Part shown: positions 1-56,570 of the stretch, in pieces | Numbering within the stretch: position 1 is the stretch's first letter | Layout: each line of letters starts with the position of its first letter | From: Hyphomonadaceae bacterium | Lineage (GTDB): Bacteria > Pseudomonadota > Alphaproteobacteria > Caulobacterales > Hyphomonadaceae | Assembly: GCA_947478925.1 (NCBI GenBank) | Contig: CANJXY010000005.1 | Coordinates: 1-56,570 of the forward strand | Direction: 5' to 3' | Length of the DNA: 56,570 nucleotides | Notes under the pieces: generated by a model | Databases searched by the model: none | What the model saw: the letters and a program-made list of their open reading frames with translations, nothing else | What the model was told of the DNA's origin: nothing | Translations under genes and position numbers: made by a program

Positions 1-317
1 ACGGCCAGCTCGACCACGCGCTCGGGGAACTTCCCGGCGAGGATCTTCTGCGGCGTCGTCGTCTTGATGCCGCCCGGGTGACCGGTGTGGCGGTGATAGA
101 CCTTGCGGACCATCTTGCGACCGGTCATCGCGACCTTGCCGGCGTTTATGACGACGATGTGGTCGCCGAGATCAACGTGCGGGGTGTAATCCGCGCGGTG
201 TTTTCCACGCAGGCGAAGGGCAATGTAGGAGGCCAGACGGCCCACGACGACGCCCTCGGCGTCGATCACTACCCACTTATTCACGGCGTCAGCCGGTTTT
301 ACAGAAACGGTTTGCAT
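1..317 (-). CDS. rplM: 50S ribosomal protein L13, 3' part outside window
   Basis: Reverse-strand reading from the ATG at 315-317 gives a protein beginning [12 protein letters not shown] and continuing with [32 protein letters not shown] and [10 protein letters not shown], which is the L13 signature. About 105 codons lie inside the window and the C-terminal third is cut off by the left edge. L13 is an early-assembly protein of the large ribosomal subunit that binds 23S rRNA. rpsI (S9) usually follows rplM and would lie outside the window. The ORF is easily missed because it has no stop in the window. Confidence 0.95.
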
Positions 318-371
318 GCTCCGGCGCGGAGCCTTTCTCGGTCAGAGTTAGGTCTGAAATTCGAACGCTGG

Positions 372-400
372 CACGTATAGCTGGGCCGGGTGGTTGTCAA
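372..400 (-). promoter_or_regulatory. Putative sigma70-type promoter of rplM
   Basis: On the reverse strand a perfect TTGACA (395-400) is followed by TATACG (374-379) at 15 bp, or TACGTG (372-377) at 17 bp. The pair lies about 55-60 bp upstream of the rplM start codon and reads towards it. The -35 match is perfect, but neither spacing and -10 combination is ideal, so the start point is uncertain. Confidence 0.4.
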
Positions 401-463
401 CACGAACCGCGAAGCTGTCTGGCATAGACGGTTAAGGGCGAAAATCCAAGCTTTTGCGCAGAA

Positions 464-706
464 TTACGGGGGGTCATCCGTTGCGTCAGACCCCTCGTCG
501 CGGTCACCACCATTATCATCCCCACCGGAATCAGCCGGCTTCTTGGGAAAGATGGCCCCGTCGCCTGTTCCTGGTACCGGGGTGATGAGGCCCGTGCCGT
601 CGTCCTTGCCCTTCGATTTGGCCCCGAATTCACCGCTGAGGAGAAAGAACGGGGCAACCGCGAGGCAGATGACCAAGATGATCACGAAGGTGATCAGAAT
701 ATCCAT
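464..706 (-). CDS. Small single-pass membrane protein, unknown function
   Basis: An 80-residue protein starting at the ATG at 704-706, preceded by AGGA at a proper distance. A longer in-frame start at 751 has no better site. Residues 2-22 are strongly hydrophobic (DILITFVIILVICLAVAPFF) and should form one membrane segment. The rest is a polar tail rich in Gly, Asp and Lys, ending in an acidic D/G-rich stretch, which looks disordered. I do not recognise the family. It lies between rplM (same strand, downstream) and the divergently transcribed M28 peptidase, and nothing indicates its role. Confidence 0.55.
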   Translation of the reverse strand: MDILITFVIILVICLAVAPFFLLSGEFGAKSKGKDDGTGLITPVPGTGDGAIFPKKPADSGGDDNGGDRDEGSDATDDPP

Positions 707-845
707 GGCTGGTTCCTGGAGGGGCGCCGGGCCGGGCCCCAAGCTTGGCAATCGACGGTTGAAGAACCCCCTCTATACTCAAGGGGAACGTACTCAAACT
801 GATCTGGCAAAGTGATCTGGTCCAATGGTGATCTTGGGGCAACGC

Positions 846-2447
846 ATGATGAATCGCAGAGCCTTCCTGATGGCGGGTGCGGCTTCGAGCCTTGCCAATG
901 CCCTGTTCCCGGCTGGCGCCGATGCCGAAGCTCTGAACTACGACGCGCTCGCCCTGCTGCGGCAGGTCGGGCTGGCGGAGGAAACATCAGAGGTCATGTC
1001 GACCGCCAGCTACCTGATGGACGTGCTGGGACCTCGCCTATCGGGCTCGCCGGGCTGGCGCAAGTCGGCCGACTGGGTTGTCCAGAAGCTGAAGGGCTGG
1101 GGCATCGGTAATGCCGGGTTGGAGGCGTGGCCCAATGATCCCACAGGATCCAACAACGGATTTCCGCGCGGCTGGGCCAACGAGAAATTTTACTTCGCCT
1201 CCATCTCGCCAAACGCTTTTCCAATCGCCGGTATGTCGATCGCCTGGACGCCCGGCACCAAGGGGCTGGTCAGCGGCGAGTGCGTTGTGATCGGCGAGAT
1301 GGAAGACAGCGAGCTTCGGCGCGCCTTCTCCGGCAAGCTGCGCGGCAAATGGGTGCTTGGACAGGCGCCAATAGAAATGCGGGCGGAGTGGGACCCGTTG
1401 GCGAGGCGCCTGTCGCAGGCCGATCTCGATCTTCTCGAAACGCCGGCGCGTCCGACAGAGAATGGCTCTCCGCCCGTGGCCTCGCCCGCGACACCGTCCG
1501 GGCCGATCGGACAGCAGCTCATCAACCGCAATGCCTTTTACTACGAACAGGGCGCGCTTGGCGTCATCTCGACCAACAAGGGGCATGGCACTGTCAACGT
1601 CACGGGCGGTGGGCGCGGTGACGGCTCCGACACGCTACTTCCGCGCATCGCCATCGAGGCTGAACACTATGGCCGGATCGCGCGCTCGGTGATGCAGGGA
1701 CAGCCTGTCGTGATCGAGGCGGACATCCGCAACGCCTGGTACGACAACCCCGAGATGTTCAACATCGTTGCGGAAATCCCCGGCCGCGAGCAGCCGGATG
1801 AAGTGGTCATCATCGGCGGCCATTTCGACTCCTTCCATGCAGCGACCGGCGCGACTGACAATGGCGGCAATTGTGCAGCATTGATGGAGGCGCTGCGCCT
1901 GCTCACGCTGACGAAAGCGCCGCTGAAACGCACTGTGCGGCTGTGCCTGTGGAATGGCGAAGAACAGGGGCTGATCGGATCGCGACTTTATGTGGCGCAG
2001 CATTTCGGCGGCGTGCGTGGCGCGCCAACGCCCGGCTATGATCGCGGAGAGGTCGTTCCGATCAAGCGCGCGCACAGCCGGTTTCAGGCCTACTTCAATC
2101 TCGACAATGGCGCTGGCTCGATCCGCGGCGTGCACAACCAGGGCAACAAGGCGATCGTGCCGGTGTTCCGCCAGTGGATGGAGCCGCTGCGCGACCTTGG
2201 CGTCAGCGCCGTGTCTCAGCGGATCAGCAAGGCGACGGATCACGCCTCGTTCGATGACGCGGGCCTTCCCGGCTTCCAGTTCATCCAGGATCCGCTGGAT
2301 TACGAGCCGACGACCCATCACACCAACATGGACTTCTACGAGGCCCTGCAGCCTGAGGACATGCGTCGGAATTCGGTGATTCTAGCGAGCTTCGCGATGA
2401 TGGCAGCCAACCACTCCGGCTTCTTGCCGCGCCAGTCGCGCTCCTGA
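846..2447 (+). CDS. Exported M28-family zinc aminopeptidase-like protein
   Basis: A 533-residue protein. The N-terminus MMNRRAFLMAGAASSLA looks like a Tat-type signal (RRAFL) with a following hydrophobic stretch, so export is likely. Residues 220-310 fit a PA-like inserted domain. The peptidase core shows the M28 metal and catalytic pattern: GGHFDS (His327), TDNGG (Asp338), NGEEQG (Glu372/Glu373), FNLDNGAG (Asp420) and THHTNMD (His491/492). M28 enzymes bind two zinc ions and release N-terminal amino acids or hydrolyse dipeptides. The start at 846 is preferred over 825 because TTGGGG stands 6-7 nt upstream and because it begins directly at the signal peptide. Substrate unknown. Confidence 0.88.
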   Translation: MMNRRAFLMAGAASSLANALFPAGADAEALNYDALALLRQVGLAEETSEVMSTASYLMDVLGPRLSGSPGWRKSADWVVQKLKGWGIGNAGLEAWPNDPTGSNNGFPRGWANEKFYFASISPNAFPIAGMSIAWTPGTKGLVSGECVVIGEMEDSELRRAFSGKLRGKWVLGQAPIEMRAEWDPLARRLSQADLDLLETPARPTENGSPPVASPATPSGPIGQQLINRNAFYYEQGALGVISTNKGHGTVNVTGGGRGDGSDTLLPRIAIEAEHYGRIARSVMQGQPVVIEADIRNAWYDNPEMFNIVAEIPGREQPDEVVIIGGHFDSFHAATGATDNGGNCAALMEALRLLTLTKAPLKRTVRLCLWNGEEQGLIGSRLYVAQHFGGVRGAPTPGYDRGEVVPIKRAHSRFQAYFNLDNGAGSIRGVHNQGNKAIVPVFRQWMEPLRDLGVSAVSQRISKATDHASFDDAGLPGFQFIQDPLDYEPTTHHTNMDFYEALQPEDMRRNSVILASFAMMAANHSGFLPRQSRS

Positions 2448-2543
2448 TACCCGGGGTTTGTTGATTTTGTTCGCTTTTATGTGACGCGACACCCCGACAT
2501 TCGCCAAGCAGCAACACGAGATTGACAATCGTTCGCATATTGA

Positions 2544-2564
2544 TGCAAATGGTTCTCATGATCA
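2544..2564 (+). promoter_or_regulatory. Fur-like iron box overlapping the bfd start
   Basis: TGCAAATGGTTCTCATGATCA is an imperfect palindrome (TG...ATG.....CAT...CA) resembling Fur boxes. It overlaps the predicted ATG of the bacterioferritin-associated ferredoxin at 2558. Iron-responsive control of bfd is well established in other bacteria. The match here is partial, so the assignment is inference. Confidence 0.35.
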
Positions 2565-2761
2565 TCTGTGTGTGCAGAGCTCTGAATACGGCGAAAGTGA
2601 ACGACGCAATCGCGGCGGGCGCGCGCTCTCCTGCGCAGGTGCACCGTCACCACGACACAACGATAAATTGCGGAAAGTGCAGCGAGACGGTGTGTGACAT
2701 GATCCGCGAGCAGTCCTACGCTTCGTGCACGGATAAGCGCCAACTCGTCGCCGCTGAATAG
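2558..2761 (+). CDS. bfd: Bacterioferritin-associated ferredoxin
   Basis: A 67-residue protein MIICVCRALNT... with Cys4, Cys6, Cys38 and Cys41 (CVC and CGKC), the same positions as the four [2Fe-2S] ligands of E. coli Bfd. The family docks on bacterioferritin and passes electrons to its haem so that stored Fe(III) is reduced and released. It lies 153 bp upstream of bfr on the same strand, which supports the assignment. The start was chosen so that the CxC motif sits at residues 4-6. No convincing ribosome-binding site precedes it, and a longer form from 2522 is possible but would add a non-conserved N-terminus. Confidence 0.88.
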   Translation: MIICVCRALNTAKVNDAIAAGARSPAQVHRHHDTTINCGKCSETVCDMIREQSYASCTDKRQLVAAE

Positions 2762-2787
2762 ACTGCGAACGCTTCGTCCTCGCAGTC
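2761..2787 (+). other. Hairpin between bfd and bfr
   Basis: GACTGCGA (2761-2768) and TCGCAGTC (2780-2787) form a perfect 8-bp inverted repeat with an 11-nt loop. It begins on the last base of the bfd stop codon. No T-run follows, so it is more likely an mRNA processing or stability hairpin, or a weak attenuator, than a classical terminator. Confidence 0.4.
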
Positions 2788-2914
2788 GCACAAATGTCCA
2801 ACAATAACAACTTGCGGAGCTCCGAGAGTCGGGGTCTTTGGGTCCAGTTGCGCGTTCTGACCAGCCCGGCAGCCCTTCTCCCGGTGCAGCCACTCAATCC
2901 AAGGAGCCTCCGCC

Positions 2915-3406
2915 ATGAAGGGCGACGCCAAGGTCATCGAATTCCTGAACGCTGCGCTCAAGAATGAGCTGACCGCGATCAATCAGTACTTCCTGCATTC
3001 GCGAATGCTGCGCGATTGGGGCGTCTCCGAGCTGGCCAAAAAAGAGCACGATGAATCAATCGAGGAGATGCATCACGCCGACTGGCTGATCGAGCGCATC
3101 CTGTTCCTCGAAGGCCTCCCCAACCTTCAGGATCTCGGCAAGCTCTTCATCGGTGAGAACGTCAAAGAGATCCTCGAGTGCGACATGAAGACGGAGCAGA
3201 TGGCCATACCCGTCCTCCGCGACGCCATCGAGCATTGCGAGAAGGTGCGCGACTACGGCTCGCGCGACATCTTCAACAAGATCCTCCACAACGAAGAAGA
3301 GCACGTCGACTATATCGAGACGCAGATCGAGCTGATCGCGCAGATCGGTATCCAGAACTACATCCAGTTGCAGTCGAAGCCGAACGCAAGCCAAGCGCTG
3401 GAATAG
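2915..3406 (+). CDS. bfr: Bacterioferritin
   Basis: A 163-residue ferritin-like protein starting MKGDAKVIEFLN, with AAGGAG upstream of the ATG. The ferroxidase ligands Glu18, Glu51, His54, Glu94, Glu127 and His130 all align with E. coli Bfr, and Met52, the axial haem ligand shared between two subunits, is present. Bfr assembles into a 24-subunit shell with up to 12 haems and stores iron as a ferric mineral in the cytoplasm. With bfd immediately upstream this is a complete iron storage and release pair. Length is usual for the family (about 158-165). Confidence 0.97.
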   Translation: MKGDAKVIEFLNAALKNELTAINQYFLHSRMLRDWGVSELAKKEHDESIEEMHHADWLIERILFLEGLPNLQDLGKLFIGENVKEILECDMKTEQMAIPVLRDAIEHCEKVRDYGSRDIFNKILHNEEEHVDYIETQIELIAQIGIQNYIQLQSKPNASQALE

Positions 3407-3427
3407 GGTAGAAGAAGCTCGCTCTCG

Positions 3428-3515
3428 TCCATCGAGACGACCTACGGCGCCCTCACGATGAGGGCACCTTGTCATCAAGGGTGTGGCGCGAGGCGCCGCG
3501 AAGCGGCGTCTCGAA
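3428..3515. repeat. Paired REP-like palindromic element, family A
   Basis: Two oppositely oriented copies of one motif. The first reads TCGAGACGAC...CCCTCACGATGAGGG. The second, on the reverse strand, reads TTCGAGACGCCGCTTCGCGG and includes a 10-bp stem with a GAA loop (3490-3499 with 3503-3512, one G-U pair). A related pair occurs at 24814-24929. This layout is typical of BIME/REP elements scattered between genes. Confidence 0.6.
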
Positions 3516-3569
3516 GCAGGCGGCCATCCTCGCTGGACTATCACAAAGCTCCGCCGCAACACTCGCGGC

Positions 3570-3995
3570 GTGAGCAATTTCTTCCACCACCTTGACCTCT
3601 CCGTCTCCGACCCGGTTGCGTCGCGGCCACTCTACGAGCTGTTCCTCGACCATTGCGGTTTCACGCTGAAGAGCGCGGGCGACGACTGGGCCGGCTTCGG
3701 CCTGGGTGACAGGCGCTAGCCGTGCATCACGCTGCTGCAGGCGCGGGGTGCAAACGCAGATCGCGCGCACGACCGCTTTTCCTCGGGCCTGCATCATCTC
3801 GCCCTGCGGGCAAAGTCGCCTGCCGATGTAGACGCGCTGTATGCGAAACTTGTGGCGTTCGGCGCGACGATCCTCGATCCGCCGACGGCGTATCCAGACT
3901 ACGGCAAGGGCTACTACGCTGTGTTCTTTGCCGACCCGGACGGAATGAAGCTGAAATATGTCTTCACGTCACCTGAGGCGGAGGTCTGCGCGTGA
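3570..3995 (+). pseudogene. VOC/glyoxalase-fold gene interrupted by in-frame TAG
   Basis: Reading from GTG at 3570 gives SNFFHHLDLSVSD, a typical VOC start, up to GLGDRR. A TAG at 3717-3719 then interrupts the same frame. Past it the frame continues with PCITLLQARGANADRAHDRF, GLHHLALRA and GYYAVFFADPDGMKLKYVF, which is the second half of a VOC domain, and ends at TGA 3993-3995. The whole, about 141 codons, is the normal length of a single-domain VOC enzyme. One substitution (for example from a CAG or TGG codon) explains the break. Either the gene is newly inactivated or the base is a sequence error. Substrate unknown. Confidence 0.8.
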
Positions 3996-4126
3996 CCGGT
4001 GCCAGGCTCCGCCGCGTCGACCCCCGTTTACGCTGACGTAAGGACACACTTGCGGAAACTGGCAATTACCCGGAACTTGGTCTCCTGACGCCGCGCGCAC
4101 ATGAAAGCCGCATGGGAGCCACGCCG

Positions 4127-5470
4127 ATGACGCTCACGCTCGAACAGCTCCGCATGAAGGTCGCCTCACAGAGGACGAACCTCCCTGCCCTTTATGGCGA
4201 CGTCGACTTCTCCACCAAGCCGGAGCGCTTCGCCGACGAGCTGGTTCTCGAAGGCCCCTCGCAAAGCAAGTTCGATGCGATGCGCCCGCAACTCCTGGCC
4301 GATACCGAGAAGGTGGAGCGCATGCGCGCCTACACCATGCTCGGCGACACGGTCGCCGACGCCTACGCCGCTCTGATGCCGAAGTATGGCTTTCGTCCAC
4401 TGGTGAACATGCTGCAGCATGCGTGCGACCACGGCGTCGAGAGCATGTCCGATGCGCCGCCCGAACTCGTCACCTTCATCCGCGCAATGGAAGCGACGCC
4501 CGACTGGGTCGACATGAAGCTCGTCGAGGAAGGCGCCCGCCAGAGCCGCGAGGACTCGGCAAACTATTCGCCCTTCGTCATTCGTGGCGCGTTCATCGCG
4601 ACCTTCATGAACAAATACTCGGCCCTGCCCATGGCGCTGACCGGTACCTTGTCCAACGAAACGGCGGGCAAACGCGTGAAAGACACGGCCAGCTTCTTCA
4701 TCACCTCCACCCTGCCCGGCGCGCTTGAACGCTTCGGTCCGGGGTTCAAATCGGCGGCGATGGTGCGCCTGATGCACTCGATGGTGCGGTTCAACGCGCT
4801 GCGCCGCTCCGACATGTGGAACGTCAACACGTTCGGCGTACCGATCCCCCAGGTTGATCAGATGCCCGCCGGCCTGATCGGCGTCTTCCTGCTGGCCTTC
4901 AAGATCACTGGCAAGGGACGCTTCGAATATACCGCCGAGGAGCGTGCCCGGGTCGAGCTGTCGCGCTATCGCTGCTTCCTGCTCGGCCTGCCCGAGGAAC
5001 TCGTGCCGGCGACGCCGAAGGAGATGGTCGACATCATGGTGATGTACGAACAAACGCTCCGCAAAGGCTATGACGACAAGACCTGCGGCGAACTCCTGCG
5101 CGCCACCATGGCGGCCTATCTGCCCGCCGACGAAAAACTCGGGAGTCGGATATTCGACAAGCTGGAGCGGAGCTTCTCCAAGATCTTCTTCCTGCTCAGC
5201 TTCATCGGCGGCGACAGCAAGAAGGCAGAGGAACTTGGCGTGAAGATCACGCCCTGGGACTGGGCCGTCTTCGTCGGATGCGGCGCCTACATCGGCGTGC
5301 GCAAAACGCTCTACGGCATCGCCAACCGCGTCCCCGGAATTCGCGAGGCGACAGATCGCATGCTGGTGAAGAAGATCGAACGCATGCTTGCCAGCTACGG
5401 CCACGCTTCGCACACCAGTGATGCGACGCAATACAAACCGGCAGTGGCGCGTCCGCAGGCGGCGGAGTAG
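4127..5470 (+). CDS. MpaB-like oxygenase (DUF2236 family)
   Basis: A 447-residue protein resembling the ER-bound oxygenase MpaB / latex-clearing-protein family, which are b-type haem enzymes acting on isoprenoid or other lipid substrates. The stretch MVRLMHSMVRFNALR matches the helix that carries the haem-ligand His in this family, and further support comes from PQVDQMPAG and the helix-rich composition. No signal peptide is evident. The ATG at 4127 has GGGAG 8 nt upstream; an ATG at 4112 is the alternative. It is flanked by the broken VOC gene and a convergent hydrolase, with no operon partner. Substrate cannot be predicted. Confidence 0.7.
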   Translation: MTLTLEQLRMKVASQRTNLPALYGDVDFSTKPERFADELVLEGPSQSKFDAMRPQLLADTEKVERMRAYTMLGDTVADAYAALMPKYGFRPLVNMLQHACDHGVESMSDAPPELVTFIRAMEATPDWVDMKLVEEGARQSREDSANYSPFVIRGAFIATFMNKYSALPMALTGTLSNETAGKRVKDTASFFITSTLPGALERFGPGFKSAAMVRLMHSMVRFNALRRSDMWNVNTFGVPIPQVDQMPAGLIGVFLLAFKITGKGRFEYTAEERARVELSRYRCFLLGLPEELVPATPKEMVDIMVMYEQTLRKGYDDKTCGELLRATMAAYLPADEKLGSRIFDKLERSFSKIFFLLSFIGGDSKKAEELGVKITPWDWAVFVGCGAYIGVRKTLYGIANRVPGIREATDRMLVKKIERMLASYGHASHTSDATQYKPAVARPQAAE

Positions 5471-5517
5471 GCATCGTTGTGTTTGCCAGCGCAACGCGGG
5501 GATCCGGCGGGACGCGT

Positions 5518-6291
5518 CTAGATCAGGTCCTTCAGGAAACGGGCATACATGCCGTGCGCGCGCGCCGTCAGCTCGGGATCGTATTTGACGCGCCAGTCCT
5601 GTGCCTCGATCTCATCGAATGCGTGCGTGGCGCCTTCGAACAGCTCGACCTTGATTGACTGCCGCGGCGTCTTCATTCCCGTCAGAACGCGGGCAACATT
5701 TTTGCCGCCGACGACGCTGTCGGCTGTTCCGACGATCGCCTGGATCGGCACATCCATGCGCAAGCCTCGCTGTGGCGCCAGCGCACCGATGCCCTGCCAC
5801 GGATAGAGAATGAATGCGCCACGCAGGCCCGTGAGCGGTTCATCGGAAATGCCCGTCAGTCGCGTTTCCTTTTCGGCATCGCGGCCCGGGTGCAACGCCA
5901 TCGCGTCCAGCACGGTCCATGCGCCATGGCTCCACCCGGCCAGCGCGATGCGATCTGCATCGGCCCAAGCCTGTCGCCTTACCCAGGCCAGCATCGCATA
6001 GAGATCGCCCGCGCGCTCGCGCCCCCACAATTGCAGCCCCGTGCACACAGTCGCGTAAGCCTCAAGCCTGGAAATCCGCCGATGCGCGTAGCTGTCGACA
6101 ACGACAACCGCCCATCCCGCCGCCTGCGCGACCGCGGCCCAACGTCCCTGCAGGTTCTTCTTCCCGCCACAACCATGGAATTGGATAACGACAGGATGCG
6201 GTCCTTCACCCTCTGGCAGGAAAAGCTCCACCGACGGCGCAAGCGCCTGGATACGCTGGTCGAGTGTTTCGAGCGAGAAGAACGTCGGCAT
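5518..6291 (-). CDS. Dienelactone hydrolase-family alpha/beta hydrolase
   Basis: A 257-residue alpha/beta hydrolase without signal peptide. HGCGG at 39-43 forms the oxyanion region, GWSHG carries nucleophile Ser121, GTADSVVG gives Asp191 and EGATHAFDE gives His223, making a complete triad. Dienelactone-hydrolase-type proteins cleave small lactones or esters. The ATG at 6289-6291 overlaps the stop of the upstream DUF4105 gene by one base (TGATG), so the two genes are almost certainly translated from one mRNA with coupling. The real substrate is unknown. Confidence 0.82.
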   Translation of the reverse strand: MPTFFSLETLDQRIQALAPSVELFLPEGEGPHPVVIQFHGCGGKKNLQGRWAAVAQAAGWAVVVVDSYAHRRISRLEAYATVCTGLQLWGRERAGDLYAMLAWVRRQAWADADRIALAGWSHGAWTVLDAMALHPGRDAEKETRLTGISDEPLTGLRGAFILYPWQGIGALAPQRGLRMDVPIQAIVGTADSVVGGKNVARVLTGMKTPRQSIKVELFEGATHAFDEIEAQDWRVKYDPELTARAHGMYARFLKDLI

Positions 6292-7136
6292 CAGCTGCTC
6301 CGGCTGCGAAGCTCGGTCAGCAGGGCGCGATCAAATTCAGGCGCCTCCATGGCGTTCCAGGACGCGACGGGCGTGGTCAGCAGCGCGCGCGCCTGCGCCG
6401 CCTCGAACGTCGCGCCAGGGATCAGCTTCAGGTCGTAAAGGCGTTGCGGCGAATAGCCGGTCAGCACCCATGAATAGTGCCAGCCCAACCCTGCAACCTT
6501 GGCTAGCTCGTTTGTGCAGTTCGAGGTGATGGTGTTGTAGAATCGTGCATGTGTGGAGACATCCACCGTCTGCTCAATCAGCGCGCGGAGGAAGGTGCGC
6601 TTCTGCGTCTCGTCCAACTGCAGCGGGTACACATAGATCTGCTTGTGCAGCATCGTCACGCGACGGGTCAGCAGGTCGCGCGCCGTGGACCAGACATAGG
6701 ACAGTTCGAACTTGTTGAGCGCGCCCTGCACGGCGTCGTAGGTTTCACCCTCTTCTAGCCGCGCCTCGACAGTCAGGCCGACAATGCGGTCGCCTCCGAA
6801 TTCGAACAGGATCAGCGTGTGCGCGGCGTAAGGCTGGCCCGGCTGTGGCTCGACCACGAACCAGACATTGCGCAGCTCGTCGAAAGTATTGGCGAAGGAG
6901 CGTGCGCCTTTGGTCTTGGGCGCCGTGTCGGAGTACGACCAGTCGGTGACGTGATCTAGCGAGAACGAGCCTCGCGACAGTTCGACCTTCGGCATGCGTG
7001 AAAGGTTGTCGACCCAGTGCCGGTCCAGCCTGGGCTCTGCAAGCATCACGCTACCGAACAGAATGGTGATCGCGCCAGCAAGGCCGACGGCGAGGCCTGT
7101 CCACGGTCGCTTTCGTATCCAGGTCCAGACCTGCAT
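6291..7136 (-). CDS. DUF4105 / Lnb N-terminal-like periplasmic protein
   Basis: A 281-residue protein with an N-terminal membrane anchor (VGLAGAITILFGSVMLAEP) followed by an extracytoplasmic domain. The segments WSYSDTAPKTKGARSFANTFDELRNV (shown in two parts: WSYSDTAP and FDELRNVWFVVEP), HTLILFEFG, LHKQIYVYPL and FYNTITSNCTNELAK fit DUF4105, whose Cys in the TNNCTT-like motif is the proposed nucleophile. This domain is the N-terminal part of Lnb, a lipoprotein N-acyl transferase of some Gram-positives; Proteobacterial members are uncharacterised. The ATG at 7136 is preferred over 7172 because GGGG stands upstream. It is translationally coupled to the hydrolase downstream. Confidence 0.75.
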   Translation of the reverse strand: MQVWTWIRKRPWTGLAVGLAGAITILFGSVMLAEPRLDRHWVDNLSRMPKVELSRGSFSLDHVTDWSYSDTAPKTKGARSFANTFDELRNVWFVVEPQPGQPYAAHTLILFEFGGDRIVGLTVEARLEEGETYDAVQGALNKFELSYVWSTARDLLTRRVTMLHKQIYVYPLQLDETQKRTFLRALIEQTVDVSTHARFYNTITSNCTNELAKVAGLGWHYSWVLTGYSPQRLYDLKLIPGATFEAAQARALLTTPVASWNAMEAPEFDRALLTELRSRSS

Positions 7137-7290
7137 GTAAGCCCCAAACTCTACGCAAGAGACAAAGCACAAGCCGGGAGCCCTAGGGAAGCACGGAAAC
7201 AGGTTGCGCTTCCCGAATTCCCGTGGACCACGACGATCACGGATTCATGCGGGGGCGCGTGATCCTGAATCGACGGCTCAGGGGACCTGA

Positions 7291-8373
7291 ATGCAGTTCA
7301 AGACTTTTGCGCTTGGCGTTGTCGCCGTAGCTGTCCTCGCGCCCGTCGCGCTGGCGCAGGAAGCCGCCCCGTATGTTCGTCCCTACTGGTGGGACAAGCC
7401 GGTGGTGGAAGGACTTGGCCGCGCGCTGATCGAGGTTGCGCCCAATCGGGCGCGCTTCGATGTCGCCTTCGTCGAGACCGACGCCAAGTCGGAAGACGCG
7501 ATGAAGAAAGCCGTGCAACGGTCCAAGATTGCCTATGACGCCATCCGGAAAGTCGCTGGCGACAAGGCGCGCGTGACGACCAGCGTCAACGTCACGGCGT
7601 TCTACAAACAATACAAGGACAAGGACGGCCTCGTGCAGTCCAACAACCGCGCCGACCAGGTCGACGGCTACGAGGCGCGCGTGTCGATGACGGTGGACCT
7701 CATCGACCCGTCTCTTGCTGGTCGCGCACGCGCCGCCGCGCTGATCCTCGGGCCGCAGTCGGTCAACCCGGTCTACATTTATCTGCAACAGACCCCCGAG
7801 ATGCAACGCCATGCGCTCGACGAAGCCGCCAAGGATGCGCGCCTACGCGCCCAGATCACCGCGTCGGCCGCCGGTGCGCGCCTCGGCGATATTCTGGTCG
7901 TGCATGAGGGCAGTGAGTCGTGCCTCGGCAACTGGTCCACCACCCAGGTCGCCCGTGTTATCGATCCGGACAACGCCTATCGCTACGGCGCACCCATGGC
8001 GCCGCCTCCACCGCCGCCCCCACCACCGCCTCCCCCACCCCCCCTCGCCTCCGGCACGGTTGGCAGAAGGACGATTGCGGCGTCGGAAAAGGATCTGGCG
8101 GCGCTGGACCTGCCGAGCGATGCAGGGCCGCAAACGATGCAGTCGAGCGTCTGCGTAATCTATACACTCGTGAAGTGGGTTCCCTGCCTGTTCTGGCGGC
8201 ACGGAATGCCTACCCGTTCGGCTTGCCGCGTGGGCGCCTCCGCCACAGGGGCGAACATTTGCAGCCGGTACTGCAAGTCCGGGCGAGTGGCGGTTGCCTT
8301 CCCGGTACGGAGAGCTACAGCTTGCCGCGTGGCGCGTGGGGTCATTGATGCCGGACGTTTTTGTTTCCTATAA
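7291..8373 (+). CDS. SIMPL-domain periplasmic protein with run-on C-terminus
   Basis: Residues 1-22 are a signal peptide ending ALA-QEA. The SIMPL (DUF541) domain follows (VEGLGRALIEVAPN, VNVTAFYKQYKD, ASAAGARLGDILVVHEG). A run of 14 prolines (238-251) precedes a conserved-looking tail DLPSDAGPQTMQSSVCVIYTL, where family members normally stop. Here the frame runs on for about 65 Cys- and Arg-rich residues that look like translated intergenic DNA, and ends at TAA 8371-8373, 26 nt inside the TIR gene. Loss of the original stop by point mutation or a small indel near 8165-8175 is the simplest reading. Start: AGGGGA precedes the ATG. Function of SIMPL proteins is poorly known (envelope stress in some). 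Confidence 0.75.
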   Translation: MQFKTFALGVVAVAVLAPVALAQEAAPYVRPYWWDKPVVEGLGRALIEVAPNRARFDVAFVETDAKSEDAMKKAVQRSKIAYDAIRKVAGDKARVTTSVNVTAFYKQYKDKDGLVQSNNRADQVDGYEARVSMTVDLIDPSLAGRARAAALILGPQSVNPVYIYLQQTPEMQRHALDEAAKDARLRAQITASAAGARLGDILVVHEGSESCLGNWSTTQVARVIDPDNAYRYGAPMAPPPPPPPPPPPPPPLASGTVGRRTIAASEKDLAALDLPSDAGPQTMQSSVCVIYTLVKWVPCLFWRHGMPTRSACRVGASATGANICSRYCKSGRVAVAFPVRRATACRVARGVIDAGRFCFL

Positions 8374-9862
8374 TCGCGAGGACCTACCGGTCGCGCAGCG
8401 GGTTGTCGACGGCCTGGTCCATGAGGGACTCAACGTCTGGCTCGATATGGAGCTTAAGGCTGGCGAGAATTACGACGAGATCACCGAGGAGCGGCTGCGC
8501 GCGGCAAAGGCCGTCGTTGTATTGTGGTCGAGCCGGTCGGTAAAATCGCGGTGGGTACGCGCGGAGGCCACGATCGGTCAGCGCAAGAGCACGCTCGTCC
8601 CGGCGATGATCGAGGACTGCGACCGGCCTGTGATGTTCGAGCTGATCCAGACCACCGACCTGTCGAAATGGGAAGGCGACCGCGCCGATCCGAACTGGCG
8701 CAAGCTGGTGGAGACCATCCGCGAGCGTATCAAGGCAGCGCCGCCGGGGCCGCTGCTCCAGGAAGGCGGCGTGAAGCGCCCGACGAAAAAGAACGGCAAA
8801 CCTAAGACGCCGCCCAAGCAAGTTGCGATGCGCAAGGAGCACCTCCAGAAGAAGCGCGGCATCGGCATGGGAGGCATTCTTGTGCTGTTGCTGCTGTTCA
8901 TCGCGTCGACGATTGGCGGGCTCTATGTGTGGCGACCGCAACAGGTAAGTGATCTCATTGCATCGCTAATGCAAACCGGCGCCGCTAGCGATCCTAATTC
9001 AGCGCCGACGCAAACAGCGGCGGGGACGCCGCCTGCCGCCACGCCCATGATGGCTGCAGGAACACTGCCGGATACGCCCGCCGAGGCGTCGCTCGAAGCC
9101 GCGGGGACGCCGAAACCCGCAGAACCCGTGGCCGACATGCGCGGGCCCGCGCCAGCGGCGAGCACGTTCCGCGACTGCGATGGCTGCCCGCTGATGTTGA
9201 ACGTCGCCGGCGGCACGTTCCTGATGGGCGCGCCTGATGACGAGCTTGGCCGCAACTCCTGGGAAGGTCCGCAGCGCAAGGTCGCGATGGCGCCTTACGC
9301 GATCAGCATCAGCGAAGTGACCTACGAAGAGTGGGACGCGTGCGTCGCCGACGCCGGCTGTGGCAAGTACACGCCGAAGGATAACGGACAGGGCCGCGGC
9401 GAGCAGCCAGTCGTCAACGTTTCGTGGAAGGATGCCGCCGCCTACGCTGCATGGCTCACCAAGAAGACCGGCCGCGTCTATCGCCTGCCATCGGAAGCAG
9501 AGTGGGAATACGCCGGTCGCGGCGGCACGACGACGCCGTTCTGGTGGGGTGCGATGAACGATCCCACGAAGACAGGATCGAACACGTCGGCGCAGGCGGT
9601 CGACACGTTGGCGGCAAACGCACTTGGTCTCGTCGGCGTTACTGGCAATGTGCGCGAGTGGGTGCAGGACTGCTACGTCAACACATTCGCGAAAGCGCCG
9701 CTGGATGGGCGTTCGGTTGAAGTTGCGAAATGCGCGCAGCGTGTGATGCGTGGCGGTGCCTATTCCGATGCCGTCGAAGCGCTGCGCATAGCTGCACGCA
9801 CGCGCAACGACCCGACCAAGCGGGACACGCGCACGGGATTCAGGATCGCGTCGGCGCCTTGA
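8348..9862 (+). CDS. TIR - transmembrane - SUMF1/FGE-fold fusion protein
   Basis: A 504-residue protein. Residues 1-130 form a TIR domain (FVSYNREDLPVAQ, NVWLDMELKAG, VVVLWSSRSV, RWVRAEA), with Glu73 at the position of the catalytic Glu of NAD-cleaving TIR domains. A basic linker and one membrane helix (about 171-195) follow, then a Pro/Ala-rich spacer, then a SUMF1/formylglycine-enzyme-like C-type-lectin fold (277-502: GGTFLMGAP, SEVTYEEWDACV, PVVNVSWKDA, RLPSEAEWEYAGRGG, GNVREWVQDCY, RVMRGGAYSD, GFRIAS). The C-terminal segment lacks the cysteines used by true FGE, so the domain is probably a sensor or binding module. Likely topology: TIR inside, SUMF1 outside. ATG 8348 has GGGG upstream. 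Confidence 0.88.
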   Translation: MPDVFVSYNREDLPVAQRVVDGLVHEGLNVWLDMELKAGENYDEITEERLRAAKAVVVLWSSRSVKSRWVRAEATIGQRKSTLVPAMIEDCDRPVMFELIQTTDLSKWEGDRADPNWRKLVETIRERIKAAPPGPLLQEGGVKRPTKKNGKPKTPPKQVAMRKEHLQKKRGIGMGGILVLLLLFIASTIGGLYVWRPQQVSDLIASLMQTGAASDPNSAPTQTAAGTPPAATPMMAAGTLPDTPAEASLEAAGTPKPAEPVADMRGPAPAASTFRDCDGCPLMLNVAGGTFLMGAPDDELGRNSWEGPQRKVAMAPYAISISEVTYEEWDACVADAGCGKYTPKDNGQGRGEQPVVNVSWKDAAAYAAWLTKKTGRVYRLPSEAEWEYAGRGGTTTPFWWGAMNDPTKTGSNTSAQAVDTLAANALGLVGVTGNVREWVQDCYVNTFAKAPLDGRSVEVAKCAQRVMRGGAYSDAVEALRIAARTRNDPTKRDTRTGFRIASAP

Positions 9863-9885
9863 CGCCGCCGCATTCTTCGATCAAA

Positions 9886-10067
9886 CACCGCGGCCTTGGA
9901 TCAACCTCCTTTCGGGAGCGGCCGATGAAACGGCTCTACGAAAATCAGATTGCGAGTTTCGCTCAGCCGGTGCTGGGCGAACCCGATCGCATGGAGGGAT
10001 AGGTCCAAGGGTCAGCAGAGCTGATCTAAACCGAACCCTCCGCGCAGTGCGCCGGAGGGTTTTTTCT
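9886..10067 (+). ncRNA. Candidate structured RNA upstream of rtcB, 16S 3'-end-like
   Basis: No convincing gene occupies 9863-10131. Positions 9894-9902 (CCTTGGATC) pair with 10002-10010 (GGTCCAAGG) in a 9-bp helix with one G-U. CCTCC (9905-9909) can extend it with GGAGG (9993-9997). Inside are hairpins GCCG/CGGC (9921-9934), GCGA/TCGC (9952-9962) and either CAGC/GCTG (9964-9975) or GGG-CGAA-CCC (9975-9984). A GTCAGC/GCTGAT hairpin (10011-10025) and an intrinsic terminator (10035-10065) follow. The 5' strand GGATCAACCTCCTTTC differs from the 16S rRNA 3' end by one inserted A. A weak TTGACG (9859-9864) could start transcription near 9892. It may be an independent sRNA or the rtcB leader; no known RNA family was recognised. 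Confidence 0.5.
10035..10065 (+). terminator. Intrinsic terminator upstream of rtcB
   Basis: ACCCTCCGCGC pairs with GCG-C-CGGAGGGT (11 bp with one bulged C, AGT loop) and is followed by six T. It ends the structured segment 67 bp before the rtcB ATG. The 5' arm (10035-10046, ACCCTCCGCGCA) also has a perfect 12-nt complement downstream at 10098-10109, and its CCCTCC can pair with GGAGGG at 9993-9998 upstream. Alternative folds are therefore possible. Confidence 0.8.
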
Positions 10068-10131
10068 TGCTTGATTGCAAGTGACAACCACCCGGGATGC
10101 GCGGAGGGTCTGCGAACAAGGAAACGCAGAC

Positions 10132-11343
10132 ATGAGCACGTTTGAAGTGTTCGAAACGGCCAAGGGTGGCCGTATCAAGGCCTGGGTGAAAGGCGTTCCC
10201 GTCGAGGACAGCGCCCGGGAGCAGCTCGAAAATGTGGCGGGATTGCCGTTCGTACATTCCCACCTCGCCGTCATGCCCGACGTCCACTTCGGACGCGGCG
10301 CGACCGTCGGCTCGGTGATCCCGACCCGCGGCGCGATCATCCCTGCCGCTGTCGGCGTCGACATCGGCTGCGGGATGATGGCGGTGGAAACCACGTTGCG
10401 CGCAGAGCACCTGCCGGACTCGCTGGCGAAGCTCCGCTCGGAAATCGAGCGCAAGGCGCCGGCGGGTGTGGGACGCGGCGGGGAATGGGGCACGACCCCG
10501 GACTCCGTTATCTCGCGCTGGCGCAATTCGGATCTTGAGGAACGCCTTGATCGCATACGCGACAAGCACTGCAAAATTCCGAACCACAAGGTGGGCGCAC
10601 AGCTCGGCACGCTTGGCTCGGGCAACCACTTCATCGAAGTCTGTATCGATGAGCGCGGGTTTGTCTGGGTGATGCTGCACTCAGGCTCGCGCGGCACGGG
10701 GAACCAGATCGGGCAGTACTTCATTGAGATGGCCCGCAAGGCGCTCGAGAAGCGCGTGCTCGGCTATAACGTGCCAGATCAGGATCTCGCCTTCTTCGTC
10801 GAAGGCGAGAGGCTGTTCGACGACTACATCGAAGCGGTTGGTTGGGCGCAGGATTATGCCCGCGCCAACCGCGAAGCGATGATGGAGCGGACGCTTCAGG
10901 CGATGCGCGAGCATCTGCCGAAGTTCAAGCTCGGCAGGCACGCGGTGAACTGCCACCACAACTATGTGGAGAAGGAAAACCACTTCGACGCCGACGTGTG
11001 GGTGACCCGCAAGGGCGCCGTGCGCGCAGGCCTCGACGAACTCGGGATCATCCCGGGATCGATGGGCGCAAAGTCGTTCATCGTGCGCGGCAAAGGCAAT
11101 GCGGACTCATTCTGCTCCTGCTCGCACGGTGCAGGCCGCGCGATGTCGCGCACCAAAGCAAAGGCGACGTTCACGTTGAAGGATCACCGCGAGGCGACCG
11201 AAGGCGTGGAGTGCCGCAAAGACCAGGGCGTGATCGACGAAACGCCGATGGCCTACAAGGACATCGACGCCGTCATCGCGGCGCAGTCCGACCTGATCGA
11301 CGTGGTTCACACGTTGAAGCAGGTTGTGTGTGTAAAGGGCTGA
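10132..11343 (+). CDS. rtcB: RNA-splicing ligase RtcB (3'-phosphate/5'-OH joining)
   Basis: A 403-residue RtcB. Metal and guanylylation residues are in place: MPDVHFGRGATVG, GVDIGCGMM (Asp77, Cys80), GSGNHFIEV (His166), HSGSRGTGNQ (His183), VNCHHNYV (His275/276), and SFCSCSHGAGR, whose His332 corresponds to the GMP-linked His of E. coli RtcB. The enzyme joins RNA 2',3'-cyclic phosphate or 3'-phosphate ends to 5'-OH ends using GTP and Mn2+. It repairs tRNA or rRNA cut by toxin nucleases. The ATG at 10132 has AAGGAAA upstream; the in-frame start at 10075 would add a non-conserved leader. No archease or rtcA is adjacent, and a structured RNA segment precedes it. Confidence 0.96.
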   Translation: MSTFEVFETAKGGRIKAWVKGVPVEDSAREQLENVAGLPFVHSHLAVMPDVHFGRGATVGSVIPTRGAIIPAAVGVDIGCGMMAVETTLRAEHLPDSLAKLRSEIERKAPAGVGRGGEWGTTPDSVISRWRNSDLEERLDRIRDKHCKIPNHKVGAQLGTLGSGNHFIEVCIDERGFVWVMLHSGSRGTGNQIGQYFIEMARKALEKRVLGYNVPDQDLAFFVEGERLFDDYIEAVGWAQDYARANREAMMERTLQAMREHLPKFKLGRHAVNCHHNYVEKENHFDADVWVTRKGAVRAGLDELGIIPGSMGAKSFIVRGKGNADSFCSCSHGAGRAMSRTKAKATFTLKDHREATEGVECRKDQGVIDETPMAYKDIDAVIAAQSDLIDVVHTLKQVVCVKG

Positions 11344-11346
11344 ACT

Positions 11347-11374
11347 CTTCCCCTGCGCGCAAGCGCGGGGGAAG
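11347..11374. terminator. Strong hairpin after rtcB
   Basis: CTTCCCCTGCGC and GCGCGGGGGAAG pair over 12 bp (one T-G) around a GCAA tetraloop, 3 nt after the rtcB stop codon. No T-run follows, so it may be a terminator of low efficiency or a 3'-end stabilising hairpin. Confidence 0.5.
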
Positions 11375-11491
11375 TACGGTGAAGTCGGGATTGGAGGCGG
11401 ACGATGAATGGATTCCTTCCCATTTGGCTCGCCCGCTCCGGCCTTTCGGGCAGCCTCCCACTTTGCAGGGGAGGAGTTGAGGAGAGTAGCT

Positions 11492-12001
11492 ATGGATCGC
11501 GTCAGCCTTGAACGTGGAAAGCCTTCGCAGCGCGAGACACTGGCGAACCTGGTGCAACTCTACATTCATGACTTTAGCGAGTTCCTTTCCGCACAGCGCA
11601 AACTCGCAGTGGGGGAGAATGGACGGTTCGCCGACCTGCTGCGGCTGGACGACTACTGGAACGAACCTGACAGGTCGGTGTGGTTCATCCGGGCAGGCGG
11701 CGAGCTTGCAGGGCTTGCCCTGCTCAACACGCGCTCGCACTGCAATCGGCCGGTGGACTTCAACATGGGCGAGTTCTTCGTCATGCGGACGTTCCGCCGC
11801 GACGGCATTGGCGTGCGCGCGGCGGTCGATCTTATCCGCATGCATCCGGGCCAATGGGAGATTGCGGTGAGCCTTCGTAATTCGCCGGCGCTAGCATTCT
11901 GGCCGCGCGTTGTGGCGGCAGCCAGGGGCACGTTTATCGAGACGCTTGAAGGCGATGGCAAAGCCTGGACCGGGCCGATCACCCGGTTTGTGGTTTCGTA
12001 A
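11492..12001 (+). CDS. GNAT-family N-acetyltransferase
   Basis: A 169-residue protein. The ATG at 11492 has GAGGAGAG upstream; the ORF extends to 11408 but that part overlaps inverted repeats. Features of the GNAT fold are WFIRAGGELAGLALL (strands 2-3), FNMGEFFVMRTFRRDGIGVRA (given as FFVMRTFRRDGIG, the acetyl-CoA pyrophosphate-binding loop) and WEIAVSLRNSPALAFW near the end. GNAT enzymes transfer an acetyl group to amines or protein N-termini. It follows rtcB by 148 bp with a hairpin between, so shared transcription is possible but not clear. Substrate unknown. Confidence 0.82.
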   Translation: MDRVSLERGKPSQRETLANLVQLYIHDFSEFLSAQRKLAVGENGRFADLLRLDDYWNEPDRSVWFIRAGGELAGLALLNTRSHCNRPVDFNMGEFFVMRTFRRDGIGVRAAVDLIRMHPGQWEIAVSLRNSPALAFWPRVVAAARGTFIETLEGDGKAWTGPITRFVVS

Positions 12002-12038
12002 AAAACTGGGCGAGCGAACCCGAGGCTCGCCCGCCCAG
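12001..12038 (-). terminator. Terminator of the thiolase gene
   Basis: Read on the reverse strand, GGGCGAGC (12032-12025) pairs with GCTCGCCC (12015-12008), followed by AG and six T at 12000-12005. It lies in the 50-bp convergent gap between the GNAT gene and the thiolase. Confidence 0.75.
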
Positions 12039-12051
12039 TCCGGGGCAGAAT

Positions 12052-13209
12052 TCAGATAGCTTCGATCACCGTGGCGATGCCCTGCCCGCCGCCGATGCAT
12101 TGCGTGGCAAGGGCGAAGCGTTTGCCTTCGCGCTTCATGATCTGTGCCGCTTTGGCCGTGATACGGGCGCCGGTTGCGCCGAGCGGGTGGCCGATGGCGA
12201 TGCCGCCGCCGTCGATGTTGACCTTCTCCATCGGGATGCCGAGTTCGCGGATCGAGGCGACGGCCTGTGAGCCGAAGGCTTCGTTGATCTCCACGACATC
12301 AATATCTTTGATGCTGAGGCCAGCCCGCGCGAGCGCTTTCAGGGAGGCCGGCACTGGACCCATGCCCATGATCTCCGGCGGCACGCCTCCGATGGCGACC
12401 GAGCGGATGCGGCCGAGAACTTCGAGGCCGCCGGCCTTCGCGTAGGCTTCCGAAGTGATCAGCGTGGCGGACGCACCGTCCGTCAGAGGTGATGACGTTC
12501 CCGCTGTTACTGTGCCATCGGCGCGGAAGGCGGGCTTCAAAGCAGCGAGGCCTTCCAGTGTTGTCTGTTGGCGCAGCGTGCCATCAGTGTCGATGATGCC
12601 GTCGGCGGTTTTGACGGCAACGATTTCCTCCCTGAAGTGGCCAGCACGTTGCGCCTCGGCGGCTTTCATCTGGGAAACGTAGGCGAGCTTTTCTTGGTCG
12701 GCGCGGGAGATGCCGTACTTGCGGGCAACGTTCTCGGCGGTCTCGCCCATGGAAACATAGGCTTCGTGCATCACGTCCGGGTCGATGCCAGTCTTGCCCT
12801 TGAAACGTGGGTTCGGAGAGGGGTTGAAGCCGCCTTGCGGCACGCGCGTCATGCTCTCGACGCCGCCTGCGACGAAAGCTTCACCGGCGCCGATGGCGAT
12901 CTGGCCGACCGCGTAGTGGATGGCCGACATCGACGAGCCGCAGAAGCGGTTCATCGTGATGCCGCCGAGTTCGATGGGTAGCCCGGCCAGAAGGCTGGCG
13001 AGGCGCGCGATGTTCGAGCCTTGCTCAGCTTCCGGGTAGGCCGTGCCAAGGACGACGTCTTCCAGCGATTTCGGATCGATCCCGGCGCGCTCGACCAGCG
13101 CCTTGATCGCGATCGCAGCCAGGTCGTCGGGGCGGACGCCGACGAGCTGGCCCTTGTTGGCGAAATGGAACGGCGTACGGGTGAAACCTGCAATCACGGC
13201 ACTGGACAT
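12052..13209 (-). CDS. Acetyl-CoA acyltransferase (thiolase)
   Basis: A 385-residue thiolase with the complete active site: nucleophile Cys90 in NRFCGSSM, His341 in GIAIGHPLGATG and Cys371 in ATQCIGGGQG, plus the NEAFGSQ box. Length and motifs fit degradative or biosynthetic thiolases (FadA- or AtoB-like) that cleave 3-ketoacyl-CoA with CoA or condense acetyl-CoA. AAGGGAAAC precedes the ATG. It stands alone, without fadB next to it. A perfect palindrome at 13237-13254 lies 28 bp upstream of the start and suggests control by a dimeric repressor. Chain-length preference cannot be read from the sequence. Confidence 0.93.
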   Translation of the reverse strand: MSSAVIAGFTRTPFHFANKGQLVGVRPDDLAAIAIKALVERAGIDPKSLEDVVLGTAYPEAEQGSNIARLASLLAGLPIELGGITMNRFCGSSMSAIHYAVGQIAIGAGEAFVAGGVESMTRVPQGGFNPSPNPRFKGKTGIDPDVMHEAYVSMGETAENVARKYGISRADQEKLAYVSQMKAAEAQRAGHFREEIVAVKTADGIIDTDGTLRQQTTLEGLAALKPAFRADGTVTAGTSSPLTDGASATLITSEAYAKAGGLEVLGRIRSVAIGGVPPEIMGMGPVPASLKALARAGLSIKDIDVVEINEAFGSQAVASIRELGIPMEKVNIDGGGIAIGHPLGATGARITAKAAQIMKREGKRFALATQCIGGGQGIATVIEAI

Positions 13210-13236
13210 GGTCTGTTTCCCTTTCGAAGCACGTAT

Positions 13237-13254
13237 ATATGATGGGTATCATAT
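13237..13254. promoter_or_regulatory. Palindromic operator upstream of thiolase
   Basis: ATATGAT-GGGT-ATCATAT, a perfect 7-4-7 inverted repeat in an AT-rich island, lies between the divergent thiolase and phosphatase genes, 28 bp upstream of the thiolase ATG. An ATATATA run beside it could serve as the -10 of the thiolase promoter. Binding by a TetR- or GntR-type lipid-responsive repressor is inference; no regulator gene is adjacent. Confidence 0.55.
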
Positions 13255-13357
13255 TTAATCGCGCAAGGGGGTGCCGGGGTAAAATTGGACGGCACTAATC
13301 CTTGGCAATCTGCCCGTGGTTGCGGCAGAGCTAGATGCAACACCGCCCCGGGGTCAC

Positions 13358-13846
13358 ATGCTGCAACTCGTTCTTCTTCGTCACGCCAAGGCGGCGACCA
13401 ACTCCGATACCGGAGAGGATTTCGACCGCCCCCTGGCCCCCCGTGGGCGTGAAGATGCGCCGGTGGTCGGCAAGGCGCTGGCGGCGGCCGGGGCGGATCC
13501 GCAACTGGTCCTTGTGTCGGCCGCGAAGCGGACGCGGGAGACGTGGGCGCTGGTCGCCGCAAACTTCTCGAACGCGAAAGTCGAGTTTCGGGAGGAATTG
13601 TATCTGGGTGAGGCAGAGTTGCTGTTCAAGGCTGCGGATTCGGCAGGCGTGGAGCGCGTCATGGTGATCGCGCATAATCCGGGGCTGCACGAGCTGGCGA
13701 GCAGGATGGCGCCTCGGATGAATGCCCTGGAATCGAAGCTGCGCGCGAAGTATCCGACGGCGGCTGGCGCGATCTTCGAGCGAAAGGATGATCAATCCTC
13801 GCTGCGCCTGAAGGACTATATCACGCCGAAGAATGTGACGGACTAA
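13358..13846 (+). CDS. SixA-like histidine phosphatase
   Basis: A 162-residue protein beginning MLQLVLLRHAKA, where RHAKA is the RHG box with nucleophile His9. HNPGLHEL supplies the second catalytic His, and RTRETW fits the family. SixA proteins dephosphorylate phosphohistidine on phosphotransfer proteins, and the wider branch-2 histidine phosphatases act on small phosphates. The ATG at 13358 has CGGGG upstream; the longer ORF start at 13316 is not preferred. It converges with the antiporter gene, with only 4 bp between the stop codons. Confidence 0.9.
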   Translation: MLQLVLLRHAKAATNSDTGEDFDRPLAPRGREDAPVVGKALAAAGADPQLVLVSAAKRTRETWALVAANFSNAKVEFREELYLGEAELLFKAADSAGVERVMVIAHNPGLHELASRMAPRMNALESKLRAKYPTAAGAIFERKDDQSSLRLKDYITPKNVTD

Positions 13847-13850
13847 ACGC

Positions 13851-14861
13851 TCAGGTTGGCGAGTGAGCCGACGGCGCGATGATCAGGTCGCCGAGCCCCT
13901 GGAACGACCAGTTGTCCCACAGTCCGTAGAGGTAGAGGCCGTAGATCAACAGAAAGATCAGGGCAGTGACGACGCCGACCCTGCGTTTGAGGAACACGAC
14001 CAAGGTGAGCAGCAAGGCCGCGCCGATCATGACCCAATTACTGAACGCGGTAAATTCCGGGCTGATATGAGCGCGGGGGGCCAGGATCGAGACGACCCCG
14101 CCAGCCCCGAGAATGTTGAAGATGTTTGCGCCAATAATGTTGCCCATAGCGACGTCGGACTGTTTACGGACAGCGGCGGCGATGCTCGCGCTGAGTTCGG
14201 GCAGGGATGAACCGACCGCCAGGAGCGTGAGACCTACGATCGTCTCGCTGGCGTGGAGTTCGTGACCGAGCGAGATGCCGCCGTCGACGAGCAGTCGCGA
14301 GCCGAGCGGCAGGCCCACAATGCCAATCAGGATGAGCATGATCATGCGCCACATCGGCGTATGCATCATCTTCAGCTCTTCCTTGGTGTCCTCGCTCTTG
14401 TCGTCGCGGTCGATCGACCAGGCGAGAATGGCGTAGGCGACGAGCGCAATGATGAAGCCGATGCCGACAATCTGCGTCAGGCCGAAATACATCGACACGC
14501 CGATCCATACGGCCGTGCAAGCCAGCATGAAGAACGCAGTGATGCGCATCCGGGGCGCATCGGTGGTGATCGGAAAAATCAGGGCAGGCAGTGCGAGCAC
14601 CAGAAGAATGTTCGCGATGTTCGAGCCGATGATGTTGCCGTGAGCGAGACCAGCGCTGCCCGTGGTGGCCGCCTGCGCCGAAATCAGGAATTCGGGCAGC
14701 GAGGTGCCGAAGCCGACGATGACGATGCCGACCAGAAGGGGGGAGACATTTGCCTTGTAGGCGGCCGAGAGCGCGCCGCGAACGAGGCAGTCTGCCGAAT
14801 AGATCAGGACCGCGAAGCCCATGACCAGAAAAACGATGGGCCCTATGAGCATGTCAGACAT
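13851..14861 (-). CDS. Calcium/sodium (CaCA-type) antiporter
   Basis: A 336-residue polytopic protein of about ten membrane segments with the two inverted alpha-repeats of the Ca2+/cation antiporter family. Repeat 1 is GFGTSLPEFLIS with GNIIGSNIANILL; repeat 2 is AVGSSLPELSASI with GNIIGANIFNILG. The Glu in each SLPE is an ion ligand. A short acidic or basic loop (DRDDKSEDTKEE) separates the halves. It resembles YrbG-type exchangers, which move Ca2+ (or K+/Na+) against Na+ or H+. GGGGGAGG precedes the ATG. A 26-residue membrane protein is encoded 44 bp upstream on the same strand, probably in the same transcript. Confidence 0.93.
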   Translation of the reverse strand: MSDMLIGPIVFLVMGFAVLIYSADCLVRGALSAAYKANVSPLLVGIVIVGFGTSLPEFLISAQAATTGSAGLAHGNIIGSNIANILLVLALPALIFPITTDAPRMRITAFFMLACTAVWIGVSMYFGLTQIVGIGFIIALVAYAILAWSIDRDDKSEDTKEELKMMHTPMWRMIMLILIGIVGLPLGSRLLVDGGISLGHELHASETIVGLTLLAVGSSLPELSASIAAAVRKQSDVAMGNIIGANIFNILGAGGVVSILAPRAHISPEFTAFSNWVMIGAALLLTLVVFLKRRVGVVTALIFLLIYGLYLYGLWDNWSFQGLGDLIIAPSAHSPT

Positions 14862-14905
14862 GCCGGCCTCCCCCTGTTGATGGCAGTCCCCCCGCTCAGT
14901 TCAAC

Positions 14906-14986
14906 CTAGTCGATACGACGGTATTCAAGCAGGTTGAGCGCGCCGAAAACCACAACTACTGCAACGATAGCCCACACAGCCGCCAC
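14906..14986 (-). CDS. 26-residue membrane microprotein ahead of antiporter
   Basis: Starts at GTG (14984-14986), with a perfect AAGGAG 6 nt upstream (14993-14998 on the reverse strand). The product AAVWAIVAVVVVFGAL, then NLLEYRRID after the initiator, is one hydrophobic helix of about 17 residues with a charged C-terminal tail, the usual design of a regulatory or assembly microprotein in the inner membrane. It lies 44 bp upstream of the antiporter on the same strand. The ideal Shine-Dalgarno and amphipathic end argue for a real gene, but a 27-codon ORF can arise by chance and homologues would need to be found. Confidence 0.6.
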   Translation of the reverse strand: MAAVWAIVAVVVVFGALNLLEYRRID

Positions 14987-15077
14987 GAGATGCTCCTTCC
15001 GATCAACAAGATTACAGGACTATGCCCGTCGTTACCTGTTTCCGACAACCCTCCCCTCCCTACAGGGCTCCCCCCGC

Positions 15078-15539
15078 ATGAGAAAGCCCACGTTTCGTGA
15101 CCGTGTCTTTCAGGTCTGGTTCCGCCTGCGGCGGTCCGCCACGCTGGGGGTCAGGGGAATCGTCGAGGATGACCATGGCCGGGTGCTGCTGGTTCGCCAC
15201 ACCTACACGCCGGGGTGGCACTTCCCAGGAGGGGGTGTCGAGAAGCTGGAGACGTGCGCGCTCTCCATGCAGCGGGAATTGTTAGAAGAAGCAGGAATCG
15301 AGGCCAAGACCGAGGATATCGAGCTGATTTCGGTTCACGCGAACCAGGCCTTCTTCCCCAATGATCACGTGCTGGTCTACCGAATTGCGAGATGGTCGCA
15401 GGGTGCAGCGACCAGCCGGGGGGAGATTGCCGAGGTGAGGTTTGTCGATCCCCAGAACCCGCCGGAAGGCGTTTCCCCCGGAACACGCCGCCGGCTGGGT
15501 GAGTTGTTTGGCGGCAAGACACGCTGCGAACTCTGGTGA
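15078..15539 (+). CDS. NUDIX hydrolase
   Basis: A 153-residue NUDIX protein with a perfect Nudix box: GGVEKLE, seven residues, then RELLEEAGI (Gx5Ex7REUxEExGU). It starts MRKPTFRDRVFQVWFRLRRS, a form common to alphaproteobacterial NUDIX enzymes, followed by LGVRGIVED. NUDIX enzymes hydrolyse nucleoside diphosphates linked to another moiety (for example ADP-ribose, NADH, dNTP). The ATG at 15078 has AGGG upstream; the ORF extends to 14934, but that part overlaps the microprotein gene on the other strand. Substrate not predictable. Confidence 0.88.
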   Translation: MRKPTFRDRVFQVWFRLRRSATLGVRGIVEDDHGRVLLVRHTYTPGWHFPGGGVEKLETCALSMQRELLEEAGIEAKTEDIELISVHANQAFFPNDHVLVYRIARWSQGAATSRGEIAEVRFVDPQNPPEGVSPGTRRRLGELFGGKTRCELW

Positions 15540-15643
15540 TATCCCTGATCAGAAGGTGCCAAGACCCCGTTTTGATCGCGGGTTAGCCATTGATTTGCAG
15601 TAATGTTTGGTCATCACTGCCGGCCAGGCGGACGGAGGACGAC

Positions 15644-16237
15644 ATGCAGCTGGCCAGAATGATCGCGCTCGTCGCGGCCGCGTCCACCCTGCTTGTGGCT
15701 TGCGGAGGCCCCGAAACTGCGAACGGGCCGAATGCGACGAGTGGCGCGCTGAAGGGCGACGACGCCCTGATCGCGGCAGCACAAAAAATCAGCGATGCAA
15801 TCGGCGGATGCGCGCCGGCGGATGCAACAGCCGAGTCCAAAGTCGTCGGGCTCGAGGCGGGCGCAATCGTGATGATCGCCTGTAGCCAGGGCAGCGCGTT
15901 CTCATCGCATCGCATCTTCATCGCGCGCGCATCTGCGGCGCCGAGACTGTTGTCCCTGCCCGACTATAATGCGAGCGGCTGGTTTGCGAGCGACCTGGCG
16001 CCGATGGCGGAGCTCGATGCTGGCACTGGCGTCCTGACCACGCTGCGCAAGACCGGCGGCAAGGATGGCTGCGGGTCTGAGGGCCGCTATCTGTGGGATG
16101 GGGCGCAGTTCGTGCTGCAGGAAATGCGCTGGCAGTCGTGCGATGATCCGAGCTTGAAGGGCCCCCCCTTCCCGGTCATCTGGCCGACGCAACTTGGAGC
16201 GGCGGTCGACCCTAACGGGGCTACGCCTGCGCCGTAA
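15644..16237 (+). CDS. DUF1176-like lipoprotein
   Basis: A 197-residue protein with a lipobox: MIALVAAASTLLVAC, lipidated Cys20, then GG, so it is anchored in a membrane after signal peptidase II. The rest contains GCAPADATAES, PLPDYNASG-type loops, GKDGCGSEGRYLWDG and FVLQEMRWQSCDD, which resembles the end of DUF1176 proteins; its four or five Cys may pair in the periplasm. GGACGGAGGACGAC precedes the ATG, an unusually strong ribosome-binding site. Function unknown. Confidence 0.7.
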   Translation: MQLARMIALVAAASTLLVACGGPETANGPNATSGALKGDDALIAAAQKISDAIGGCAPADATAESKVVGLEAGAIVMIACSQGSAFSSHRIFIARASAAPRLLSLPDYNASGWFASDLAPMAELDAGTGVLTTLRKTGGKDGCGSEGRYLWDGAQFVLQEMRWQSCDDPSLKGPPFPVIWPTQLGAAVDPNGATPAP

Positions 16238-16844
16238 TTGTGGTGATTCTGTCCCCGCGGCTGTGAGCCGGGGTTGATGTGGTGAGTTGTGCGGGCTGCT
16301 AGATGCGCTCTGCATTCAGACGCGCATCAACAGTGTGACTCCAGCAAAAGCGGGAACCTAGGAGTTGGGCGTGGAGAGCGGAGCTTCGCGCGCATCGCCC
16401 GTGTGCCAAGCATGGGCGTTCGGGTTGAAGATCATACTGCACGCCGAGAGGACGTGGGACACGAGCCAGGCAAACGCGCAGAGCGTGACTTCCCGCAAGG
16501 ACTGGCGACTTGACGGGACAATCACCATGAGCGCGTTTGTTTCGCGTCGTGGGCGCGGTTATCCGCCCGAGCGGAGTATGTAAGCTCACTTTTTTTCACG
16601 TCCCGAATGAAGTCAGGGACTTGGTCGGGAAAAATCGAGGAATGCTCGACCTTGGCGGGCACCTAAGTTCCCGGAGAATTGCCGCAAAATACATAGGTGC
16701 GCCCCACCGGGAACGCCCTCCCGCGTCGGGACCGGCCATGGAGATCGGTCCACGCGCCGTCTGCTTCTCATAGAAGTTTTCCGGCGGGCGACGCCTTGTC
16801 GCGGAAACTGTGACGGAGCACATGGCGCCGCCTGAGCTAAAACG
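16238..16844. other. About 600-bp gap without recognised gene
   Basis: Between the DUF1176 lipoprotein and the clpA terminator. A hairpin CCCC-GC-GGCT/AGCC-GGGG at 16253-16273 just after the lipoprotein stop may end its transcript. A GTCCC...GGGAC repeat (16600-16620) is also seen. Short ORFs on both strands have no ribosome-binding sites and no recognisable composition. It may be decayed sequence. Confidence 0.5.
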
Positions 16845-16871
16845 AAAAAGGGCGGCTCGTGTGAGCCGCCC
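16845..16871 (-). terminator. Terminator of clpS-clpA
   Basis: On the reverse strand GGGCGGCTC-ACAC-GAGCCGCCC (9-bp perfect stem) is followed by TTTTT, 25 bp after the clpA stop. A textbook rho-independent terminator. Confidence 0.93.
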
Positions 16872-16895
16872 TTCCGTGGTTGGTTATCGCTGCGA

Positions 16896-19205
16896 CTACT
16901 CGACCGCTTCGGGTTCGGGCTTCTCCTTGGCCGTGGCCTTGGGCTCGGCGACGAACTTGAACGACAGCTTGTCGGGGTCGTTCTTGTCGATGTCGATCTT
17001 GACGCCGCCACCCTTCTGGAGCGAGCCGAAGAGCAGTTCGTCGGCCATCGGCTTCTTGACATGCTCCTGGATGAGCCGGCCGAGCGGGCGAGCGCCAAAG
17101 GCTTCGTCGTAGCCACGCACCGCAAGCCATTTGCGGGCTTTCGCTGTGAGAGCGATAGTGACGTTGCGATCCGCCAGCTGGGCTTCGAGTTGGAGGATGA
17201 ACTTATCGACCACCATCTCGATGATCTCCTCGCTGAGACCCGCAAAGGCGATGGTCGCGTCGAGTCGGTTGCGGAATTCGGGCGTGAACAGGCGTTTGAT
17301 CGCCTCTTCATTCTCGTCCTCGCGCTTGCCGCGGCCAAAGCCGATCGACTCTTTTGCGGCATCCGACGCGCCAGCGTTCGTGGTCATGATGAGGATCACG
17401 TTCCTGAAGTCGACCTTCTTACCGTTCGAGTCCGTCAGCGTGCCGTTGTCCATCACCTGCAAGAGGATGTTGAACAGGTCCGGGTGCGCCTTCTCGATCT
17501 CGTCGAGCAAGAGGACGCAGTGCGGGTGCTGGTCGACGCCGTCGGTCAAGAGGCCACCCTGGTCGAAGCCGACATAGCCCGGCGGCGCGCCGATGAGACG
17601 CGAGACCGTGTGACGCTCCATGTATTCCGACATGTCGAAGCGCAGCATCTCAACACCAAGGATGGAGCCAAGCTGCTTGGCGACTTCCGTCTTGCCGACG
17701 CCGGTGGGGCCGGAGAACAGGTAGCAGCCGATGGGCTTGTTCGGTTCACGTAGACCTGCACGCGCGAGCTTTATCGCGGTCGAGAGCGCTTTGATCGCGT
17801 TGTCCTGGCCGAAGACAACACGTTTGAGATCGGCCTCGAGCGAGCGAAGCTGTTCGGAATCGGATTTCGACACCTGCTTGGCCGGAATGCGCGCCATCTT
17901 CGAGATCACGATCTCGATTTCCTTCGCACCGATTTGCTTGCGGCGCTTGCCTTCCGGCAGCAACCACTGCGCGGCGCCGGCCTCGTCGATCACGTCGATC
18001 GCCTTGTCCGGCAGCTTGCGGTCGGTCATGTATTTCGCCGACAGGTCCACCGCCGTCTTGATGGCGTCGTTGGTGTATTTGAGGCCGTGGAATTCCTCGA
18101 AATAGGGTTTGAGGCCCATCACAATCTTGATCGTGTCATCGACGGATGGCTCGACCACGTCGATCTTCTGGAAGCGCCGTGCGAGCGCGCGGTCCTTTTC
18201 GAGGTGCTGGCGGTATTCCTTGTAGGTGGTGGAGCCCATGCAACGCAGCTGGCCCGACTGAAGCGCGGGCTTCAGCAAGTTGGACGCATCCATCGCGCCG
18301 CCGGACGTTGCTCCGGCGCCGATGACGGTGTGGATCTCGTCGATGAAGAGAACCGCTTTCGGTTGCTCTTCGAGTTCCTTCACGACGGCTTTCAGGCGCT
18401 CTTCGAAGTCGCCACGATAGCGCGTGCCCGCAAGAAGGGCGCCCATGTCGAGCGAGTAGATGACGGCGTCCGCGAGAATGGCGGGGGCCTCACCGTCGAC
18501 GATCTTCTTGGCGAGGCCTTCGGCGATGGCGGTCTTGCCGACGCCCGGATCGCCAACGAGAAGCGGGTTGTTCTTGCGGCGGCGGCAGAGGATCTGGATC
18601 GCGCGTTCTACCTCCGCGTGACGTCCGATGAGCGGGTCTGTCTTGCCCTCGCGCGCCTTCTGGTTGAGGTCAACGCAATAGGCGCTGAGCGCTTCGCCGG
18701 CGGGCTTGGTCTGTTCGTCTTCCTTCTCGGCGGCGCCTTCGACGGGCTTGGGCTTCGACATGCCCGGCTTCTTGGCGACGCCGTGGCTGATGTAATTGAC
18801 CGCGTCGTAGCGGGTCATGTCCTGCTCCTGCAGGAAGTAGGCGGCGTGGCTGTCGCGTTCGGCGAAGATCGAGACGAGCACGTTCGCGCCCGAGACTTCG
18901 TCGCGCGAGGAGGATTCAACGTGCAACACGGCGCGTTGCACGACGCGCTGGAAGGCGGCGGTCGGGTGGACCTGCCCGCCATCCTCGACGACGAACGAGG
19001 CGCAATCATTGTCAAGATAGTTGGCAAGGTCCCGGCGCAGCTTCTCGATGTCGAGCTTGCAGGCCGTCATAACCTCGGCAGCATCCTCATCCTCTGTCAG
19101 GGCGAGAAGCAGGTGCTCCAGTGTGGCGTACTCATGCTTTCGCTCGGACGCCAGGTGAAGGGCGCGCTCGAGAGCTCGTTCAAGGCTTGGGGTCAAAGAG
19201 GGCAT
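16896..19205 (-). CDS. clpA: ATP-dependent Clp protease ATPase subunit ClpA
   Basis: A 769-residue double AAA+ unfoldase. An N-domain of two repeats (1-145) binds ClpS. D1 has Walker A GDPGVGKT (218-225) and Walker B FIDE (287-290). D2 has Walker A GPTGVGKT (499-506), and SIGFG further on lies in the ClpP-docking region. ClpA unfolds substrates and threads them into ClpP in the cytoplasm. clpS lies 9 bp upstream on the same strand, the usual gene pair. The C-terminus ends in a Lys/Glu/Pro-rich tail. A long plus-strand ORF over the same DNA is only its shadow. Confidence 0.98.
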
Positions 19206-19214
19206 TCAGGGTGT

Positions 19215-19544
19215 CTAGTCCTCGCGTTCCTTGGTGCATTGGAGAGGATGTTCGTTCCGGCGCGCAAGGTCCATCACCTGCGCAACCTTCGTTTCGGCAA
19301 CTTCGATCGGAAAGACGCCACAGACGCCCACGCCATAGTTATGGACGTGCAGCATGATGCGGGTCGCCTCCTCCCGGGACTTGTTGAAGAAGTGCTCAAG
19401 CACAAGAACGACGAATTCCATGGGCGTATAGTCGTCGTTCAGCAGAAGCACCCGGTACATCGACGGTTTCTTCGGCTTCGGCTTCGTCCGAGTGGCGACG
19501 CCGATCTCCTTGGCAGTTCCGGGTGTTTGCTTCTTGTCAGTCAT
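19215..19544 (-). CDS. clpS: ATP-dependent Clp protease adaptor ClpS
   Basis: A 109-residue protein with a flexible basic N-terminus (KPKPKKP) and the ClpS core [34 protein letters not shown] and [14 protein letters not shown]. The residues NDDYTPMEF form the pocket that recognises N-end-rule residues (Leu, Phe, Tyr, Trp). ClpS delivers such substrates to ClpA and blocks ssrA-tag degradation. It is in an operon with clpA (9-bp gap). Confidence 0.97.
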
Positions 19545-19941
19545 GTGTCCCGGGGGTCAGAATTCGGCTTGATTGCGGCAGACGTTCCGGCCGTTCGTTG
19601 TCCATTAGATATTGATCTGCGGCGCGAGTGAAAGGGGCGATTGTCTTTCAGCGCCGTTCGAGCAGCTGTGAAGGACAAAATCTCAGCAGCTGCCTTGGTT
19701 TGTTCAAAGTCCGCAGCCAATCTCGTCCCGCACAGGGAACCGTATCGCTTGCATGGTTCCTGCACAAATCCGACCGGATATGACGTCGGAAAGTCCGGAC
19801 AAGACCCAAACATGGGCGCCGGGGGGACAAATTGCACCACCCTGCGGAATCAGGGTGACGCGGATTAAAGATTGGGTAAGCTCGCCAGTGGACCCTCAAT
19901 CCTGTCTTTGTATGTGCTTCTGAAAGAGGATTCCGCTGCGT
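19545..19941. other. Divergent intergenic region clpS / D-Ala carboxypeptidase
   Basis: About 400 bp between two divergent start codons, expected to hold both promoters. No clear ORF. TTAA-AGATTGG-GTAA at 19865-19879 resembles the CtrA site TTAA-N7-TTAA with one mismatch and lies about 63 bp upstream of the carboxypeptidase ATG. Cell-cycle control is a guess from that one imperfect match. Confidence 0.35.
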
Positions 19942-21153
19942 ATGAAGACGATCCCACCGATCGCCTGGGTCCGCCGGGTGGCTTTTGCCCTCCTGGCCAT
20001 GCTTTGCCTCACCGGCCCTGCCTGGGCCGGCAAGTACGCTTCAATCGTTGTCGATCTCGAAACGGGACAGGTCATGCATGACCGCGAGGCCGATGAGCCC
20101 CGGCATCCCGCCTCCCTGACCAAGGTCATGACACTGTACCTGGTGTTCGATGCGATTGACGCTGGTAAGCTTAAACTCTCGGAACGCATTCCGGTTTCAA
20201 AAGCCGCTTCTCGTGCGCAGCCGTCCAAACTGGGCCTGAAATCGGGAACCACCATCAAGGTCGAGGATGCGATTCGCGCCCTGGTGACCAAATCCGCCAA
20301 TGACGTTGCAATCGTTCTGGCCGAGAAACTAGGCGGTGGCAGCGAGGCCAAGTTCGTTGTCAAAATGAATACCAAGGCCAAGGAACTCGGCATGCTGAAC
20401 ACCACGTTCCGCAATGCCTCCGGCCTGCCCGACAAGAAACAGATCACCACCGCTCGCGACATGGCGAAGCTGGGCGAAGCGATCTACATGGATCACAAGA
20501 ACCGGTACAATTACTTCTCGCTGGCCTCGTTCACGTGGGGCAAGCGCAAGTACATGAATCACAACGAACTTCTGCGCAAGGTGGACGGTGTTGACGGGAT
20601 CAAGACCGGCTTCACCAATGCGTCCGGCTACAACCTCATGGCGTCGGCCGAACGGGATGGCCGCCGGGTGATCGCTGTGATGCTGGGCGGCAAGACGGGC
20701 CGTTCGCGCGATGCTCACGTGGCCGACCTGCTCGAAGCCGCCTTTATGGACCTGACCGGCGTGCAGGTCGCAGACGCCGACGATATTCGCGCCCGGATCG
20801 CTTTTGGCGACCGCGTAACGACTGCAGCGGACGATCTGGCGCTGGCGCAGCTGCGCAAGTTGCAGGAGCCGGATGCTGCGCTCGTGGCTTCGCTGGATGA
20901 CGACGCGTTCGCCAACGAGGAAGGCACGGCCGAGGATGGCGACGAAGGTGTCGAGGTATCCGAAGGCGACGCCGCCGATACGGATGCAGGCGACGATCCG
21001 ATCGGCGCGCTGATCGAGGCTTCGCCTGGCGCAACGCCTGTGCAGACATCGGCGACCACCGTTCCGAATGACCAGGCGATCCTTGTCACTAGCGAAATGG
21101 GCGCAACGTCTGCCCCCAACACGCTGGCCGGTTTTTCCGCTGCCGGCCACTAA
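19942..21153 (+). CDS. D-alanyl-D-alanine carboxypeptidase (low-MW PBP)
   Basis: A 403-residue protein with a signal peptide ending near GPAWA-GK. Penicillin-binding motifs: SLTK with Ser58 and Lys61, SAN at 118-120 and KTG at 221-223. It belongs to the DacA/DacF S11 family, which removes the terminal D-Ala from peptidoglycan stem peptides in the periplasm. The C-terminal 130 residues are an acidic, low-complexity tail (many Asp, Glu, Ala) and not the amphipathic membrane anchor of E. coli PBP5, so attachment may differ. It is transcribed alone, convergent with mipZ. Confidence 0.92.
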   Translation: MKTIPPIAWVRRVAFALLAMLCLTGPAWAGKYASIVVDLETGQVMHDREADEPRHPASLTKVMTLYLVFDAIDAGKLKLSERIPVSKAASRAQPSKLGLKSGTTIKVEDAIRALVTKSANDVAIVLAEKLGGGSEAKFVVKMNTKAKELGMLNTTFRNASGLPDKKQITTARDMAKLGEAIYMDHKNRYNYFSLASFTWGKRKYMNHNELLRKVDGVDGIKTGFTNASGYNLMASAERDGRRVIAVMLGGKTGRSRDAHVADLLEAAFMDLTGVQVADADDIRARIAFGDRVTTAADDLALAQLRKLQEPDAALVASLDDDAFANEEGTAEDGDEGVEVSEGDAADTDAGDDPIGALIEASPGATPVQTSATTVPNDQAILVTSEMGATSAPNTLAGFSAAGH

Positions 21154-21213
21154 GCTGATATTCGTTGATTTGAAAGGATTTTGACGTCATTCGCAGCGGT
21201 TAGTGAGCGTGCG

Positions 21214-22095
21214 TCAGAAGCTGATTTCCTTGCCTTCCAGCCCCGGTAGTTTCAGCACGATCATGAGATCGCGGATCTCCTGGCGAGCGGCGACGTGGCT
21301 CATGGTGAAGGTGACACCAGAGCCCGAGTCCGTGAGATCCAGCAGGCTGAGGCCCATCGGGAACAGCTCGCGGTATATCACGCGCTCGGATAATCCCGGC
21401 GAGATGCGGAAGCCGATGCGTCGGGAGAGATTGTCCAGCGCTTCACCGACGCGCTGCTTGTTCCGGGCGTCGAGCGGCGACATGCGGTTGCGCATGACGA
21501 TCCAGTCGATCGGTCTGCGGCTCTGTTGGGCCTTCAGTTTGCGGCATTCCCAGACGAGTTCGGCGTAGAAGCTGGGGCGCGCGACTTCGAGCGTCTGCGG
21601 GTCTACGTCGCCCAGAAGGTCGAAGTCGACGAACGAGTCGTTGAGCGGCGTGATCAACGTATCGGCGGAGGAATGAGCCAGGCGCGACAGGAAGGTGTCG
21701 CCGCCGGGGGCATCGATGATGATGAAATTGCACTTCTCCGACAGGCGGCGAAGGCTGTCCTCGAAATGCTTGGCTTCTTCCGCTTCAGCTGCGTCGAGGT
21801 CGCGAGCCTGGCTGGCGTCGATGCGGACCATTTCCGGGATCGGCAGCGGCGCACCAGTGTTGCGGACCCAGCGGGCGCGGTTTTCGAGATAGCGGGCAAG
21901 GCTGCGCTGGCGGACATCGAGGTCCATGATGCCGACCTTCATGCCCATCCGCAGAAGCCCGATGCACAGGTGCATGGCGACGGTTGATTTGCCCGCGCCC
22001 CCCTTTTCGTTACCGATGACAATCGTGTGGGCCAGCCGCGAGCGGGCGTTGGCGTCCGAAGTGGTGTCGGGAGCTGTCATCACCGCCGCAACCAT
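21214..22095 (-). CDS. mipZ: Division-plane positioning ATPase MipZ
   Basis: A 293-residue ParA/MinD-type ATPase with deviant Walker A EKGGAGKST, DLDVRQRSLARYLENR and IIIDAPGGDTFLSRLA. These segments and the C-terminal half (RMSPLDARNKQR, FRISPGLSERVIYRE) fit MipZ of Caulobacter rather than chromosomal ParA. In Caulobacter MipZ forms a gradient from the poles through ParB and blocks FtsZ assembly away from midcell. Start ATG 22095 has TAAGG upstream and lies 5 bp after the upstream lipoprotein stop; ATG 22080 is the alternative. The lipoprotein gene and mipZ form a two-gene unit. Confidence 0.9.
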   Translation of the reverse strand: MVAAVMTAPDTTSDANARSRLAHTIVIGNEKGGAGKSTVAMHLCIGLLRMGMKVGIMDLDVRQRSLARYLENRARWVRNTGAPLPIPEMVRIDASQARDLDAAEAEEAKHFEDSLRRLSEKCNFIIIDAPGGDTFLSRLAHSSADTLITPLNDSFVDFDLLGDVDPQTLEVARPSFYAELVWECRKLKAQQSRRPIDWIVMRNRMSPLDARNKQRVGEALDNLSRRIGFRISPGLSERVIYRELFPMGLSLLDLTDSGSGVTFTMSHVAARQEIRDLMIVLKLPGLEGKEISF

Positions 22096-22100
22096 GAGCC

Positions 22101-22745
22101 TTACCCGGCCGCCCGGATCGGCGCTGCGACGCGGGCCGGACCGGCAAGGGCCGACAGTTCGACGCAGAGTGCGTTCACGGTGTCATCTTCGGAAATACGG
22201 CCCGCCAGGCTGACGCCGGCTTCGATCCGGTCATACCCCGGTCGGTGGCGCGTCAACGTGCCGGCCGCAGCCATTGCGTTCCAACGCGCTTCTGCTTCAG
22301 CTTGGGCCGGATAGGACGCCAGTTCGGTGCGCTGGAAGCGGACGACATTGGTGTCTGTTCCGCGCACGATCGGCGAATAGCGATGGGCGACATCGACGCC
22401 GGGCGAGGTCCCGTCGATTTCCGACAGCATGACCGGGACGAAGATTTCCGGGTGGTTCGGCAGCGGACCGAGTACATCCAGTACCTTGCGAAGATTGATG
22501 ATTTGAGCGTCCAGCGCGTCCATGCGGGCCTGCAGTTCGTCCATACGGTCGTCTTCGGCCTGCTGCTCGTAGAACTGGGGGGCGATCTCCGATGGCGACG
22601 GCGCGTTGGTGAACCGTGGCTCAGGCGCCAAGGCCGTTACGGCCGTGCTCTGCGGCGTCAGACGGGCGCAGGCGGCGATGACGACGGCCGACAGGCTGAA
22701 ACCAACCAATCTGAGATACTTTGCGAGGTACTTTTGCATCCCCAA
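22101..22745 (-). CDS. Putative lipoprotein upstream of mipZ
   Basis: A 214-residue protein beginning at a TTG (22745) with AGGGA 7 nt upstream, or at ATG 22739. A hydrophobic segment LVGFSLSAVVIAAC ends in a lipobox with Cys26. Residues about 55-95 (QQAEDDRMDELQARMDALDA and onward) form a predicted coiled coil. A globular C-terminal domain follows. I do not recognise the family. The gene sits 5 bp upstream of mipZ on the same strand and is presumably cotranscribed, which hints at a link with envelope division or polarity; that link is inference. Confidence 0.68.
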   Translation of the reverse strand: MGMQKYLAKYLRLVGFSLSAVVIAACARLTPQSTAVTALAPEPRFTNAPSPSEIAPQFYEQQAEDDRMDELQARMDALDAQIINLRKVLDVLGPLPNHPEIFVPVMLSEIDGTSPGVDVAHRYSPIVRGTDTNVVRFQRTELASYPAQAEAEARWNAMAAAGTLTRHRPGYDRIEAGVSLAGRISEDDTVNALCVELSALAGPARVAAPIRAAG

Positions 22746-22898
22746 AACATCGTCCCTGCCGGTTAAGGACCGATAAAGCTGCGCCCGCGCGAGTACGATT
22801 GATCCCCCAACGGAACCGGCCTAGAAGCCGCCGCCTGAATTACGGTCAGTTCGTTCCGCGATCGGGCCAAAACTACGGGCACCCTGGAAGGCTCAAGA

Positions 22899-23774
22899 TT
22901 GGCCAAACGCAACGGACTGTTGGTCGCCCGAAGCCGGGCCGAAGCTCGTGAATGGCGCCGGCAGGCGCAGACGCAAGGCAAGCGGATCGCCCTCGTGCCG
23001 ACCATGGGTGCGCTGCACGCCGGGCACCTCAGCCTCGTGAAGCTGGGTCTGGAAAGGGCCGATGTCGTCGCCGCCTCCATCTTCGTGAACCCGACGCAGT
23101 TCGCCGCGCACGAGGACCTGTCGACCTATCCCCGCGCTGAGGACAGCGACCTGCAGAAGCTGGCCGAGGCCGGCTGCACCTTTTGCTACTGCCCGACCCC
23201 GGCGGAGATTTATCCCGCCGGCGATTCGACGCGCGTAACGGTGAAGGACCTCTCGCACTTACTCGAGGGCGAGATCCGGCCCCACTTCTTCGAAGGCGTC
23301 GCCAGCGTTGTCAGCCGGCTGTTTCTGCACATGGGACCGGACATCGCCGTGTTCGGCGAGAAGGATTACCAGCAGCTGCTCGTCATTCGCCGCATGGTGC
23401 AGGACCTTGGCTTCGGCATCGAGATCGTCGGTGGGCAGACGACGCGCGAGGCCGACGGGCTCGCCATGTCTTCGCGCAACGCCTACCTCGACAAGGAGGA
23501 ACGCGCGCGCGCGCCGGGCCTCGCGCGCGTGATGCGAGAAACAGCCACACTGCTCGAAGGCGGCGCAGGCATTCGCGCGGCGGCCGACGCGGCCAAGACC
23601 GAGATCCTCGCCGCCGGCTTTACCTCGGTCGACTATGTCGAAGCCCGGCGCGCCGACACGCTCGCGCCGTTTGGACTGGAATGCGCACCGGTGGGCGCAA
23701 GCGGGCGACTGCTCGTCGCGGCGCGCATGGGCAAGACCCGTCTAATTGACAATGTGGGGTTTGTGCGGAGGTAG
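22899..23774 (+). CDS. panC: Pantothenate synthetase
   Basis: A 291-residue PanC of the nucleotidyltransferase superfamily. MGALHAGH carries the HxGH ATP-binding motif, SIFVNPTQF and FGEKDYQQL are family signatures, and MSSRNAYL is the KMSKS-like loop. It condenses pantoate and beta-alanine with ATP to pantothenate, the precursor of CoA, in the cytoplasm. The start is a TTG at 22899 with GGAAGG upstream. panB is not adjacent. The gene is divergent from the lipoprotein-mipZ unit. Confidence 0.96.
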   Translation: MAKRNGLLVARSRAEAREWRRQAQTQGKRIALVPTMGALHAGHLSLVKLGLERADVVAASIFVNPTQFAAHEDLSTYPRAEDSDLQKLAEAGCTFCYCPTPAEIYPAGDSTRVTVKDLSHLLEGEIRPHFFEGVASVVSRLFLHMGPDIAVFGEKDYQQLLVIRRMVQDLGFGIEIVGGQTTREADGLAMSSRNAYLDKEERARAPGLARVMRETATLLEGGAGIRAAADAAKTEILAAGFTSVDYVEARRADTLAPFGLECAPVGASGRLLVAARMGKTRLIDNVGFVRR

Positions 23775-23787
23775 GGCGGAACTGGCG

Positions 23788-24729
23788 CTACTTCCCTTCC
23801 CGCAGCGCCTGCAGCTTCGCCCCCATCTCACCAAGCGCACTCATCGTGTCGGGGACTAGATCGATCTTCCTATACGGCGTGGTGAAGAAGCGATCGACGG
23901 TCGCGTTGAACAACTCGGCATTGTTGTAGGGCGCGGCGTGCGTGCTGTTGGGGAATACGCCCAGTTCGCCGTTGGGCAGGGCGTTGAAGATCTCGACAGT
24001 GTGCTCGGTGCGGATGAGATCATGGTCGCCAGCAAGGATCAATGTGGGGACGGCGATCTTGCCGAGTTCCTCAGGTTTGATGTTGGGCTGCCTGAGTAGA
24101 AGGTGAACCAGCTTGAGCTGTGTCTTGCCTTCCGCCGTATCGCCGAAGCCCGGCGGAAACTGCTTTACGGCGTCCTTGACCAGGTCGAGGACAGCGGGCT
24201 GCACCGCCTGGGTTGACGGGTTGAGGTTCGCGGCCATGGCGACGAGCTTAGCTACCTTGTCGGGATGGCGGATGCCAAGCAGCAGCGCTTCGATACCGCC
24301 ATCGCTCCAGCCGATGACGCTGACAGGTCCGGTCTTGAGATGATCCAGCAGCGCGGCAAGATCGTCGGTCATCTGTTCGTAGGTGATCGGCACGTCCGAG
24401 CCAGTTGACCTGCCCTGCTCGCGGCTGTCCATCGCGATGACTTTGTAGTGCGCCTTGAAATGCTCGATCTGCGCGGTGAAGCCGCCGATGCTGCCGCCAT
24501 TGCCGTGAATGAGAAGGATCGGTTCCCCTTCGCCGTAGGTCTCGTAATAGAGTTTCGCGCCATCATGCTCAAACGTCCCGCTGGCGGCAGCGTTGTCGCC
24601 ATAGCGGATAGCGGCGGCTGGGGCGGTGGCGACCGGGGTGACGGGAGCTGGAGTTTCGGTCTTGGCGGGCTGACACGCGGCGAGCGCGAGCATTGCCGCA
24701 GCAGCAGTGAGATTGAGTATGTGTTTCAT
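23788..24729 (-). CDS. Lipid-anchored alpha/beta hydrolase
   Basis: A 313-residue protein starting at ATG 24729 (GGGAGGCACC upstream). Signal sequence with lipobox LALAAC, Cys19, then a Pro/Thr-rich linker and an alpha/beta-hydrolase fold: LLIHGNGGS, VIGWSDGG (nucleophile Ser), LILAGDHDLI (Asp), FPNSTHAAPY (His). The complete triad suggests an active esterase, lipase or peptidase facing the periplasm. It converges with panC (13-bp gap). Substrate unknown. Confidence 0.87.
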   Translation of the reverse strand: MKHILNLTAAAAMLALAACQPAKTETPAPVTPVATAPAAAIRYGDNAAASGTFEHDGAKLYYETYGEGEPILLIHGNGGSIGGFTAQIEHFKAHYKVIAMDSREQGRSTGSDVPITYEQMTDDLAALLDHLKTGPVSVIGWSDGGIEALLLGIRHPDKVAKLVAMAANLNPSTQAVQPAVLDLVKDAVKQFPPGFGDTAEGKTQLKLVHLLLRQPNIKPEELGKIAVPTLILAGDHDLIRTEHTVEIFNALPNGELGVFPNSTHAAPYNNAELFNATVDRFFTTPYRKIDLVPDTMSALGEMGAKLQALREGK

Positions 24730-24813
24730 TGGTGCCTCCCGGGTCCCGGACACAGTTGCGCGTGAGGCGGAATATGCGTCAAGACGCGAAGCTACCGGTG
24801 AGTACGCCCTCGT

Positions 24814-24929
24814 CATTCGAGACGATCGCTGCGCGATCCCTCAGTATGAGAGCTCTCGGCAGGCGCCATGCAAATGAGTCTTCATCCTGAGGAGGCCGAC
24901 GGCCGCCCCGCAGGACAAGGCCGAGCGTG
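24814..24929. repeat. Paired REP-like palindromic element, family A
   Basis: Contains TTCGAGACGATCGCTGCGCG with a GATCGC/GCGATC stem (24824-24829 with 24833-24838) and CCCTCAGTATGAG. A second, diverged, inverted copy reads CCTCAGGATGAAG on the reverse strand (about 24880-24925). It has the same design and sequence as the element at 3428-3515. It fills the gap between the lipoprotein hydrolase start and the DUF1489 stop. Confidence 0.55.
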
Positions 24930-25358
24930 CTACCACGCCAGTGCTTCTTTCAGCGCTGCTTCGAGATCGGCGGAGAGTGCGGGCCCCTTGCCATCGAGAT
25001 CGGCGGGTGCGTCGCCGGGCTCGAGATAACGCCAGCCCTGGAAGGGCCGCTTTTTGCGGGGCTTGGTGCGCACCAGTTCGGGATCGAGGTGGACGCGGCA
25101 CATATTCTTGCCGTCCTTGTCCTTCACCTGCTCGAAACCGACGAGGCGCTGACGTACGATTATGAAGTGCTTGATGACCCAGTAGATCGATCCGCCACCC
25201 AGCATTTCATCGGCACGCTTGGGCGACATGCGCGTGTCGTGGAACGGGATAGCGGGCTTACCCTTCTTCGCCAAATCAGCCATGCGCTTGACCTGCCAAT
25301 CGGACAGGTCCTCGACGTTCTCGACGCCGACGCAGAGCTTGAGCATGTGAAGCGCCAT
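24930..25358 (-). CDS. DUF1489-family protein
   Basis: A 142-residue protein matching DUF1489: HMLKLCVGVENVEDLSDWQ, HDTRMSPKRADEML, GGSIYWVIKHFIIVRQR, MCRVHLDPELVRT and FQGWRYLEPGDAPADL. The family is widespread in Alphaproteobacteria and has no known function; it has no membrane segment, so the protein is cytoplasmic. The ATG at 25358 and a second Met at residue 5 are both possible starts. It is 39 bp downstream of the next gene on the same strand. Confidence 0.88.
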   Translation of the reverse strand: MALHMLKLCVGVENVEDLSDWQVKRMADLAKKGKPAIPFHDTRMSPKRADEMLGGGSIYWVIKHFIIVRQRLVGFEQVKDKDGKNMCRVHLDPELVRTKPRKKRPFQGWRYLEPGDAPADLDGKGPALSADLEAALKEALAW

Positions 25359-25397
25359 GACCTGGAGCTAAGCAGGAGTCAGGCGGGAGGCAATCAC

Positions 25398-26126
25398 CTA
25401 GCGCAAGGTTGCTGTGAGGCCGGGCGCTGATGTCGCAGGCTTGGAGGCGAGGTCCTGCTTTCCGTCGCCGGCGAGACCGAAAGCGATATCGGTCAGCACG
25501 ACCTTGACGGAACGTTCTTCCGAGAGGCCCCAGCGGCCGCCGCGGGCGGTGAGTTCGTAGCCCATGACGTAGCTGACGCCCCAACGTTCCGAAAAGCCAA
25601 ACTGGTAAGACTGACGGTATTCCCTGACCTCGGTGCCGTCGTCCAGCGTTACGGGTTTTTCCAGCGCATAGTCGATGCGCGAGACATAACCAGTGTTCTG
25701 GTCGAGCTGCAGCGTGCCCTTCATGCCGGTCGAGAATTCGGCGTCAAGCGGGCCGTCGTTGAGCGACATCCTGTGGCGGAAGCTGACCGCCATCGATTCT
25801 GCGGGGCCCGCGATGTGGGCGTCGGCGAGGCTGAGCCGCAAGTCGTCGGCGAACAGGCGGGCGTCGGCCTGCTTTTCATCGCGCCATCCGTTCACGACGG
25901 CGTCGAGTTCGTCGTTCGAACCGTAGGTGTAGGTGATCTTGAATCTCTTGCCGGGGTCGGCGTACGGGTCGAACTCGATGCGGCGCACGGCGTTTCCGCT
26001 GGTTAGTGTGGCCTGGAAGGCGGCGCGCATGGCCGGGGGGGGCTCGACAGCATCGAGCGCACGTTCAAGCGCCTGATCCGGGGCAAGACCTGCCCACGTA
26101 ATGGCGAAAAGCAGGGTTGCGGGCAT
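25398..26126 (-). CDS. Exported protein of unknown function
   Basis: A 242-residue protein. The N-terminus MPATLLFAITWAGLAPDQA looks like a short signal peptide. The remainder is rich in beta-strand patterns (FKITYTYGSNDEL, AVSFRHRMSLNDG, GTLQLDQNTGYVSRIDYALEK, given as TLQLDQNTGYVSRIDY) and would suit a periplasmic lipocalin- or LolA-like fold, but I see no diagnostic motif. No strong ribosome-binding site precedes the ATG. It is followed on the same strand by DUF1489. Confidence 0.6.
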   Translation of the reverse strand: MPATLLFAITWAGLAPDQALERALDAVEPPPAMRAAFQATLTSGNAVRRIEFDPYADPGKRFKITYTYGSNDELDAVVNGWRDEKQADARLFADDLRLSLADAHIAGPAESMAVSFRHRMSLNDGPLDAEFSTGMKGTLQLDQNTGYVSRIDYALEKPVTLDDGTEVREYRQSYQFGFSERWGVSYVMGYELTARGGRWGLSEERSVKVVLTDIAFGLAGDGKQDLASKPATSAPGLTATLR

Positions 26127-26298
26127 CGCGCGATATCCGTCCTGATCCCCGGGGGAAGTCCAGTCCAGCCATAGGTCGCTAGGGAATGTGGCTGGATTGG
26201 GCCTGCGAAGATGAATTCGTTCCGGTCCGCTGCCAGTGTGACGCAGGTTAGATGAACGAAGTCGGAATCAGGTGCGGCGGGACTGTGGCCGGGACGTA

Positions 26299-26625
26299 TT
26301 ATTCCGGTGCCGGCTCGACCCAGACGGCGGTGCCATAAGCGAGCACTTCGGTGATGCCATCCATGATCTCGTTGGCGTCGTAGCGCATCGCTATCACCGC
26401 ATTCGCGCCCTTGGAAACGGCGTGCTGCACCAGCAGGTCATACGCTTCCTGACGGGCCTGCTCCGCAAGGTCCGTGTAGATCGAGACATTACCGCCGAAC
26501 AGCGATTGCAGACCGCCGCCGATATTTGCGACCAAGTTTCGAGACCGCACGGTGATGCCGCGCACCAAGCCGATATGGCTGACAATCCTGTGGCCGGGCA
26601 GATCGTTTGTCGTGGCTACGAGCAT
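26299..26625 (-). CDS. YbjQ / UPF0145 family protein
   Basis: A 108-residue protein of the YbjQ family: VATTNDLPGHRIVSHIGLV, GITVRSRNLVANIGGGLQSL, ARQEAYDLLVQHA, GANAVIAMRYDAN and YGTAVWVEP. These proteins form a pentameric ring of unknown function, sometimes labelled heavy-metal-binding. It starts 10 bp after the stop of the carboxylase alpha subunit and so is probably the last gene of that transcript. Confidence 0.9.
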   Translation of the reverse strand: MLVATTNDLPGHRIVSHIGLVRGITVRSRNLVANIGGGLQSLFGGNVSIYTDLAEQARQEAYDLLVQHAVSKGANAVIAMRYDANEIMDGITEVLAYGTAVWVEPAPE

Positions 26626-26635
26626 CTGCTCTTCC

Positions 26636-28648
26636 TCACTCGGGAACGGGTTCGAACTTCACCAGCACCACGCCCTCGGCTGTCTGGACACCCGCGACCG
26701 CGTTGACCTCGATCACCTTACCATCGCGGGGCGCGGTGAGCGTGTGCTCCATCTTCATGGCTTCGAGCACCACCATCGGTTCGCCCTTCTTCACGTCTTG
26801 CCCGACCGAAGCCTTCACATCGAGTACCTTGCCTGGCATTGGCGCGCGGATATCGTCGCCGGCGGCGAGACCTTCGAGCTCGCTGCCGAACTCTGGACGG
26901 CGTAAAGCGATGGCGCGGCCACGATGGAACAGTACAGGGCCATCCGTTGTCTCGCGCACGACGCCAAGAACGTCGATGCCTTCAAGCGCGCCATGGACGA
27001 GCACACCGTCGGCAAGGCGCACGGTCTCGATCTGGATTTCCAGTCGTTCGCCGTTTAGCACGACATACTCTTGACCGTCCGCCCCGGTTTCGAGACGCAC
27101 GGTGTGAGTCTCCCCGCCGATATCGAAGCCGTAGCTGGTGCGGGCAGAGCCGTTGACGCGAAAACCGTCAGCGACGCTCCACGGATCACCGGAGAGTTCG
27201 TCGGACAGGCCCCGCATGCCGGCGGCGGCAAGCGCGAGAGCATCTGCCCGCTCACCATCGTCCGGTTGGGTCAGCTCCTCGATATTGGCTTCGACGAGCG
27301 CGGTGGTCGCGACGCCATCGCGGAAATCGTCATTGTCGAGCAGGTTGGCGAGCATCGCGGCGTTGGTGGTAACCGGCCAGATTTCTGCTTCGCGTAGCGC
27401 CTCGCTCAGCGCATCCAGGGCATCATCACGCGTCGGGCCGTGGGCGATGGCCTTGGCAATCATGCTGTCGTACGTCGCGGGGATCGTGTCGCCCTCGTCC
27501 ACCGCACTGTCGAGGCGCAGCGTGACGCCGCCTGAAGACTCGTCAGCAAAGGCTGAAAGGTCGAAAATTTCGAGGTGGCCCGAGCTAGGCAGGAAGCCCC
27601 GTGCGGGATCTTCGGCGCACAGGCGTGCTTCGACCGCGTGGCCGTTGATGACGATGTCGGATTGAGCGGGCAGTCTCTCGCCCGAAGCGATACGCAGTTG
27701 CAGCTCGACCAGATCCAGCCCGGTGATCATCTCGGTGACAGGATGCTCGACTTGAAGGCGCGTGTTCATTTCCATGAACCAGAAGCCATCCGGACGCAGC
27801 GCGCCTGAACCGTCGACAATGAACTCGATCGTACCAGCATTGCGATAACCGACAGCTTTGGCGGCCATCACGGCGGCATCCGTCATGGCCTTGCGGACTT
27901 CGGCCGTCATGCCGGGCGCTGGCGCTTCCTCAATCACCTTCTGGCGGCGGCGTTGCAGTGAGCAGTCGCGCTCGAACAGGTGGACGTAGTTGCCGTGAGT
28001 GTCGCCAAAGACCTGTACTTCGATGTGACGCGGGTTCTCGACGAACTTCTCGATCAGCACGCGATCATCGCCAAAGCTGCCCTTCGCCTCGCGCTGGGCG
28101 CTCGCCAGTTGCGTCTCGAAATCCTTGTCATCGTCGACCTTGCGCATGCCGCGACCACCGCCACCGGCAACCGCCTTTATAAGGACCGGATAGCCAACCT
28201 TCTTGGCGGCGACCCTTAATGTTTTGAGGCTCTGGTCTTCGCCGTGATAGCCGGGCGTTACGGGTACACCGTGCTTTTCCATTAACGCCTTGGCCGCATC
28301 CTTGAGACCCATGGCGCGGATAGCCTCGGGCGGCGGGCCGATCCACGTTAGTCCGGCTTTGACCACGGCTTCGGCAAAGGCGGCGTTCTCCGACAGAAAG
28401 CCATAGCCCGGGTGGATCGCTTCCACTCCGGTATCTAGCGCTGCCTCGATGATGCGATCGCCCTTGAGATAGCTTTCGGCCGATGGCGCAGGGCCGATAT
28501 GTACGGCATCGTCAGCTTCGCGCACGAAGGCGGCATCGGCGTCCGCATCAGAAAAGACCGCGACGGTCCTTATCCCGAGCCTCCGGGCGGTGCGCATGAT
28601 CCGACGGGAGATTTCGCCGCGGTTGGCGATGAGGAGCGATGAAAACAT
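26636..28648 (-). CDS. liuD: Methylcrotonyl-CoA carboxylase biotin-containing alpha subunit
   Basis: A 670-residue fusion of biotin carboxylase (1-450: IANRGEISRRIMRTARRLGI, ATP-grasp GGGGRGM, MEMNTRLQVEHPVTE), a BT linker, and a C-terminal biotin carrier domain with VVLEAMKMEHTL, biotinylated Lys632. It carboxylates its own biotin with bicarbonate and ATP. The class also covers propionyl- and geranyl-CoA carboxylase alpha chains; assignment to 3-methylcrotonyl-CoA (leucine degradation) rests on the matching beta subunit and the methylglutaconyl-CoA hydratase nearby. Unlike the usual liu operon, DUF3667 and DUF817 genes lie between it and the hydratase. Confidence 0.85.
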   Translation of the reverse strand: MFSSLLIANRGEISRRIMRTARRLGIRTVAVFSDADADAAFVREADDAVHIGPAPSAESYLKGDRIIEAALDTGVEAIHPGYGFLSENAAFAEAVVKAGLTWIGPPPEAIRAMGLKDAAKALMEKHGVPVTPGYHGEDQSLKTLRVAAKKVGYPVLIKAVAGGGGRGMRKVDDDKDFETQLASAQREAKGSFGDDRVLIEKFVENPRHIEVQVFGDTHGNYVHLFERDCSLQRRRQKVIEEAPAPGMTAEVRKAMTDAAVMAAKAVGYRNAGTIEFIVDGSGALRPDGFWFMEMNTRLQVEHPVTEMITGLDLVELQLRIASGERLPAQSDIVINGHAVEARLCAEDPARGFLPSSGHLEIFDLSAFADESSGGVTLRLDSAVDEGDTIPATYDSMIAKAIAHGPTRDDALDALSEALREAEIWPVTTNAAMLANLLDNDDFRDGVATTALVEANIEELTQPDDGERADALALAAAGMRGLSDELSGDPWSVADGFRVNGSARTSYGFDIGGETHTVRLETGADGQEYVVLNGERLEIQIETVRLADGVLVHGALEGIDVLGVVRETTDGPVLFHRGRAIALRRPEFGSELEGLAAGDDIRAPMPGKVLDVKASVGQDVKKGEPMVVLEAMKMEHTLTAPRDGKVIEVNAVAGVQTAEGVVLVKFEPVPE

Positions 28649-28731
28649 GGCGGTAAACTAGGACGCGCTGCTAAGCGATGGAAGCATATTCGTTCTCGTT
28701 CCGACGTGTATTCCCCAGCGATAAACGTCTC

Positions 28732-29736
28732 CTAACCCGTCAAGCCCAGCAGGATGATGGCGATCAGGAAGAATGCAAGGCCGATTGTCGCGAACAGCAT
28801 CAGCACCGGTGTTCGCCAAAGCGCCGAAAACCAACCGAGCGAATAGCCGCCCTTCATCTGGAAATAGGCGTGCACGGGGATACTAAGTAGCAGCCAGGGC
28901 ATTGAGAACCCGAACACGCCCGGCCAAGCCGACAGCAGCGATATGACAATGAACAACAGCGACACGTAGCTCAGCGAGTACAGAATGTAGACCGTGTGAT
29001 CGAACAGGGTCAGGCCACGCTTCCAGCAGAACAGCAACCACAGGAATGGCAGCGAGATCGGTACCAGCAGGAAGGCGAATTTGTAGGCCGCGTTCTGGAT
29101 CTTGTAGAAAGCAAGTTCCGGATTCTCGAGCTTGTGCTTGATCTTTTCGTCGAGGAATTCGACGCCCGTATCGACCTTGAGGTCGCCATCCTCATAGGCG
29201 GCGCGTATCTGCTGGAAGATATCGCCCTTCTCCGGGTCAACCTTAGGCTGGCGCGCGTCTCGGGCCACCGCCGTTTCGGGCGCGGCAGCCGCTTCAGGCG
29301 TGACCGGCGCCTCGCTGGTCTCGACACTCGCTTCCCTGGTTACACCGATACTGGCCCCGCCGGCGAAGGCGAATACGGCGAACATGGTGAAGATGAGGAG
29401 CAGGAACATCGCCAGCGGCGAGATGTAGCGTGCCCGTTTGCCGTGGATGTACTCGCGCGTCAGCGTGCCAGGGCGAAAAACCAGAAGCGGCAGAGTGCGC
29501 CACGCGCGCGTATCGAAATGCAGGATGCCGTGCAGGAACTCCTCGATCATGTGGCCGAGCGTGCGGTGCAGGTGCGCCGGCTGTCCGCAGGCCGAACAGA
29601 ACTCGCCTTGCAACTCAGCGCCGCAATTCGGGCACGCACCGTGAACATGCTCGCCCGCAGGACCGCCTCGTTCGATCGCGCCGGCCACCAGGCCAGCAGT
29701 CACCGCCGCACCGGCCGCTTCTATTTCACCGCTCAT
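28732..29736 (-). CDS. DUF3667 zinc-ribbon membrane protein
   Basis: A 334-residue protein. Residues 34-52 contain ACPNCGAEL and FCSACGQP, a four-Cys zinc ribbon, followed by LGHMIEEFLHGILHFDTRA, WRTLPLLVFRPGTLTREYI and GKRARYISPLAMFLLL, the DUF3667 core. About five membrane segments and a charged loop follow. Function unknown. Its start overlaps the end of the DUF817 gene by 11 bp (29726-29736), so the two are cotranscribed. Confidence 0.87.
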   Translation of the reverse strand: MSGEIEAAGAAVTAGLVAGAIERGGPAGEHVHGACPNCGAELQGEFCSACGQPAHLHRTLGHMIEEFLHGILHFDTRAWRTLPLLVFRPGTLTREYIHGKRARYISPLAMFLLLIFTMFAVFAFAGGASIGVTREASVETSEAPVTPEAAAAPETAVARDARQPKVDPEKGDIFQQIRAAYEDGDLKVDTGVEFLDEKIKHKLENPELAFYKIQNAAYKFAFLLVPISLPFLWLLFCWKRGLTLFDHTVYILYSLSYVSLLFIVISLLSAWPGVFGFSMPWLLLSIPVHAYFQMKGGYSLGWFSALWRTPVLMLFATIGLAFFLIAIILLGLTG

Positions 29737-30595
29737 ACAGTCTGTCCCCCGCCCGCCCCTTGTCGTGGTGTAGCGTGGCCACGAGCACGAAGCTTATTAT
29801 CATCAACAAATACCACGAGCCGAGTTTGTCCAGCGAGACCGGACGCCACCCCCCTTTCTGGCTGGGATAGACCCAGGCACGGGCGAATGTTCCCATATTT
29901 TCGGCAAACCAGATGAACAGCGCCACCAGCACGAGCCCCAGCAGCAACGGCATCGGTCGCTCGTTTCGATCGGGACGGTAATACAGCATGCAGGGGGCGT
30001 AGATCGTGACGCTGACGAGAAACAGGGCGAGCCGCAGGTCGGGCAGCCAGTGATGCGTGAAGAAATTCGCGTAGACCATGACCGCCAGCAGCGCCTGCAT
30101 CCAGAGCGGCGGGAAGCGCGCGAAGCGGAATTCCATGATGCGCCAGCTGCGCGCGATATAGCTGCCGACGGCGGCATACATGAAGCCGGAGAACAGCGGT
30201 ACGCCGGCGATGCGCAATAGCGATGGCTCGGGGTAGACCCACGAGCCAGCGCCGGTCTTGAAGATCTCCATGATCGTACCGACGACGTGGAAGGCGAAGA
30301 TCAAACGCGCTTCGCCCCAAGTTTCGAGCTTCGTCGCCAGCATGGCCGCCTGCAGCGCAAGCGCAGCGAGCGTGAGGAAGTCATAGCGCGCGAGTGGTAC
30401 GTTCGATGGATAGAGCATGAAGCTGCCGAGCAGCAGCGCCAGCATCAGGACGCCGAAGAGGCAGGCCCACGCCTGTTTGATGCCGAATGACAAGAACTCG
30501 AACACGAAGCCTGTGGCGGCATCACGCACGAATGCCGCCCGCCACGCTTCACGGCGGGAATGCAGCCATGCTTCGAGTTTCAGACGTCGCGACAT
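29726..30595 (-). CDS. DUF817-family integral membrane protein
   Basis: A 289-residue polytopic protein of about eight helices. The segments FEFLSFGIKQAWACLFG, EIFKTGAGSWVYPE, PLFSGFMYAAVGSYIARSW, NFFTHHWLPDLR, YRPDRNERPMP and ENMGTFARAWVYP match DUF817. Family function is unknown. The ATG at 30595 follows GGGGAGA closely; an upstream ORF extension to 30700 overlaps the hydratase gene and is not used. It precedes DUF3667 with an 11-bp overlap. Confidence 0.87.
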   Translation of the reverse strand: MSRRLKLEAWLHSRREAWRAAFVRDAATGFVFEFLSFGIKQAWACLFGVLMLALLLGSFMLYPSNVPLARYDFLTLAALALQAAMLATKLETWGEARLIFAFHVVGTIMEIFKTGAGSWVYPEPSLLRIAGVPLFSGFMYAAVGSYIARSWRIMEFRFARFPPLWMQALLAVMVYANFFTHHWLPDLRLALFLVSVTIYAPCMLYYRPDRNERPMPLLLGLVLVALFIWFAENMGTFARAWVYPSQKGGWRPVSLDKLGSWYLLMIISFVLVATLHHDKGRAGDRLYER

Positions 30596-30617
30596 TCTCC
30601 CCAAATGTCTTAAGGGG

Positions 30618-31409
30618 TTAGCGCGACCAGAAGGGTTTGCGCTTCTCGAGGAAGGCCGCAAGGCCCTCCTTGCCCTGCTCGCTGACGCGGCGGTGGGCAA
30701 GGCGTTTCGCGGTCATGCGGCCGAGGCTCGCGTCAATGACTTCGCCGGTCACGTCGGAGACGAGCGCCTTGGTGTCGGCGATCGCTGCGGGGGACGCGGC
30801 ATAAACGAGATCGGCGTAGTGCTCGACTAGCTTCTCCATAGCTATATCGTCCTCGACCTCGTGATGGATGAGGCCGAGTCGTTCGGCGACGTCCGCTTCG
30901 AAACGCTCGGCGGTGAGGAACAGCGTGCGGGCCCAGCGCGGGCCGATGGCGTTGATGATGTAGGGCGAGATGGTGGCCGGAATGATGCCGAGCTTCACTT
31001 CGGAAAAGGAGAACACCGTGCCCTTCTTAGCGATTGCGATGTCACACGCCGCAGCAACGCCGCACGCGCCTGCCATGGCTGCGCCGTGCAGCAGCGCGAT
31101 GGTGACCTGCGGCAATTCGAACAGGCGGCGCAGCATGTCGGCCATACCGTACGCATCTTCCTCGTTCTCGTGCACGGTGTAATGCGAGGCGGCCTTCATC
31201 CATTCAAGGTCGGCGCCGGCAGAGAAGACTGGGCCGTTGCCACGGATCAGCACCAGGCGGCATTCGGGGTTCTTTGACAGGGTCTCGAACGCATCCGTCA
31301 GCTCCGCGATCACTTCGGCGTTGAATGCATTGCGCTTCTGCGGACGATTCAGTGTGAGGACGGCCGTGCCTTCCGGCGACACGTCGAGCAGGATGTTCTC
31401 ATAGGCCAT
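30618..31409 (-). CDS. liuC: Methylglutaconyl-CoA hydratase / enoyl-CoA hydratase family
   Basis: A 263-residue crotonase-fold protein. FSAGADLEWMKAAS supplies the first oxyanion-hole NH and LHGAAMAGACGVAAACDIA the second. The sequence GADLEWM is typical of LiuC, which hydrates 3-methylglutaconyl-CoA to HMG-CoA, the step after methylcrotonyl-CoA carboxylase in leucine breakdown. Both carboxylase subunits are encoded nearby on the same strand. Ribosome-binding site AAAGGAGC precedes the ATG. Confidence 0.87.
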   Translation of the reverse strand: MAYENILLDVSPEGTAVLTLNRPQKRNAFNAEVIAELTDAFETLSKNPECRLVLIRGNGPVFSAGADLEWMKAASHYTVHENEEDAYGMADMLRRLFELPQVTIALLHGAAMAGACGVAAACDIAIAKKGTVFSFSEVKLGIIPATISPYIINAIGPRWARTLFLTAERFEADVAERLGLIHHEVEDDIAMEKLVEHYADLVYAASPAAIADTKALVSDVTGEVIDASLGRMTAKRLAHRRVSEQGKEGLAAFLEKRKPFWSR

Positions 31410-31541
31410 GGGGAAGCTCCTTTGCCCCTTGATCTAGACCGCACACGGGCGCTCGTCACGTGGTGCCGGGAAAGCAATATTTCCCCGTTCTTCACCGCTG
31501 CAGTCTAGACAAGGTGTCGTAAAAATCAGGATCTGACGCAA

Positions 31542-32213
31542 ATGAAGCCTCGGGAGTTGATCGGGACGGCGAAAGTGCCCGGCGGCGTCGAGCTTCGCTT
31601 GTTCAGGCATGGCGACGACCACATGATCATGGTCGACGGCAATGAGCTGATGAGCAGCCGCGTGGGCGGTTCGGAGGAAGCCCTTGCGCTAATGGCGTGT
31701 GAGCGGCTGCGCAAAGGCGTTGAGCCGCATCTCCTTATTGGCGGTTATGGCATGGGTTTCACCCTGCGCGCGGCGCTGGACGTTATCGGACCAGGCGGGC
31801 GCGTGACGGTAGCCGAGCTGGCGCCGGAGATCATCGACTGGGCACGCGGGCCGATGGCGGCGCTTACGGCGGGATGCCTCGACGATCCGCGCGTGCGGCT
31901 GGTCATGTGCGATGTTGCGGTCGAGATCGGCACAGTTGGGAAACGCTATGATGCGATCCTGCTCGACGTCGACAATGGCCCGTCGGGTCTGGTGCGCGCC
32001 GCCAATGATGGCCTCTATTCCATACCGGGACTTGCGCGGGCGCGGGCCGCGCTGAAGCCGGGCGGCATTCTGGCGATCTGGTCCGCGGCGCCGGATGAGG
32101 CGTTCGCGCGACGGTTGCGGCATAACGGCTTCAAGGTCGACGAAGTGGTCGTACGGGCGCGTAGCAATGGCAAGGGCCCACGCCACATCATCTGGTTCGC
32201 GAGTGTTGGCTGA
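31542..32213 (+). CDS. Spermidine-synthase-like methyltransferase-fold protein
   Basis: A 223-residue protein with a Rossmann SAM fold. HLLIGGYGMGFTLRAAL is motif I, GRVTVAELAPEIIDWARG the acidic strand-2 loop and YDAILLDVDNGP the motif with the catalytic-site acids, all as in polyamine synthase-like proteins. It is shorter than true spermidine synthase (about 280) and lacks its N-terminal beta domain, so a polyamine role is unproven. It stands alone on the plus strand inside the reverse-strand leucine block, just 8 bp from the convergent VOC gene. Confidence 0.78.
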   Translation: MKPRELIGTAKVPGGVELRLFRHGDDHMIMVDGNELMSSRVGGSEEALALMACERLRKGVEPHLLIGGYGMGFTLRAALDVIGPGGRVTVAELAPEIIDWARGPMAALTAGCLDDPRVRLVMCDVAVEIGTVGKRYDAILLDVDNGPSGLVRAANDGLYSIPGLARARAALKPGGILAIWSAAPDEAFARRLRHNGFKVDEVVVRARSNGKGPRHIIWFASVG

Positions 32214-32221
32214 GTGATTGA

Positions 32222-32695
32222 TTAGCTCCGTCGTGCGGCGTCGATCGTGGCGACGTCGATCTTTTGCATGGTCATCGTCGCGGCGAAGGCGCGCTGCGCC
32301 TCGGCGCCGCCGGCGGCCATCGCCTCACTGAGAATGCGCGGCGTGATCTGCCAGTTGACGCCCCACCTATCCTTGCACCAGCCGCATTCGCTTTGCGCGC
32401 CGCCATTGCCGACGATGGCGTTCCAGTAGCAATCTGTTTCTTCCTGATCCTCGGTGGATATCTGGAAGGAGAAGGCTTCCGAGTGCTTGAACACTGGCCC
32501 GCCATTGAGACCGATGCAGGGAATACCAAAGACGGTGAACTCGACAGTCAACACGTCACCCTTCTTCCCGAATGGGAAGTCGCCGGGCGCTCGATGGACA
32601 GCGCCGACGAAACTGTCGGGAAAGGTTTCGGCATAGAATCGGGCGGCGGCTTCGGCGTCCTTGTCATACCAGACGCAGATCGTGTTCTTGTTCAT
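32222..32695 (-). CDS. VOC-family protein (PhnB / 3-demethylubiquinone-like)
   Basis: A 157-residue protein of the PhnB-type VOC subfamily: ICVWYDKDAEAAARFYAET, GKKGDVLTVEFTVFGIPC, IGLNGGPVFKHSEAFSFQIS, ETDCYWNAIV and CGWCKDRWGVNWQITP. Members are metal-binding or vestigial glyoxalase-fold proteins of unclear role. GAGGCGG precedes the ATG at 32695. The gene starts 7 bp after the stop of the kinase gene and so belongs to the same transcript. Confidence 0.88.
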   Translation of the reverse strand: MNKNTICVWYDKDAEAAARFYAETFPDSFVGAVHRAPGDFPFGKKGDVLTVEFTVFGIPCIGLNGGPVFKHSEAFSFQISTEDQEETDCYWNAIVGNGGAQSECGWCKDRWGVNWQITPRILSEAMAAGGAEAQRAFAATMTMQKIDVATIDAARRS

Positions 32696-32702
32696 CGCCG
32701 CC

Positions 32703-33500
32703 TCACTGACGCTTGATCTCTTTAACATTCCGGCGCTCGTCGAGTTGCACGTCGATGTCGGCGCGGCGGCCGCCGGCCATCATGTGGCGAGTGATGCGCT
32801 CGAAGTGCTGGATGAAGCGGGCGACGCGCGCGCGGTCGGCATCGGTCAGATCGCGGCCTAAAAGGCCTTCCTCCTGCTCGCAGCGCCATTCCTGGATGAT
32901 CGCGAACGACGGCGCCTGCAGACTGACAATGGCGTCGAGCATGTCAAAGGACGGCTGGTAGGCGCCCGCCAGATTGGCGTTCACTTCCTTGCGCCAGATA
33001 GCGTCCTTGTCTCTCTCGGATTCCAGCACATTGATCGGAGAGGCCAGCTCGTCATCCGTCTGCGCCGTTGCGCCTAGACACCAGCCATCGACAAGTATTA
33101 CAGAGGGCTTGCCGTCAAACACGAGGCGGTGGCTGGCATGCACGGGGTTGTCGGTCACCTTGTCGAACGCAGGCAGCACGGTCTTCGCGCCATCGCCGGC
33201 GGCGACCAGTTCTTCGATCGTTTCGTTCAGCTGCATGACGTTGTGTGTGCCCGGCGGGCCACGCGTGGCGAATAGCGGATGCACACTCTGCGCGATCAGG
33301 CGGCGAAGGCTCGACGGCAGGTAGACATCGTCGAGTGAGAAATGCGCCGTGCGCGGATGGAACGCCGCGTAGGCTTTGACGAGGGTGGTCTTGCCCGAAC
33401 CCTGTGGACCGGCGACGCCGACAACCGCAACACGATCACCTGCCCGCTTGCGCGCGATGGCGACGGCCTGGTCGAGAGCGTTGAGGGCGTCGCTGTTCAT
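32703..33500 (-). CDS. D-glycerate 3-kinase-like P-loop kinase
   Basis: A 265-residue kinase starting at ATG 33500 (AAGGAGCCCC upstream). Walker A GPQGSGKTT at 31-39, then FSLDDVYLP, FATRGPPGTHN, VLPAFDKVTD and VILVDGWCLG, the pattern of plant-type glycerate 3-kinase / YggC proteins. The predicted reaction is D-glycerate + ATP to 3-phosphoglycerate; homologues may phosphorylate other acids or CoA-related compounds. It lies 16 bp downstream of the carboxylase beta gene on the same strand, an unexpected partner for leucine degradation. Confidence 0.8.
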   Translation of the reverse strand: MNSDALNALDQAVAIARKRAGDRVAVVGVAGPQGSGKTTLVKAYAAFHPRTAHFSLDDVYLPSSLRRLIAQSVHPLFATRGPPGTHNVMQLNETIEELVAAGDGAKTVLPAFDKVTDNPVHASHRLVFDGKPSVILVDGWCLGATAQTDDELASPINVLESERDKDAIWRKEVNANLAGAYQPSFDMLDAIVSLQAPSFAIIQEWRCEQEEGLLGRDLTDADRARVARFIQHFERITRHMMAGGRRADIDVQLDERRNVKEIKRQ

Positions 33501-33516
33501 GGGGCTCCTTGGTCGG

Positions 33517-35139
33517 TCACATCCTGAAAACGCCGAACCCCTGTTCGCGATCCGATGCGCGCCCGTGCGGCGCATTCAGCGATGCTGACAGTGCGAGGCC
33601 TAGCACACGGCGCGTGTCACTTGGCGCGATCACGCCATCGTCCCACAGTCTCGCAGTAGAGAAATAGGGGGAGCCTTCGCGTTCGTAGAGGTCGCGGATG
33701 GGCTGTTTGAATTTGGCTTCGGCCTCGGCAGCCCAGGTCTCGCCCTTGGCTTCCATCGCATCGCGCTTGACGGTGGCGAGAACGCTCGCCGCCTGTTCGC
33801 CGCCCATGACCGAGATGCGGGCGTTGGGCCACATGAACAGGAAGCGCGGGGAGTAGGCGCGGCCGCACATGCCATAATTTCCGGCGCCATAACTGCCGCC
33901 GATGACCACCGTGAATTTCGGGACACGGGCGGTGGCGACGGCGGTGACCATCTTTGCGCCATCCTTGGCGATGCCGCCGGCTTCGTATTTCGAGCCGACC
34001 ATGAAGCCGGTGATGTTCTGCAGGAAGACCAGCGGGATGCCGCGCTGGTCGCAGAGCTGGATGAAGTGCGCCGCCTTCTGGGCGCTTTCGGAGAAAAGGA
34101 TACCATTGTTGGCGAGGATGCCGATGGGCATGCCGTGCAGGTGGGCGAAGCCGGTGACGAGGGTTTCGCCGTAGAGCTTCTTGAACTCGTCGAACTCGGA
34201 GCCATCGACAAGACGGGCGATGACTTCGCGCACGTCGTAGGGCTCGCGGGCATCCAGGGGCACGACGCCGTCGAGTTCGCGAGGATCGAAGTTGGGTTCG
34301 CGCGGGGCGATGGTGTCGAGGCTGATCCGCTTCGGACGATTAAAGTTCTTCACGATGTCGCGGATCATCTGAAGCGCGTGAGCGTCGTTGGCGGCGTAGT
34401 GATCCGCCACGCCGGAGCGGCGGGCGTGAACGTCGGCGCCGCCGAGGTCTTCAGCCGAGATGATCTCGCCGGTCGCCGCCTTCACCAGAGGCGGGCCGCC
34501 GAGGAAGATGGTGCCCTGCTTGCGGACAATTACAGTCTCATCCGACATGGCAGGCACATAAGCGCCGCCCGCGGTGCATGAGCCCATGACGGCGGCGACT
34601 TGCGGGATGCCGCGCGCGCTCATGTTGGCCTGATTGTAAAAAATGCGGCCGAAGTGTTCGCGGTCGGGGAAGACCTCCGACTGGTGCGGGAGGTTCGCGC
34701 CGCCGCTATCGACCAGGTAGATGCACGGCAGGCTGTTCTCGACGGCGACTTCCTGTGCACGGAGGTGTTTCTTCACGCTTATCGGGAAGTAGGCCCCGCC
34801 CTTCACCGTGGCGTCGTTGCAGACGATCACGCATTCGCGGCCGGCCACGCGGCCGATGCCGGTAATGACGCCAGCGGCAGGCGCTTCGCCATCGTACATG
34901 CCGTCGGCCGCCAGCGGGGACAGCTCCAGGAAGGGTGACGCAGGGTCGATGAGTTGTTCGACCCTCTCACGGGGGAGCAATTTTCCGCGCGCCGTATGCC
35001 GCGTGCGCGAACTTTCGGGGCCGCCGAGGGCCGCTTTCGCCGTCTTGTCGCGCAACTCGTCGACCAGACGCTGCATTGCAGCAGCATTACCTTGAAACCG
35101 CTGGGAGGAAGCACTTACCTGAGAAGATAGTCGCGCCAT
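33517..35139 (-). CDS. liuB: Methylcrotonyl-CoA carboxylase beta (carboxyltransferase) subunit
   Basis: A 540-residue carboxyltransferase with N- and C-terminal crotonase-like halves. Motifs include [68 protein letters not shown] and [20 protein letters not shown]. The [11 protein letters not shown] segment is characteristic of the methylcrotonyl-CoA enzyme. It moves the carboxyl group from biotin to 3-methylcrotonyl-CoA. Length matches the family (about 535). The long upstream ORF extension to 35475 is ignored because it overlaps the divergent promoter region and the patatin gene. Isovaleryl-CoA dehydrogenase (liuA) is not in the window. Confidence 0.93.
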
Positions 35140-35300
35140 TATGCCCGCCAGTTGATGCCGATACCCGGCAATACGGCTGCAGAGGCGTCCGTGGCAAGAC
35201 GAAGGGTCGGCCAACCCACGCGCCATCCCAACCTTTCTTTCAGGGTTAGGCGTTAGTGTAAGGGCTGGAGCGGGTATTTCATGCGCGCCGGGTTCATCCC

Positions 35301-37100
35301 ATGGGTTTGACAACGAAGAACAGGGTTGGCGGCGATGCCCCGCCCATTCTACCGGCGCTAGGATCGGTCCCCTTCCTCCGTGACGCGCCCCCGCGTGCGC
35401 TGAAAGCGGCCGAGAATGAGACGAAGTATTTCGGCCTTCCCGGCGGCTGGCAGTTGTTTGCGCCGGGCGAGCCATCCGATCAAATCTACTTTGTTCTGTC
35501 CGGCTCGCTGGGCGCCTTCCGCGTCAATTCGAACGGCACGATGGAGCTGCTGGGTCACATTCGGGCTGGCGAGCCTGTCGGCGAGATGTCGATGATTGCA
35601 GGCGAACCGCACGAGCATGCTGTGTTCGCGCTGCGCGATACCGAACTGCTGTCGATGTCGCGCACCGGCTTCATGCAGCTTGTTCGTTCCGATCCGCAAA
35701 TCCTCGAGCGGCTGACGCGCGTGATCATGCTGCGTATGCGGCAGGCACGGAAGAAGACCGGGCGCTCGGCTGAGCCGCGCGTCTTCGGCCTTGTATCGAC
35801 CTCGCCCACGATCGACCTGAAGCAGCGCGCGCGGGTGCTGGCGACCGAGCTGCAGGCGATGGGTCTGCGTGTCGCCATCGTGGGCGAAGAAGCAGTCGGT
35901 ATGCCGGCCGCGTATTTCGACGAGCTGGAGACCCGCAACGAAATCGTGCTGCTGTGCGCAACGATGGGTGACACGCCCTGGTTCAAGCTGACTCAGCGGC
36001 ACTCGGATCGCATCTGGCTGCTGGCCCGCTCCGATGCCCGTCCCTCGATCCCGTTGATGCCCGAAGAGTCCTCGCCGGCGCGGCAGTTCCGTCTTGTCGA
36101 TCTTGTGCTGCTACATCATTCGACGCCACACGACACCACGCGCACGCTGGAATGGAAGTACGCCGCTGATGCCGCGCGCGTGTTGCACTGGACCGGCATG
36201 GACGATGAAGACTGTCGCCGCCTCGCACGCACCATGTCGGGCAAGTCGGTAGGTCTCGTGCTCTCTGGGGGCGGTGCGCGGGCCTATGCCCATGTCGGCG
36301 TCATCCGCGCGCTGCGTGAAGCGAACTGCCCTATCGACTTCATCGGCGGCTCGTCCATGGGCGCCATCATTGGCGCAGCGTTCGCCAGCGGCTGGGACGA
36401 CGCGGAGATCGACCGCCGCATCCGCAAGGCGTTCGTGGAATCCAATCCGTTGTCCGACTATCGCCTGCCGGTCGTGGGCCTCGTGAAGGGTCACAAGGTT
36501 GATGCGCGCCTTAAGGAACATTTCGGCGAGACGCAGATCGAGGACATGTGCGTGCCGTTCTTTGCGGTCTCAACCAATCTCACGCAGGGCACATTCCAGG
36601 TTCACACGGAGGGCCTGCTGCGCGAGGCGCTGCGCGCCTCGATCTCGCTGCCCGGCATCCTGCCGCCGGTCGTGATGCAGAAGCAAGTGATGGTAGACGG
36701 TGCCGTGCTCAACAACTTTCCGGTCGATGTCATGCGCGAGATGCATCGAGGCCGCATCATCGGCGTCGATGTCGCCGTTGCACCCGAAACCCTGTCGTCC
36801 GATGATTTCATCAACCCGCCCGGCTTCATCGGCTGGACGCTACGCCACGGCTTCAAGTCTGCGCCGCCGATCGCCAATCTCTTGATGCGCGCAGCGACAG
36901 TCAGCGTGAACCCCAATCAGCACCGCGCACTGACAGACATCCTGATCGTGCCTGAAATCAAAGGCGTCGAGCTGCGTGACTGGAAAGAGTACGACGCTGC
37001 GGTCGACGCGGGCTATGAAGACATGAAAAAGGCGCTGGCCGACGTCAAAGGTCCGCTCGCCCAGATCATCCGTGGCAATGTGGCGGCGAGCGCGGACTGA
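35301..37100 (+). CDS. Cyclic-nucleotide-binding patatin-like phospholipase (NTE family)
   Basis: A 599-residue protein. Residues 28-150 are a cyclic-nucleotide-binding domain ([31 protein letters not shown]). Residues 158-300 form an NTE-type linker domain ([18 protein letters not shown]). A patatin domain follows from 315: oxyanion loop [18 protein letters not shown] with nucleophile Ser352, and DGAVLNNFP with catalytic Asp466. Such proteins are lysophospholipases related to neuropathy target esterase. No signal peptide. No strong ribosome-binding site is visible. It is divergent from liuB. Confidence 0.9.
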
Positions 37101-37106
37101 GCCTGA

Positions 37107-37586
37107 CTACTCGTTGCTGTTGGTATCCTTCTTCGCCGGCGTGCGCTCAATCCAGTTGCCACCGCGTTCCTGCTGGAAATAGCGGGCATTGCCGCTGGCG
37201 TCGGTGGCGGCCTTGTATTGCTGGCGGGCCTTGGCGCGAGCGGTTTCATCTCCTCCGTCGAAGATGACCATGATGCGCTCGAACGCGGCGGGATCGGCGT
37301 CCGAGCCATCGAGCAGCAGAGCGACTTTTGCCCCGTTCGTCGCGACAGCTTCGGTCGAGAGCAGGACGGGATGCTGGGAGGCGTCTGTGCGGACGCGGCC
37401 GTGCGGGATGAAGGACTCGTCGCGAAGTGTCCAAAGGGCGCGATCAAGCCGCACGATGGTTTCCTCGTGGCCAACGACCACGACGCGCCATTTGCGCTCA
37501 AGACACTTCTCGATCAGCGGCGCAATGGCGGCGTCGAGCGCACTGTACTCGATGTGGTAGAACCACCACTCCGCCGCATTGGCCAT
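37107..37586 (-). CDS. holC: DNA polymerase III subunit chi
   Basis: A 159-residue HolC: WWFYHIEYSALDAAIAPLIE, CLERKWRVVVVGHEETIVRL, LDRALWTLRDESFIPHG and RIMVIFDGGDETARAKARQQ. Chi belongs to the clamp-loader complex and binds single-stranded-DNA-binding protein. It starts 8 bp after the pepA stop; the pepA-holC pair is a conserved bacterial arrangement. Confidence 0.95.
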   Translation of the reverse strand: MANAAEWWFYHIEYSALDAAIAPLIEKCLERKWRVVVVGHEETIVRLDRALWTLRDESFIPHGRVRTDASQHPVLLSTEAVATNGAKVALLLDGSDADPAAFERIMVIFDGGDETARAKARQQYKAATDASGNARYFQQERGGNWIERTPAKKDTNSNE

Positions 37587-37594
37587 ATCGGTGG

Positions 37595-39070
37595 CTAGTC
37601 CTCGTAGTTGTCGGCGATGAGCCGGTCGAGGATTCTCACACCCCAGCCGGTTGCCCAGGTCGGCTCCAGCGGATTGTCATTTCCCGGCTTCCACGCCGTG
37701 CCCGCAATATCAAGGTGGGCCCACACGCGTCCATCGTCGATAAAGCGCTGCAGGAATTGCGCGGCAGTGATCGAGCCGGCATTACCAGCATTGCCGATAT
37801 TACGCATGTCGGCCACTTCACTGTCGATCTGGCGATCATACCCCGCTCCAAGCGGGAGGCGCCACACTGGCTCGCCCTCGGCCTTGCCTGCGGCGGTAAG
37901 TTTGGCAACGAGGTCATCGCTGTTCGAGAACACGCCGGCATGCTCGTTTCCGAGCGAGATGATGATCGCGCCGGTCAGCGTGGCAAGGTCGACCATAGCT
38001 TTCGGATTGTACTTCTTCTGTGCGTACCATAGGACGTCGCAGAGGACGAGACGGCCTTCAGCATCGGTGTTCTGGATCTCGATCGTCTTGCCGGCAGCGG
38101 ATTTCACGATGTCGCCGGGGCGCTGCGCATTGCCGTCAGGCATGTTCTCGACAAGGCCGACGAGACCCACAATGTTTGCCTTCGCCTTGCGCTTGGCCAG
38201 CGCCACCATCGCGCCGACGACCGCGGCGGAGCCGCCCATGTCGCCCTTCATATCCTGCATGCCAGGGCCTGGCTTGAGCGAGATGCCGCCCGTGTCGAAC
38301 GTGACGCCCTTGCCGACGAATGCGACCGGTGCGGCTTTCTTGTCCTTGCCGCCCATCCATTTCAGCACACACAGGCGCGAACCACGCACGGAGCCCTGGC
38401 CCACGCCGAGCAGCGAGCCCATGCCAAGCTTGGTCATCGCCGCGACGTCCAGAACCTCAATCTCGAGGCCGAGTTCGGCCAGTTCAGAGATGCGGTCGGC
38501 GTAGCTTTCGGGATGCAGGACGTTCGGCGGCTCGCTGACGAGGTTGCGGGCCAGTTCGACGCCCTCGGCCTTGGCGGCAAGCGGTGCATAGTCCGACCGG
38601 GCGCCCGCAGCCGAGTCGGTAACGACCGACACGCTGGTCAGCGACGGCTTCTTCTCGGGCTTCAGCGTCGTGCGGTAGTGGTCGAAACGGTAGGCCGCGA
38701 GCCGGGCGCCGAGGCCGACATTCGCGGCGATCGCCCGATCCGGCGCGCCGACGATGGCCAGGGCCTTGGCGCCGCTGGTCAGCAGGCGCTTCACGACAGA
38801 GGCTGCGGCTTTCTGCCAGCCGATTTCACTCACAGACGTTTTACGGCCGACACCGACGATCAGAACCCGGGTTGCGTCGCTCCATTCCGGGGCGAGGATT
38901 TCGATGACCTGGCCGGCGGCGCCCTTGAACGACCCTGCGGCAATCGCGCGGCGGATGGTCGTTTCGGCGGCCTTATCCAGCGCTGCGGCGAATTCCACGC
39001 CCTTGTCGCCCTCATAGGCGAGGTAGGCGATAGCGTCGCCGGTCGGTTCGGCGGAAAACTTGATCTGCAT
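37595..39070 (-). CDS. pepA: Leucyl aminopeptidase (M17)
   Basis: A 491-residue M17 cytosolic aminopeptidase. VAFVGKGVTFDTGGISLKPG holds Lys and Asp metal ligands, DMKGDMGGSAAV a further ligand, and NTDAEGRLVL is the M17 signature. The enzyme is a hexamer with two metals per active site and releases N-terminal residues such as Leu. The gene is divergent from lptF across 139 bp and is followed by holC. Confidence 0.97.
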   Translation of the reverse strand: MQIKFSAEPTGDAIAYLAYEGDKGVEFAAALDKAAETTIRRAIAAGSFKGAAGQVIEILAPEWSDATRVLIVGVGRKTSVSEIGWQKAAASVVKRLLTSGAKALAIVGAPDRAIAANVGLGARLAAYRFDHYRTTLKPEKKPSLTSVSVVTDSAAGARSDYAPLAAKAEGVELARNLVSEPPNVLHPESYADRISELAELGLEIEVLDVAAMTKLGMGSLLGVGQGSVRGSRLCVLKWMGGKDKKAAPVAFVGKGVTFDTGGISLKPGPGMQDMKGDMGGSAAVVGAMVALAKRKAKANIVGLVGLVENMPDGNAQRPGDIVKSAAGKTIEIQNTDAEGRLVLCDVLWYAQKKYNPKAMVDLATLTGAIIISLGNEHAGVFSNSDDLVAKLTAAGKAEGEPVWRLPLGAGYDRQIDSEVADMRNIGNAGNAGSITAAQFLQRFIDDGRVWAHLDIAGTAWKPGNDNPLEPTWATGWGVRILDRLIADNYED

Positions 39071-39209
39071 GGGGAAAGTACTGTCCTGAGTATTGACTAC
39101 ATATGGTCATCGACGAATAGCCCGGACGCCGTTAGCACTGGACCGGGTCCCGAAGCCATGTCGGGCAGGGCCACGTCGCGAACCAAAAGCGCCGACACCG
39201 GGTTTTCGC

Positions 39210-40349
39210 ATGTCAGGGTTTCAACGCTATCTATTTCGTAACGTGTTGAGAACCCTCATCGCGATCGTGGGCGGTCTTGCGCTGATCGCACTTCTTACAC
39301 AAGGGTTGAGCCAGATACAGGACACCATCGTCCAGAATCGCCAGTCCATGCTGGCTTTCCTCTGGGTTTCGGTGCTTGCGACCCCCCAGATCGTCTCCCT
39401 GCTGATGCCGATTGCGCTGTTCATCGCGACGGCCGCCGCCCTCAACGTCGCCCACCGCGAGAACGAGGTCGTTGTGGCGCAGTCGTCAGGCATGTCGAAC
39501 TGGCAGGTCGCCTCCCCCATCCTGCGCCTTGCGACGCTGGCGGCGATCATCCACCTCGGCATGAACCTGTGGATAGCGCCGACAGCCTCACGAGAACTGC
39601 GCACCACTCTCACCACCGCGTCCACCAACCTCGCTTCGACGCTGGTACGCGAGGGGACGTTCATGACCTACAACAACGGCCTCACCACCTTCGCGGGCAA
39701 GGTCACCAACTCGGACATCACGTTCCTGGTCGCCAACGACAGTCGCAATCCGAAGAACGAGGTGACTTACATCGCCAAGTCGGCCTTCGTGTCTGACATC
39801 GAGGGCAAGCCCGCCCTCGTCCTGCGCGACGGACAACGCCAGACCCTGCGAACCAATGGTGCGCTTGAATCGCTGAGCTTCCAGCAGTCGCCGCTCGAAC
39901 TCGGCGCGTTCGTTAACGACCAGAAGGCTGTTATCCTGGAGGAATCCGACCGTTACCTGCCGGAACTTTTCTATCCGGACATGACGAATTACTATGACAA
40001 CCGGAACGTCGACTCGCTGCTAGCCGAAGGTCATGCGCGCATCGCGACACCGCTGCTAAACATCGCCATGGCGATGATTGCGATCTTCGCTGTGCTGGGC
40101 GGGGATTTCAGCCGGCGGGGCTACGCCATCCGGATTGCCGCAGCCTCCGGCGGGGCGCTTGTGCTGCGTCTGGCCGGCTTTTGGGCGACGTCGGCGGCTG
40201 CCAAGGAGCCTTCGCTGAACGCCGTGCAGTATGGCCTGCCGATTGTCGTGATAATCGTCATTGGCTTCATGTTCTTCGTCCAACCGATCCTAAAGAGGCG
40301 GCGCATCGTGATGCGGGCGCCGGCCCGTGAGCTGGTGGGGCCGACCTGA
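39210..40349 (+). CDS. lptF: LPS export ABC transporter permease LptF
   Basis: A 379-residue permease starting at ATG 39210 (MSGFQRYLFRNVLRT). Three helices on each side of a large periplasmic beta-jellyroll domain (about 130-270), with the LptF/G signature ALNVAHRENEVVVAQSSGMS (coupling helix). With LptG and the ATPase LptB it extracts lipopolysaccharide from the inner membrane into LptC/LptA. The next gene, lptG, begins one base after the stop codon. This is the first gene of an envelope operon. Confidence 0.94.
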   Translation: MSGFQRYLFRNVLRTLIAIVGGLALIALLTQGLSQIQDTIVQNRQSMLAFLWVSVLATPQIVSLLMPIALFIATAAALNVAHRENEVVVAQSSGMSNWQVASPILRLATLAAIIHLGMNLWIAPTASRELRTTLTTASTNLASTLVREGTFMTYNNGLTTFAGKVTNSDITFLVANDSRNPKNEVTYIAKSAFVSDIEGKPALVLRDGQRQTLRTNGALESLSFQQSPLELGAFVNDQKAVILEESDRYLPELFYPDMTNYYDNRNVDSLLAEGHARIATPLLNIAMAMIAIFAVLGGDFSRRGYAIRIAAASGGALVLRLAGFWATSAAAKEPSLNAVQYGLPIVVIIVIGFMFFVQPILKRRRIVMRAPARELVGPT

Positions 40350-40350
40350 C

Positions 40351-41493
40351 ATGGTGATTGCAGGTCGTATCCAGCGGTACATCTTCAGGGAATGCGTTAC
40401 GTCTCTGGCGCTGACGCTTGGCATAATCGTGCTCGCCATTGTGCTGGTGGATGTCGTCGAGCAGATGCGCACGATTGGCGGGCGTACTCAGATCGGCATC
40501 GATACCGCCTTTACGCTGACCATGATGAAGACGCCGGGCCTCATCCTTGAGACACTACCCTTCGCCATGTTGGTCGGGTCGATCCTGACCTACTCGCAGC
40601 TCAGCCGCCGCAGCGAGATTCCTGCCATCCGCGCCGTCGGCGTGTCGGCATGGCGCTTTCTTGGCCCCGTGATGGTGCTTGCGGTCCTTCTGGGTGTCGT
40701 GATGGTGACCGCGCTCGATCCGCTCGCCACACGTCTCAACGCGGATTTTGAAGCGACTCGCGCGCGCCTGCTTGGCACGACGACGCCGACGAACAGCGGC
40801 GTGTGGCTCAGCCAGGGCGACCTGCAGGCCGGCGCAGACCCATCGCCGAGCGCTCTGCCCTCGACCAACCAGCAGGCGATCATCCACGGCCGCCGGGTCG
40901 TCAATCGCGGCCAGGCGCTTGAGAACGTCACTTTCTGGTATTTCCGCCCCGGCGCGGGCGGGCCCTCGGATCGCGAGTTCACGCACCGCATCGACGCCAG
41001 GCGCGCGGAACTGACGCCCGGCTTCTGGCAGCTCACAGGCGTCGTCGAAAATCGCCTGGGTGGCGAAATCCAGCGCACCGACACATTAGCCCTGCCGACA
41101 AATCTCAGCGGCGATACGCTGCTGTCCCGCTTTGCCTCGTCAAAGACGATCCCCTTCTGGGACCTTCCCGCCTTCATTGAGGCGGGCAAGGCGGCCGGCA
41201 TGGAAACAGGAGAATATGTCCTCAAATACAATACGCTGCTGGCGACACCCATCTTCATGCTGGCGATGTCGTTGATTGGGGCGGTGGTCTGTTTGAGGCT
41301 GGCGCGGTCTGGGGGGTTGTCTCGGCTGGTGGGCGCGGGGGCGCTGGCGGGTTTCGTCCTCTATTTCACCAACCGTCTCGCATCCGGTATGTCCGCCTCC
41401 GGCGCGACCCCGCCGGAGGCCGCGGCCTGGTGCCCGCCTCTGTTCGCTCTGTTCGCGGTGCTGACACTGCTTGCGCACGCCGAAGACGGTTGA
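40351..41493 (+). CDS. lptG: LPS export ABC transporter permease LptG
   Basis: A 380-residue permease, MVIAGRIQRYIFRECVTSLAL, with the same six-helix plus periplasmic-domain layout as LptF and the coupling helix near YSQLSRRSEIPAIRAVGVS. It forms the LptB2FG extractor with LptF. The start is 1 bp after lptF, which means translational coupling. The earlier in-frame ATG at 40327 lies inside lptF and is less likely. Confidence 0.94.
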   Translation: MVIAGRIQRYIFRECVTSLALTLGIIVLAIVLVDVVEQMRTIGGRTQIGIDTAFTLTMMKTPGLILETLPFAMLVGSILTYSQLSRRSEIPAIRAVGVSAWRFLGPVMVLAVLLGVVMVTALDPLATRLNADFEATRARLLGTTTPTNSGVWLSQGDLQAGADPSPSALPSTNQQAIIHGRRVVNRGQALENVTFWYFRPGAGGPSDREFTHRIDARRAELTPGFWQLTGVVENRLGGEIQRTDTLALPTNLSGDTLLSRFASSKTIPFWDLPAFIEAGKAAGMETGEYVLKYNTLLATPIFMLAMSLIGAVVCLRLARSGGLSRLVGAGALAGFVLYFTNRLASGMSASGATPPEAAAWCPPLFALFAVLTLLAHAEDG

Positions 41494-41653
41494 GCAGCAT
41501 TTCCAGCCCTTTCCTGGTGTCGTGCCTGTGTCTTCCGGGCCGCTTTCCTTGCAGGATTTGTCCAATGCCAGCGCCCGGCTTTACGCCTCGTCGGGCTTTG
41601 CGTATCGGTTCAAGGCTGGGAATCGCTCGCAACACGTTCGCGAGGGGAGAGTC

Positions 41654-43942
41654 ATGGTTTTGCGGCTAAGCTGCCTGGCGTCGGTCGCGTTTGCCACTCT
41701 TAGCTGGGGTGCGCCTGCGTTCGCGCAAGAAACCCAGCCGACGCCCAGCCCCGCGCCGCCAAGCCCGACCCCGTCGAACCAGACAGTCAGGACCACCACC
41801 GTGGCGCAGCCTGTCGCGCAGGACAACGAAGTCATCCTGAAAGCGGATCAATTCCAGGAAAACAGCGACACCAGCGTCATCACCGCTTCCGGCAATGTCG
41901 AGATTCGGGTCGGTCCGCGCATGATGAAGGCCGACCGGGTCATCTACGACCGCACCACCGAAACCGTGCGCGCGCAGGGCCACGTCCAGATCACGGACGA
42001 AAGCGGACAGGTCCAGTTCGCCGACGAGATCGAGGCCGACCAGGATTTCCGCAACGGTTTCGCGACCCGCTTCTCGGCCCGTATGGGCGGCAAGAACGGG
42101 CAGCAGCAGGGCATCGTAACCGCCTCATCGGCCGTCCGCACCGACGGCGTGCGCAATTCGCTGGAACAGGTAATCTTCACCAACTGCCCGATCTGCGAAG
42201 AGACGGGCACCGATCCGACTTGGGCCCTGCGTGCGCGCCGCGCCACGCTCGACCAGAACGACCAGATGATTTCCTACCAGGACGCCGTGCTCGAACTGGC
42301 CGGCATCCCCGTGCTTTACGTACCATGGTTCGCTCACCCGGATCCGAACTCGGAGCGCCGCTCGGGGCTGCTGATTCCGGATATCGGCGTGTCGTCGAGA
42401 CTGGGAGCGTTTTACGAGCAGCCCTACCTGTTCGTGATCTCGCCGTCAGAAGATCTCGTCGTCGCGCCGATGCTGTCGACCAACGTCAAACCGCTGGTGA
42501 AGCTCGACTACCGCCATCGCTTTTTCTCAGGCCTGATCGAAGCGCAGGGCAGCTTTACGCACGAGCAGGACTTCGATTCCGACGGCAACAAGTTTGGCGA
42601 CGACACGTGGCGCAGCCACCTCTATGCATCCGGCCGGTTCGACATCAACAAGGACTGGCAGTGGGGCTTCGGCGTCGAGTCGCAGACCGACGACCTTTAC
42701 GACCACCGCTATGACATCGATGGCGAGAACGAACTCCGCGGCCTCATCGCCAGCCAGCCGCGCCAGCTGCTAACCCAGCTTTACACCACCGCGCAGCAAC
42801 CGGATTTCTACTTCGAAGCGGGTACGTTCCTGTTCCAGGGCCTGCGCGCCACCGACATCGACAGCCAGATCCCGACCGTTGCGCCAGCCCTGTTCGCGCA
42901 AAAAGTGTTCGACTTTGGCGCCGGCGGCCAGATCGCGGCGAACTTCAATGCCGTTGGCTTGTTCCGTAACGATGTGGCGACGCTGCCCAACGGCCAACTC
43001 TCGCTCAATTCTGCGCGCGCCACCGTGTCCGCGGAATACGGCTCGCAGACCGTCTTCGGGCCGGGCCTCGTTTTCGAGCCCTTCGCGTCCGGTCGCGGCG
43101 ACGTCTACCGCATAGATGCGGGGGGTGCCGCAGGCCCGCAGGATCTGTCGCGCTTCCTCGGTGTAGCGGGCGGACAGATCAGCTATCCGTTGATCAGTCG
43201 TTCGGCCGGCATGGACATCATCGTCGAGCCGATCATGATGGCCGCCTATGGCACGCCGGACGCCAACAATCCGATCATACCGAACGAAGACTCGCTGGTT
43301 TTCGAAGCTGACGAGACCAATCTTTTCAAGCCGAGCGCCGTCACCAACTACGACCTCTGGGAAGGCGGTGCCCGTGCCGCCGTTGGCGTCAATGCCACCG
43401 CGCAGGTCGGCAAGGACTTCGAATTCTCCGCCCTCGTCGGCCGTCGCTGGCGCGAGCAGGCGGACCCCTCCTTCAACAAGCTCAGCAACCTGTCGCAGGA
43501 GAACTCCGACTACGTTGCCGCGGTGAAGGCCGATCTCGCCAAAGTCGTCGAGGTAGGCGCGCGCTTCCGCATGAATGACGACCTTTCCGTCAACCGCGTC
43601 GACGTAAACGCCGGAGTGAATTTCTGGCGCATAAGAGGCGACGCCCGCTACTTCAAAGTGTCAGAAACGCCATCCGGGGCCCCGGACGAAGGCATCAACT
43701 GGAACGGCTCGTTCGCGGTCGATGATCACTGGGCGGCCGTGGTTCGCCAGTCGCGCAACATCGCCCAGAACGAGGACATCAGGCTGTCGCTCGGCGTTCG
43801 CTATCAGGACGAATGTTCGTACTTCCTGATCGCCTATGAGCGTTCAGGCGGCCGCGACCGCACCCTTGGTCCGTCCGAGGCGATTCGGTTTACGTTCGCC
43901 CTGACCGGCCTTGGCGGCGGCGCGGATGGCGGCCGTTTCTGA
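41654..43942 (+). CDS. lptD: LPS-assembly outer membrane protein LptD
   Basis: A 762-residue protein starting at ATG 41654 (GAGGGGAGAGTC upstream). Signal peptide ends near PAFA-QE. A Pro/Thr/Ser linker is followed by the OstA N-domain (VILKADQFQENSDTSVITAS), in which GNVEIRVG and GHVQITDESG are beta-jellyroll strands, then a large beta-barrel. LptD inserts lipopolysaccharide into the outer leaflet together with LptE. Cysteines are few: NCPICEETG at the N-domain end and DECSYF near the C-terminus, suggesting a disulfide pattern like that of E. coli LptD. A longer ORF start at 41471 overlaps lptG. Confidence 0.95.
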   Translation: MVLRLSCLASVAFATLSWGAPAFAQETQPTPSPAPPSPTPSNQTVRTTTVAQPVAQDNEVILKADQFQENSDTSVITASGNVEIRVGPRMMKADRVIYDRTTETVRAQGHVQITDESGQVQFADEIEADQDFRNGFATRFSARMGGKNGQQQGIVTASSAVRTDGVRNSLEQVIFTNCPICEETGTDPTWALRARRATLDQNDQMISYQDAVLELAGIPVLYVPWFAHPDPNSERRSGLLIPDIGVSSRLGAFYEQPYLFVISPSEDLVVAPMLSTNVKPLVKLDYRHRFFSGLIEAQGSFTHEQDFDSDGNKFGDDTWRSHLYASGRFDINKDWQWGFGVESQTDDLYDHRYDIDGENELRGLIASQPRQLLTQLYTTAQQPDFYFEAGTFLFQGLRATDIDSQIPTVAPALFAQKVFDFGAGGQIAANFNAVGLFRNDVATLPNGQLSLNSARATVSAEYGSQTVFGPGLVFEPFASGRGDVYRIDAGGAAGPQDLSRFLGVAGGQISYPLISRSAGMDIIVEPIMMAAYGTPDANNPIIPNEDSLVFEADETNLFKPSAVTNYDLWEGGARAAVGVNATAQVGKDFEFSALVGRRWREQADPSFNKLSNLSQENSDYVAAVKADLAKVVEVGARFRMNDDLSVNRVDVNAGVNFWRIRGDARYFKVSETPSGAPDEGINWNGSFAVDDHWAAVVRQSRNIAQNEDIRLSLGVRYQDECSYFLIAYERSGGRDRTLGPSEAIRFTFALTGLGGGADGGRF

Positions 43943-44093
43943 TCGCCTTTTGGCTGAACGCTACTGTCGCAGGCTGCTTCCGCAGGCTGTCTTTTGCCCC
44001 GGCCACCCGGTATATCCGCAGTTGGCAGCCCATTGGGATGGCCATGGTTTTGCCTTTACCCTGGATCAGGGTCGATGGCGGTAGGGTGATCTG

Positions 44094-45398
44094 ATGAAAA
44101 GACTTCTTGCTTTTGCGTTTGCGGCAACCGTGATGGGCTCCGGCCTGGAGGCCGTGCACCGGCCGGCATCGGCACAGCAGACCTCGACCGCACAACCCTC
44201 CCAGCCGACGGCCTCGCGCGGCCGCACGGTGGACGGGGTGATGGCCAGCGTAAACGATCAGGTCATCTCCCACTCTGACGTTCGCAACCGCATGCGATGG
44301 ATGATGCTGCGTTTCGCCGAACCTCCCAAGGACGAGAAAATTCTCCTCGAGATCCAGACACAGGCCCTCGAAAGCCTGATCGATGAGAAGGTGCAGTCCG
44401 CTGAATTCCACAAGTTGGTGAAGGACGGGACGTTCTCCAAGGAAGAGATCGACGAAGCCGTCGCCGACGTCGCCCGCCAGTACCGCATGTCGCCTGAACA
44501 ATTCGCGACTGCGCTCGCCCAGGCCGGCATCCCGATGCAGCACATCCGGGACATGGAGGAGGCGTCGATAGCCTGGTCCAACCTGATCCGCGGCCGCTAT
44601 TACAAGACCGTGCGCGTCTCCGAACTACGTATCGACGACATGCTTCACCGCCTCAAGAACAGCCTCGACAAACCACAGTACCGGATCGCCGAGATTTTTC
44701 TCTACGCGCCCGACCAGGCATCGCGTGACATGGCCAAGGAACGCGCAGCAACCATAATCCAGAACGTTCAGAAGGGTGCAGACTTCTCCGCACTCGCCGA
44801 ACAATTCTCTGCCGCCCCCTCCGCCTCCGCCGGAGGCGACCTCAACTGGCTCTCGCCGGGCGACATGCGTCCCGAAGTTGCCGAGGCTGTTCTGAAGGCG
44901 CCGGCCCCGCCGGTCGTGCTGCAGCCGATCGAAAGCGAAGGCGGTATCTACATCATCGCCCTTACCGGCAAGCGCGAACCGTCCGACCCGACCAAATCCA
45001 CGATCCTCGACATGGAGCAGGTCATTGCTCGCGGCGAAGGCTCGACGGCCAAACTTGAAGCGCTGAAGACGAAAGCGGCCACCTGCAGTGATCTGACCAA
45101 GGCGCTCGAAGCGGTCGAAGGTGTGACGCGCACGCCGATGAAGAATGTCGGCATTTCGCAGATCGCACCGCAATACCGCGCTTCGCTCGAAGGCGTGACG
45201 GCCAACCAGTCAACCAAACTCATCGATACGCCAGACGGCGGCAAGATGGTGTTCTTCGTCTGCTCGACCAAGTCGGGCGATGCGGACCTGCCCTCGCGCA
45301 ACGAAATCAAAGACCGTCTGTTCAACCAGGAACTGGCCCTTGTCGCCGAGCGCTACCTGCGCGACCTCAAACGCGAGGCGACGGTCGTCCGTCGCTAA
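44094..45398 (+). CDS. surA: Periplasmic peptidyl-prolyl isomerase / chaperone SurA
   Basis: A 434-residue protein with signal peptide (ending near ASAQQ), an SurA N-terminal chaperone domain (RTVDGVMASVNDQVISHSDV, ALESLIDEKVQ) and a parvulin-like PPIC domain (YRIAEIFLYAP, GADFSALAEQFSAAPSASAG, GDLNWLSPGDMRPEVAEAV). SurA escorts outer-membrane proteins such as LptD across the periplasm. The order lptD-surA-pdxA-rsmA is the same as in E. coli. Ribosome-binding site AGGG precedes the ATG. Confidence 0.95.
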   Translation: MKRLLAFAFAATVMGSGLEAVHRPASAQQTSTAQPSQPTASRGRTVDGVMASVNDQVISHSDVRNRMRWMMLRFAEPPKDEKILLEIQTQALESLIDEKVQSAEFHKLVKDGTFSKEEIDEAVADVARQYRMSPEQFATALAQAGIPMQHIRDMEEASIAWSNLIRGRYYKTVRVSELRIDDMLHRLKNSLDKPQYRIAEIFLYAPDQASRDMAKERAATIIQNVQKGADFSALAEQFSAAPSASAGGDLNWLSPGDMRPEVAEAVLKAPAPPVVLQPIESEGGIYIIALTGKREPSDPTKSTILDMEQVIARGEGSTAKLEALKTKAATCSDLTKALEAVEGVTRTPMKNVGISQIAPQYRASLEGVTANQSTKLIDTPDGGKMVFFVCSTKSGDADLPSRNEIKDRLFNQELALVAERYLRDLKREATVVRR

Positions 45399-45401
45399 GA
45401 G

Positions 45402-46424
45402 ATGTCGGGGGGCGAACTTCCAATCGCAATGACTATGGGCGACCCCGCCGGGGTTGGCCCCCTCATTGCGTCCAAGGCGTATGAAGTCGTCTGGGCGCGG
45501 GATGGGCGACCGTTCTACCTGATCGCGGCGCAGGGCGCTCTCGACCATACCGGCGCAAGTGTTGTTCCGATCTCCGATCCTTCAGAAGCACGCAAGGCTT
45601 TCGCGGATGGTTTGCCAGTTCTCACATTGCCCGGCGCAGCGTTGGCGTTGCAACCTGGCCAGCCCGATCCCACGACTGCGCCGGCCATCGTGGAATCGAT
45701 TCGGCTTGCGGTCGAGCACACCCGCACCGGCAAGGCCGCCGCTGTGGTCACAAACCCGATTGCCAAGGCTCTGCTCTACCGCGCGGGCTTCAAGCATCCT
45801 GGACACACAGAATATCTCGCAGAGCTCGCAGCCGATGGCGGGCAGAAGCCGCCGCAGCCGATCATGATGCTTGTCGGCGGCGGATTGCGTGTCGCTCTCG
45901 TCACCATTCATCGCCCGCTTGCCAGTGTGGTTGGCACACTCACCACGGACTTGATTGCCGAGACGGGGCGCATCGTTCACGCAGCGCTAAAGCGTGATTT
46001 CGGCCTGATCAATCCGCGCATCGGGCTTTGTGGCGTCAATCCCCACGCGGGTGAAGAGGGCGAGATCGGTCACGAGGAAATCGAGATCATCAATCCCGCC
46101 GCAGCGCGCCTGCGCACCGAAGGCGTTCACATCAGCGATGCGCGGCCCGGCGACACCATCTTCCACGAAGCACGCGCCTACGAAAACAAGGGCGGCCGCT
46201 GGGACGCGGTCATCGCCATGTATCACGATCAAGGCCTTATACCGGTGAAGACGCTCGACATGTGGGGCGGGGTCAACGTGACGCTCGGCCTTCCCTTCAT
46301 CCGTACATCGCCCGATCACGGCGTGGCCTATGACGCTGCCGCATCCGGCAAGGCCCGCGCTGAAAGCCTGATCGCCGCGCTCGACCTCGCCGACCTGATG
46401 GCGAAAGCGCGCGGCGTATCATGA
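45402..46424 (+). CDS. pdxA: 4-hydroxythreonine-4-phosphate dehydrogenase
   Basis: A 340-residue PdxA: MTMGDPAGVGP at the start, VVTNPIAKALLYRAGFKHPG-type segment (as TNPIAKALLYRAGFKHPGHT), CGVNPHAGEEG, and AMYHDQGLIPVKTL with metal-binding His and Asp. It oxidises 4-phosphohydroxy-L-threonine with NAD in pyridoxal-phosphate synthesis. It starts 3 bp after surA and its last bases overlap rsmA (ATGA), so it is part of the same mRNA. Confidence 0.96.
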   Translation: MSGGELPIAMTMGDPAGVGPLIASKAYEVVWARDGRPFYLIAAQGALDHTGASVVPISDPSEARKAFADGLPVLTLPGAALALQPGQPDPTTAPAIVESIRLAVEHTRTGKAAAVVTNPIAKALLYRAGFKHPGHTEYLAELAADGGQKPPQPIMMLVGGGLRVALVTIHRPLASVVGTLTTDLIAETGRIVHAALKRDFGLINPRIGLCGVNPHAGEEGEIGHEEIEIINPAAARLRTEGVHISDARPGDTIFHEARAYENKGGRWDAVIAMYHDQGLIPVKTLDMWGGVNVTLGLPFIRTSPDHGVAYDAAASGKARAESLIAALDLADLMAKARGVS

Positions 46425-47233
46425 GCACACCCCTCACGCCCGGCGCGGCGAAGAAATCACTTGGCCAACACTTCCTGTTTGATCCCGCCATCCTGAAGCG
46501 CGTCGCCAATGCGGGCGGCAGCGTTGAAGGAAAGACCGTCATCGAAGTGGGCCCAGGCCCGGGCGGGCTGACGCGCGCGCTGCTGGACAGCGGCGTTACG
46601 AAACTGATCGCCATCGAACTCGATGATCGTTTTGCGGAAGGTCTTGCGCTGTGGCCCGAGGCGCGCGAGGGGCGGCTCCATGTCCATCATGGCGACGCGA
46701 TGCGGGCCAATATTCCTGAATTGCTCGCCAAAGCTGGCGGCGAATCCCCCGCGATGATCGTCGCCAACCTGCCTTACAATGTCGGCACCCCCATGCTGGT
46801 CGAGTGGCTGAAGGCGGATACATGGCGCGGTACGATGGTGCTGATGTTCCAGAAGGAAGTCGCGCTGCGCATCTGCGCGGCCGCCGATGATGACCATTAC
46901 GGCCGCCTCGCCGTGCTCTGTCAGGCTGTGACGCGCCCACGTCTGGCGGTCCTCCTGCCGCCGGGAGCGTTCCGTCCGCCGCCCAAGGTCGACAGTGCGG
47001 TGGTGGTGCTTGAACCTCTGGCGGAAGCCGAGCGGTTCGATGACCTCAACAACCTCGAGAAAATTACTGCCTCTGCATTCGGTCAACGGCGCAAGATGCT
47101 GCGTGCTGCGCTGAAGTCTCTGCCCGGCGCGGTGGAAGCGCTGCAGGCGTCCGGAATCGATCCGACGCGACGCGCGGAGACCCTAACGCAGATGGAATTT
47201 CGCGCTTTGACGCGAGCGTGGCGCGGCGGTTAG
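46421..47233 (+). CDS. rsmA: 16S rRNA dimethyladenosine transferase
   Basis: A 270-residue RsmA/KsgA. KKSLGQHFLFDP is the N-terminal signature, VIEVGPGPGGLTRALL motif I of the SAM site and VANLPYNVGTPML the catalytic NLPY motif. It dimethylates A1518 and A1519 in the helix-45 loop near the 16S rRNA 3' end. The start overlaps the pdxA stop by 4 bp. The stop overlaps the convergent gmk stop (47230-47233). Confidence 0.97.
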   Translation: MSTPLTPGAAKKSLGQHFLFDPAILKRVANAGGSVEGKTVIEVGPGPGGLTRALLDSGVTKLIAIELDDRFAEGLALWPEAREGRLHVHHGDAMRANIPELLAKAGGESPAMIVANLPYNVGTPMLVEWLKADTWRGTMVLMFQKEVALRICAAADDDHYGRLAVLCQAVTRPRLAVLLPPGAFRPPPKVDSAVVVLEPLAEAERFDDLNNLEKITASAFGQRRKMLRAALKSLPGAVEALQASGIDPTRRAETLTQMEFRALTRAWRGG

Positions 47234-47925
47234 TGGCCGTCGCCGGTCGCGCTCCCGCTCTGCGTCTTGGTGGCGACGCGCGCATCCTTCAGCAACTGGT
47301 CGACCATGATGCCCAGCGATGCCCGCTGACGTTTCATGCGCTCGACATAGAGGATCGCCTTCAGGTCGGCGAAGGCGGCATCGAGATTGTCGTTCACGAT
47401 GGCAAAGTCGTACTCGCCCCAGCGCAGGATATCCTGTCCGGCGCCATCGAGACGGCTTTGAACCGACTTCTCGTCCGCGCCCGGCCGACCTTCCAGCCGC
47501 TGCCTCAGCTGCGCAAGACCCGGCGGCAGGATGAACACCGAGCACACATCTCCCGGGCGGATCGTCTTCAGCGCACGCGCGCCCTGCCAGTCGACGTCGA
47601 ACACGACGTCCGTTCCAGCGACCAGCCGCGCCTCAACTTCGGAGCGCGGTGTGCCATAGAAATTCTTGAAGACCTTGGCCCACTCGAGAAAGTCGTCCTC
47701 GCCGATCATGCGCTCGAACTGCTCGACGGAGCGGAAGTGGTAGTCCACCGCGTCGGACTCACCCGGACGCGGCGAGCGGGTTGTGGCCGACACTGACAGC
47801 TCGACGCCAGGCACTTCTGAAATCAGGCGGCGGCACAGCGTCGTCTTGCCCGCACCCGACGGGCTGGAGATCACGAACATCACACCACGCCTTGGGCGTT
47901 CGCGCTGGGCCGGATCACTCGACAT
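47230..47925 (-). CDS. gmk: Guanylate kinase
   Basis: A 231-residue kinase: VISSPSGAGKTTLCRR (P-loop), SATTRSPRPGE (GMP site), FLEWAKVFKNFYGTP and DVDWQGAR, all canonical. It converts GMP to GDP with ATP. The ATG at 47925 lies 11 bp inside the 3' end of yicC, so the two genes are coupled. It is the last gene of the reverse-strand fab-mltG-yicC unit and converges with rsmA, overlapping it by 4 bp. Confidence 0.97.
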   Translation of the reverse strand: MSSDPAQRERPRRGVMFVISSPSGAGKTTLCRRLISEVPGVELSVSATTRSPRPGESDAVDYHFRSVEQFERMIGEDDFLEWAKVFKNFYGTPRSEVEARLVAGTDVVFDVDWQGARALKTIRPGDVCSVFILPPGLAQLRQRLEGRPGADEKSVQSRLDGAGQDILRWGEYDFAIVNDNLDAAFADLKAILYVERMKRQRASLGIMVDQLLKDARVATKTQSGSATGDGH

Positions 47926-48793
47926 TCTGAACCTGCTCCCGGAACTGGTCGATCAGCGACTTTAACGCCAAGCCGGCATTCGTCAGCTCCAGGCTGGCCG
48001 ATTTCGAGCAAAGCGTATTGGCTTCCCGGTTAAGCTCCTGACACAGAAAGTCCAGCTTTCGCCCGACTGCTTCGCCGGACGCCAGAATCGAACGCGCCGA
48101 GATGATGTGAGCCGACAGACGGTCGAGCTCCTCGCGGACATCGGCACGGGTCGCAATCACCAGAACTTCCTGCGCGATCCGGTCCGGATCGATTGCCGCA
48201 TCGGTGGCCAGCTCGGCCAGTCGCGCCTTGAATCGCTCACGCACCAACTCGGGCTGCTTCCCTGCGAACAGGGCCGATTGCGCCGCCAGCTGCTCCATTT
48301 CCGCCAGCATGCTGTTGAACAGGGTCAACAGGCTCTCGCCTTCCTTGCCGCGCGCAGCGCCCAACATGTCGAGCGCCTTATCGAGCCCGGCCAGCAGGTC
48401 CTTCGAAACAGTCTCGTCGAGGCTAGTCCCGGTGCGCGAGACGCCCTTCATCGCGCCGGCAGCGGCAACCAGACCGTCGAACCGCGCAGGGGCCACGCCC
48501 GACGTCCGCGACCAATAGCGTGACATACGCGCCAGCCGCGCCAGTTCGCGCGTATCAACGGAATTGGCGCCTGGATCGCGCGTCCAGTCGATCTTCAGCT
48601 GCAACTGGAAGCTGCCGCGCTGGAAGCGCTCCTTCACGCGCCGGCGCGCTTCGAAATCAACGGCTTCGCAGCCGGGCGGGAAGTTGGTGCGCAGGTCTAC
48701 GGACTTGCCGTTGACCGAGCGCGCCTCCCAAGACCATGCGCCCCAAGCGCCCTGGCCCTGCGCGCGACCGAACCCCGTCATCCCCCGGATCAT
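47915..48793 (-). CDS. yicC: YicC-family endoribonuclease
   Basis: A 292-residue protein, MIRGMTGFGRAQGQGAWGAW, with the family segments ARSVNGKSVDLRTNFP, DPDRIAQEVLVIATRADVRE, ASGEAVGRKLDFLCQELNRE and NTLCSKS. YicC proteins are linked to RNA turnover and have been described as endoribonucleases. The start at 48793 is chosen for GTGGGGCGCGGC upstream; a GTG at 48805 is possible. It overlaps gmk by 11 bp. Confidence 0.94.
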   Translation of the reverse strand: MIRGMTGFGRAQGQGAWGAWSWEARSVNGKSVDLRTNFPPGCEAVDFEARRRVKERFQRGSFQLQLKIDWTRDPGANSVDTRELARLARMSRYWSRTSGVAPARFDGLVAAAGAMKGVSRTGTSLDETVSKDLLAGLDKALDMLGAARGKEGESLLTLFNSMLAEMEQLAAQSALFAGKQPELVRERFKARLAELATDAAIDPDRIAQEVLVIATRADVREELDRLSAHIISARSILASGEAVGRKLDFLCQELNREANTLCSKSASLELTNAGLALKSLIDQFREQVQNVE

Positions 48794-48821
48794 GCCGCGC
48801 CCCACTTTTTCGCAGCCGGGC

Positions 48822-49925
48822 TCATTGCGGCTGCTTCACCGCGGGCGTGTTCACCCCGGCGGCCTCGTTGGCCTTGCGCAGCTTCCAGTACGCCTCGACG
48901 TTCTTGGCATGCTCGACATAGCTTTCGGCGAACACATGACCGCCCTTGCCGTCAGCGACGAAATAGAGTGCCTTCGATTTGGCAGGCTTGAGCACAGCAC
49001 GAATGGCGCCTGCGCCTGGATTGCAGATCGGGGTCTCTGGCAGGCCATCGATCTGGTAGGTATTCCACGGGGTATGGTCAGCCAACTCCTTGCTAGTGAT
49101 TGACCGGCCGATCGGTACGCCCTTGGTGATACCGTAGATAGTCGTCGAGTCGGCCTGCAGACGCATGCCGAGGATCAGCCGGTTTACCATGGCGGCGGCA
49201 ACCATGGGCTGCTCATCCATGTTGCCGGTTTCCTTCTCGACCACGGAGGCAAGGATGACGGCTTCCATCTGTGTTTTTACTGGGTCGGCCAGCTGCGGTT
49301 TGTCCCACTGCGAGGCTAGCGAATTGGTGTCGCGTGCAGCCCAGATTTCGGCGAACAGGTCCTTCTGTGCCTTCTTCATCCGGTCGACGACTTCGCCGAT
49401 CGTGTCGCCGCGCGAGACAGCATAGTCACCTGGAAGCAGCGAACCTTCCGCGATATCCGCAGGCGCATCTCCACCCAGCTTGTAAGTACGCTCCGGACCG
49501 CCGGTCGCCTTCCACTCGTGCTCTCTCAGAAGGCCGAGGATTTGTACGACGCTCAGCCCCTCCGGTACGATCACCGCGTATTGCAGCGGGGCGCCGGTAG
49601 AGAGCTCCTTGACGATGGTCTCCATGCTGGCGCCGCTGGCGATCTCGTACTCGCCAGCTTTCATTACAGGCTTCTCGCCCATGAATTCGCGCACGCGCAG
49701 GGCGAGGCGGAATTGTTCGGCGTCTGAGATGGCGCCGGCTTCCTTGAGTTTTGTGGCGATGGCCTGGGAGGAGGCGCCGCGCTCAACCATCACGACGCGG
49801 GGCTTGCCGGCCTCGCTTGCCGGTCCAGCACCTGTATAAACGCCATTGAGCCAGAAATAACCGCCGCCAGCCGCAGCCGCGCCAAGCAGAACGATTGCGA
49901 AAACAAAACCAAGAAGCTTGCCCAA
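48822..49925 (-). CDS. mltG: Endolytic transglycosylase MltG
   Basis: A 367-residue YceG-like protein. One N-terminal membrane helix (LLGFVFAIVLLGAAAAGGGY), a LysM-like region (VVQILGLLREHEW), and the catalytic core with SVVEKETGNMDEQP, where the Glu of EKET is catalytic, and DLPYNTYQ-type segments TPWNTYQIDGLPETPICNPG. MltG cuts nascent glycan strands during peptidoglycan growth. The start codon is a TTG (49925) with GGAG 8 nt upstream. Confidence 0.95.
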   Translation of the reverse strand: MGKLLGFVFAIVLLGAAAAGGGYFWLNGVYTGAGPASEAGKPRVVMVERGASSQAIATKLKEAGAISDAEQFRLALRVREFMGEKPVMKAGEYEIASGASMETIVKELSTGAPLQYAVIVPEGLSVVQILGLLREHEWKATGGPERTYKLGGDAPADIAEGSLLPGDYAVSRGDTIGEVVDRMKKAQKDLFAEIWAARDTNSLASQWDKPQLADPVKTQMEAVILASVVEKETGNMDEQPMVAAAMVNRLILGMRLQADSTTIYGITKGVPIGRSITSKELADHTPWNTYQIDGLPETPICNPGAGAIRAVLKPAKSKALYFVADGKGGHVFAESYVEHAKNVEAYWKLRKANEAAGVNTPAVKQPQ

Positions 49926-49992
49926 GCACTGAACTCCGCAGACCGCCCGCCAGTCTTACCCTGCATCGCCAGTCTTATACTGCTTAGAAATT

Positions 49993-51276
49993 CTAGTCTG
50001 GCGCCTTCAGCACCAGAGCCGCGTTGGTGCCGCCGAAGCCGAACGAATTCGACAGTGCCGCCCGGATCTTCTTCTTCACCGCATTGTGCGGCGTCAGGTC
50101 GATCGGTGAATCGAAGCTAGGATTGTCGAGGTTCAGCGTCGGCGGGATGATCCCGTCGCGGATCGCAAGCGCACAGAATATCGCCTCGACAGAACCTGCC
50201 GCTCCAAGCAGATGGCCAATAGCCGACTTGGTCGACGACAGATGAGTCGTCGCCGCCGCATTGCCAAGCGCGCGCGCGACGGCCCGAACTTCAATCTCGT
50301 CACCGGCGGGCGTTGAAGTGCCGTGCGCGTTGACGTAGTCGATCTCCGACATGTCGAGGCCCGAACGCTGCAGCGCCGTGCGCATCGCACGCTCACCGCC
50401 ATCGCCTGTCTCGTCTGGCGTGGTGATATGGAAGGCATCGCCCGTGAGGCCGTAGCCCACGACTTCTGCGTAAATCTTCGCCCCGCGCTTCTTGGCGTGC
50501 TCGTACTCTTCGAGCACGACAATGCCCGCGCCCTCGCCCATCACGAAGCCATCGCGATCCTTGTCATAAGGACGCGACGCCTTGGTCGGCGTTTCGTTGA
50601 AACTGGTCGACATGGCGCGGCAGGCGATAAAGCCCGCATAACCGATGCGGCAGATAGAGGCTTCTGCACCGCCAGCGACCATCACGTCGGCATCGCCCCA
50701 CTGGATCAGGCGCATCGAGTCGCCGATCGCATGCGCGCCCGTGGCGCATGCGGTGACAACCGCGTGGTTAGGACCTTTGAAGCCGTATTTGATCGACACT
50801 TGGCCGGAGGCGAGGTTGATCAGCGCGCTTGGAATGAAGAACGGCGAAACCTTGCGCGGCCCCTTGAGGTGCAGCTCGACAGCCGTGTCGGCAATCGCCT
50901 TGAGACCGCCAATGCCCGAACCGATCAGCACGCCCGTGCGGATCTTGTCCTCGTAGTCTTCCGGCATCCAACCTGCGTCAGCTATGGCTTCGTCAGCCGC
51001 CGCCATGGCGTACAGGATGAACTCGTCGACGCGCCGCTGCTCTTTCGGAGACATCGTCTTTTCGGGATTGAACGAGTCAGGATCGTCCGCCGAACCGCCG
51101 CCGCGCCCGCTGACCCACGGCACCTGCCCGCCGATCTTGCAGGCCAGGTCGCCGGTTTCGAACAGGTCGACGGTCTTGAGACCGGACTCACCTGCAATGA
51201 GCTTCTTCCATGACGCTTCACGGCCATTGGCCAGAGGTGTCACGAGTCCCATGCCGGTGATGACAACGCGCCGCAT
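49993..51276 (-). CDS. fabF: Beta-ketoacyl-ACP synthase II
   Basis: A 427-residue condensing enzyme. VVTACATGAHAIGD has the nucleophile Cys, VNAHGTSTPAGD the first His and STKSAIGHLLGAAG the second His. It extends acyl-ACP with malonyl-ACP in fatty-acid synthesis. It starts 30 bp after acpP, the normal acpP-fabF pair. Confidence 0.98.
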   Translation of the reverse strand: MRRVVITGMGLVTPLANGREASWKKLIAGESGLKTVDLFETGDLACKIGGQVPWVSGRGGGSADDPDSFNPEKTMSPKEQRRVDEFILYAMAAADEAIADAGWMPEDYEDKIRTGVLIGSGIGGLKAIADTAVELHLKGPRKVSPFFIPSALINLASGQVSIKYGFKGPNHAVVTACATGAHAIGDSMRLIQWGDADVMVAGGAEASICRIGYAGFIACRAMSTSFNETPTKASRPYDKDRDGFVMGEGAGIVVLEEYEHAKKRGAKIYAEVVGYGLTGDAFHITTPDETGDGGERAMRTALQRSGLDMSEIDYVNAHGTSTPAGDEIEVRAVARALGNAAATTHLSSTKSAIGHLLGAAGSVEAIFCALAIRDGIIPPTLNLDNPSFDSPIDLTPHNAVKKKIRAALSNSFGFGGTNAALVLKAPD

Positions 51277-51306
51277 GATGTGGCTCCGGGCCGAGGCGCG
51301 CGTTGG

Positions 51307-51540
51307 TTAGACGCGTTCCTTGATGAAGCGCACAGCGTCGCCGACGGTGCCGATCTGTTCCTGGACGTCGTCAGGAATTTCGATGCCGAACTCTTCTTCA
51401 AACGCCATCACGAGCTCGACCAGGTCGAGCGAGTCAGCGCCCAGATCGTCGATGAACGAGGCTTTCTCGTTGACCTTCTCGGCGTCGACTTCCAGGCGTT
51501 CGACCACGATTTTCTTCACGCGCTCGATCACGTCGGACAT
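51307..51540 (-). CDS. acpP: Acyl carrier protein
   Basis: A 77-residue acidic [21 protein letters not shown], with [10 protein letters not shown]; Ser37 carries the 4'-phosphopantetheine. It shuttles the growing acyl chain between Fab enzymes. AAGGGA precedes the ATG at 51540; the ORF extends upstream to 51648 but that part is leader. The gene lies between fabG and fabF. Confidence 0.98.
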
Positions 51541-51660
51541 CTGTATCCCTTCCAGTATCGTGGCCCCGAAACTTGAGCGTCCCGGGCCCGGAAAAACCAT
51601 CGTTGCGGCGCGGTAACACGCCCCAATTTCTTTGACCATAGCCGCCAAATTCGAGGCGGC

Positions 51661-52398
51661 CTAGATCATCGCCATGCCGCCGTTAACATGCAGGGTCTGG
51701 CCAGTCACGTAAGCGGATTCATCCGACGCGAGATAGAGGGCGGCGGCGGCAATGTCAGCCCCAGACCCGAGCCGTCCAGCCGGAATTCCCTTGAGAAGCG
51801 CCTCTTTCTGTTCGTCTTTCAGCACGTCAGTCATCGGCGTGGCGATGAACCCCGGGGCAATGCAGTTCACTGTAATATTCCGGCTGGCCACTTCCTGGGC
51901 CAGCGACTTGGTGAAACCGATCATGCCCGCCTTCGAGGCGGCGTAGTTGGTCTGGCCGCCATTTCCGGTGACCCCAACAACCGAAGTGATTCCGATAATC
52001 CGGCCGTGGCGGCGCTTCATCATGCCCCGCATGGCAGCCCGCGAAAGCCGGAAGTACGCTCCGAGGTTGACGTTAAGGACGGTCTCCCAGTCCTCGTCCT
52101 TCATCCGCATCAGAAGGCCGTCCTTGGTCAGCCCGGCGTTGGAAATGATGATGTCGAGCCCGCCGAGAGCTTCCTCGGCCTGCCCAACCAGCGCTGCCGT
52201 AGCGACAGGATCGGCGAGGTTGCAGGGCAGGATTGCCGGTGACCCGCCAATGTCTGCTGCAGTTTTTTCCAGCGCTTCAACGCGGGTGCCGGACAGGGCG
52301 ACCTTTGCGCCGGCGTCGGAGAGCGCCTTGGCGATGGAGCCCCCGATGCCGCCAGAGGCTCCGGTGACGAGGGCAAACCGACCCGTGAGGTTGAACAT
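51661..52398 (-). CDS. fabG: 3-oxoacyl-ACP reductase
   Basis: A 245-residue short-chain dehydrogenase: TGASGGIGGSIAK (NADPH loop), NAGLTKDGLLMRMKDEDWE, and GNGGQTNYAASKAG with catalytic Tyr and Lys; the Ser is in ITSVVGVTGN. It reduces 3-oxoacyl-ACP to the 3-hydroxy form. AGGAAC precedes the ATG. A 160-bp gap with two inverted repeats separates it from fabD. Confidence 0.97.
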   Translation of the reverse strand: MFNLTGRFALVTGASGGIGGSIAKALSDAGAKVALSGTRVEALEKTAADIGGSPAILPCNLADPVATAALVGQAEEALGGLDIIISNAGLTKDGLLMRMKDEDWETVLNVNLGAYFRLSRAAMRGMMKRRHGRIIGITSVVGVTGNGGQTNYAASKAGMIGFTKSLAQEVASRNITVNCIAPGFIATPMTDVLKDEQKEALLKGIPAGRLGSGADIAAAALYLASDESAYVTGQTLHVNGGMAMI

Positions 52399-52420
52399 AA
52401 GCCTGTTCCTTTCACCGCTC

Positions 52421-52535
52421 GTCCCGACGAACTTCGGGATCCAGGGTTGACCTCGAACCTTGTTCCGGATTCGGGCGGTAGCCTAGAAATAACTCGCGCC
52501 CCTACATCCGCTCTGATCCCGACGTTCGTCGGGAT
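52421..52535. repeat. Two inverted copies of a REP-like palindrome, family B
   Basis: Copy 2 (52516-52535) is a perfect 9-bp palindrome ATCCCGACG-TT-CGTCGGGAT. Copy 1 (52421-52440), read on the reverse strand, is ATCCCGAAGTTCGTCGGGAC. The flanking GATCCC and GAGCG also match. The copies face each other over about 75 bp between fabG and fabD and could alter fabD-to-fabG read-through or mRNA stability. This family differs from that at 3.4 and 24.8 kb. Confidence 0.65.
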
Positions 52536-52559
52536 GAGCGTGTGAGGCCTAGCTTCAAC

Positions 52560-53522
52560 TCAGCCCATATTCTTCGCAAACGCTTCCAGATCCGCCGGCG
52601 TGTTCAGCGCCACCGTTTCCGCTTCCGGGGCGTTACGCTTGACCATGCCCGACAGCTGCTTACCCGCGCCTGTCTCGATGAATCTCGTTACGCCGCCGCC
52701 GCCCTTCTCTTGCGACTCGGCCATCCACTGCACGCTCTCGCGCCAGCGAACGCGGCCGGTCACCTGCTCGACCAGCAGGCGGCGAATGTCGACCGGCTCG
52801 GTTACCGGACGGGCTGTGACGTTGGCGACAACCGGGACGGACGGTTTGTTGATCCTGGCGGCGGCCAGCGCCTTCTCCATCTCGACGGCGGCGGGGGCCA
52901 TCAGCGGCGAGTGGAACGGCGCAGACACCGGCAGAGAGATCGCCTTGACGCCCTTGGTCTTGGCAGCGGCGATGGCGGCTTCGACGCCCGCCTTAGTGCC
53001 GGAGATCACGACGTTGCCCGAGTTGTTGTCGTTGGCAACGACGACTGTCCCCGCCGCAGACCCTTCCAGTGCGATTATCTCTGCAATCTCGACATCGACC
53101 TTGCCGATCAGTGCCGCCATCGCGCCCGTGCCGGCAGGCGCCGCGGCCTGCATTGCCTCGCCGCGCCGACGGAGCAGCTTTGCGGCATCCGTCACCGACA
53201 GCGCGCCGGCAGCAGCCAGCGCGGAGTATTCGCCGAGCGAGTGGCCAGCGACAAAAGCCGCTTGCGAAATCTTGACGCCAAAGCCCGTCTCCAGCGCGCG
53301 CGCCGCCGCGAGGCTAACAGCCATCAGCGCCGGCTGGGCGTTTGCCGTGAGCGTAAGGGTGTCGATCGGGCCTTCCCAGACCAGCTTCGACAGGCTCTCG
53401 CCCAGCGCTGAGTCCACTTCATCAAACACCGCCTTCGCGGCCGGAAAGGCGTCCGCCAGTTCCTTGCCCATGCCAACAGCCTGCGAACCCTGGCCGGGGA
53501 AGATGAAAGCGATACGGGACAT
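52560..53522 (-). CDS. fabD: Malonyl-CoA:ACP transacylase
   Basis: A 320-residue acyltransferase: FIFPGQGSQAVGMGKELAD, GHSLGEYSAL with nucleophile Ser, and SAPFHSPLM with catalytic His. It loads malonyl groups onto ACP. GGAGGCCCC precedes the ATG. It is the first gene of the reverse-strand fabD-fabG-acpP-fabF-mltG-yicC-gmk series. Confidence 0.97.
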   Translation of the reverse strand: MSRIAFIFPGQGSQAVGMGKELADAFPAAKAVFDEVDSALGESLSKLVWEGPIDTLTLTANAQPALMAVSLAAARALETGFGVKISQAAFVAGHSLGEYSALAAAGALSVTDAAKLLRRRGEAMQAAAPAGTGAMAALIGKVDVEIAEIIALEGSAAGTVVVANDNNSGNVVISGTKAGVEAAIAAAKTKGVKAISLPVSAPFHSPLMAPAAVEMEKALAAARINKPSVPVVANVTARPVTEPVDIRRLLVEQVTGRVRWRESVQWMAESQEKGGGGVTRFIETGAGKQLSGMVKRNAPEAETVALNTPADLEAFAKNMG

Positions 53523-53604
53523 GGGGCCTCCGGCAAATCGGGGGAATCAGGTGTTCAGGCTTCCTATGAACTAGCTCCGAGCGAAGCAAGGGACAGCGTG
53601 GGGC

Positions 53605-54221
53605 CTATAATCCAGCCATCTTCTCCAGCCAGCGGATGAAAGTCTCCCGCTCTGGTCCGATCTGCGGCCAGAAAGCATTGGAGGGACCACCATCCTTCTG
53701 GAAGGTCTCTGAATTGTCGTCGAACAAGGCCTGAGCGATAGCTTGTGACCGGCCTATCCGCTGCAGCAGGGGATTGAGATCAAATCCTGCTCTCGCCGCG
53801 CCGCAAACCAGCGCATCGATTGTCCGGAAATTCGGCTCGTCCGCTTGCAAAAGTGCCTCGAGCCATTCGCATACGAACAATTCAAGGACCGCCTGTTCCC
53901 GCGTCGGCCACGCGCGAGTCCAACAGTCCCAGCTTGCCAAGCCTGATCTCAATGTCAGGAAACCCATCCGGTTCAAGGACGGCCAACTCAAGTATTCGCG
54001 GCAGAAAATAGCGGACATCCTGCTCTGAGCCGCCCGTCAGCAACGCTGAAAAATGTGTACGACCCGAGATCGCTCGAAGTGAGTTCGCGCAACGGTTTTG
54101 TAGGTGGAGGCCTGTAGTCGTCAGGATCGCGACAGCAGGGGCAGGCTTCGATGCGCAGCGGCACCCGCGCCTGGAATGCGCCATACACGCCTTCGATTGC
54201 CCGCTCGAAGGCCCCGTCCAT
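53605..54221 (-). pseudogene. Conserved hypothetical gene with two frameshifts
   Basis: From ATG 54221 (AGGA upstream) one frame gives MDGAFERAIEGVYGAFQAR, RDPDDYRPPPTKPLREL and SSDLGSYTF. At a T5 run (about 54049-54053) the coding sense moves to a second frame, SALLTGGSEQDVRYFLPRIL and LAVLEPDGFPDIEIRLGKLG. Near 53920-53935 it moves to a third, WPTREQAVLELFVCEWLEAL and AALVCGAARAGFDLNPLL-type sequence (as IDALVCGAARAGFDLNPLL), ending at TAG 53605. Each change equals one extra base. Joined, the pieces give about 204 codons resembling a family of short proteins with an FLPRILEL motif. A decayed gene or two sequence errors. It follows the membrane-protein gene by 10 bp. Confidence 0.75.
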
Positions 54222-54231
54222 TGGCCTGTTC

Positions 54232-54780
54232 CTACAATTCCGGAATGAAGTTCAGCGCGTAAAAAACAAACGCGGCATAGGACAACACCAACGCGCCGAT
54301 CTGCACGAACCGATGCTTCCAGATGATCGCCGCGACGAAGACGATCGTGAAAAATGGCACCAGGAGGTTCGCTAGCTCCATCGACGGCGTGTAGCCGTTG
54401 ACCACAGTGCCGCCGGCAACCCACGCAGTCAGTGCGCCAAGGTATTTCCGACGATTGGCCTGATGGTGCGCTACGAAATCCATCGTCCCGTCCGCGTCGG
54501 TATCCGGTACGACCAGCCACGCCGCGATGTATGTGATGGCCGCCAGCACCAGCCAGGTCAGCACGAAACCAAGGGTCCAGTTCGGCGCATCTCGCAGTCG
54601 CCAGACGCTGAACCAGTAGTCCACGCACAGCATGAAGACGAACAGCTGCCAACCGGCCAGCACCCAGTGGAATCGCACCGTCTTGGCCTTCAGCGCCTGC
54701 GCCACGCCCGTCAACAGGTGCGCCACCGCCAGGGAGATGACGATCGATAGCAGAACACTCACGAACTCGAATGCCGTCAT
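54232..54780 (-). CDS. Multi-pass membrane protein, unknown
   Basis: A 182-residue protein starting MTAFEFVSVLLSIVISLAV at ATG 54780 with GAGG just upstream. About five hydrophobic segments: near 5-25, 38-60, 69-95 (LGFVLTWLVLAAITYIAAWL), 128-150 (VPFFTIVFVAAIIW) and 160-180. No family motif recognised. The next gene on the same strand is the frameshifted pseudogene, so the pair was probably once an operon. Confidence 0.7.
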   Translation of the reverse strand: MTAFEFVSVLLSIVISLAVAHLLTGVAQALKAKTVRFHWVLAGWQLFVFMLCVDYWFSVWRLRDAPNWTLGFVLTWLVLAAITYIAAWLVVPDTDADGTMDFVAHHQANRRKYLGALTAWVAGGTVVNGYTPSMELANLLVPFFTIVFVAAIIWKHRFVQIGALVLSYAAFVFYALNFIPEL

Positions 54781-55014
54781 GTCCTCAGCCCCGCAAAGCG
54801 ACTCCCCACAGCCATAGGCAGACAAACACAAGGAGAATCAAGGCTCTTGGCTATTTATGAGAGGCGGTTGCTCGCGGCTAGGGCCGTAAAGCCTTGCAAA
54901 ACCCATCGCGAACGCCGTTCAGGCTTGATTCCGGCCCGGTTTCGCGTATTGACCCCCCTTCGCAAAGAGAGGCGGTCCCAGGCCCCATCCGGGTGCACGG
55001 GATCCATCGTGGCT

Positions 55015-55031
55015 TGTCCGCCCTTCGGACA
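55015..55031 (+). promoter_or_regulatory. Hairpin in the rpsF leader
   Basis: In the 283-bp gap before rpsF, TGTCCG (55015-55020) pairs with CGGACA (55026-55031). A weak CCCT/AGGG hairpin follows that contains the Shine-Dalgarno AAGGG. Leaders of rpsF in many bacteria hold an S6:S18-binding hairpin for autoregulation; this could be such an element, but I could not verify the conserved CCG bulge. No clear promoter was found. Confidence 0.3.
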
Positions 55032-55063
55032 GACTGCGCCGCCCCTCGCTGAAGGGATAAAAA

Positions 55064-55528
55064 ATGGCACTTTACGAACACGTGGTCGTCACGCGACCCG
55101 ATATCTCCCCACAACAGGTCGACGCGTTGGTGGAAGACATCACCAAGATCGTCACCGAAGGCAAAGGCACGGTCCCCAAGACTGAATACTGGGGCCTCCG
55201 CAACCTCGCCTACCCGATCAAGAAATCTCGCAAGGCGCACTACTCGCTGCTGAACATCGACGCTCCTGGCGCGGTGATCCACGAGATCGAGCGTCGTCTC
55301 CGCATCAACGAAGACGTCCTGCGTTTCCTCACCGTTAAGGTTGAAGAACTGCAAACCGAGCCATCGCCCGTCATCGCCCGCAAGGACCGTGATGACCGCA
55401 AGCGTGATCGTGACGATTTCGGCGGTGGCTTCGGTGGTGGTGGCTTCGGCGATCGTCCTCCGCGTGGCGACCGTCCGCCCCGCGAAGACCGTGGCGATCG
55501 TCCGCCACGCCCGCCGCGTGACCGGTAA
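55064..55528 (+). CDS. rpsF: 30S ribosomal protein S6 with extended Arg/Gly/Asp tail
   Basis: A 154-residue S6. The ribosomal core (1-98: [57 protein letters not shown]) is followed by a low-complexity tail of about 50 residues ([29 protein letters not shown]). Such tails are found in alphaproteobacterial S6. S6 pairs with S18 on the 16S rRNA central domain. It heads the rpsF-rpsR-rplI operon, with S18 14 bp downstream. Confidence 0.98.
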
Positions 55529-55542
55529 GAGGAGCAAGGAAC

Positions 55543-55803
55543 ATGGCTCAACAGAAAATCAATATCGCCAACCTGCCCTCGCGCCGCCCGTTCGGCCGCC
55601 GGCGCAAGGTTTGCCCGTTCTCCGGCGCTGATGCTCCGGCGCTCGATTACAAGGACGTGAAACTTCTCCAGCGCTACATCTCGGAGAAGGGCAAGATCGT
55701 CCCCGCGCGCATCACCGCGGTGTCGGCCAAGAAACAGCGTCTGCTGTCGCAAGCGATCAAACGCGCGCGTCACCTGTCGCTGCTTCCGTATCTCGTGAAG
55801 TAG
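55543..55803 (+). CDS. rpsR: 30S ribosomal protein S18
   Basis: An 86-residue protein with [54 protein letters not shown] and [10 protein letters not shown], the S18 signature. It binds 16S rRNA together with S6. AAGGA upstream. It is 13 bp before rplI. Confidence 0.98.
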
Positions 55804-55816
55804 GAGGGAATACCCT

Positions 55817-56407
55817 ATGGAAATCATCCTCCTCGAACGCGTGGAAAACCTCGGCGCCATTGGCGACGTGGTGAAGGTGAAGAACGGGTTCGCCCGCAAC
55901 TACCTTTTCCCGCAGCACAAGGCCCTGCTTGCCACCGACGCCAACAAGGCCCGTTTCGAGCGCGAGCGCACTGCGATCGAAGCCCGTAACGAAAAAGCCC
56001 GTCTGGCCGCTCAAGCGGAAGGCTCGACACTCGACGGCACGACCTACGTGCTGATCCGTCAGGCCGGCGAAACCGGCCAGCTGTACGGTTCGGTTGCGGC
56101 CCGCGACATCGCGGACGCGATCAACTCCGGCGACGGCCACAAGGTCGAGCGCAAGCACGTGGCGATCCAGCAGCCGATCAAGACGATCGGTATGCATGAA
56201 GTCACGATCCGCCTGCACCCGGAAGTCGCCCTTAAGATCATGCTCAACGTCGCCCGCTCGCCGGACGAAGCTGAACGTCAGGCCAAAGGCGAGAACGTCA
56301 TCGCTGCTGGTCAGGCTGCAGACAAAGCTGCTGACGAAGAAGCCGCCAAGGAAATCGCGGCCTCGGCAGCGGCCGCCGGCTTCGACCGCGGCCCGATGGA
56401 CAGCTGA
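55817..56407 (+). CDS. rplI: 50S ribosomal protein L9
   Basis: A 196-residue L9. The N-domain MEIILLERVENLGAIGDVVK, VKNGFARNYLFPQHKALLAT is canonical, and the C-domain begins GSTLDGTTYVLIRQAGETG. A further acidic/Ala tail (DKAADEEAAKEIAASAAAAG) makes it longer than E. coli L9 (149), as is usual in this class. Last gene of the operon, ended by a strong terminator. Confidence 0.98.
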   Translation: MEIILLERVENLGAIGDVVKVKNGFARNYLFPQHKALLATDANKARFERERTAIEARNEKARLAAQAEGSTLDGTTYVLIRQAGETGQLYGSVAARDIADAINSGDGHKVERKHVAIQQPIKTIGMHEVTIRLHPEVALKIMLNVARSPDEAERQAKGENVIAAGQAADKAADEEAAKEIAASAAAAGFDRGPMDS

Positions 56408-56432
56408 TCCAGTTCGTCCTGATCCGATAACG

Positions 56433-56460
56433 AAAGGCCCGCTCGAACGAGCGGGCCTTT
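56433..56460 (+). terminator. Terminator of rpsF-rpsR-rplI
   Basis: AAAGGCCCGCTCG-AA-CGAGCGGGCCTTT, a perfect 13-bp stem followed by TTGCTTTT; 26 bp after the rplI stop. The A-run on the other side makes it potentially bidirectional. Confidence 0.95.
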
Positions 56461-56479
56461 TGCTTTTGATGTGATGGAC

Positions 56480-56532
56480 GGCTCTCCACCCCGCCGGCAG
56501 CTTCTGCTTCCGGCCCAAGATGGAGGAGAGCC
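56480..56532 (+). promoter_or_regulatory. Hairpin sequestering the IS110 transposase ribosome-binding site
   Basis: GGCTCTCC (56480-56487) pairs perfectly with GGAGAGCC (56525-56532), which ends one base before the transposase ATG and overlaps its Shine-Dalgarno GGAGGAG. An inner GCCGG/CCGGC stem (56493-56497 with 56510-56514) strengthens it. The structure should limit translation or mark the left end of the element. Confidence 0.6.
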
Positions 56533-56570
56533 ATGGAACAGGTTGTTACGATCGGATTGGACATTGCGAA
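56533..56570 (+). mobile_element. IS110-family transposase, first 12 codons only
   Basis: The window ends 38 bases into an ORF reading MEQVVTIGLDIA, the characteristic N-terminus of IS110-family DEDD transposases, in which the Asp of GLDIA(K) is the first catalytic acid. GGAGGAG stands upstream. Only about 70 bp separates the ORF from the rplI terminator, so the left non-coding end is short, as in the IS1111 subgroup, where the guiding (bridge) RNA is encoded after the transposase. The rest lies outside the window. Confidence 0.85.

Follow-up and report, generated by a model that had tools for sequence, protein, structure and literature searches.

A conserved leader upstream of rtcB in Hyphomonadaceae is probably a ribosome-mediated transcription attenuator

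Introduction

Attenuators of amino-acid operons, such as trp, his and thr, follow a four-strand logic in which a leader ORF is combined with 1:2, 2:3 and 3:4 helices. The leader described here resembles them in this logic and in having a leader ORF. It differs from them in that its peptide has no run of a single codon and is unusually diverse instead, in that its strand 2 is part of the ORF itself, 5' of the stop codon, and in that a fifth strand is found 3' of the terminator.

The closest known case is PA5471.1-armZ of P. aeruginosa (PMC12057347, PMC13041342), where armZ (PA5471), a gene of an RtcB-like ligase, is subject to attenuation by the leader peptide PA5471.1 after ribosome stalling. 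Several antibiotics that target the ribosome induce armZ, as does the loss of the tRNA CCA-adding enzyme, which also causes such stalling, and finished translation of the leader has been proposed to favour the 3:4 terminator, while stalling would prevent it. A leader ORF, alternative hairpins, an intrinsic terminator and a gene of an RtcB-like ligase are what the two systems have in common. On the other hand, armZ acts mainly as a MexZ anti-repressor of an efflux pump, whereas the gene studied here is an ordinary rtcB; moreover, a diversified peptide of 25-39 codons and strand 5 belong to the present leaders, and the likeness noted here is one of logic.

Another way of switching rtcB on upon tRNA damage is provided by RtcR, a sigma54 activator with a CARF domain that controls rtcBA in Enterobacteria; in Salmonella, tRNA fragments induce rtcBA via RtcR (PMC7790460). 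RtcR is a protein sensor of cyclic-phosphate tRNA ends that works at a sigma54 promoter, and it is missing from all leader-bearing genomes of the family considered here. This raises the questions of how RtcR-less bacteria sense the need for RtcB and which damage RtcB mends there. For Hyphomonadaceae the leader would offer a concrete answer at the level of RNA, and single loci extend it to related bacteria of the Caulobacterales, Maricaulaceae and Rhodospirillales.

In the open-access literature on rtcB in connection with attenuation, leader peptides, uORFs or structured RNA we found only the armZ parallel, and Rfam at the gathering threshold gave no match in the window or in 12 related loci (sub-threshold matches to rnk_leader, with 16.9 of 50 bits, and to CC2171 were judged to be due to chance). 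The element is real and conserved, and as an rtcB attenuator it has, apparently, not been described so far.

Results and Discussion

The rtcB leader carries a promoter, a short ORF and an intrinsic terminator

The window, i.e. the whole 56.6-kb stretch of DNA that was analysed, has all the features described below on its plus strand. The leader promoter (9859-9887) is composed of a -35 box, TTGACG (9859-9864), a 17-nt spacer and a -10 box, CAAACA (9882-9887). Measured from it, the leader RNA is about 170 nt long, with the uORF, a hairpin, the terminator and the rtcB start following in this order. Strand 1, CCTTGGATC...CCTCC (9894-9909, with CCTCC read at 9905-9909), is followed by a Shine-Dalgarno (SD) sequence, GGGAG (9914-9918), placed 6 nt 5' of an ATG; most relatives have a GGAG-like motif here. 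This ATG opens the leader ORF (uORF, 9925-10002), which has a near-fixed start and stop in relatives and encodes a peptide of 25 amino acids, MKRLYENQIASFAQPVLGEPDRMEG, ending with a stop codon at 10000-10002. Strand 2, GGAGGG (9993-9998), falls within the last uORF codons, ATG GAG GGA, and is the proposed antiterminator partner of strand 3, while, according to folding and covariation, strand 1 pairs with the uORF end, GGAGG...GGTCCAAGG (9993-10010).

A small hairpin is predicted by folding between the uORF and the terminator (10009-10027). The intrinsic terminator itself (10034-10065) consists of strand 3, ACCCTCCGCGCA (10035-10046), as the 5' arm, strand 4, GGAGGGT (10054-10060), as the 3' arm, and a T-tract (10060-10065). 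A translatable uORF therefore stands 5' of an intrinsic terminator, which in turn stands between this uORF and rtcB. A simple terminator scan left the element unlisted; its stem and T-tract are nonetheless plain in the sequence, and both arms and the T-tract are near-invariant across the aligned leaders. Beyond the terminator lie strand 5, TGCGCGGAGGGT (10098-10109), which is complementary to strand 3, the ribosome-binding region of rtcB (10110-10131) and rtcB (10132-11343), whose 403-aa product is an RNA ligase of the RtcB family (PF01139, 432 bits) related to proteins with solved RtcB structures; as in the armZ case, then, the gene under control encodes an RtcB-family ligase.

The pairing strands had been pointed out in an earlier sequence-only reading of this DNA, which placed every one of them correctly. 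The perfect 12-nt complementarity between strands 3 and 5 that it reported was confirmed: within the window the 12-mer finds a perfect match at exactly two sites, namely the two arms, against 0.03 expected from shuffles. Folds of this region are also more stable than those of shuffled sequences (z -5.45 for 9985-10140 and z -3.55 for 9863-10070). It may be added that a gene for a TIR-like domain fused to a formylglycine-generating-enzyme-like (FGE) domain (8351-9862) is located directly 5' of the leader promoter, and that the -35 box shares nucleotides with the stop codon of this gene.

The leader is strictly linked to rtcB

A covariance model built on the 3' part of the leader matched 50 of the 105 Hyphomonadaceae genomes. 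All full-length matches were situated immediately 5' of rtcB, the one exception among the matches being weak and partial (G010), and the model matched no genome among the 49 that have no rtcB. The rtcB-bearing genomes left unmatched were six: four with RtcR, one with a divergent leader visible by eye (L039) and one without a leader (L035). A DNA search gave the same picture within the genus of the window, since the leader was found in 12 other genomes, in a single copy each and always before rtcB, and was absent from the two members of the genus that have no rtcB. Inspection of individual loci revealed leaders of the same plan preceding rtcB in Caulobacter, Brevundimonas, Maricaulaceae and several Rhodospirillales-like genomes; the covariance model is family-specific, and a class-wide sample added just two weak matches.

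The promoter is a part of this conserved unit. TTGAC with a -10-like CATAC or CAAAC box occurs in nearly all of 49 Hyphomonadaceae leaders, and the promoter-to-terminator distance is near-fixed, from -173 to -189 nt in almost all of them. One finding that could have spoken against control by the leader was a separate rtcB promoter within 10067-10125; a scan found none there, and the conserved promoter sits 5' of the leader, though the scan was a crude one, which missed this upstream promoter too. Another was a lack of conservation of the strands, and strands 2, 3 and 5 are all conserved in Hyphomonadaceae leaders.

As a stem-loop about 170 nt 3' of the TIR/FGE gene, the element could be the ordinary terminator of that gene, with the repeats arising by chance. 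We find this hardly credible, because the leader accompanies rtcB across genera, at many Hyphomonas loci the rtcB-leader terminator is preceded, at some distance, by a separate one, and the 12-mer repeat is far above chance; linkage to rtcB, together with the 3:5 covariation described below, already contradicts it.

Two further arrangements were noted at single loci. At L064, a small ORF of no assigned function is placed between the attenuator and rtcB, and the leader may control a two-gene operon there. In another genome, the intact rtcB is followed on its 3' side by a second, broken copy of a C-terminal part of the gene (G097:C159:2239-2461).

The leader and RtcR exclude each other

RtcR is present in exactly four of the 105 family genomes, and the rtcB gene of all four is devoid of the leader; these four genomes fall in two genera that also have leader-bearing species. 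Conversely, no PF06956 match indicative of rtcR was found in the genome of the window or in any leader-bearing genome of the family. Among the 56 family genomes with rtcB, the leader was found in 50 of 52 without RtcR and in none of four with it (Fisher test, about 4e-5, with relatedness not removed). In the class sample, RtcR occurred in 8 of 23 rtcB genomes, and the leader was found at none of the RtcR-adjacent rtcB genes. It appears, then, that rtcB loci have two alternative control modules, either RtcR (with a Y RNA at some loci) or the leader-peptide attenuator, and that the leader would stand in for RtcR control.

At two RtcR-type rtcB loci of Hyphomonadaceae (L149 and L151, in genomes G029 and G085), a YrlA Y RNA (Rfam RF02553) and tRNA-like genes are found upstream. 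One genome (G392, locus L157) carries two paralogs of rtcB; an attenuator-like leader precedes one of them, with a small ORF of about 70 codons in between, and RtcR accompanies the other. As to prfH, the partner of the ribosome-repairing RtcB2, the genome of the window gave only sub-cut-off matches, to frames of 344 and 373 aa, which we took as the ordinary release factors RF1/RF2.

The uORF is kept open and encodes an unusually diverse peptide

The uORF, which the sequence-only reading had missed, points to the ribosome as a sensor. Its frame is open in 44 of 44 leaders, while the two other frames contain stops in 40 and 22 of them, respectively; its start and stop are at near-constant positions and an SD is present in the relatives compared. 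Purifying selection on the peptide was tested and was not found (pN/pS 0.84), and the sequence of the peptide is not conserved between leaders.

What distinguishes these peptides is their composition. They contain on average 15.6 kinds of amino acids, as compared to 13.3 in gene stretches, and, with random codons of equal base composition as the reference, 28 peptides that are less than 45% alike have a mean diversity z of 1.5. The excess is confined to the uORF frame, the other two frames giving z of 0.22 and -0.07. When gene N- and C-termini, spurious short ORFs and codon-position composition served as references, combined Z values of 6.5-9.1 were obtained, which still contain shared ancestry and should be read as strong rather than exact; composition had no part in the choice of the uORFs, which relied on their position and on an SD-like motif. 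Relative to gene N-termini, more of the leader peptides contain Asn (89% vs 34%), Tyr (82% vs 31%), Gln (89% vs 58%), Asp (89% vs 66%) and Cys (54% vs 22%), and His and Ile are under-represented.

We infer that such a diverse peptide samples many tRNAs. As it is unconserved and yet unusually diverse, the likely signal would be a broad loss of functional tRNAs or ribosomes, not a shortage of one amino acid, and such a loss is the kind of damage that RtcB repairs. A more specific version, which we put forward tentatively and with less than even confidence, is that of a broad tRNA-integrity sensor: selection would act for codon diversity, so that almost any cut tRNA, especially one reading Asn, Tyr, Gln, Asp, Glu or Lys codons, stalls the ribosome and turns the repair enzyme on, with strand 5 locking the read-through message open. 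Tuning an attenuator through a leader peptide selected for amino-acid diversity, in place of a single repeated codon, would be novel.

One may ask whether the ORF is merely incidental to a structured RNA, riboswitch-like or protein-bound, that is switched by a ligand, by damaged RNA or by RtcB itself. Covarying helices are indeed conserved in the leader, and the peptide sequence is not. However, the idea leaves aside the frame that is open in all 44 leaders, with its SD, start and stop, as well as a diversity excess seen in that frame only; in addition, no conserved unpaired aptamer core exists besides ATGGAGG and the terminator, and no Rfam family matches. We regard it as unlikely.

Helices around the terminator

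We consider it likely that the element is a ribosome-mediated transcription attenuator controlling rtcB. In the mechanism that we propose, transcription would begin near 9890, from the conserved promoter, with a ribosome translating the 25-codon uORF. Upon reaching the stop codon (10000-10002) the ribosome would mask strand 2, the 3:4 terminator would form and rtcB would be off; if it stalled earlier, strand 2 could pair with strand 3, the terminator would fail and rtcB would be transcribed.

The earlier claim of three mutually exclusive helices stood for two of them at the level of covariation. The helix between strand 1 and the uORF end had 91.7% of cells paired in 28 leaders from outside the genus of the window (shuffled maximum 86.8%), with several two-sided changes, including one pair seen as GC, AU and CG; its signal is weaker within that genus. 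The 3:5 helix is the second one, and the equivalent of the small hairpin between the uORF and the terminator covaries as well, with five of seven pairs changed on both sides. For the 2:3 helix, what is seen is conservation of the strands. ATGGAGG in the strand 2 region is near-invariant in 41 leaders, and strands 2 and 3 are both near-invariant in Hyphomonadaceae, leaving covariation uninformative for this pair; folding predicts the helix, but its duplex energy in the family is no better than that of shuffled sequence (z -0.23).

Folding of the nascent RNA is consistent with a role of the ribosome. In RNA made up to strand 3, with strand 4 still unmade, the mean probability that strand 3 pairs with the uORF end is 0.79-0.97 in the genus, and it drops to 0.00 with a ribosome at the stop codon. 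In the leader of the window, strand 3 pairs with the uORF end in nearly all states except the one with a ribosome on the stop, while without any ribosome the outcome is ambiguous between clades. At equilibrium, 2:3 is less stable than the completed terminator in all leaders tested, the gap being mostly 2-15 kcal/mol, and the antiterminator must therefore act kinetically or with help.

The near-invariance of GGAGG at the uORF end, combined with its unexceptional energy with strand 3 in Hyphomonadaceae, might also be explained if GGAGG were an SD-like pause or re-initiation site and translation of the uORF were regulated instead of terminator pairing. This is very unlikely in our opinion, since outside the family the base beside the strand 2 core varies in step with strand 3 (C-G in 8 outside-family leaders, G-U or A-U in 43 Hyphomonadaceae leaders), and no properly spaced start codon follows GGAGG in the genus of the window or in Hyphomonas.

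Taken with the conserved promoter, the leader ORF, the terminator, the strict linkage to rtcB and the mutual exclusion with RtcR, these helices, predicted to exclude one another, support attenuation-type control of rtcB. The switch-like control suggested by the sequence-only reading is in this respect well backed by comparative evidence. The part of it that did not hold is the role of strand 5 as a competitor in the terminator decision, in which it is unable to take part because RNA polymerase must pass the terminator before making strand 5.

Strand 5 probably acts after read-through

The 3:5 helix is 97% paired, and its covariation score is 0.159 as compared to 0.086 in shuffles, with none of 500 shuffles reaching it. 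Column 84 of the alignment varies in this helix (GC 16, AU 6, UA 2); the terminator helix as drawn leaves this column unpaired, and folds of the genus place it in or beside the loop, and for this reason 3:5 appears to be under selection of its own. In Caulobacter an 11-bp 3:5 helix is kept with different letters. It is also the 3:5 helix, and not the terminator, that constitutes the minimum-energy fold of the short stretch 9985-10140.

In read-through RNA from the genus of the window and from Hyphomonas, the probability of 3:5 is 0.94-0.96 vs 0.01-0.05; it is less dominant in genera of the g3 type and hardly formed in other families. With its dominance limited to some genera, strand 5 would be an add-on of a part of the lineage, lying outside the core switch. 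Given the conserved 3:5 covariation, its role is probably a post-read-through one, consisting in refolding of the mRNA: in the read-through message of Hyphomonadaceae, strand 5 would capture strand 3, so that the terminator hairpin stays open, and might also present a fixed structure beside the ribosome-binding site of rtcB.

Perfect 12-nt complementarity just 5' of the rtcB SD, conserved through covariation, would also be expected if the terminated leader were a small RNA whose terminator arm, acting in trans, binds strand 5 in a separately promoted rtcB mRNA and controls its translation. Such an mRNA would need a promoter of its own, but the scan shows none 3' of the terminator and the sole conserved promoter precedes the leader; besides, the released RNA would hold strand 3 inside the terminator hairpin, and most other attenuator-bearing families do without strand 5. 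Pairing in trans is thus quite improbable, and we prefer to see strand 5 as refolding the read-through mRNA in cis.

The vicinity of the rtcB start has some structure of its own. In the window (10109-10131), the rtcB SD sits in a hairpin loop, with AAGGA lying in the loop of GTCTGCG...CGCAGAC (about 10108-10131). In many Hyphomonadaceae relatives (L018, L040, L041, L059, L065 and others), a short hairpin of varying sequence occupies the interval between the SD and the AUG of rtcB, as if to shorten the spacing.

Follow-up and report, generated by a model that had tools for sequence, protein, structure and literature searches.

The window analysed here, a 56,570-nucleotide stretch of DNA from a Hyphomonadaceae bacterium, carries a very short open reading frame (ORF) directly ahead of a calcium/sodium antiporter gene. 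Gene finders tend to skip ORFs as short as 26 codons. The features at the locus are the following.

14906..14986, minus strand: small gene, an ORF of 26 codons, assigned from its sequence together with conservation in 102/105 family genomes and purifying selection
14993..14998, minus strand: Shine-Dalgarno motif AAGGAG, recognised by eye, with a 6-nt spacer to the GTG of the small ORF
13851..14861, minus strand: calcium/sodium antiporter (PF01699, TIGR00367), 44 bp downstream of the small ORF
15078..15539, plus strand: divergent NUDIX hydrolase (PF00293, 7.1e-18), with a putative start at 15078

The small ORF starts with GTG at 14986-14984, encodes the 26 codons of VAAVWAIVAVVVVFGALNLLEYRRID and closes with a TAG ending at 14906; the 44-bp spacer (14905-14862) then leads to the antiporter ATG at 14861. 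The antiporter matches PF01699 at 8e-52 and lies above the TIGR00367 cut-off (196.7 bits vs 179.65), and the divergent NUDIX gene begins approximately 90 bp upstream of the small ORF. At 15590-16237 on the plus strand there is also an ORF resembling a lipoprotein, whose match to DUF1176 exceeds the cut-off (3.8e-11). The hydropathy of the small protein reaches a maximum of 2.7 (17-residue window), which predicts one transmembrane helix, and its C-terminus reads LNLLEYRRID-stop. A first-pass annotation had described a GTG ORF with an AAGGAG at a 6-nt spacing, 44 bp before the antiporter and on the same strand, without naming that strand as minus, and each of these elements was read in the sequence. 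Its view of the ORF as a one-helix gene of the unannotated type also held, as the gene is conserved and has a ribosome-binding site.

By reading loci, together with the sequence upstream of antiporters, we found an intact small ORF in 102/105 Hyphomonadaceae genomes, those without it being G010 and G013 (73 and 77% complete) and G045 (90%). The 26-residue query had matched 97/105 genomes at E<=10, with some of these matches false and some true carriers missed, and the regions upstream of antiporters were inspected in genomes missed by this first search. The gene is mostly single-copy and syntenic in the family, starting with ATG in 94/102 genomes and with GTG in 8/102. AGGAGG is matched at 4/6 places or more upstream of the gene in 85 of 102 genomes, compared with 28% of random places, a figure that is not independent because the start codons were picked partly by Shine-Dalgarno score.

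Within the window's genus, the frame of the small gene is 77% pairwise identical and stop-free in 13/13 genomes, compared with 41-43% identity and stops in 5-7 of 13 for four shifted registers; because ORFs were extracted with a pattern that required L, N, one acidic and one basic residue and a terminal D, agreement at those positions is in part built into this comparison. Third codon positions account for 1050/1575 of the differences, and pN/pS is 0.239 over 78 pairs; this value and the two further pN/pS values below are affected by a nearly saturated pS and by non-independence among the pooled pairs. The C-terminus is fixed in the family as LNxxExxRxD-stop, and N18, R24 and D26 do not vary among 49 rows selected from several families, with the sequences from outside Hyphomonadaceae having been found by profile, without that pattern. 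A chance ORF is ruled out by the presence across the family and by the conserved frame set against the shifted registers. Judged on sequence, the 26-residue ORF is a genuine gene, and with fewer than 50 residues, one hydrophobic helix and conservation at the protein level its product has the features of a single-pass microprotein.

No match to Pfam or NCBIfam passed the curated cut-offs, the best E-value among 38 members being 0.014, with one to three members matching per family, and these scans rule out a known protein family. A subunit in a solved structure is likewise ruled out by a PDB sequence search that returned nothing convincing (best E 0.12, over 13 residues of a plant channel), and a structured RNA by the lack of any Rfam match at E<=1 for the small-gene region. 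KdpF, a helix of about 29 residues encoded directly before a cation transporter, is like the small gene in size, helix and place; the comparison between them is that of the Pfam and NCBIfam scans, where KdpF was not among the matches reported. CydX is a small, single-helix subunit of cytochrome bd oxidase, widespread in Proteobacteria (PMC4325964); it resembles the small protein in size, single helix and conservation with a large membrane complex, but it is bound to cydAB operons, whereas the small gene switches neighbours. CydX models gave no match at E<=1, and there was one weak CydH match (0.074, in 1/38 members). MgtS, MgtU, MgtR and AcrZ, transporter-binding small proteins of 28-49 residues according to PMC10710835, have small size in common with our protein, but the small gene persists without the antiporter; no sequence match between them and the small protein was found. 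Small one-helix accessory proteins are thus an already known kind, and the present family, as far as sequence comparison goes, matches no curated model that we scanned.

The antiporter is the next gene downstream, on the same strand, in 90/102 family genomes with the small gene. The gap is mostly 9-22 nt, and falls within 9-61 nt in 82 of 83 estimated cases. Among 71 named loci, which overlap the species of the 102-genome set, 62 have the antiporter downstream, and in the remaining nine a short-chain dehydrogenase follows after 37-232 nt. The absence of conservation in relatives that would have told against the first-pass annotation did not occur; conservation beside the antiporter was found. 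In a tree of 65 antiporter rows, from which the remaining antiporter fragment of genome G015 was left out, one branch with 100/100 support split 42 adjacent antiporters from 23 others. No case of the adjacent clade without the small gene was seen among the family genomes examined.

The small gene is kept without an adjacent antiporter in 12/102 family genomes. Eleven belong to genus g3, most of whose named relatives are Henriciella, and the twelfth is G015, from genus g2. In the seven antiporter-less loci that were read directly (six from g3, plus G015), the dehydrogenase comes next. The 11 g3 genomes retain other antiporters, of a different clade. Because the other two g2 genomes retain the adjacent antiporter and G015 does not, it was probably lost at least twice. 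The small gene has a pN/pS of 0.143 in 11 genomes of one genus without the neighbouring antiporter (55 pairs) and of 0.279 in 17 relatives keeping it (136 pairs).

Elsewhere in the order, the downstream neighbour varies. The antiporter is present at 9/11 small-gene loci of f4, a family equated by eye with Maricaulaceae from named records (as f1 was with Hyphomonadaceae), the dehydrogenase at 2/2 in f2 and 1/6 in f3, and neither of them at 5/6 in f3. A divergent NUDIX gene lies less than 300 nt upstream of the small gene at 68/102 loci in Hyphomonadaceae (f1), 5/6 in f3 and 6/11 in f4, and a divergent NUDIX is also found at 1/3 f2 loci; within the order it is seen whatever gene stands downstream, and it occurs at 0/25 loci on the ctaA side described below. 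At the f3 loci L200-L204 the small gene is flanked on one side by a divergent NUDIX and on the other by a hybrid histidine kinase in convergent orientation, and a gene of the beta-lactamase family lies farther out on the upstream side. None of the neighbours, be it antiporter, dehydrogenase, NUDIX or ctaA, accompanies the small gene everywhere.

The family profile matched 289/398 genomes of the order at E<=0.1, the weakest of which are not credible, and 38/385 genomes of the class, reaching f8, outside the order, at E of about 1e-8. With a broader profile, 32/372 class genomes matched at E<=0.02. Six of these (G410, G508, G552, G620, G670 and G750) were set aside as partial, containing a stop or lying inside longer frames, which leaves 26 accepted genomes, five of them inside the order and the other 21 spread over nine further families (f8, f14, f23, f54, f59, f95, f120, f125 and f170). 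G557 (E 0.0055) was retained as a short ORF with a start and neighbourhood as in f23 and a C-terminus without the Arg. Outside the order the distribution is patchy: the class sample of 372 genomes yielded 21 credible carriers there. Named cultured genera carrying it include Hyphomonas, Henriciella and Hirschia, all Hyphomonadaceae. A typical Hyphomonas locus is also found on contigs titled Rhodobacterales, Candidatus Sulfopaludibacter and Acidobacteria (L249, L264, L281 and L282), which are probably mislabelled or contaminated MAGs.

Outside the order, PF02628 (COX15-CtaA, heme A synthase, ctaA) lies, in varying orientation, within 2 kb of the small gene in 20/21 credible homologues and 8/9 families, often with DUF2842 (PF11003) between the two. 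The exception, G498 (f95), has no ctaA nearby; it carries uvrC and an antiporter clustering with the adjacent clade. A tRNA-Pro(GGG) ends 46-173 nt upstream of the small gene in 8/20 loci scanned. Within the order, ctaA and DUF2842 are together in 22/27 loci, and the small gene is at 0/27. DUF2842 is likewise a small protein encoded near ctaA, and outside the order its gene is often the neighbour of the small gene, but it has about 70 residues and a different sequence, and unlike the small gene it stays at ctaA in the order. We saw no credible case of a genome with the small gene at both a ctaA-side and an order-type locus. Either the small gene moved, or one of the two locations lost it while the other retained it.

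Several further observations concern the ctaA region. DUF2842 adjoins ctaA across many alphaproteobacterial families (L207, L175, L291 and L313-L336), and no paper naming it was found in the open-licence library searched. Four f23 loci beside ctaA (L171, L172, L303 and L306) have a divergent C-terminus, QFGSID, without Arg. Genome G655 has two near-equal matches to the small protein (C25:4522, which is L171, and C6:41), one of them beside ctaA; they may be a paralogue or reflect a duplicate assembly.

These neighbourhoods bear on what the small protein might do. The first-pass annotation had suggested that it modulates the antiporter, and a protein devoted to modulating or stabilising the type-1 Ca2+/Na+ antiporter, binding it laterally as MgtS, MgtU and AcrZ bind their transporters, would account for the close, co-oriented antiporter in most Hyphomonadaceae, in the named loci, in Maricaulaceae and in f95, for the single clade to which all adjacent antiporters belong, and for the lack of that clade without the small gene. 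The positional link is thus upheld, but modulation as the purpose of the gene is not. A gene for an accessory subunit should occur only where its antiporter does; instead, 12/102 family genomes lost the antiporter and kept the small gene under selection, which is hard to square with a dedicated modulator, and in f2, f3 and the class-level homologues the gene mostly stands beside others. We regard such a modulator as improbable. A leader peptide or upstream ORF setting translation of the next gene is suggested by the short distance to the antiporter, but here the amino-acid sequence is conserved and not merely the ORF, the C-terminus is fixed, the downstream gene varies and in f3 and most ctaA-linked loci lies on the opposite strand, and Rfam gave no match, making this very unlikely. 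Least probable of all is a membrane-depolarising peptide toxin of the type I kind; the protein is small and hydrophobic with a charged tail, as such a toxin would be, but type I toxins are patchy in distribution, whereas nearly all family genomes have this gene, mostly as one copy in a syntenic position. The Rfam scan gave no match to an antisense RNA at the small gene.

A role as an accessory protein or assembly factor for CtaA or for the aa3 oxidase, with the gene having left ctaA in the window's order, is a somewhat better prospect than the modulator and still a doubtful one. The vicinity of ctaA in nearly all class-level homologues, usually with DUF2842 in between, speaks for it, as does PF02628 in 26/26 credible class-level small-gene genomes vs 297/372 overall, a contrast confounded by kinship. 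Against it stand the absence of the small gene from all 27 ctaA loci examined in the order and the case of G110, which has the small gene (E 9.3e-8) and gave no match in a PF02628 search of its genome. Because of G110, ctaA is not obligatory for the small gene, and a role confined to CtaA is hard to square with the data. No paper on heme A synthase with a small protein in alphaproteobacterial cytochrome oxidase assembly was found in the open-licence library searched.

We therefore read the helix as serving a common membrane complex, given the loss of the antiporter with the gene kept and the lack of a PF02628 match in G110. Our preferred explanation, which we consider probable, is a translated, vertically inherited, single-copy, 26-residue single-pass inner-membrane microprotein that serves a core membrane complex independently of the antiporter. 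Its helix (about residues 4-20) would span the inner membrane, with the R/K-R tail predicted by the positive-inside rule to face the cytoplasm, and the fixed Asn18, Arg24 and C-terminal Asp26 may dock the helix on a larger membrane protein complex, for which the small protein would act as an accessory or assembly subunit. In Hyphomonadaceae and Maricaulaceae the gene would have been placed, or have stayed, before one antiporter clade, with which it is probably co-transcribed and on which its job would not depend; the conserved arrangement may be no more than a product of shared ancestry. The partner would be a core complex common to these bacteria. Biogenesis of heme A or the aa3 oxidase is the leading but unproven candidate, and a dedicated antiporter modulator is less likely. 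A fuller history can be offered only tentatively: an ancient alphaproteobacterial protein of 26 residues, missed so far on account of its smallness, would belong to a core respiratory membrane complex as a subunit or as an assembly factor. In the ancestor of the order its gene would have moved from the tRNA-Pro/DUF2842/ctaA vicinity to a site before an antiporter, and at least twice the antiporter would later have been lost while the gene stayed.

The invariant Asn, Arg and terminal Asp offer clean sites for point mutants. Adjacency alone can mislead, and the loss of the antiporter in 12 genomes serves as a natural control. The small gene represents a conserved family, outside the family libraries that were scanned, in almost every member of the Hyphomonadaceae, cultured species included.
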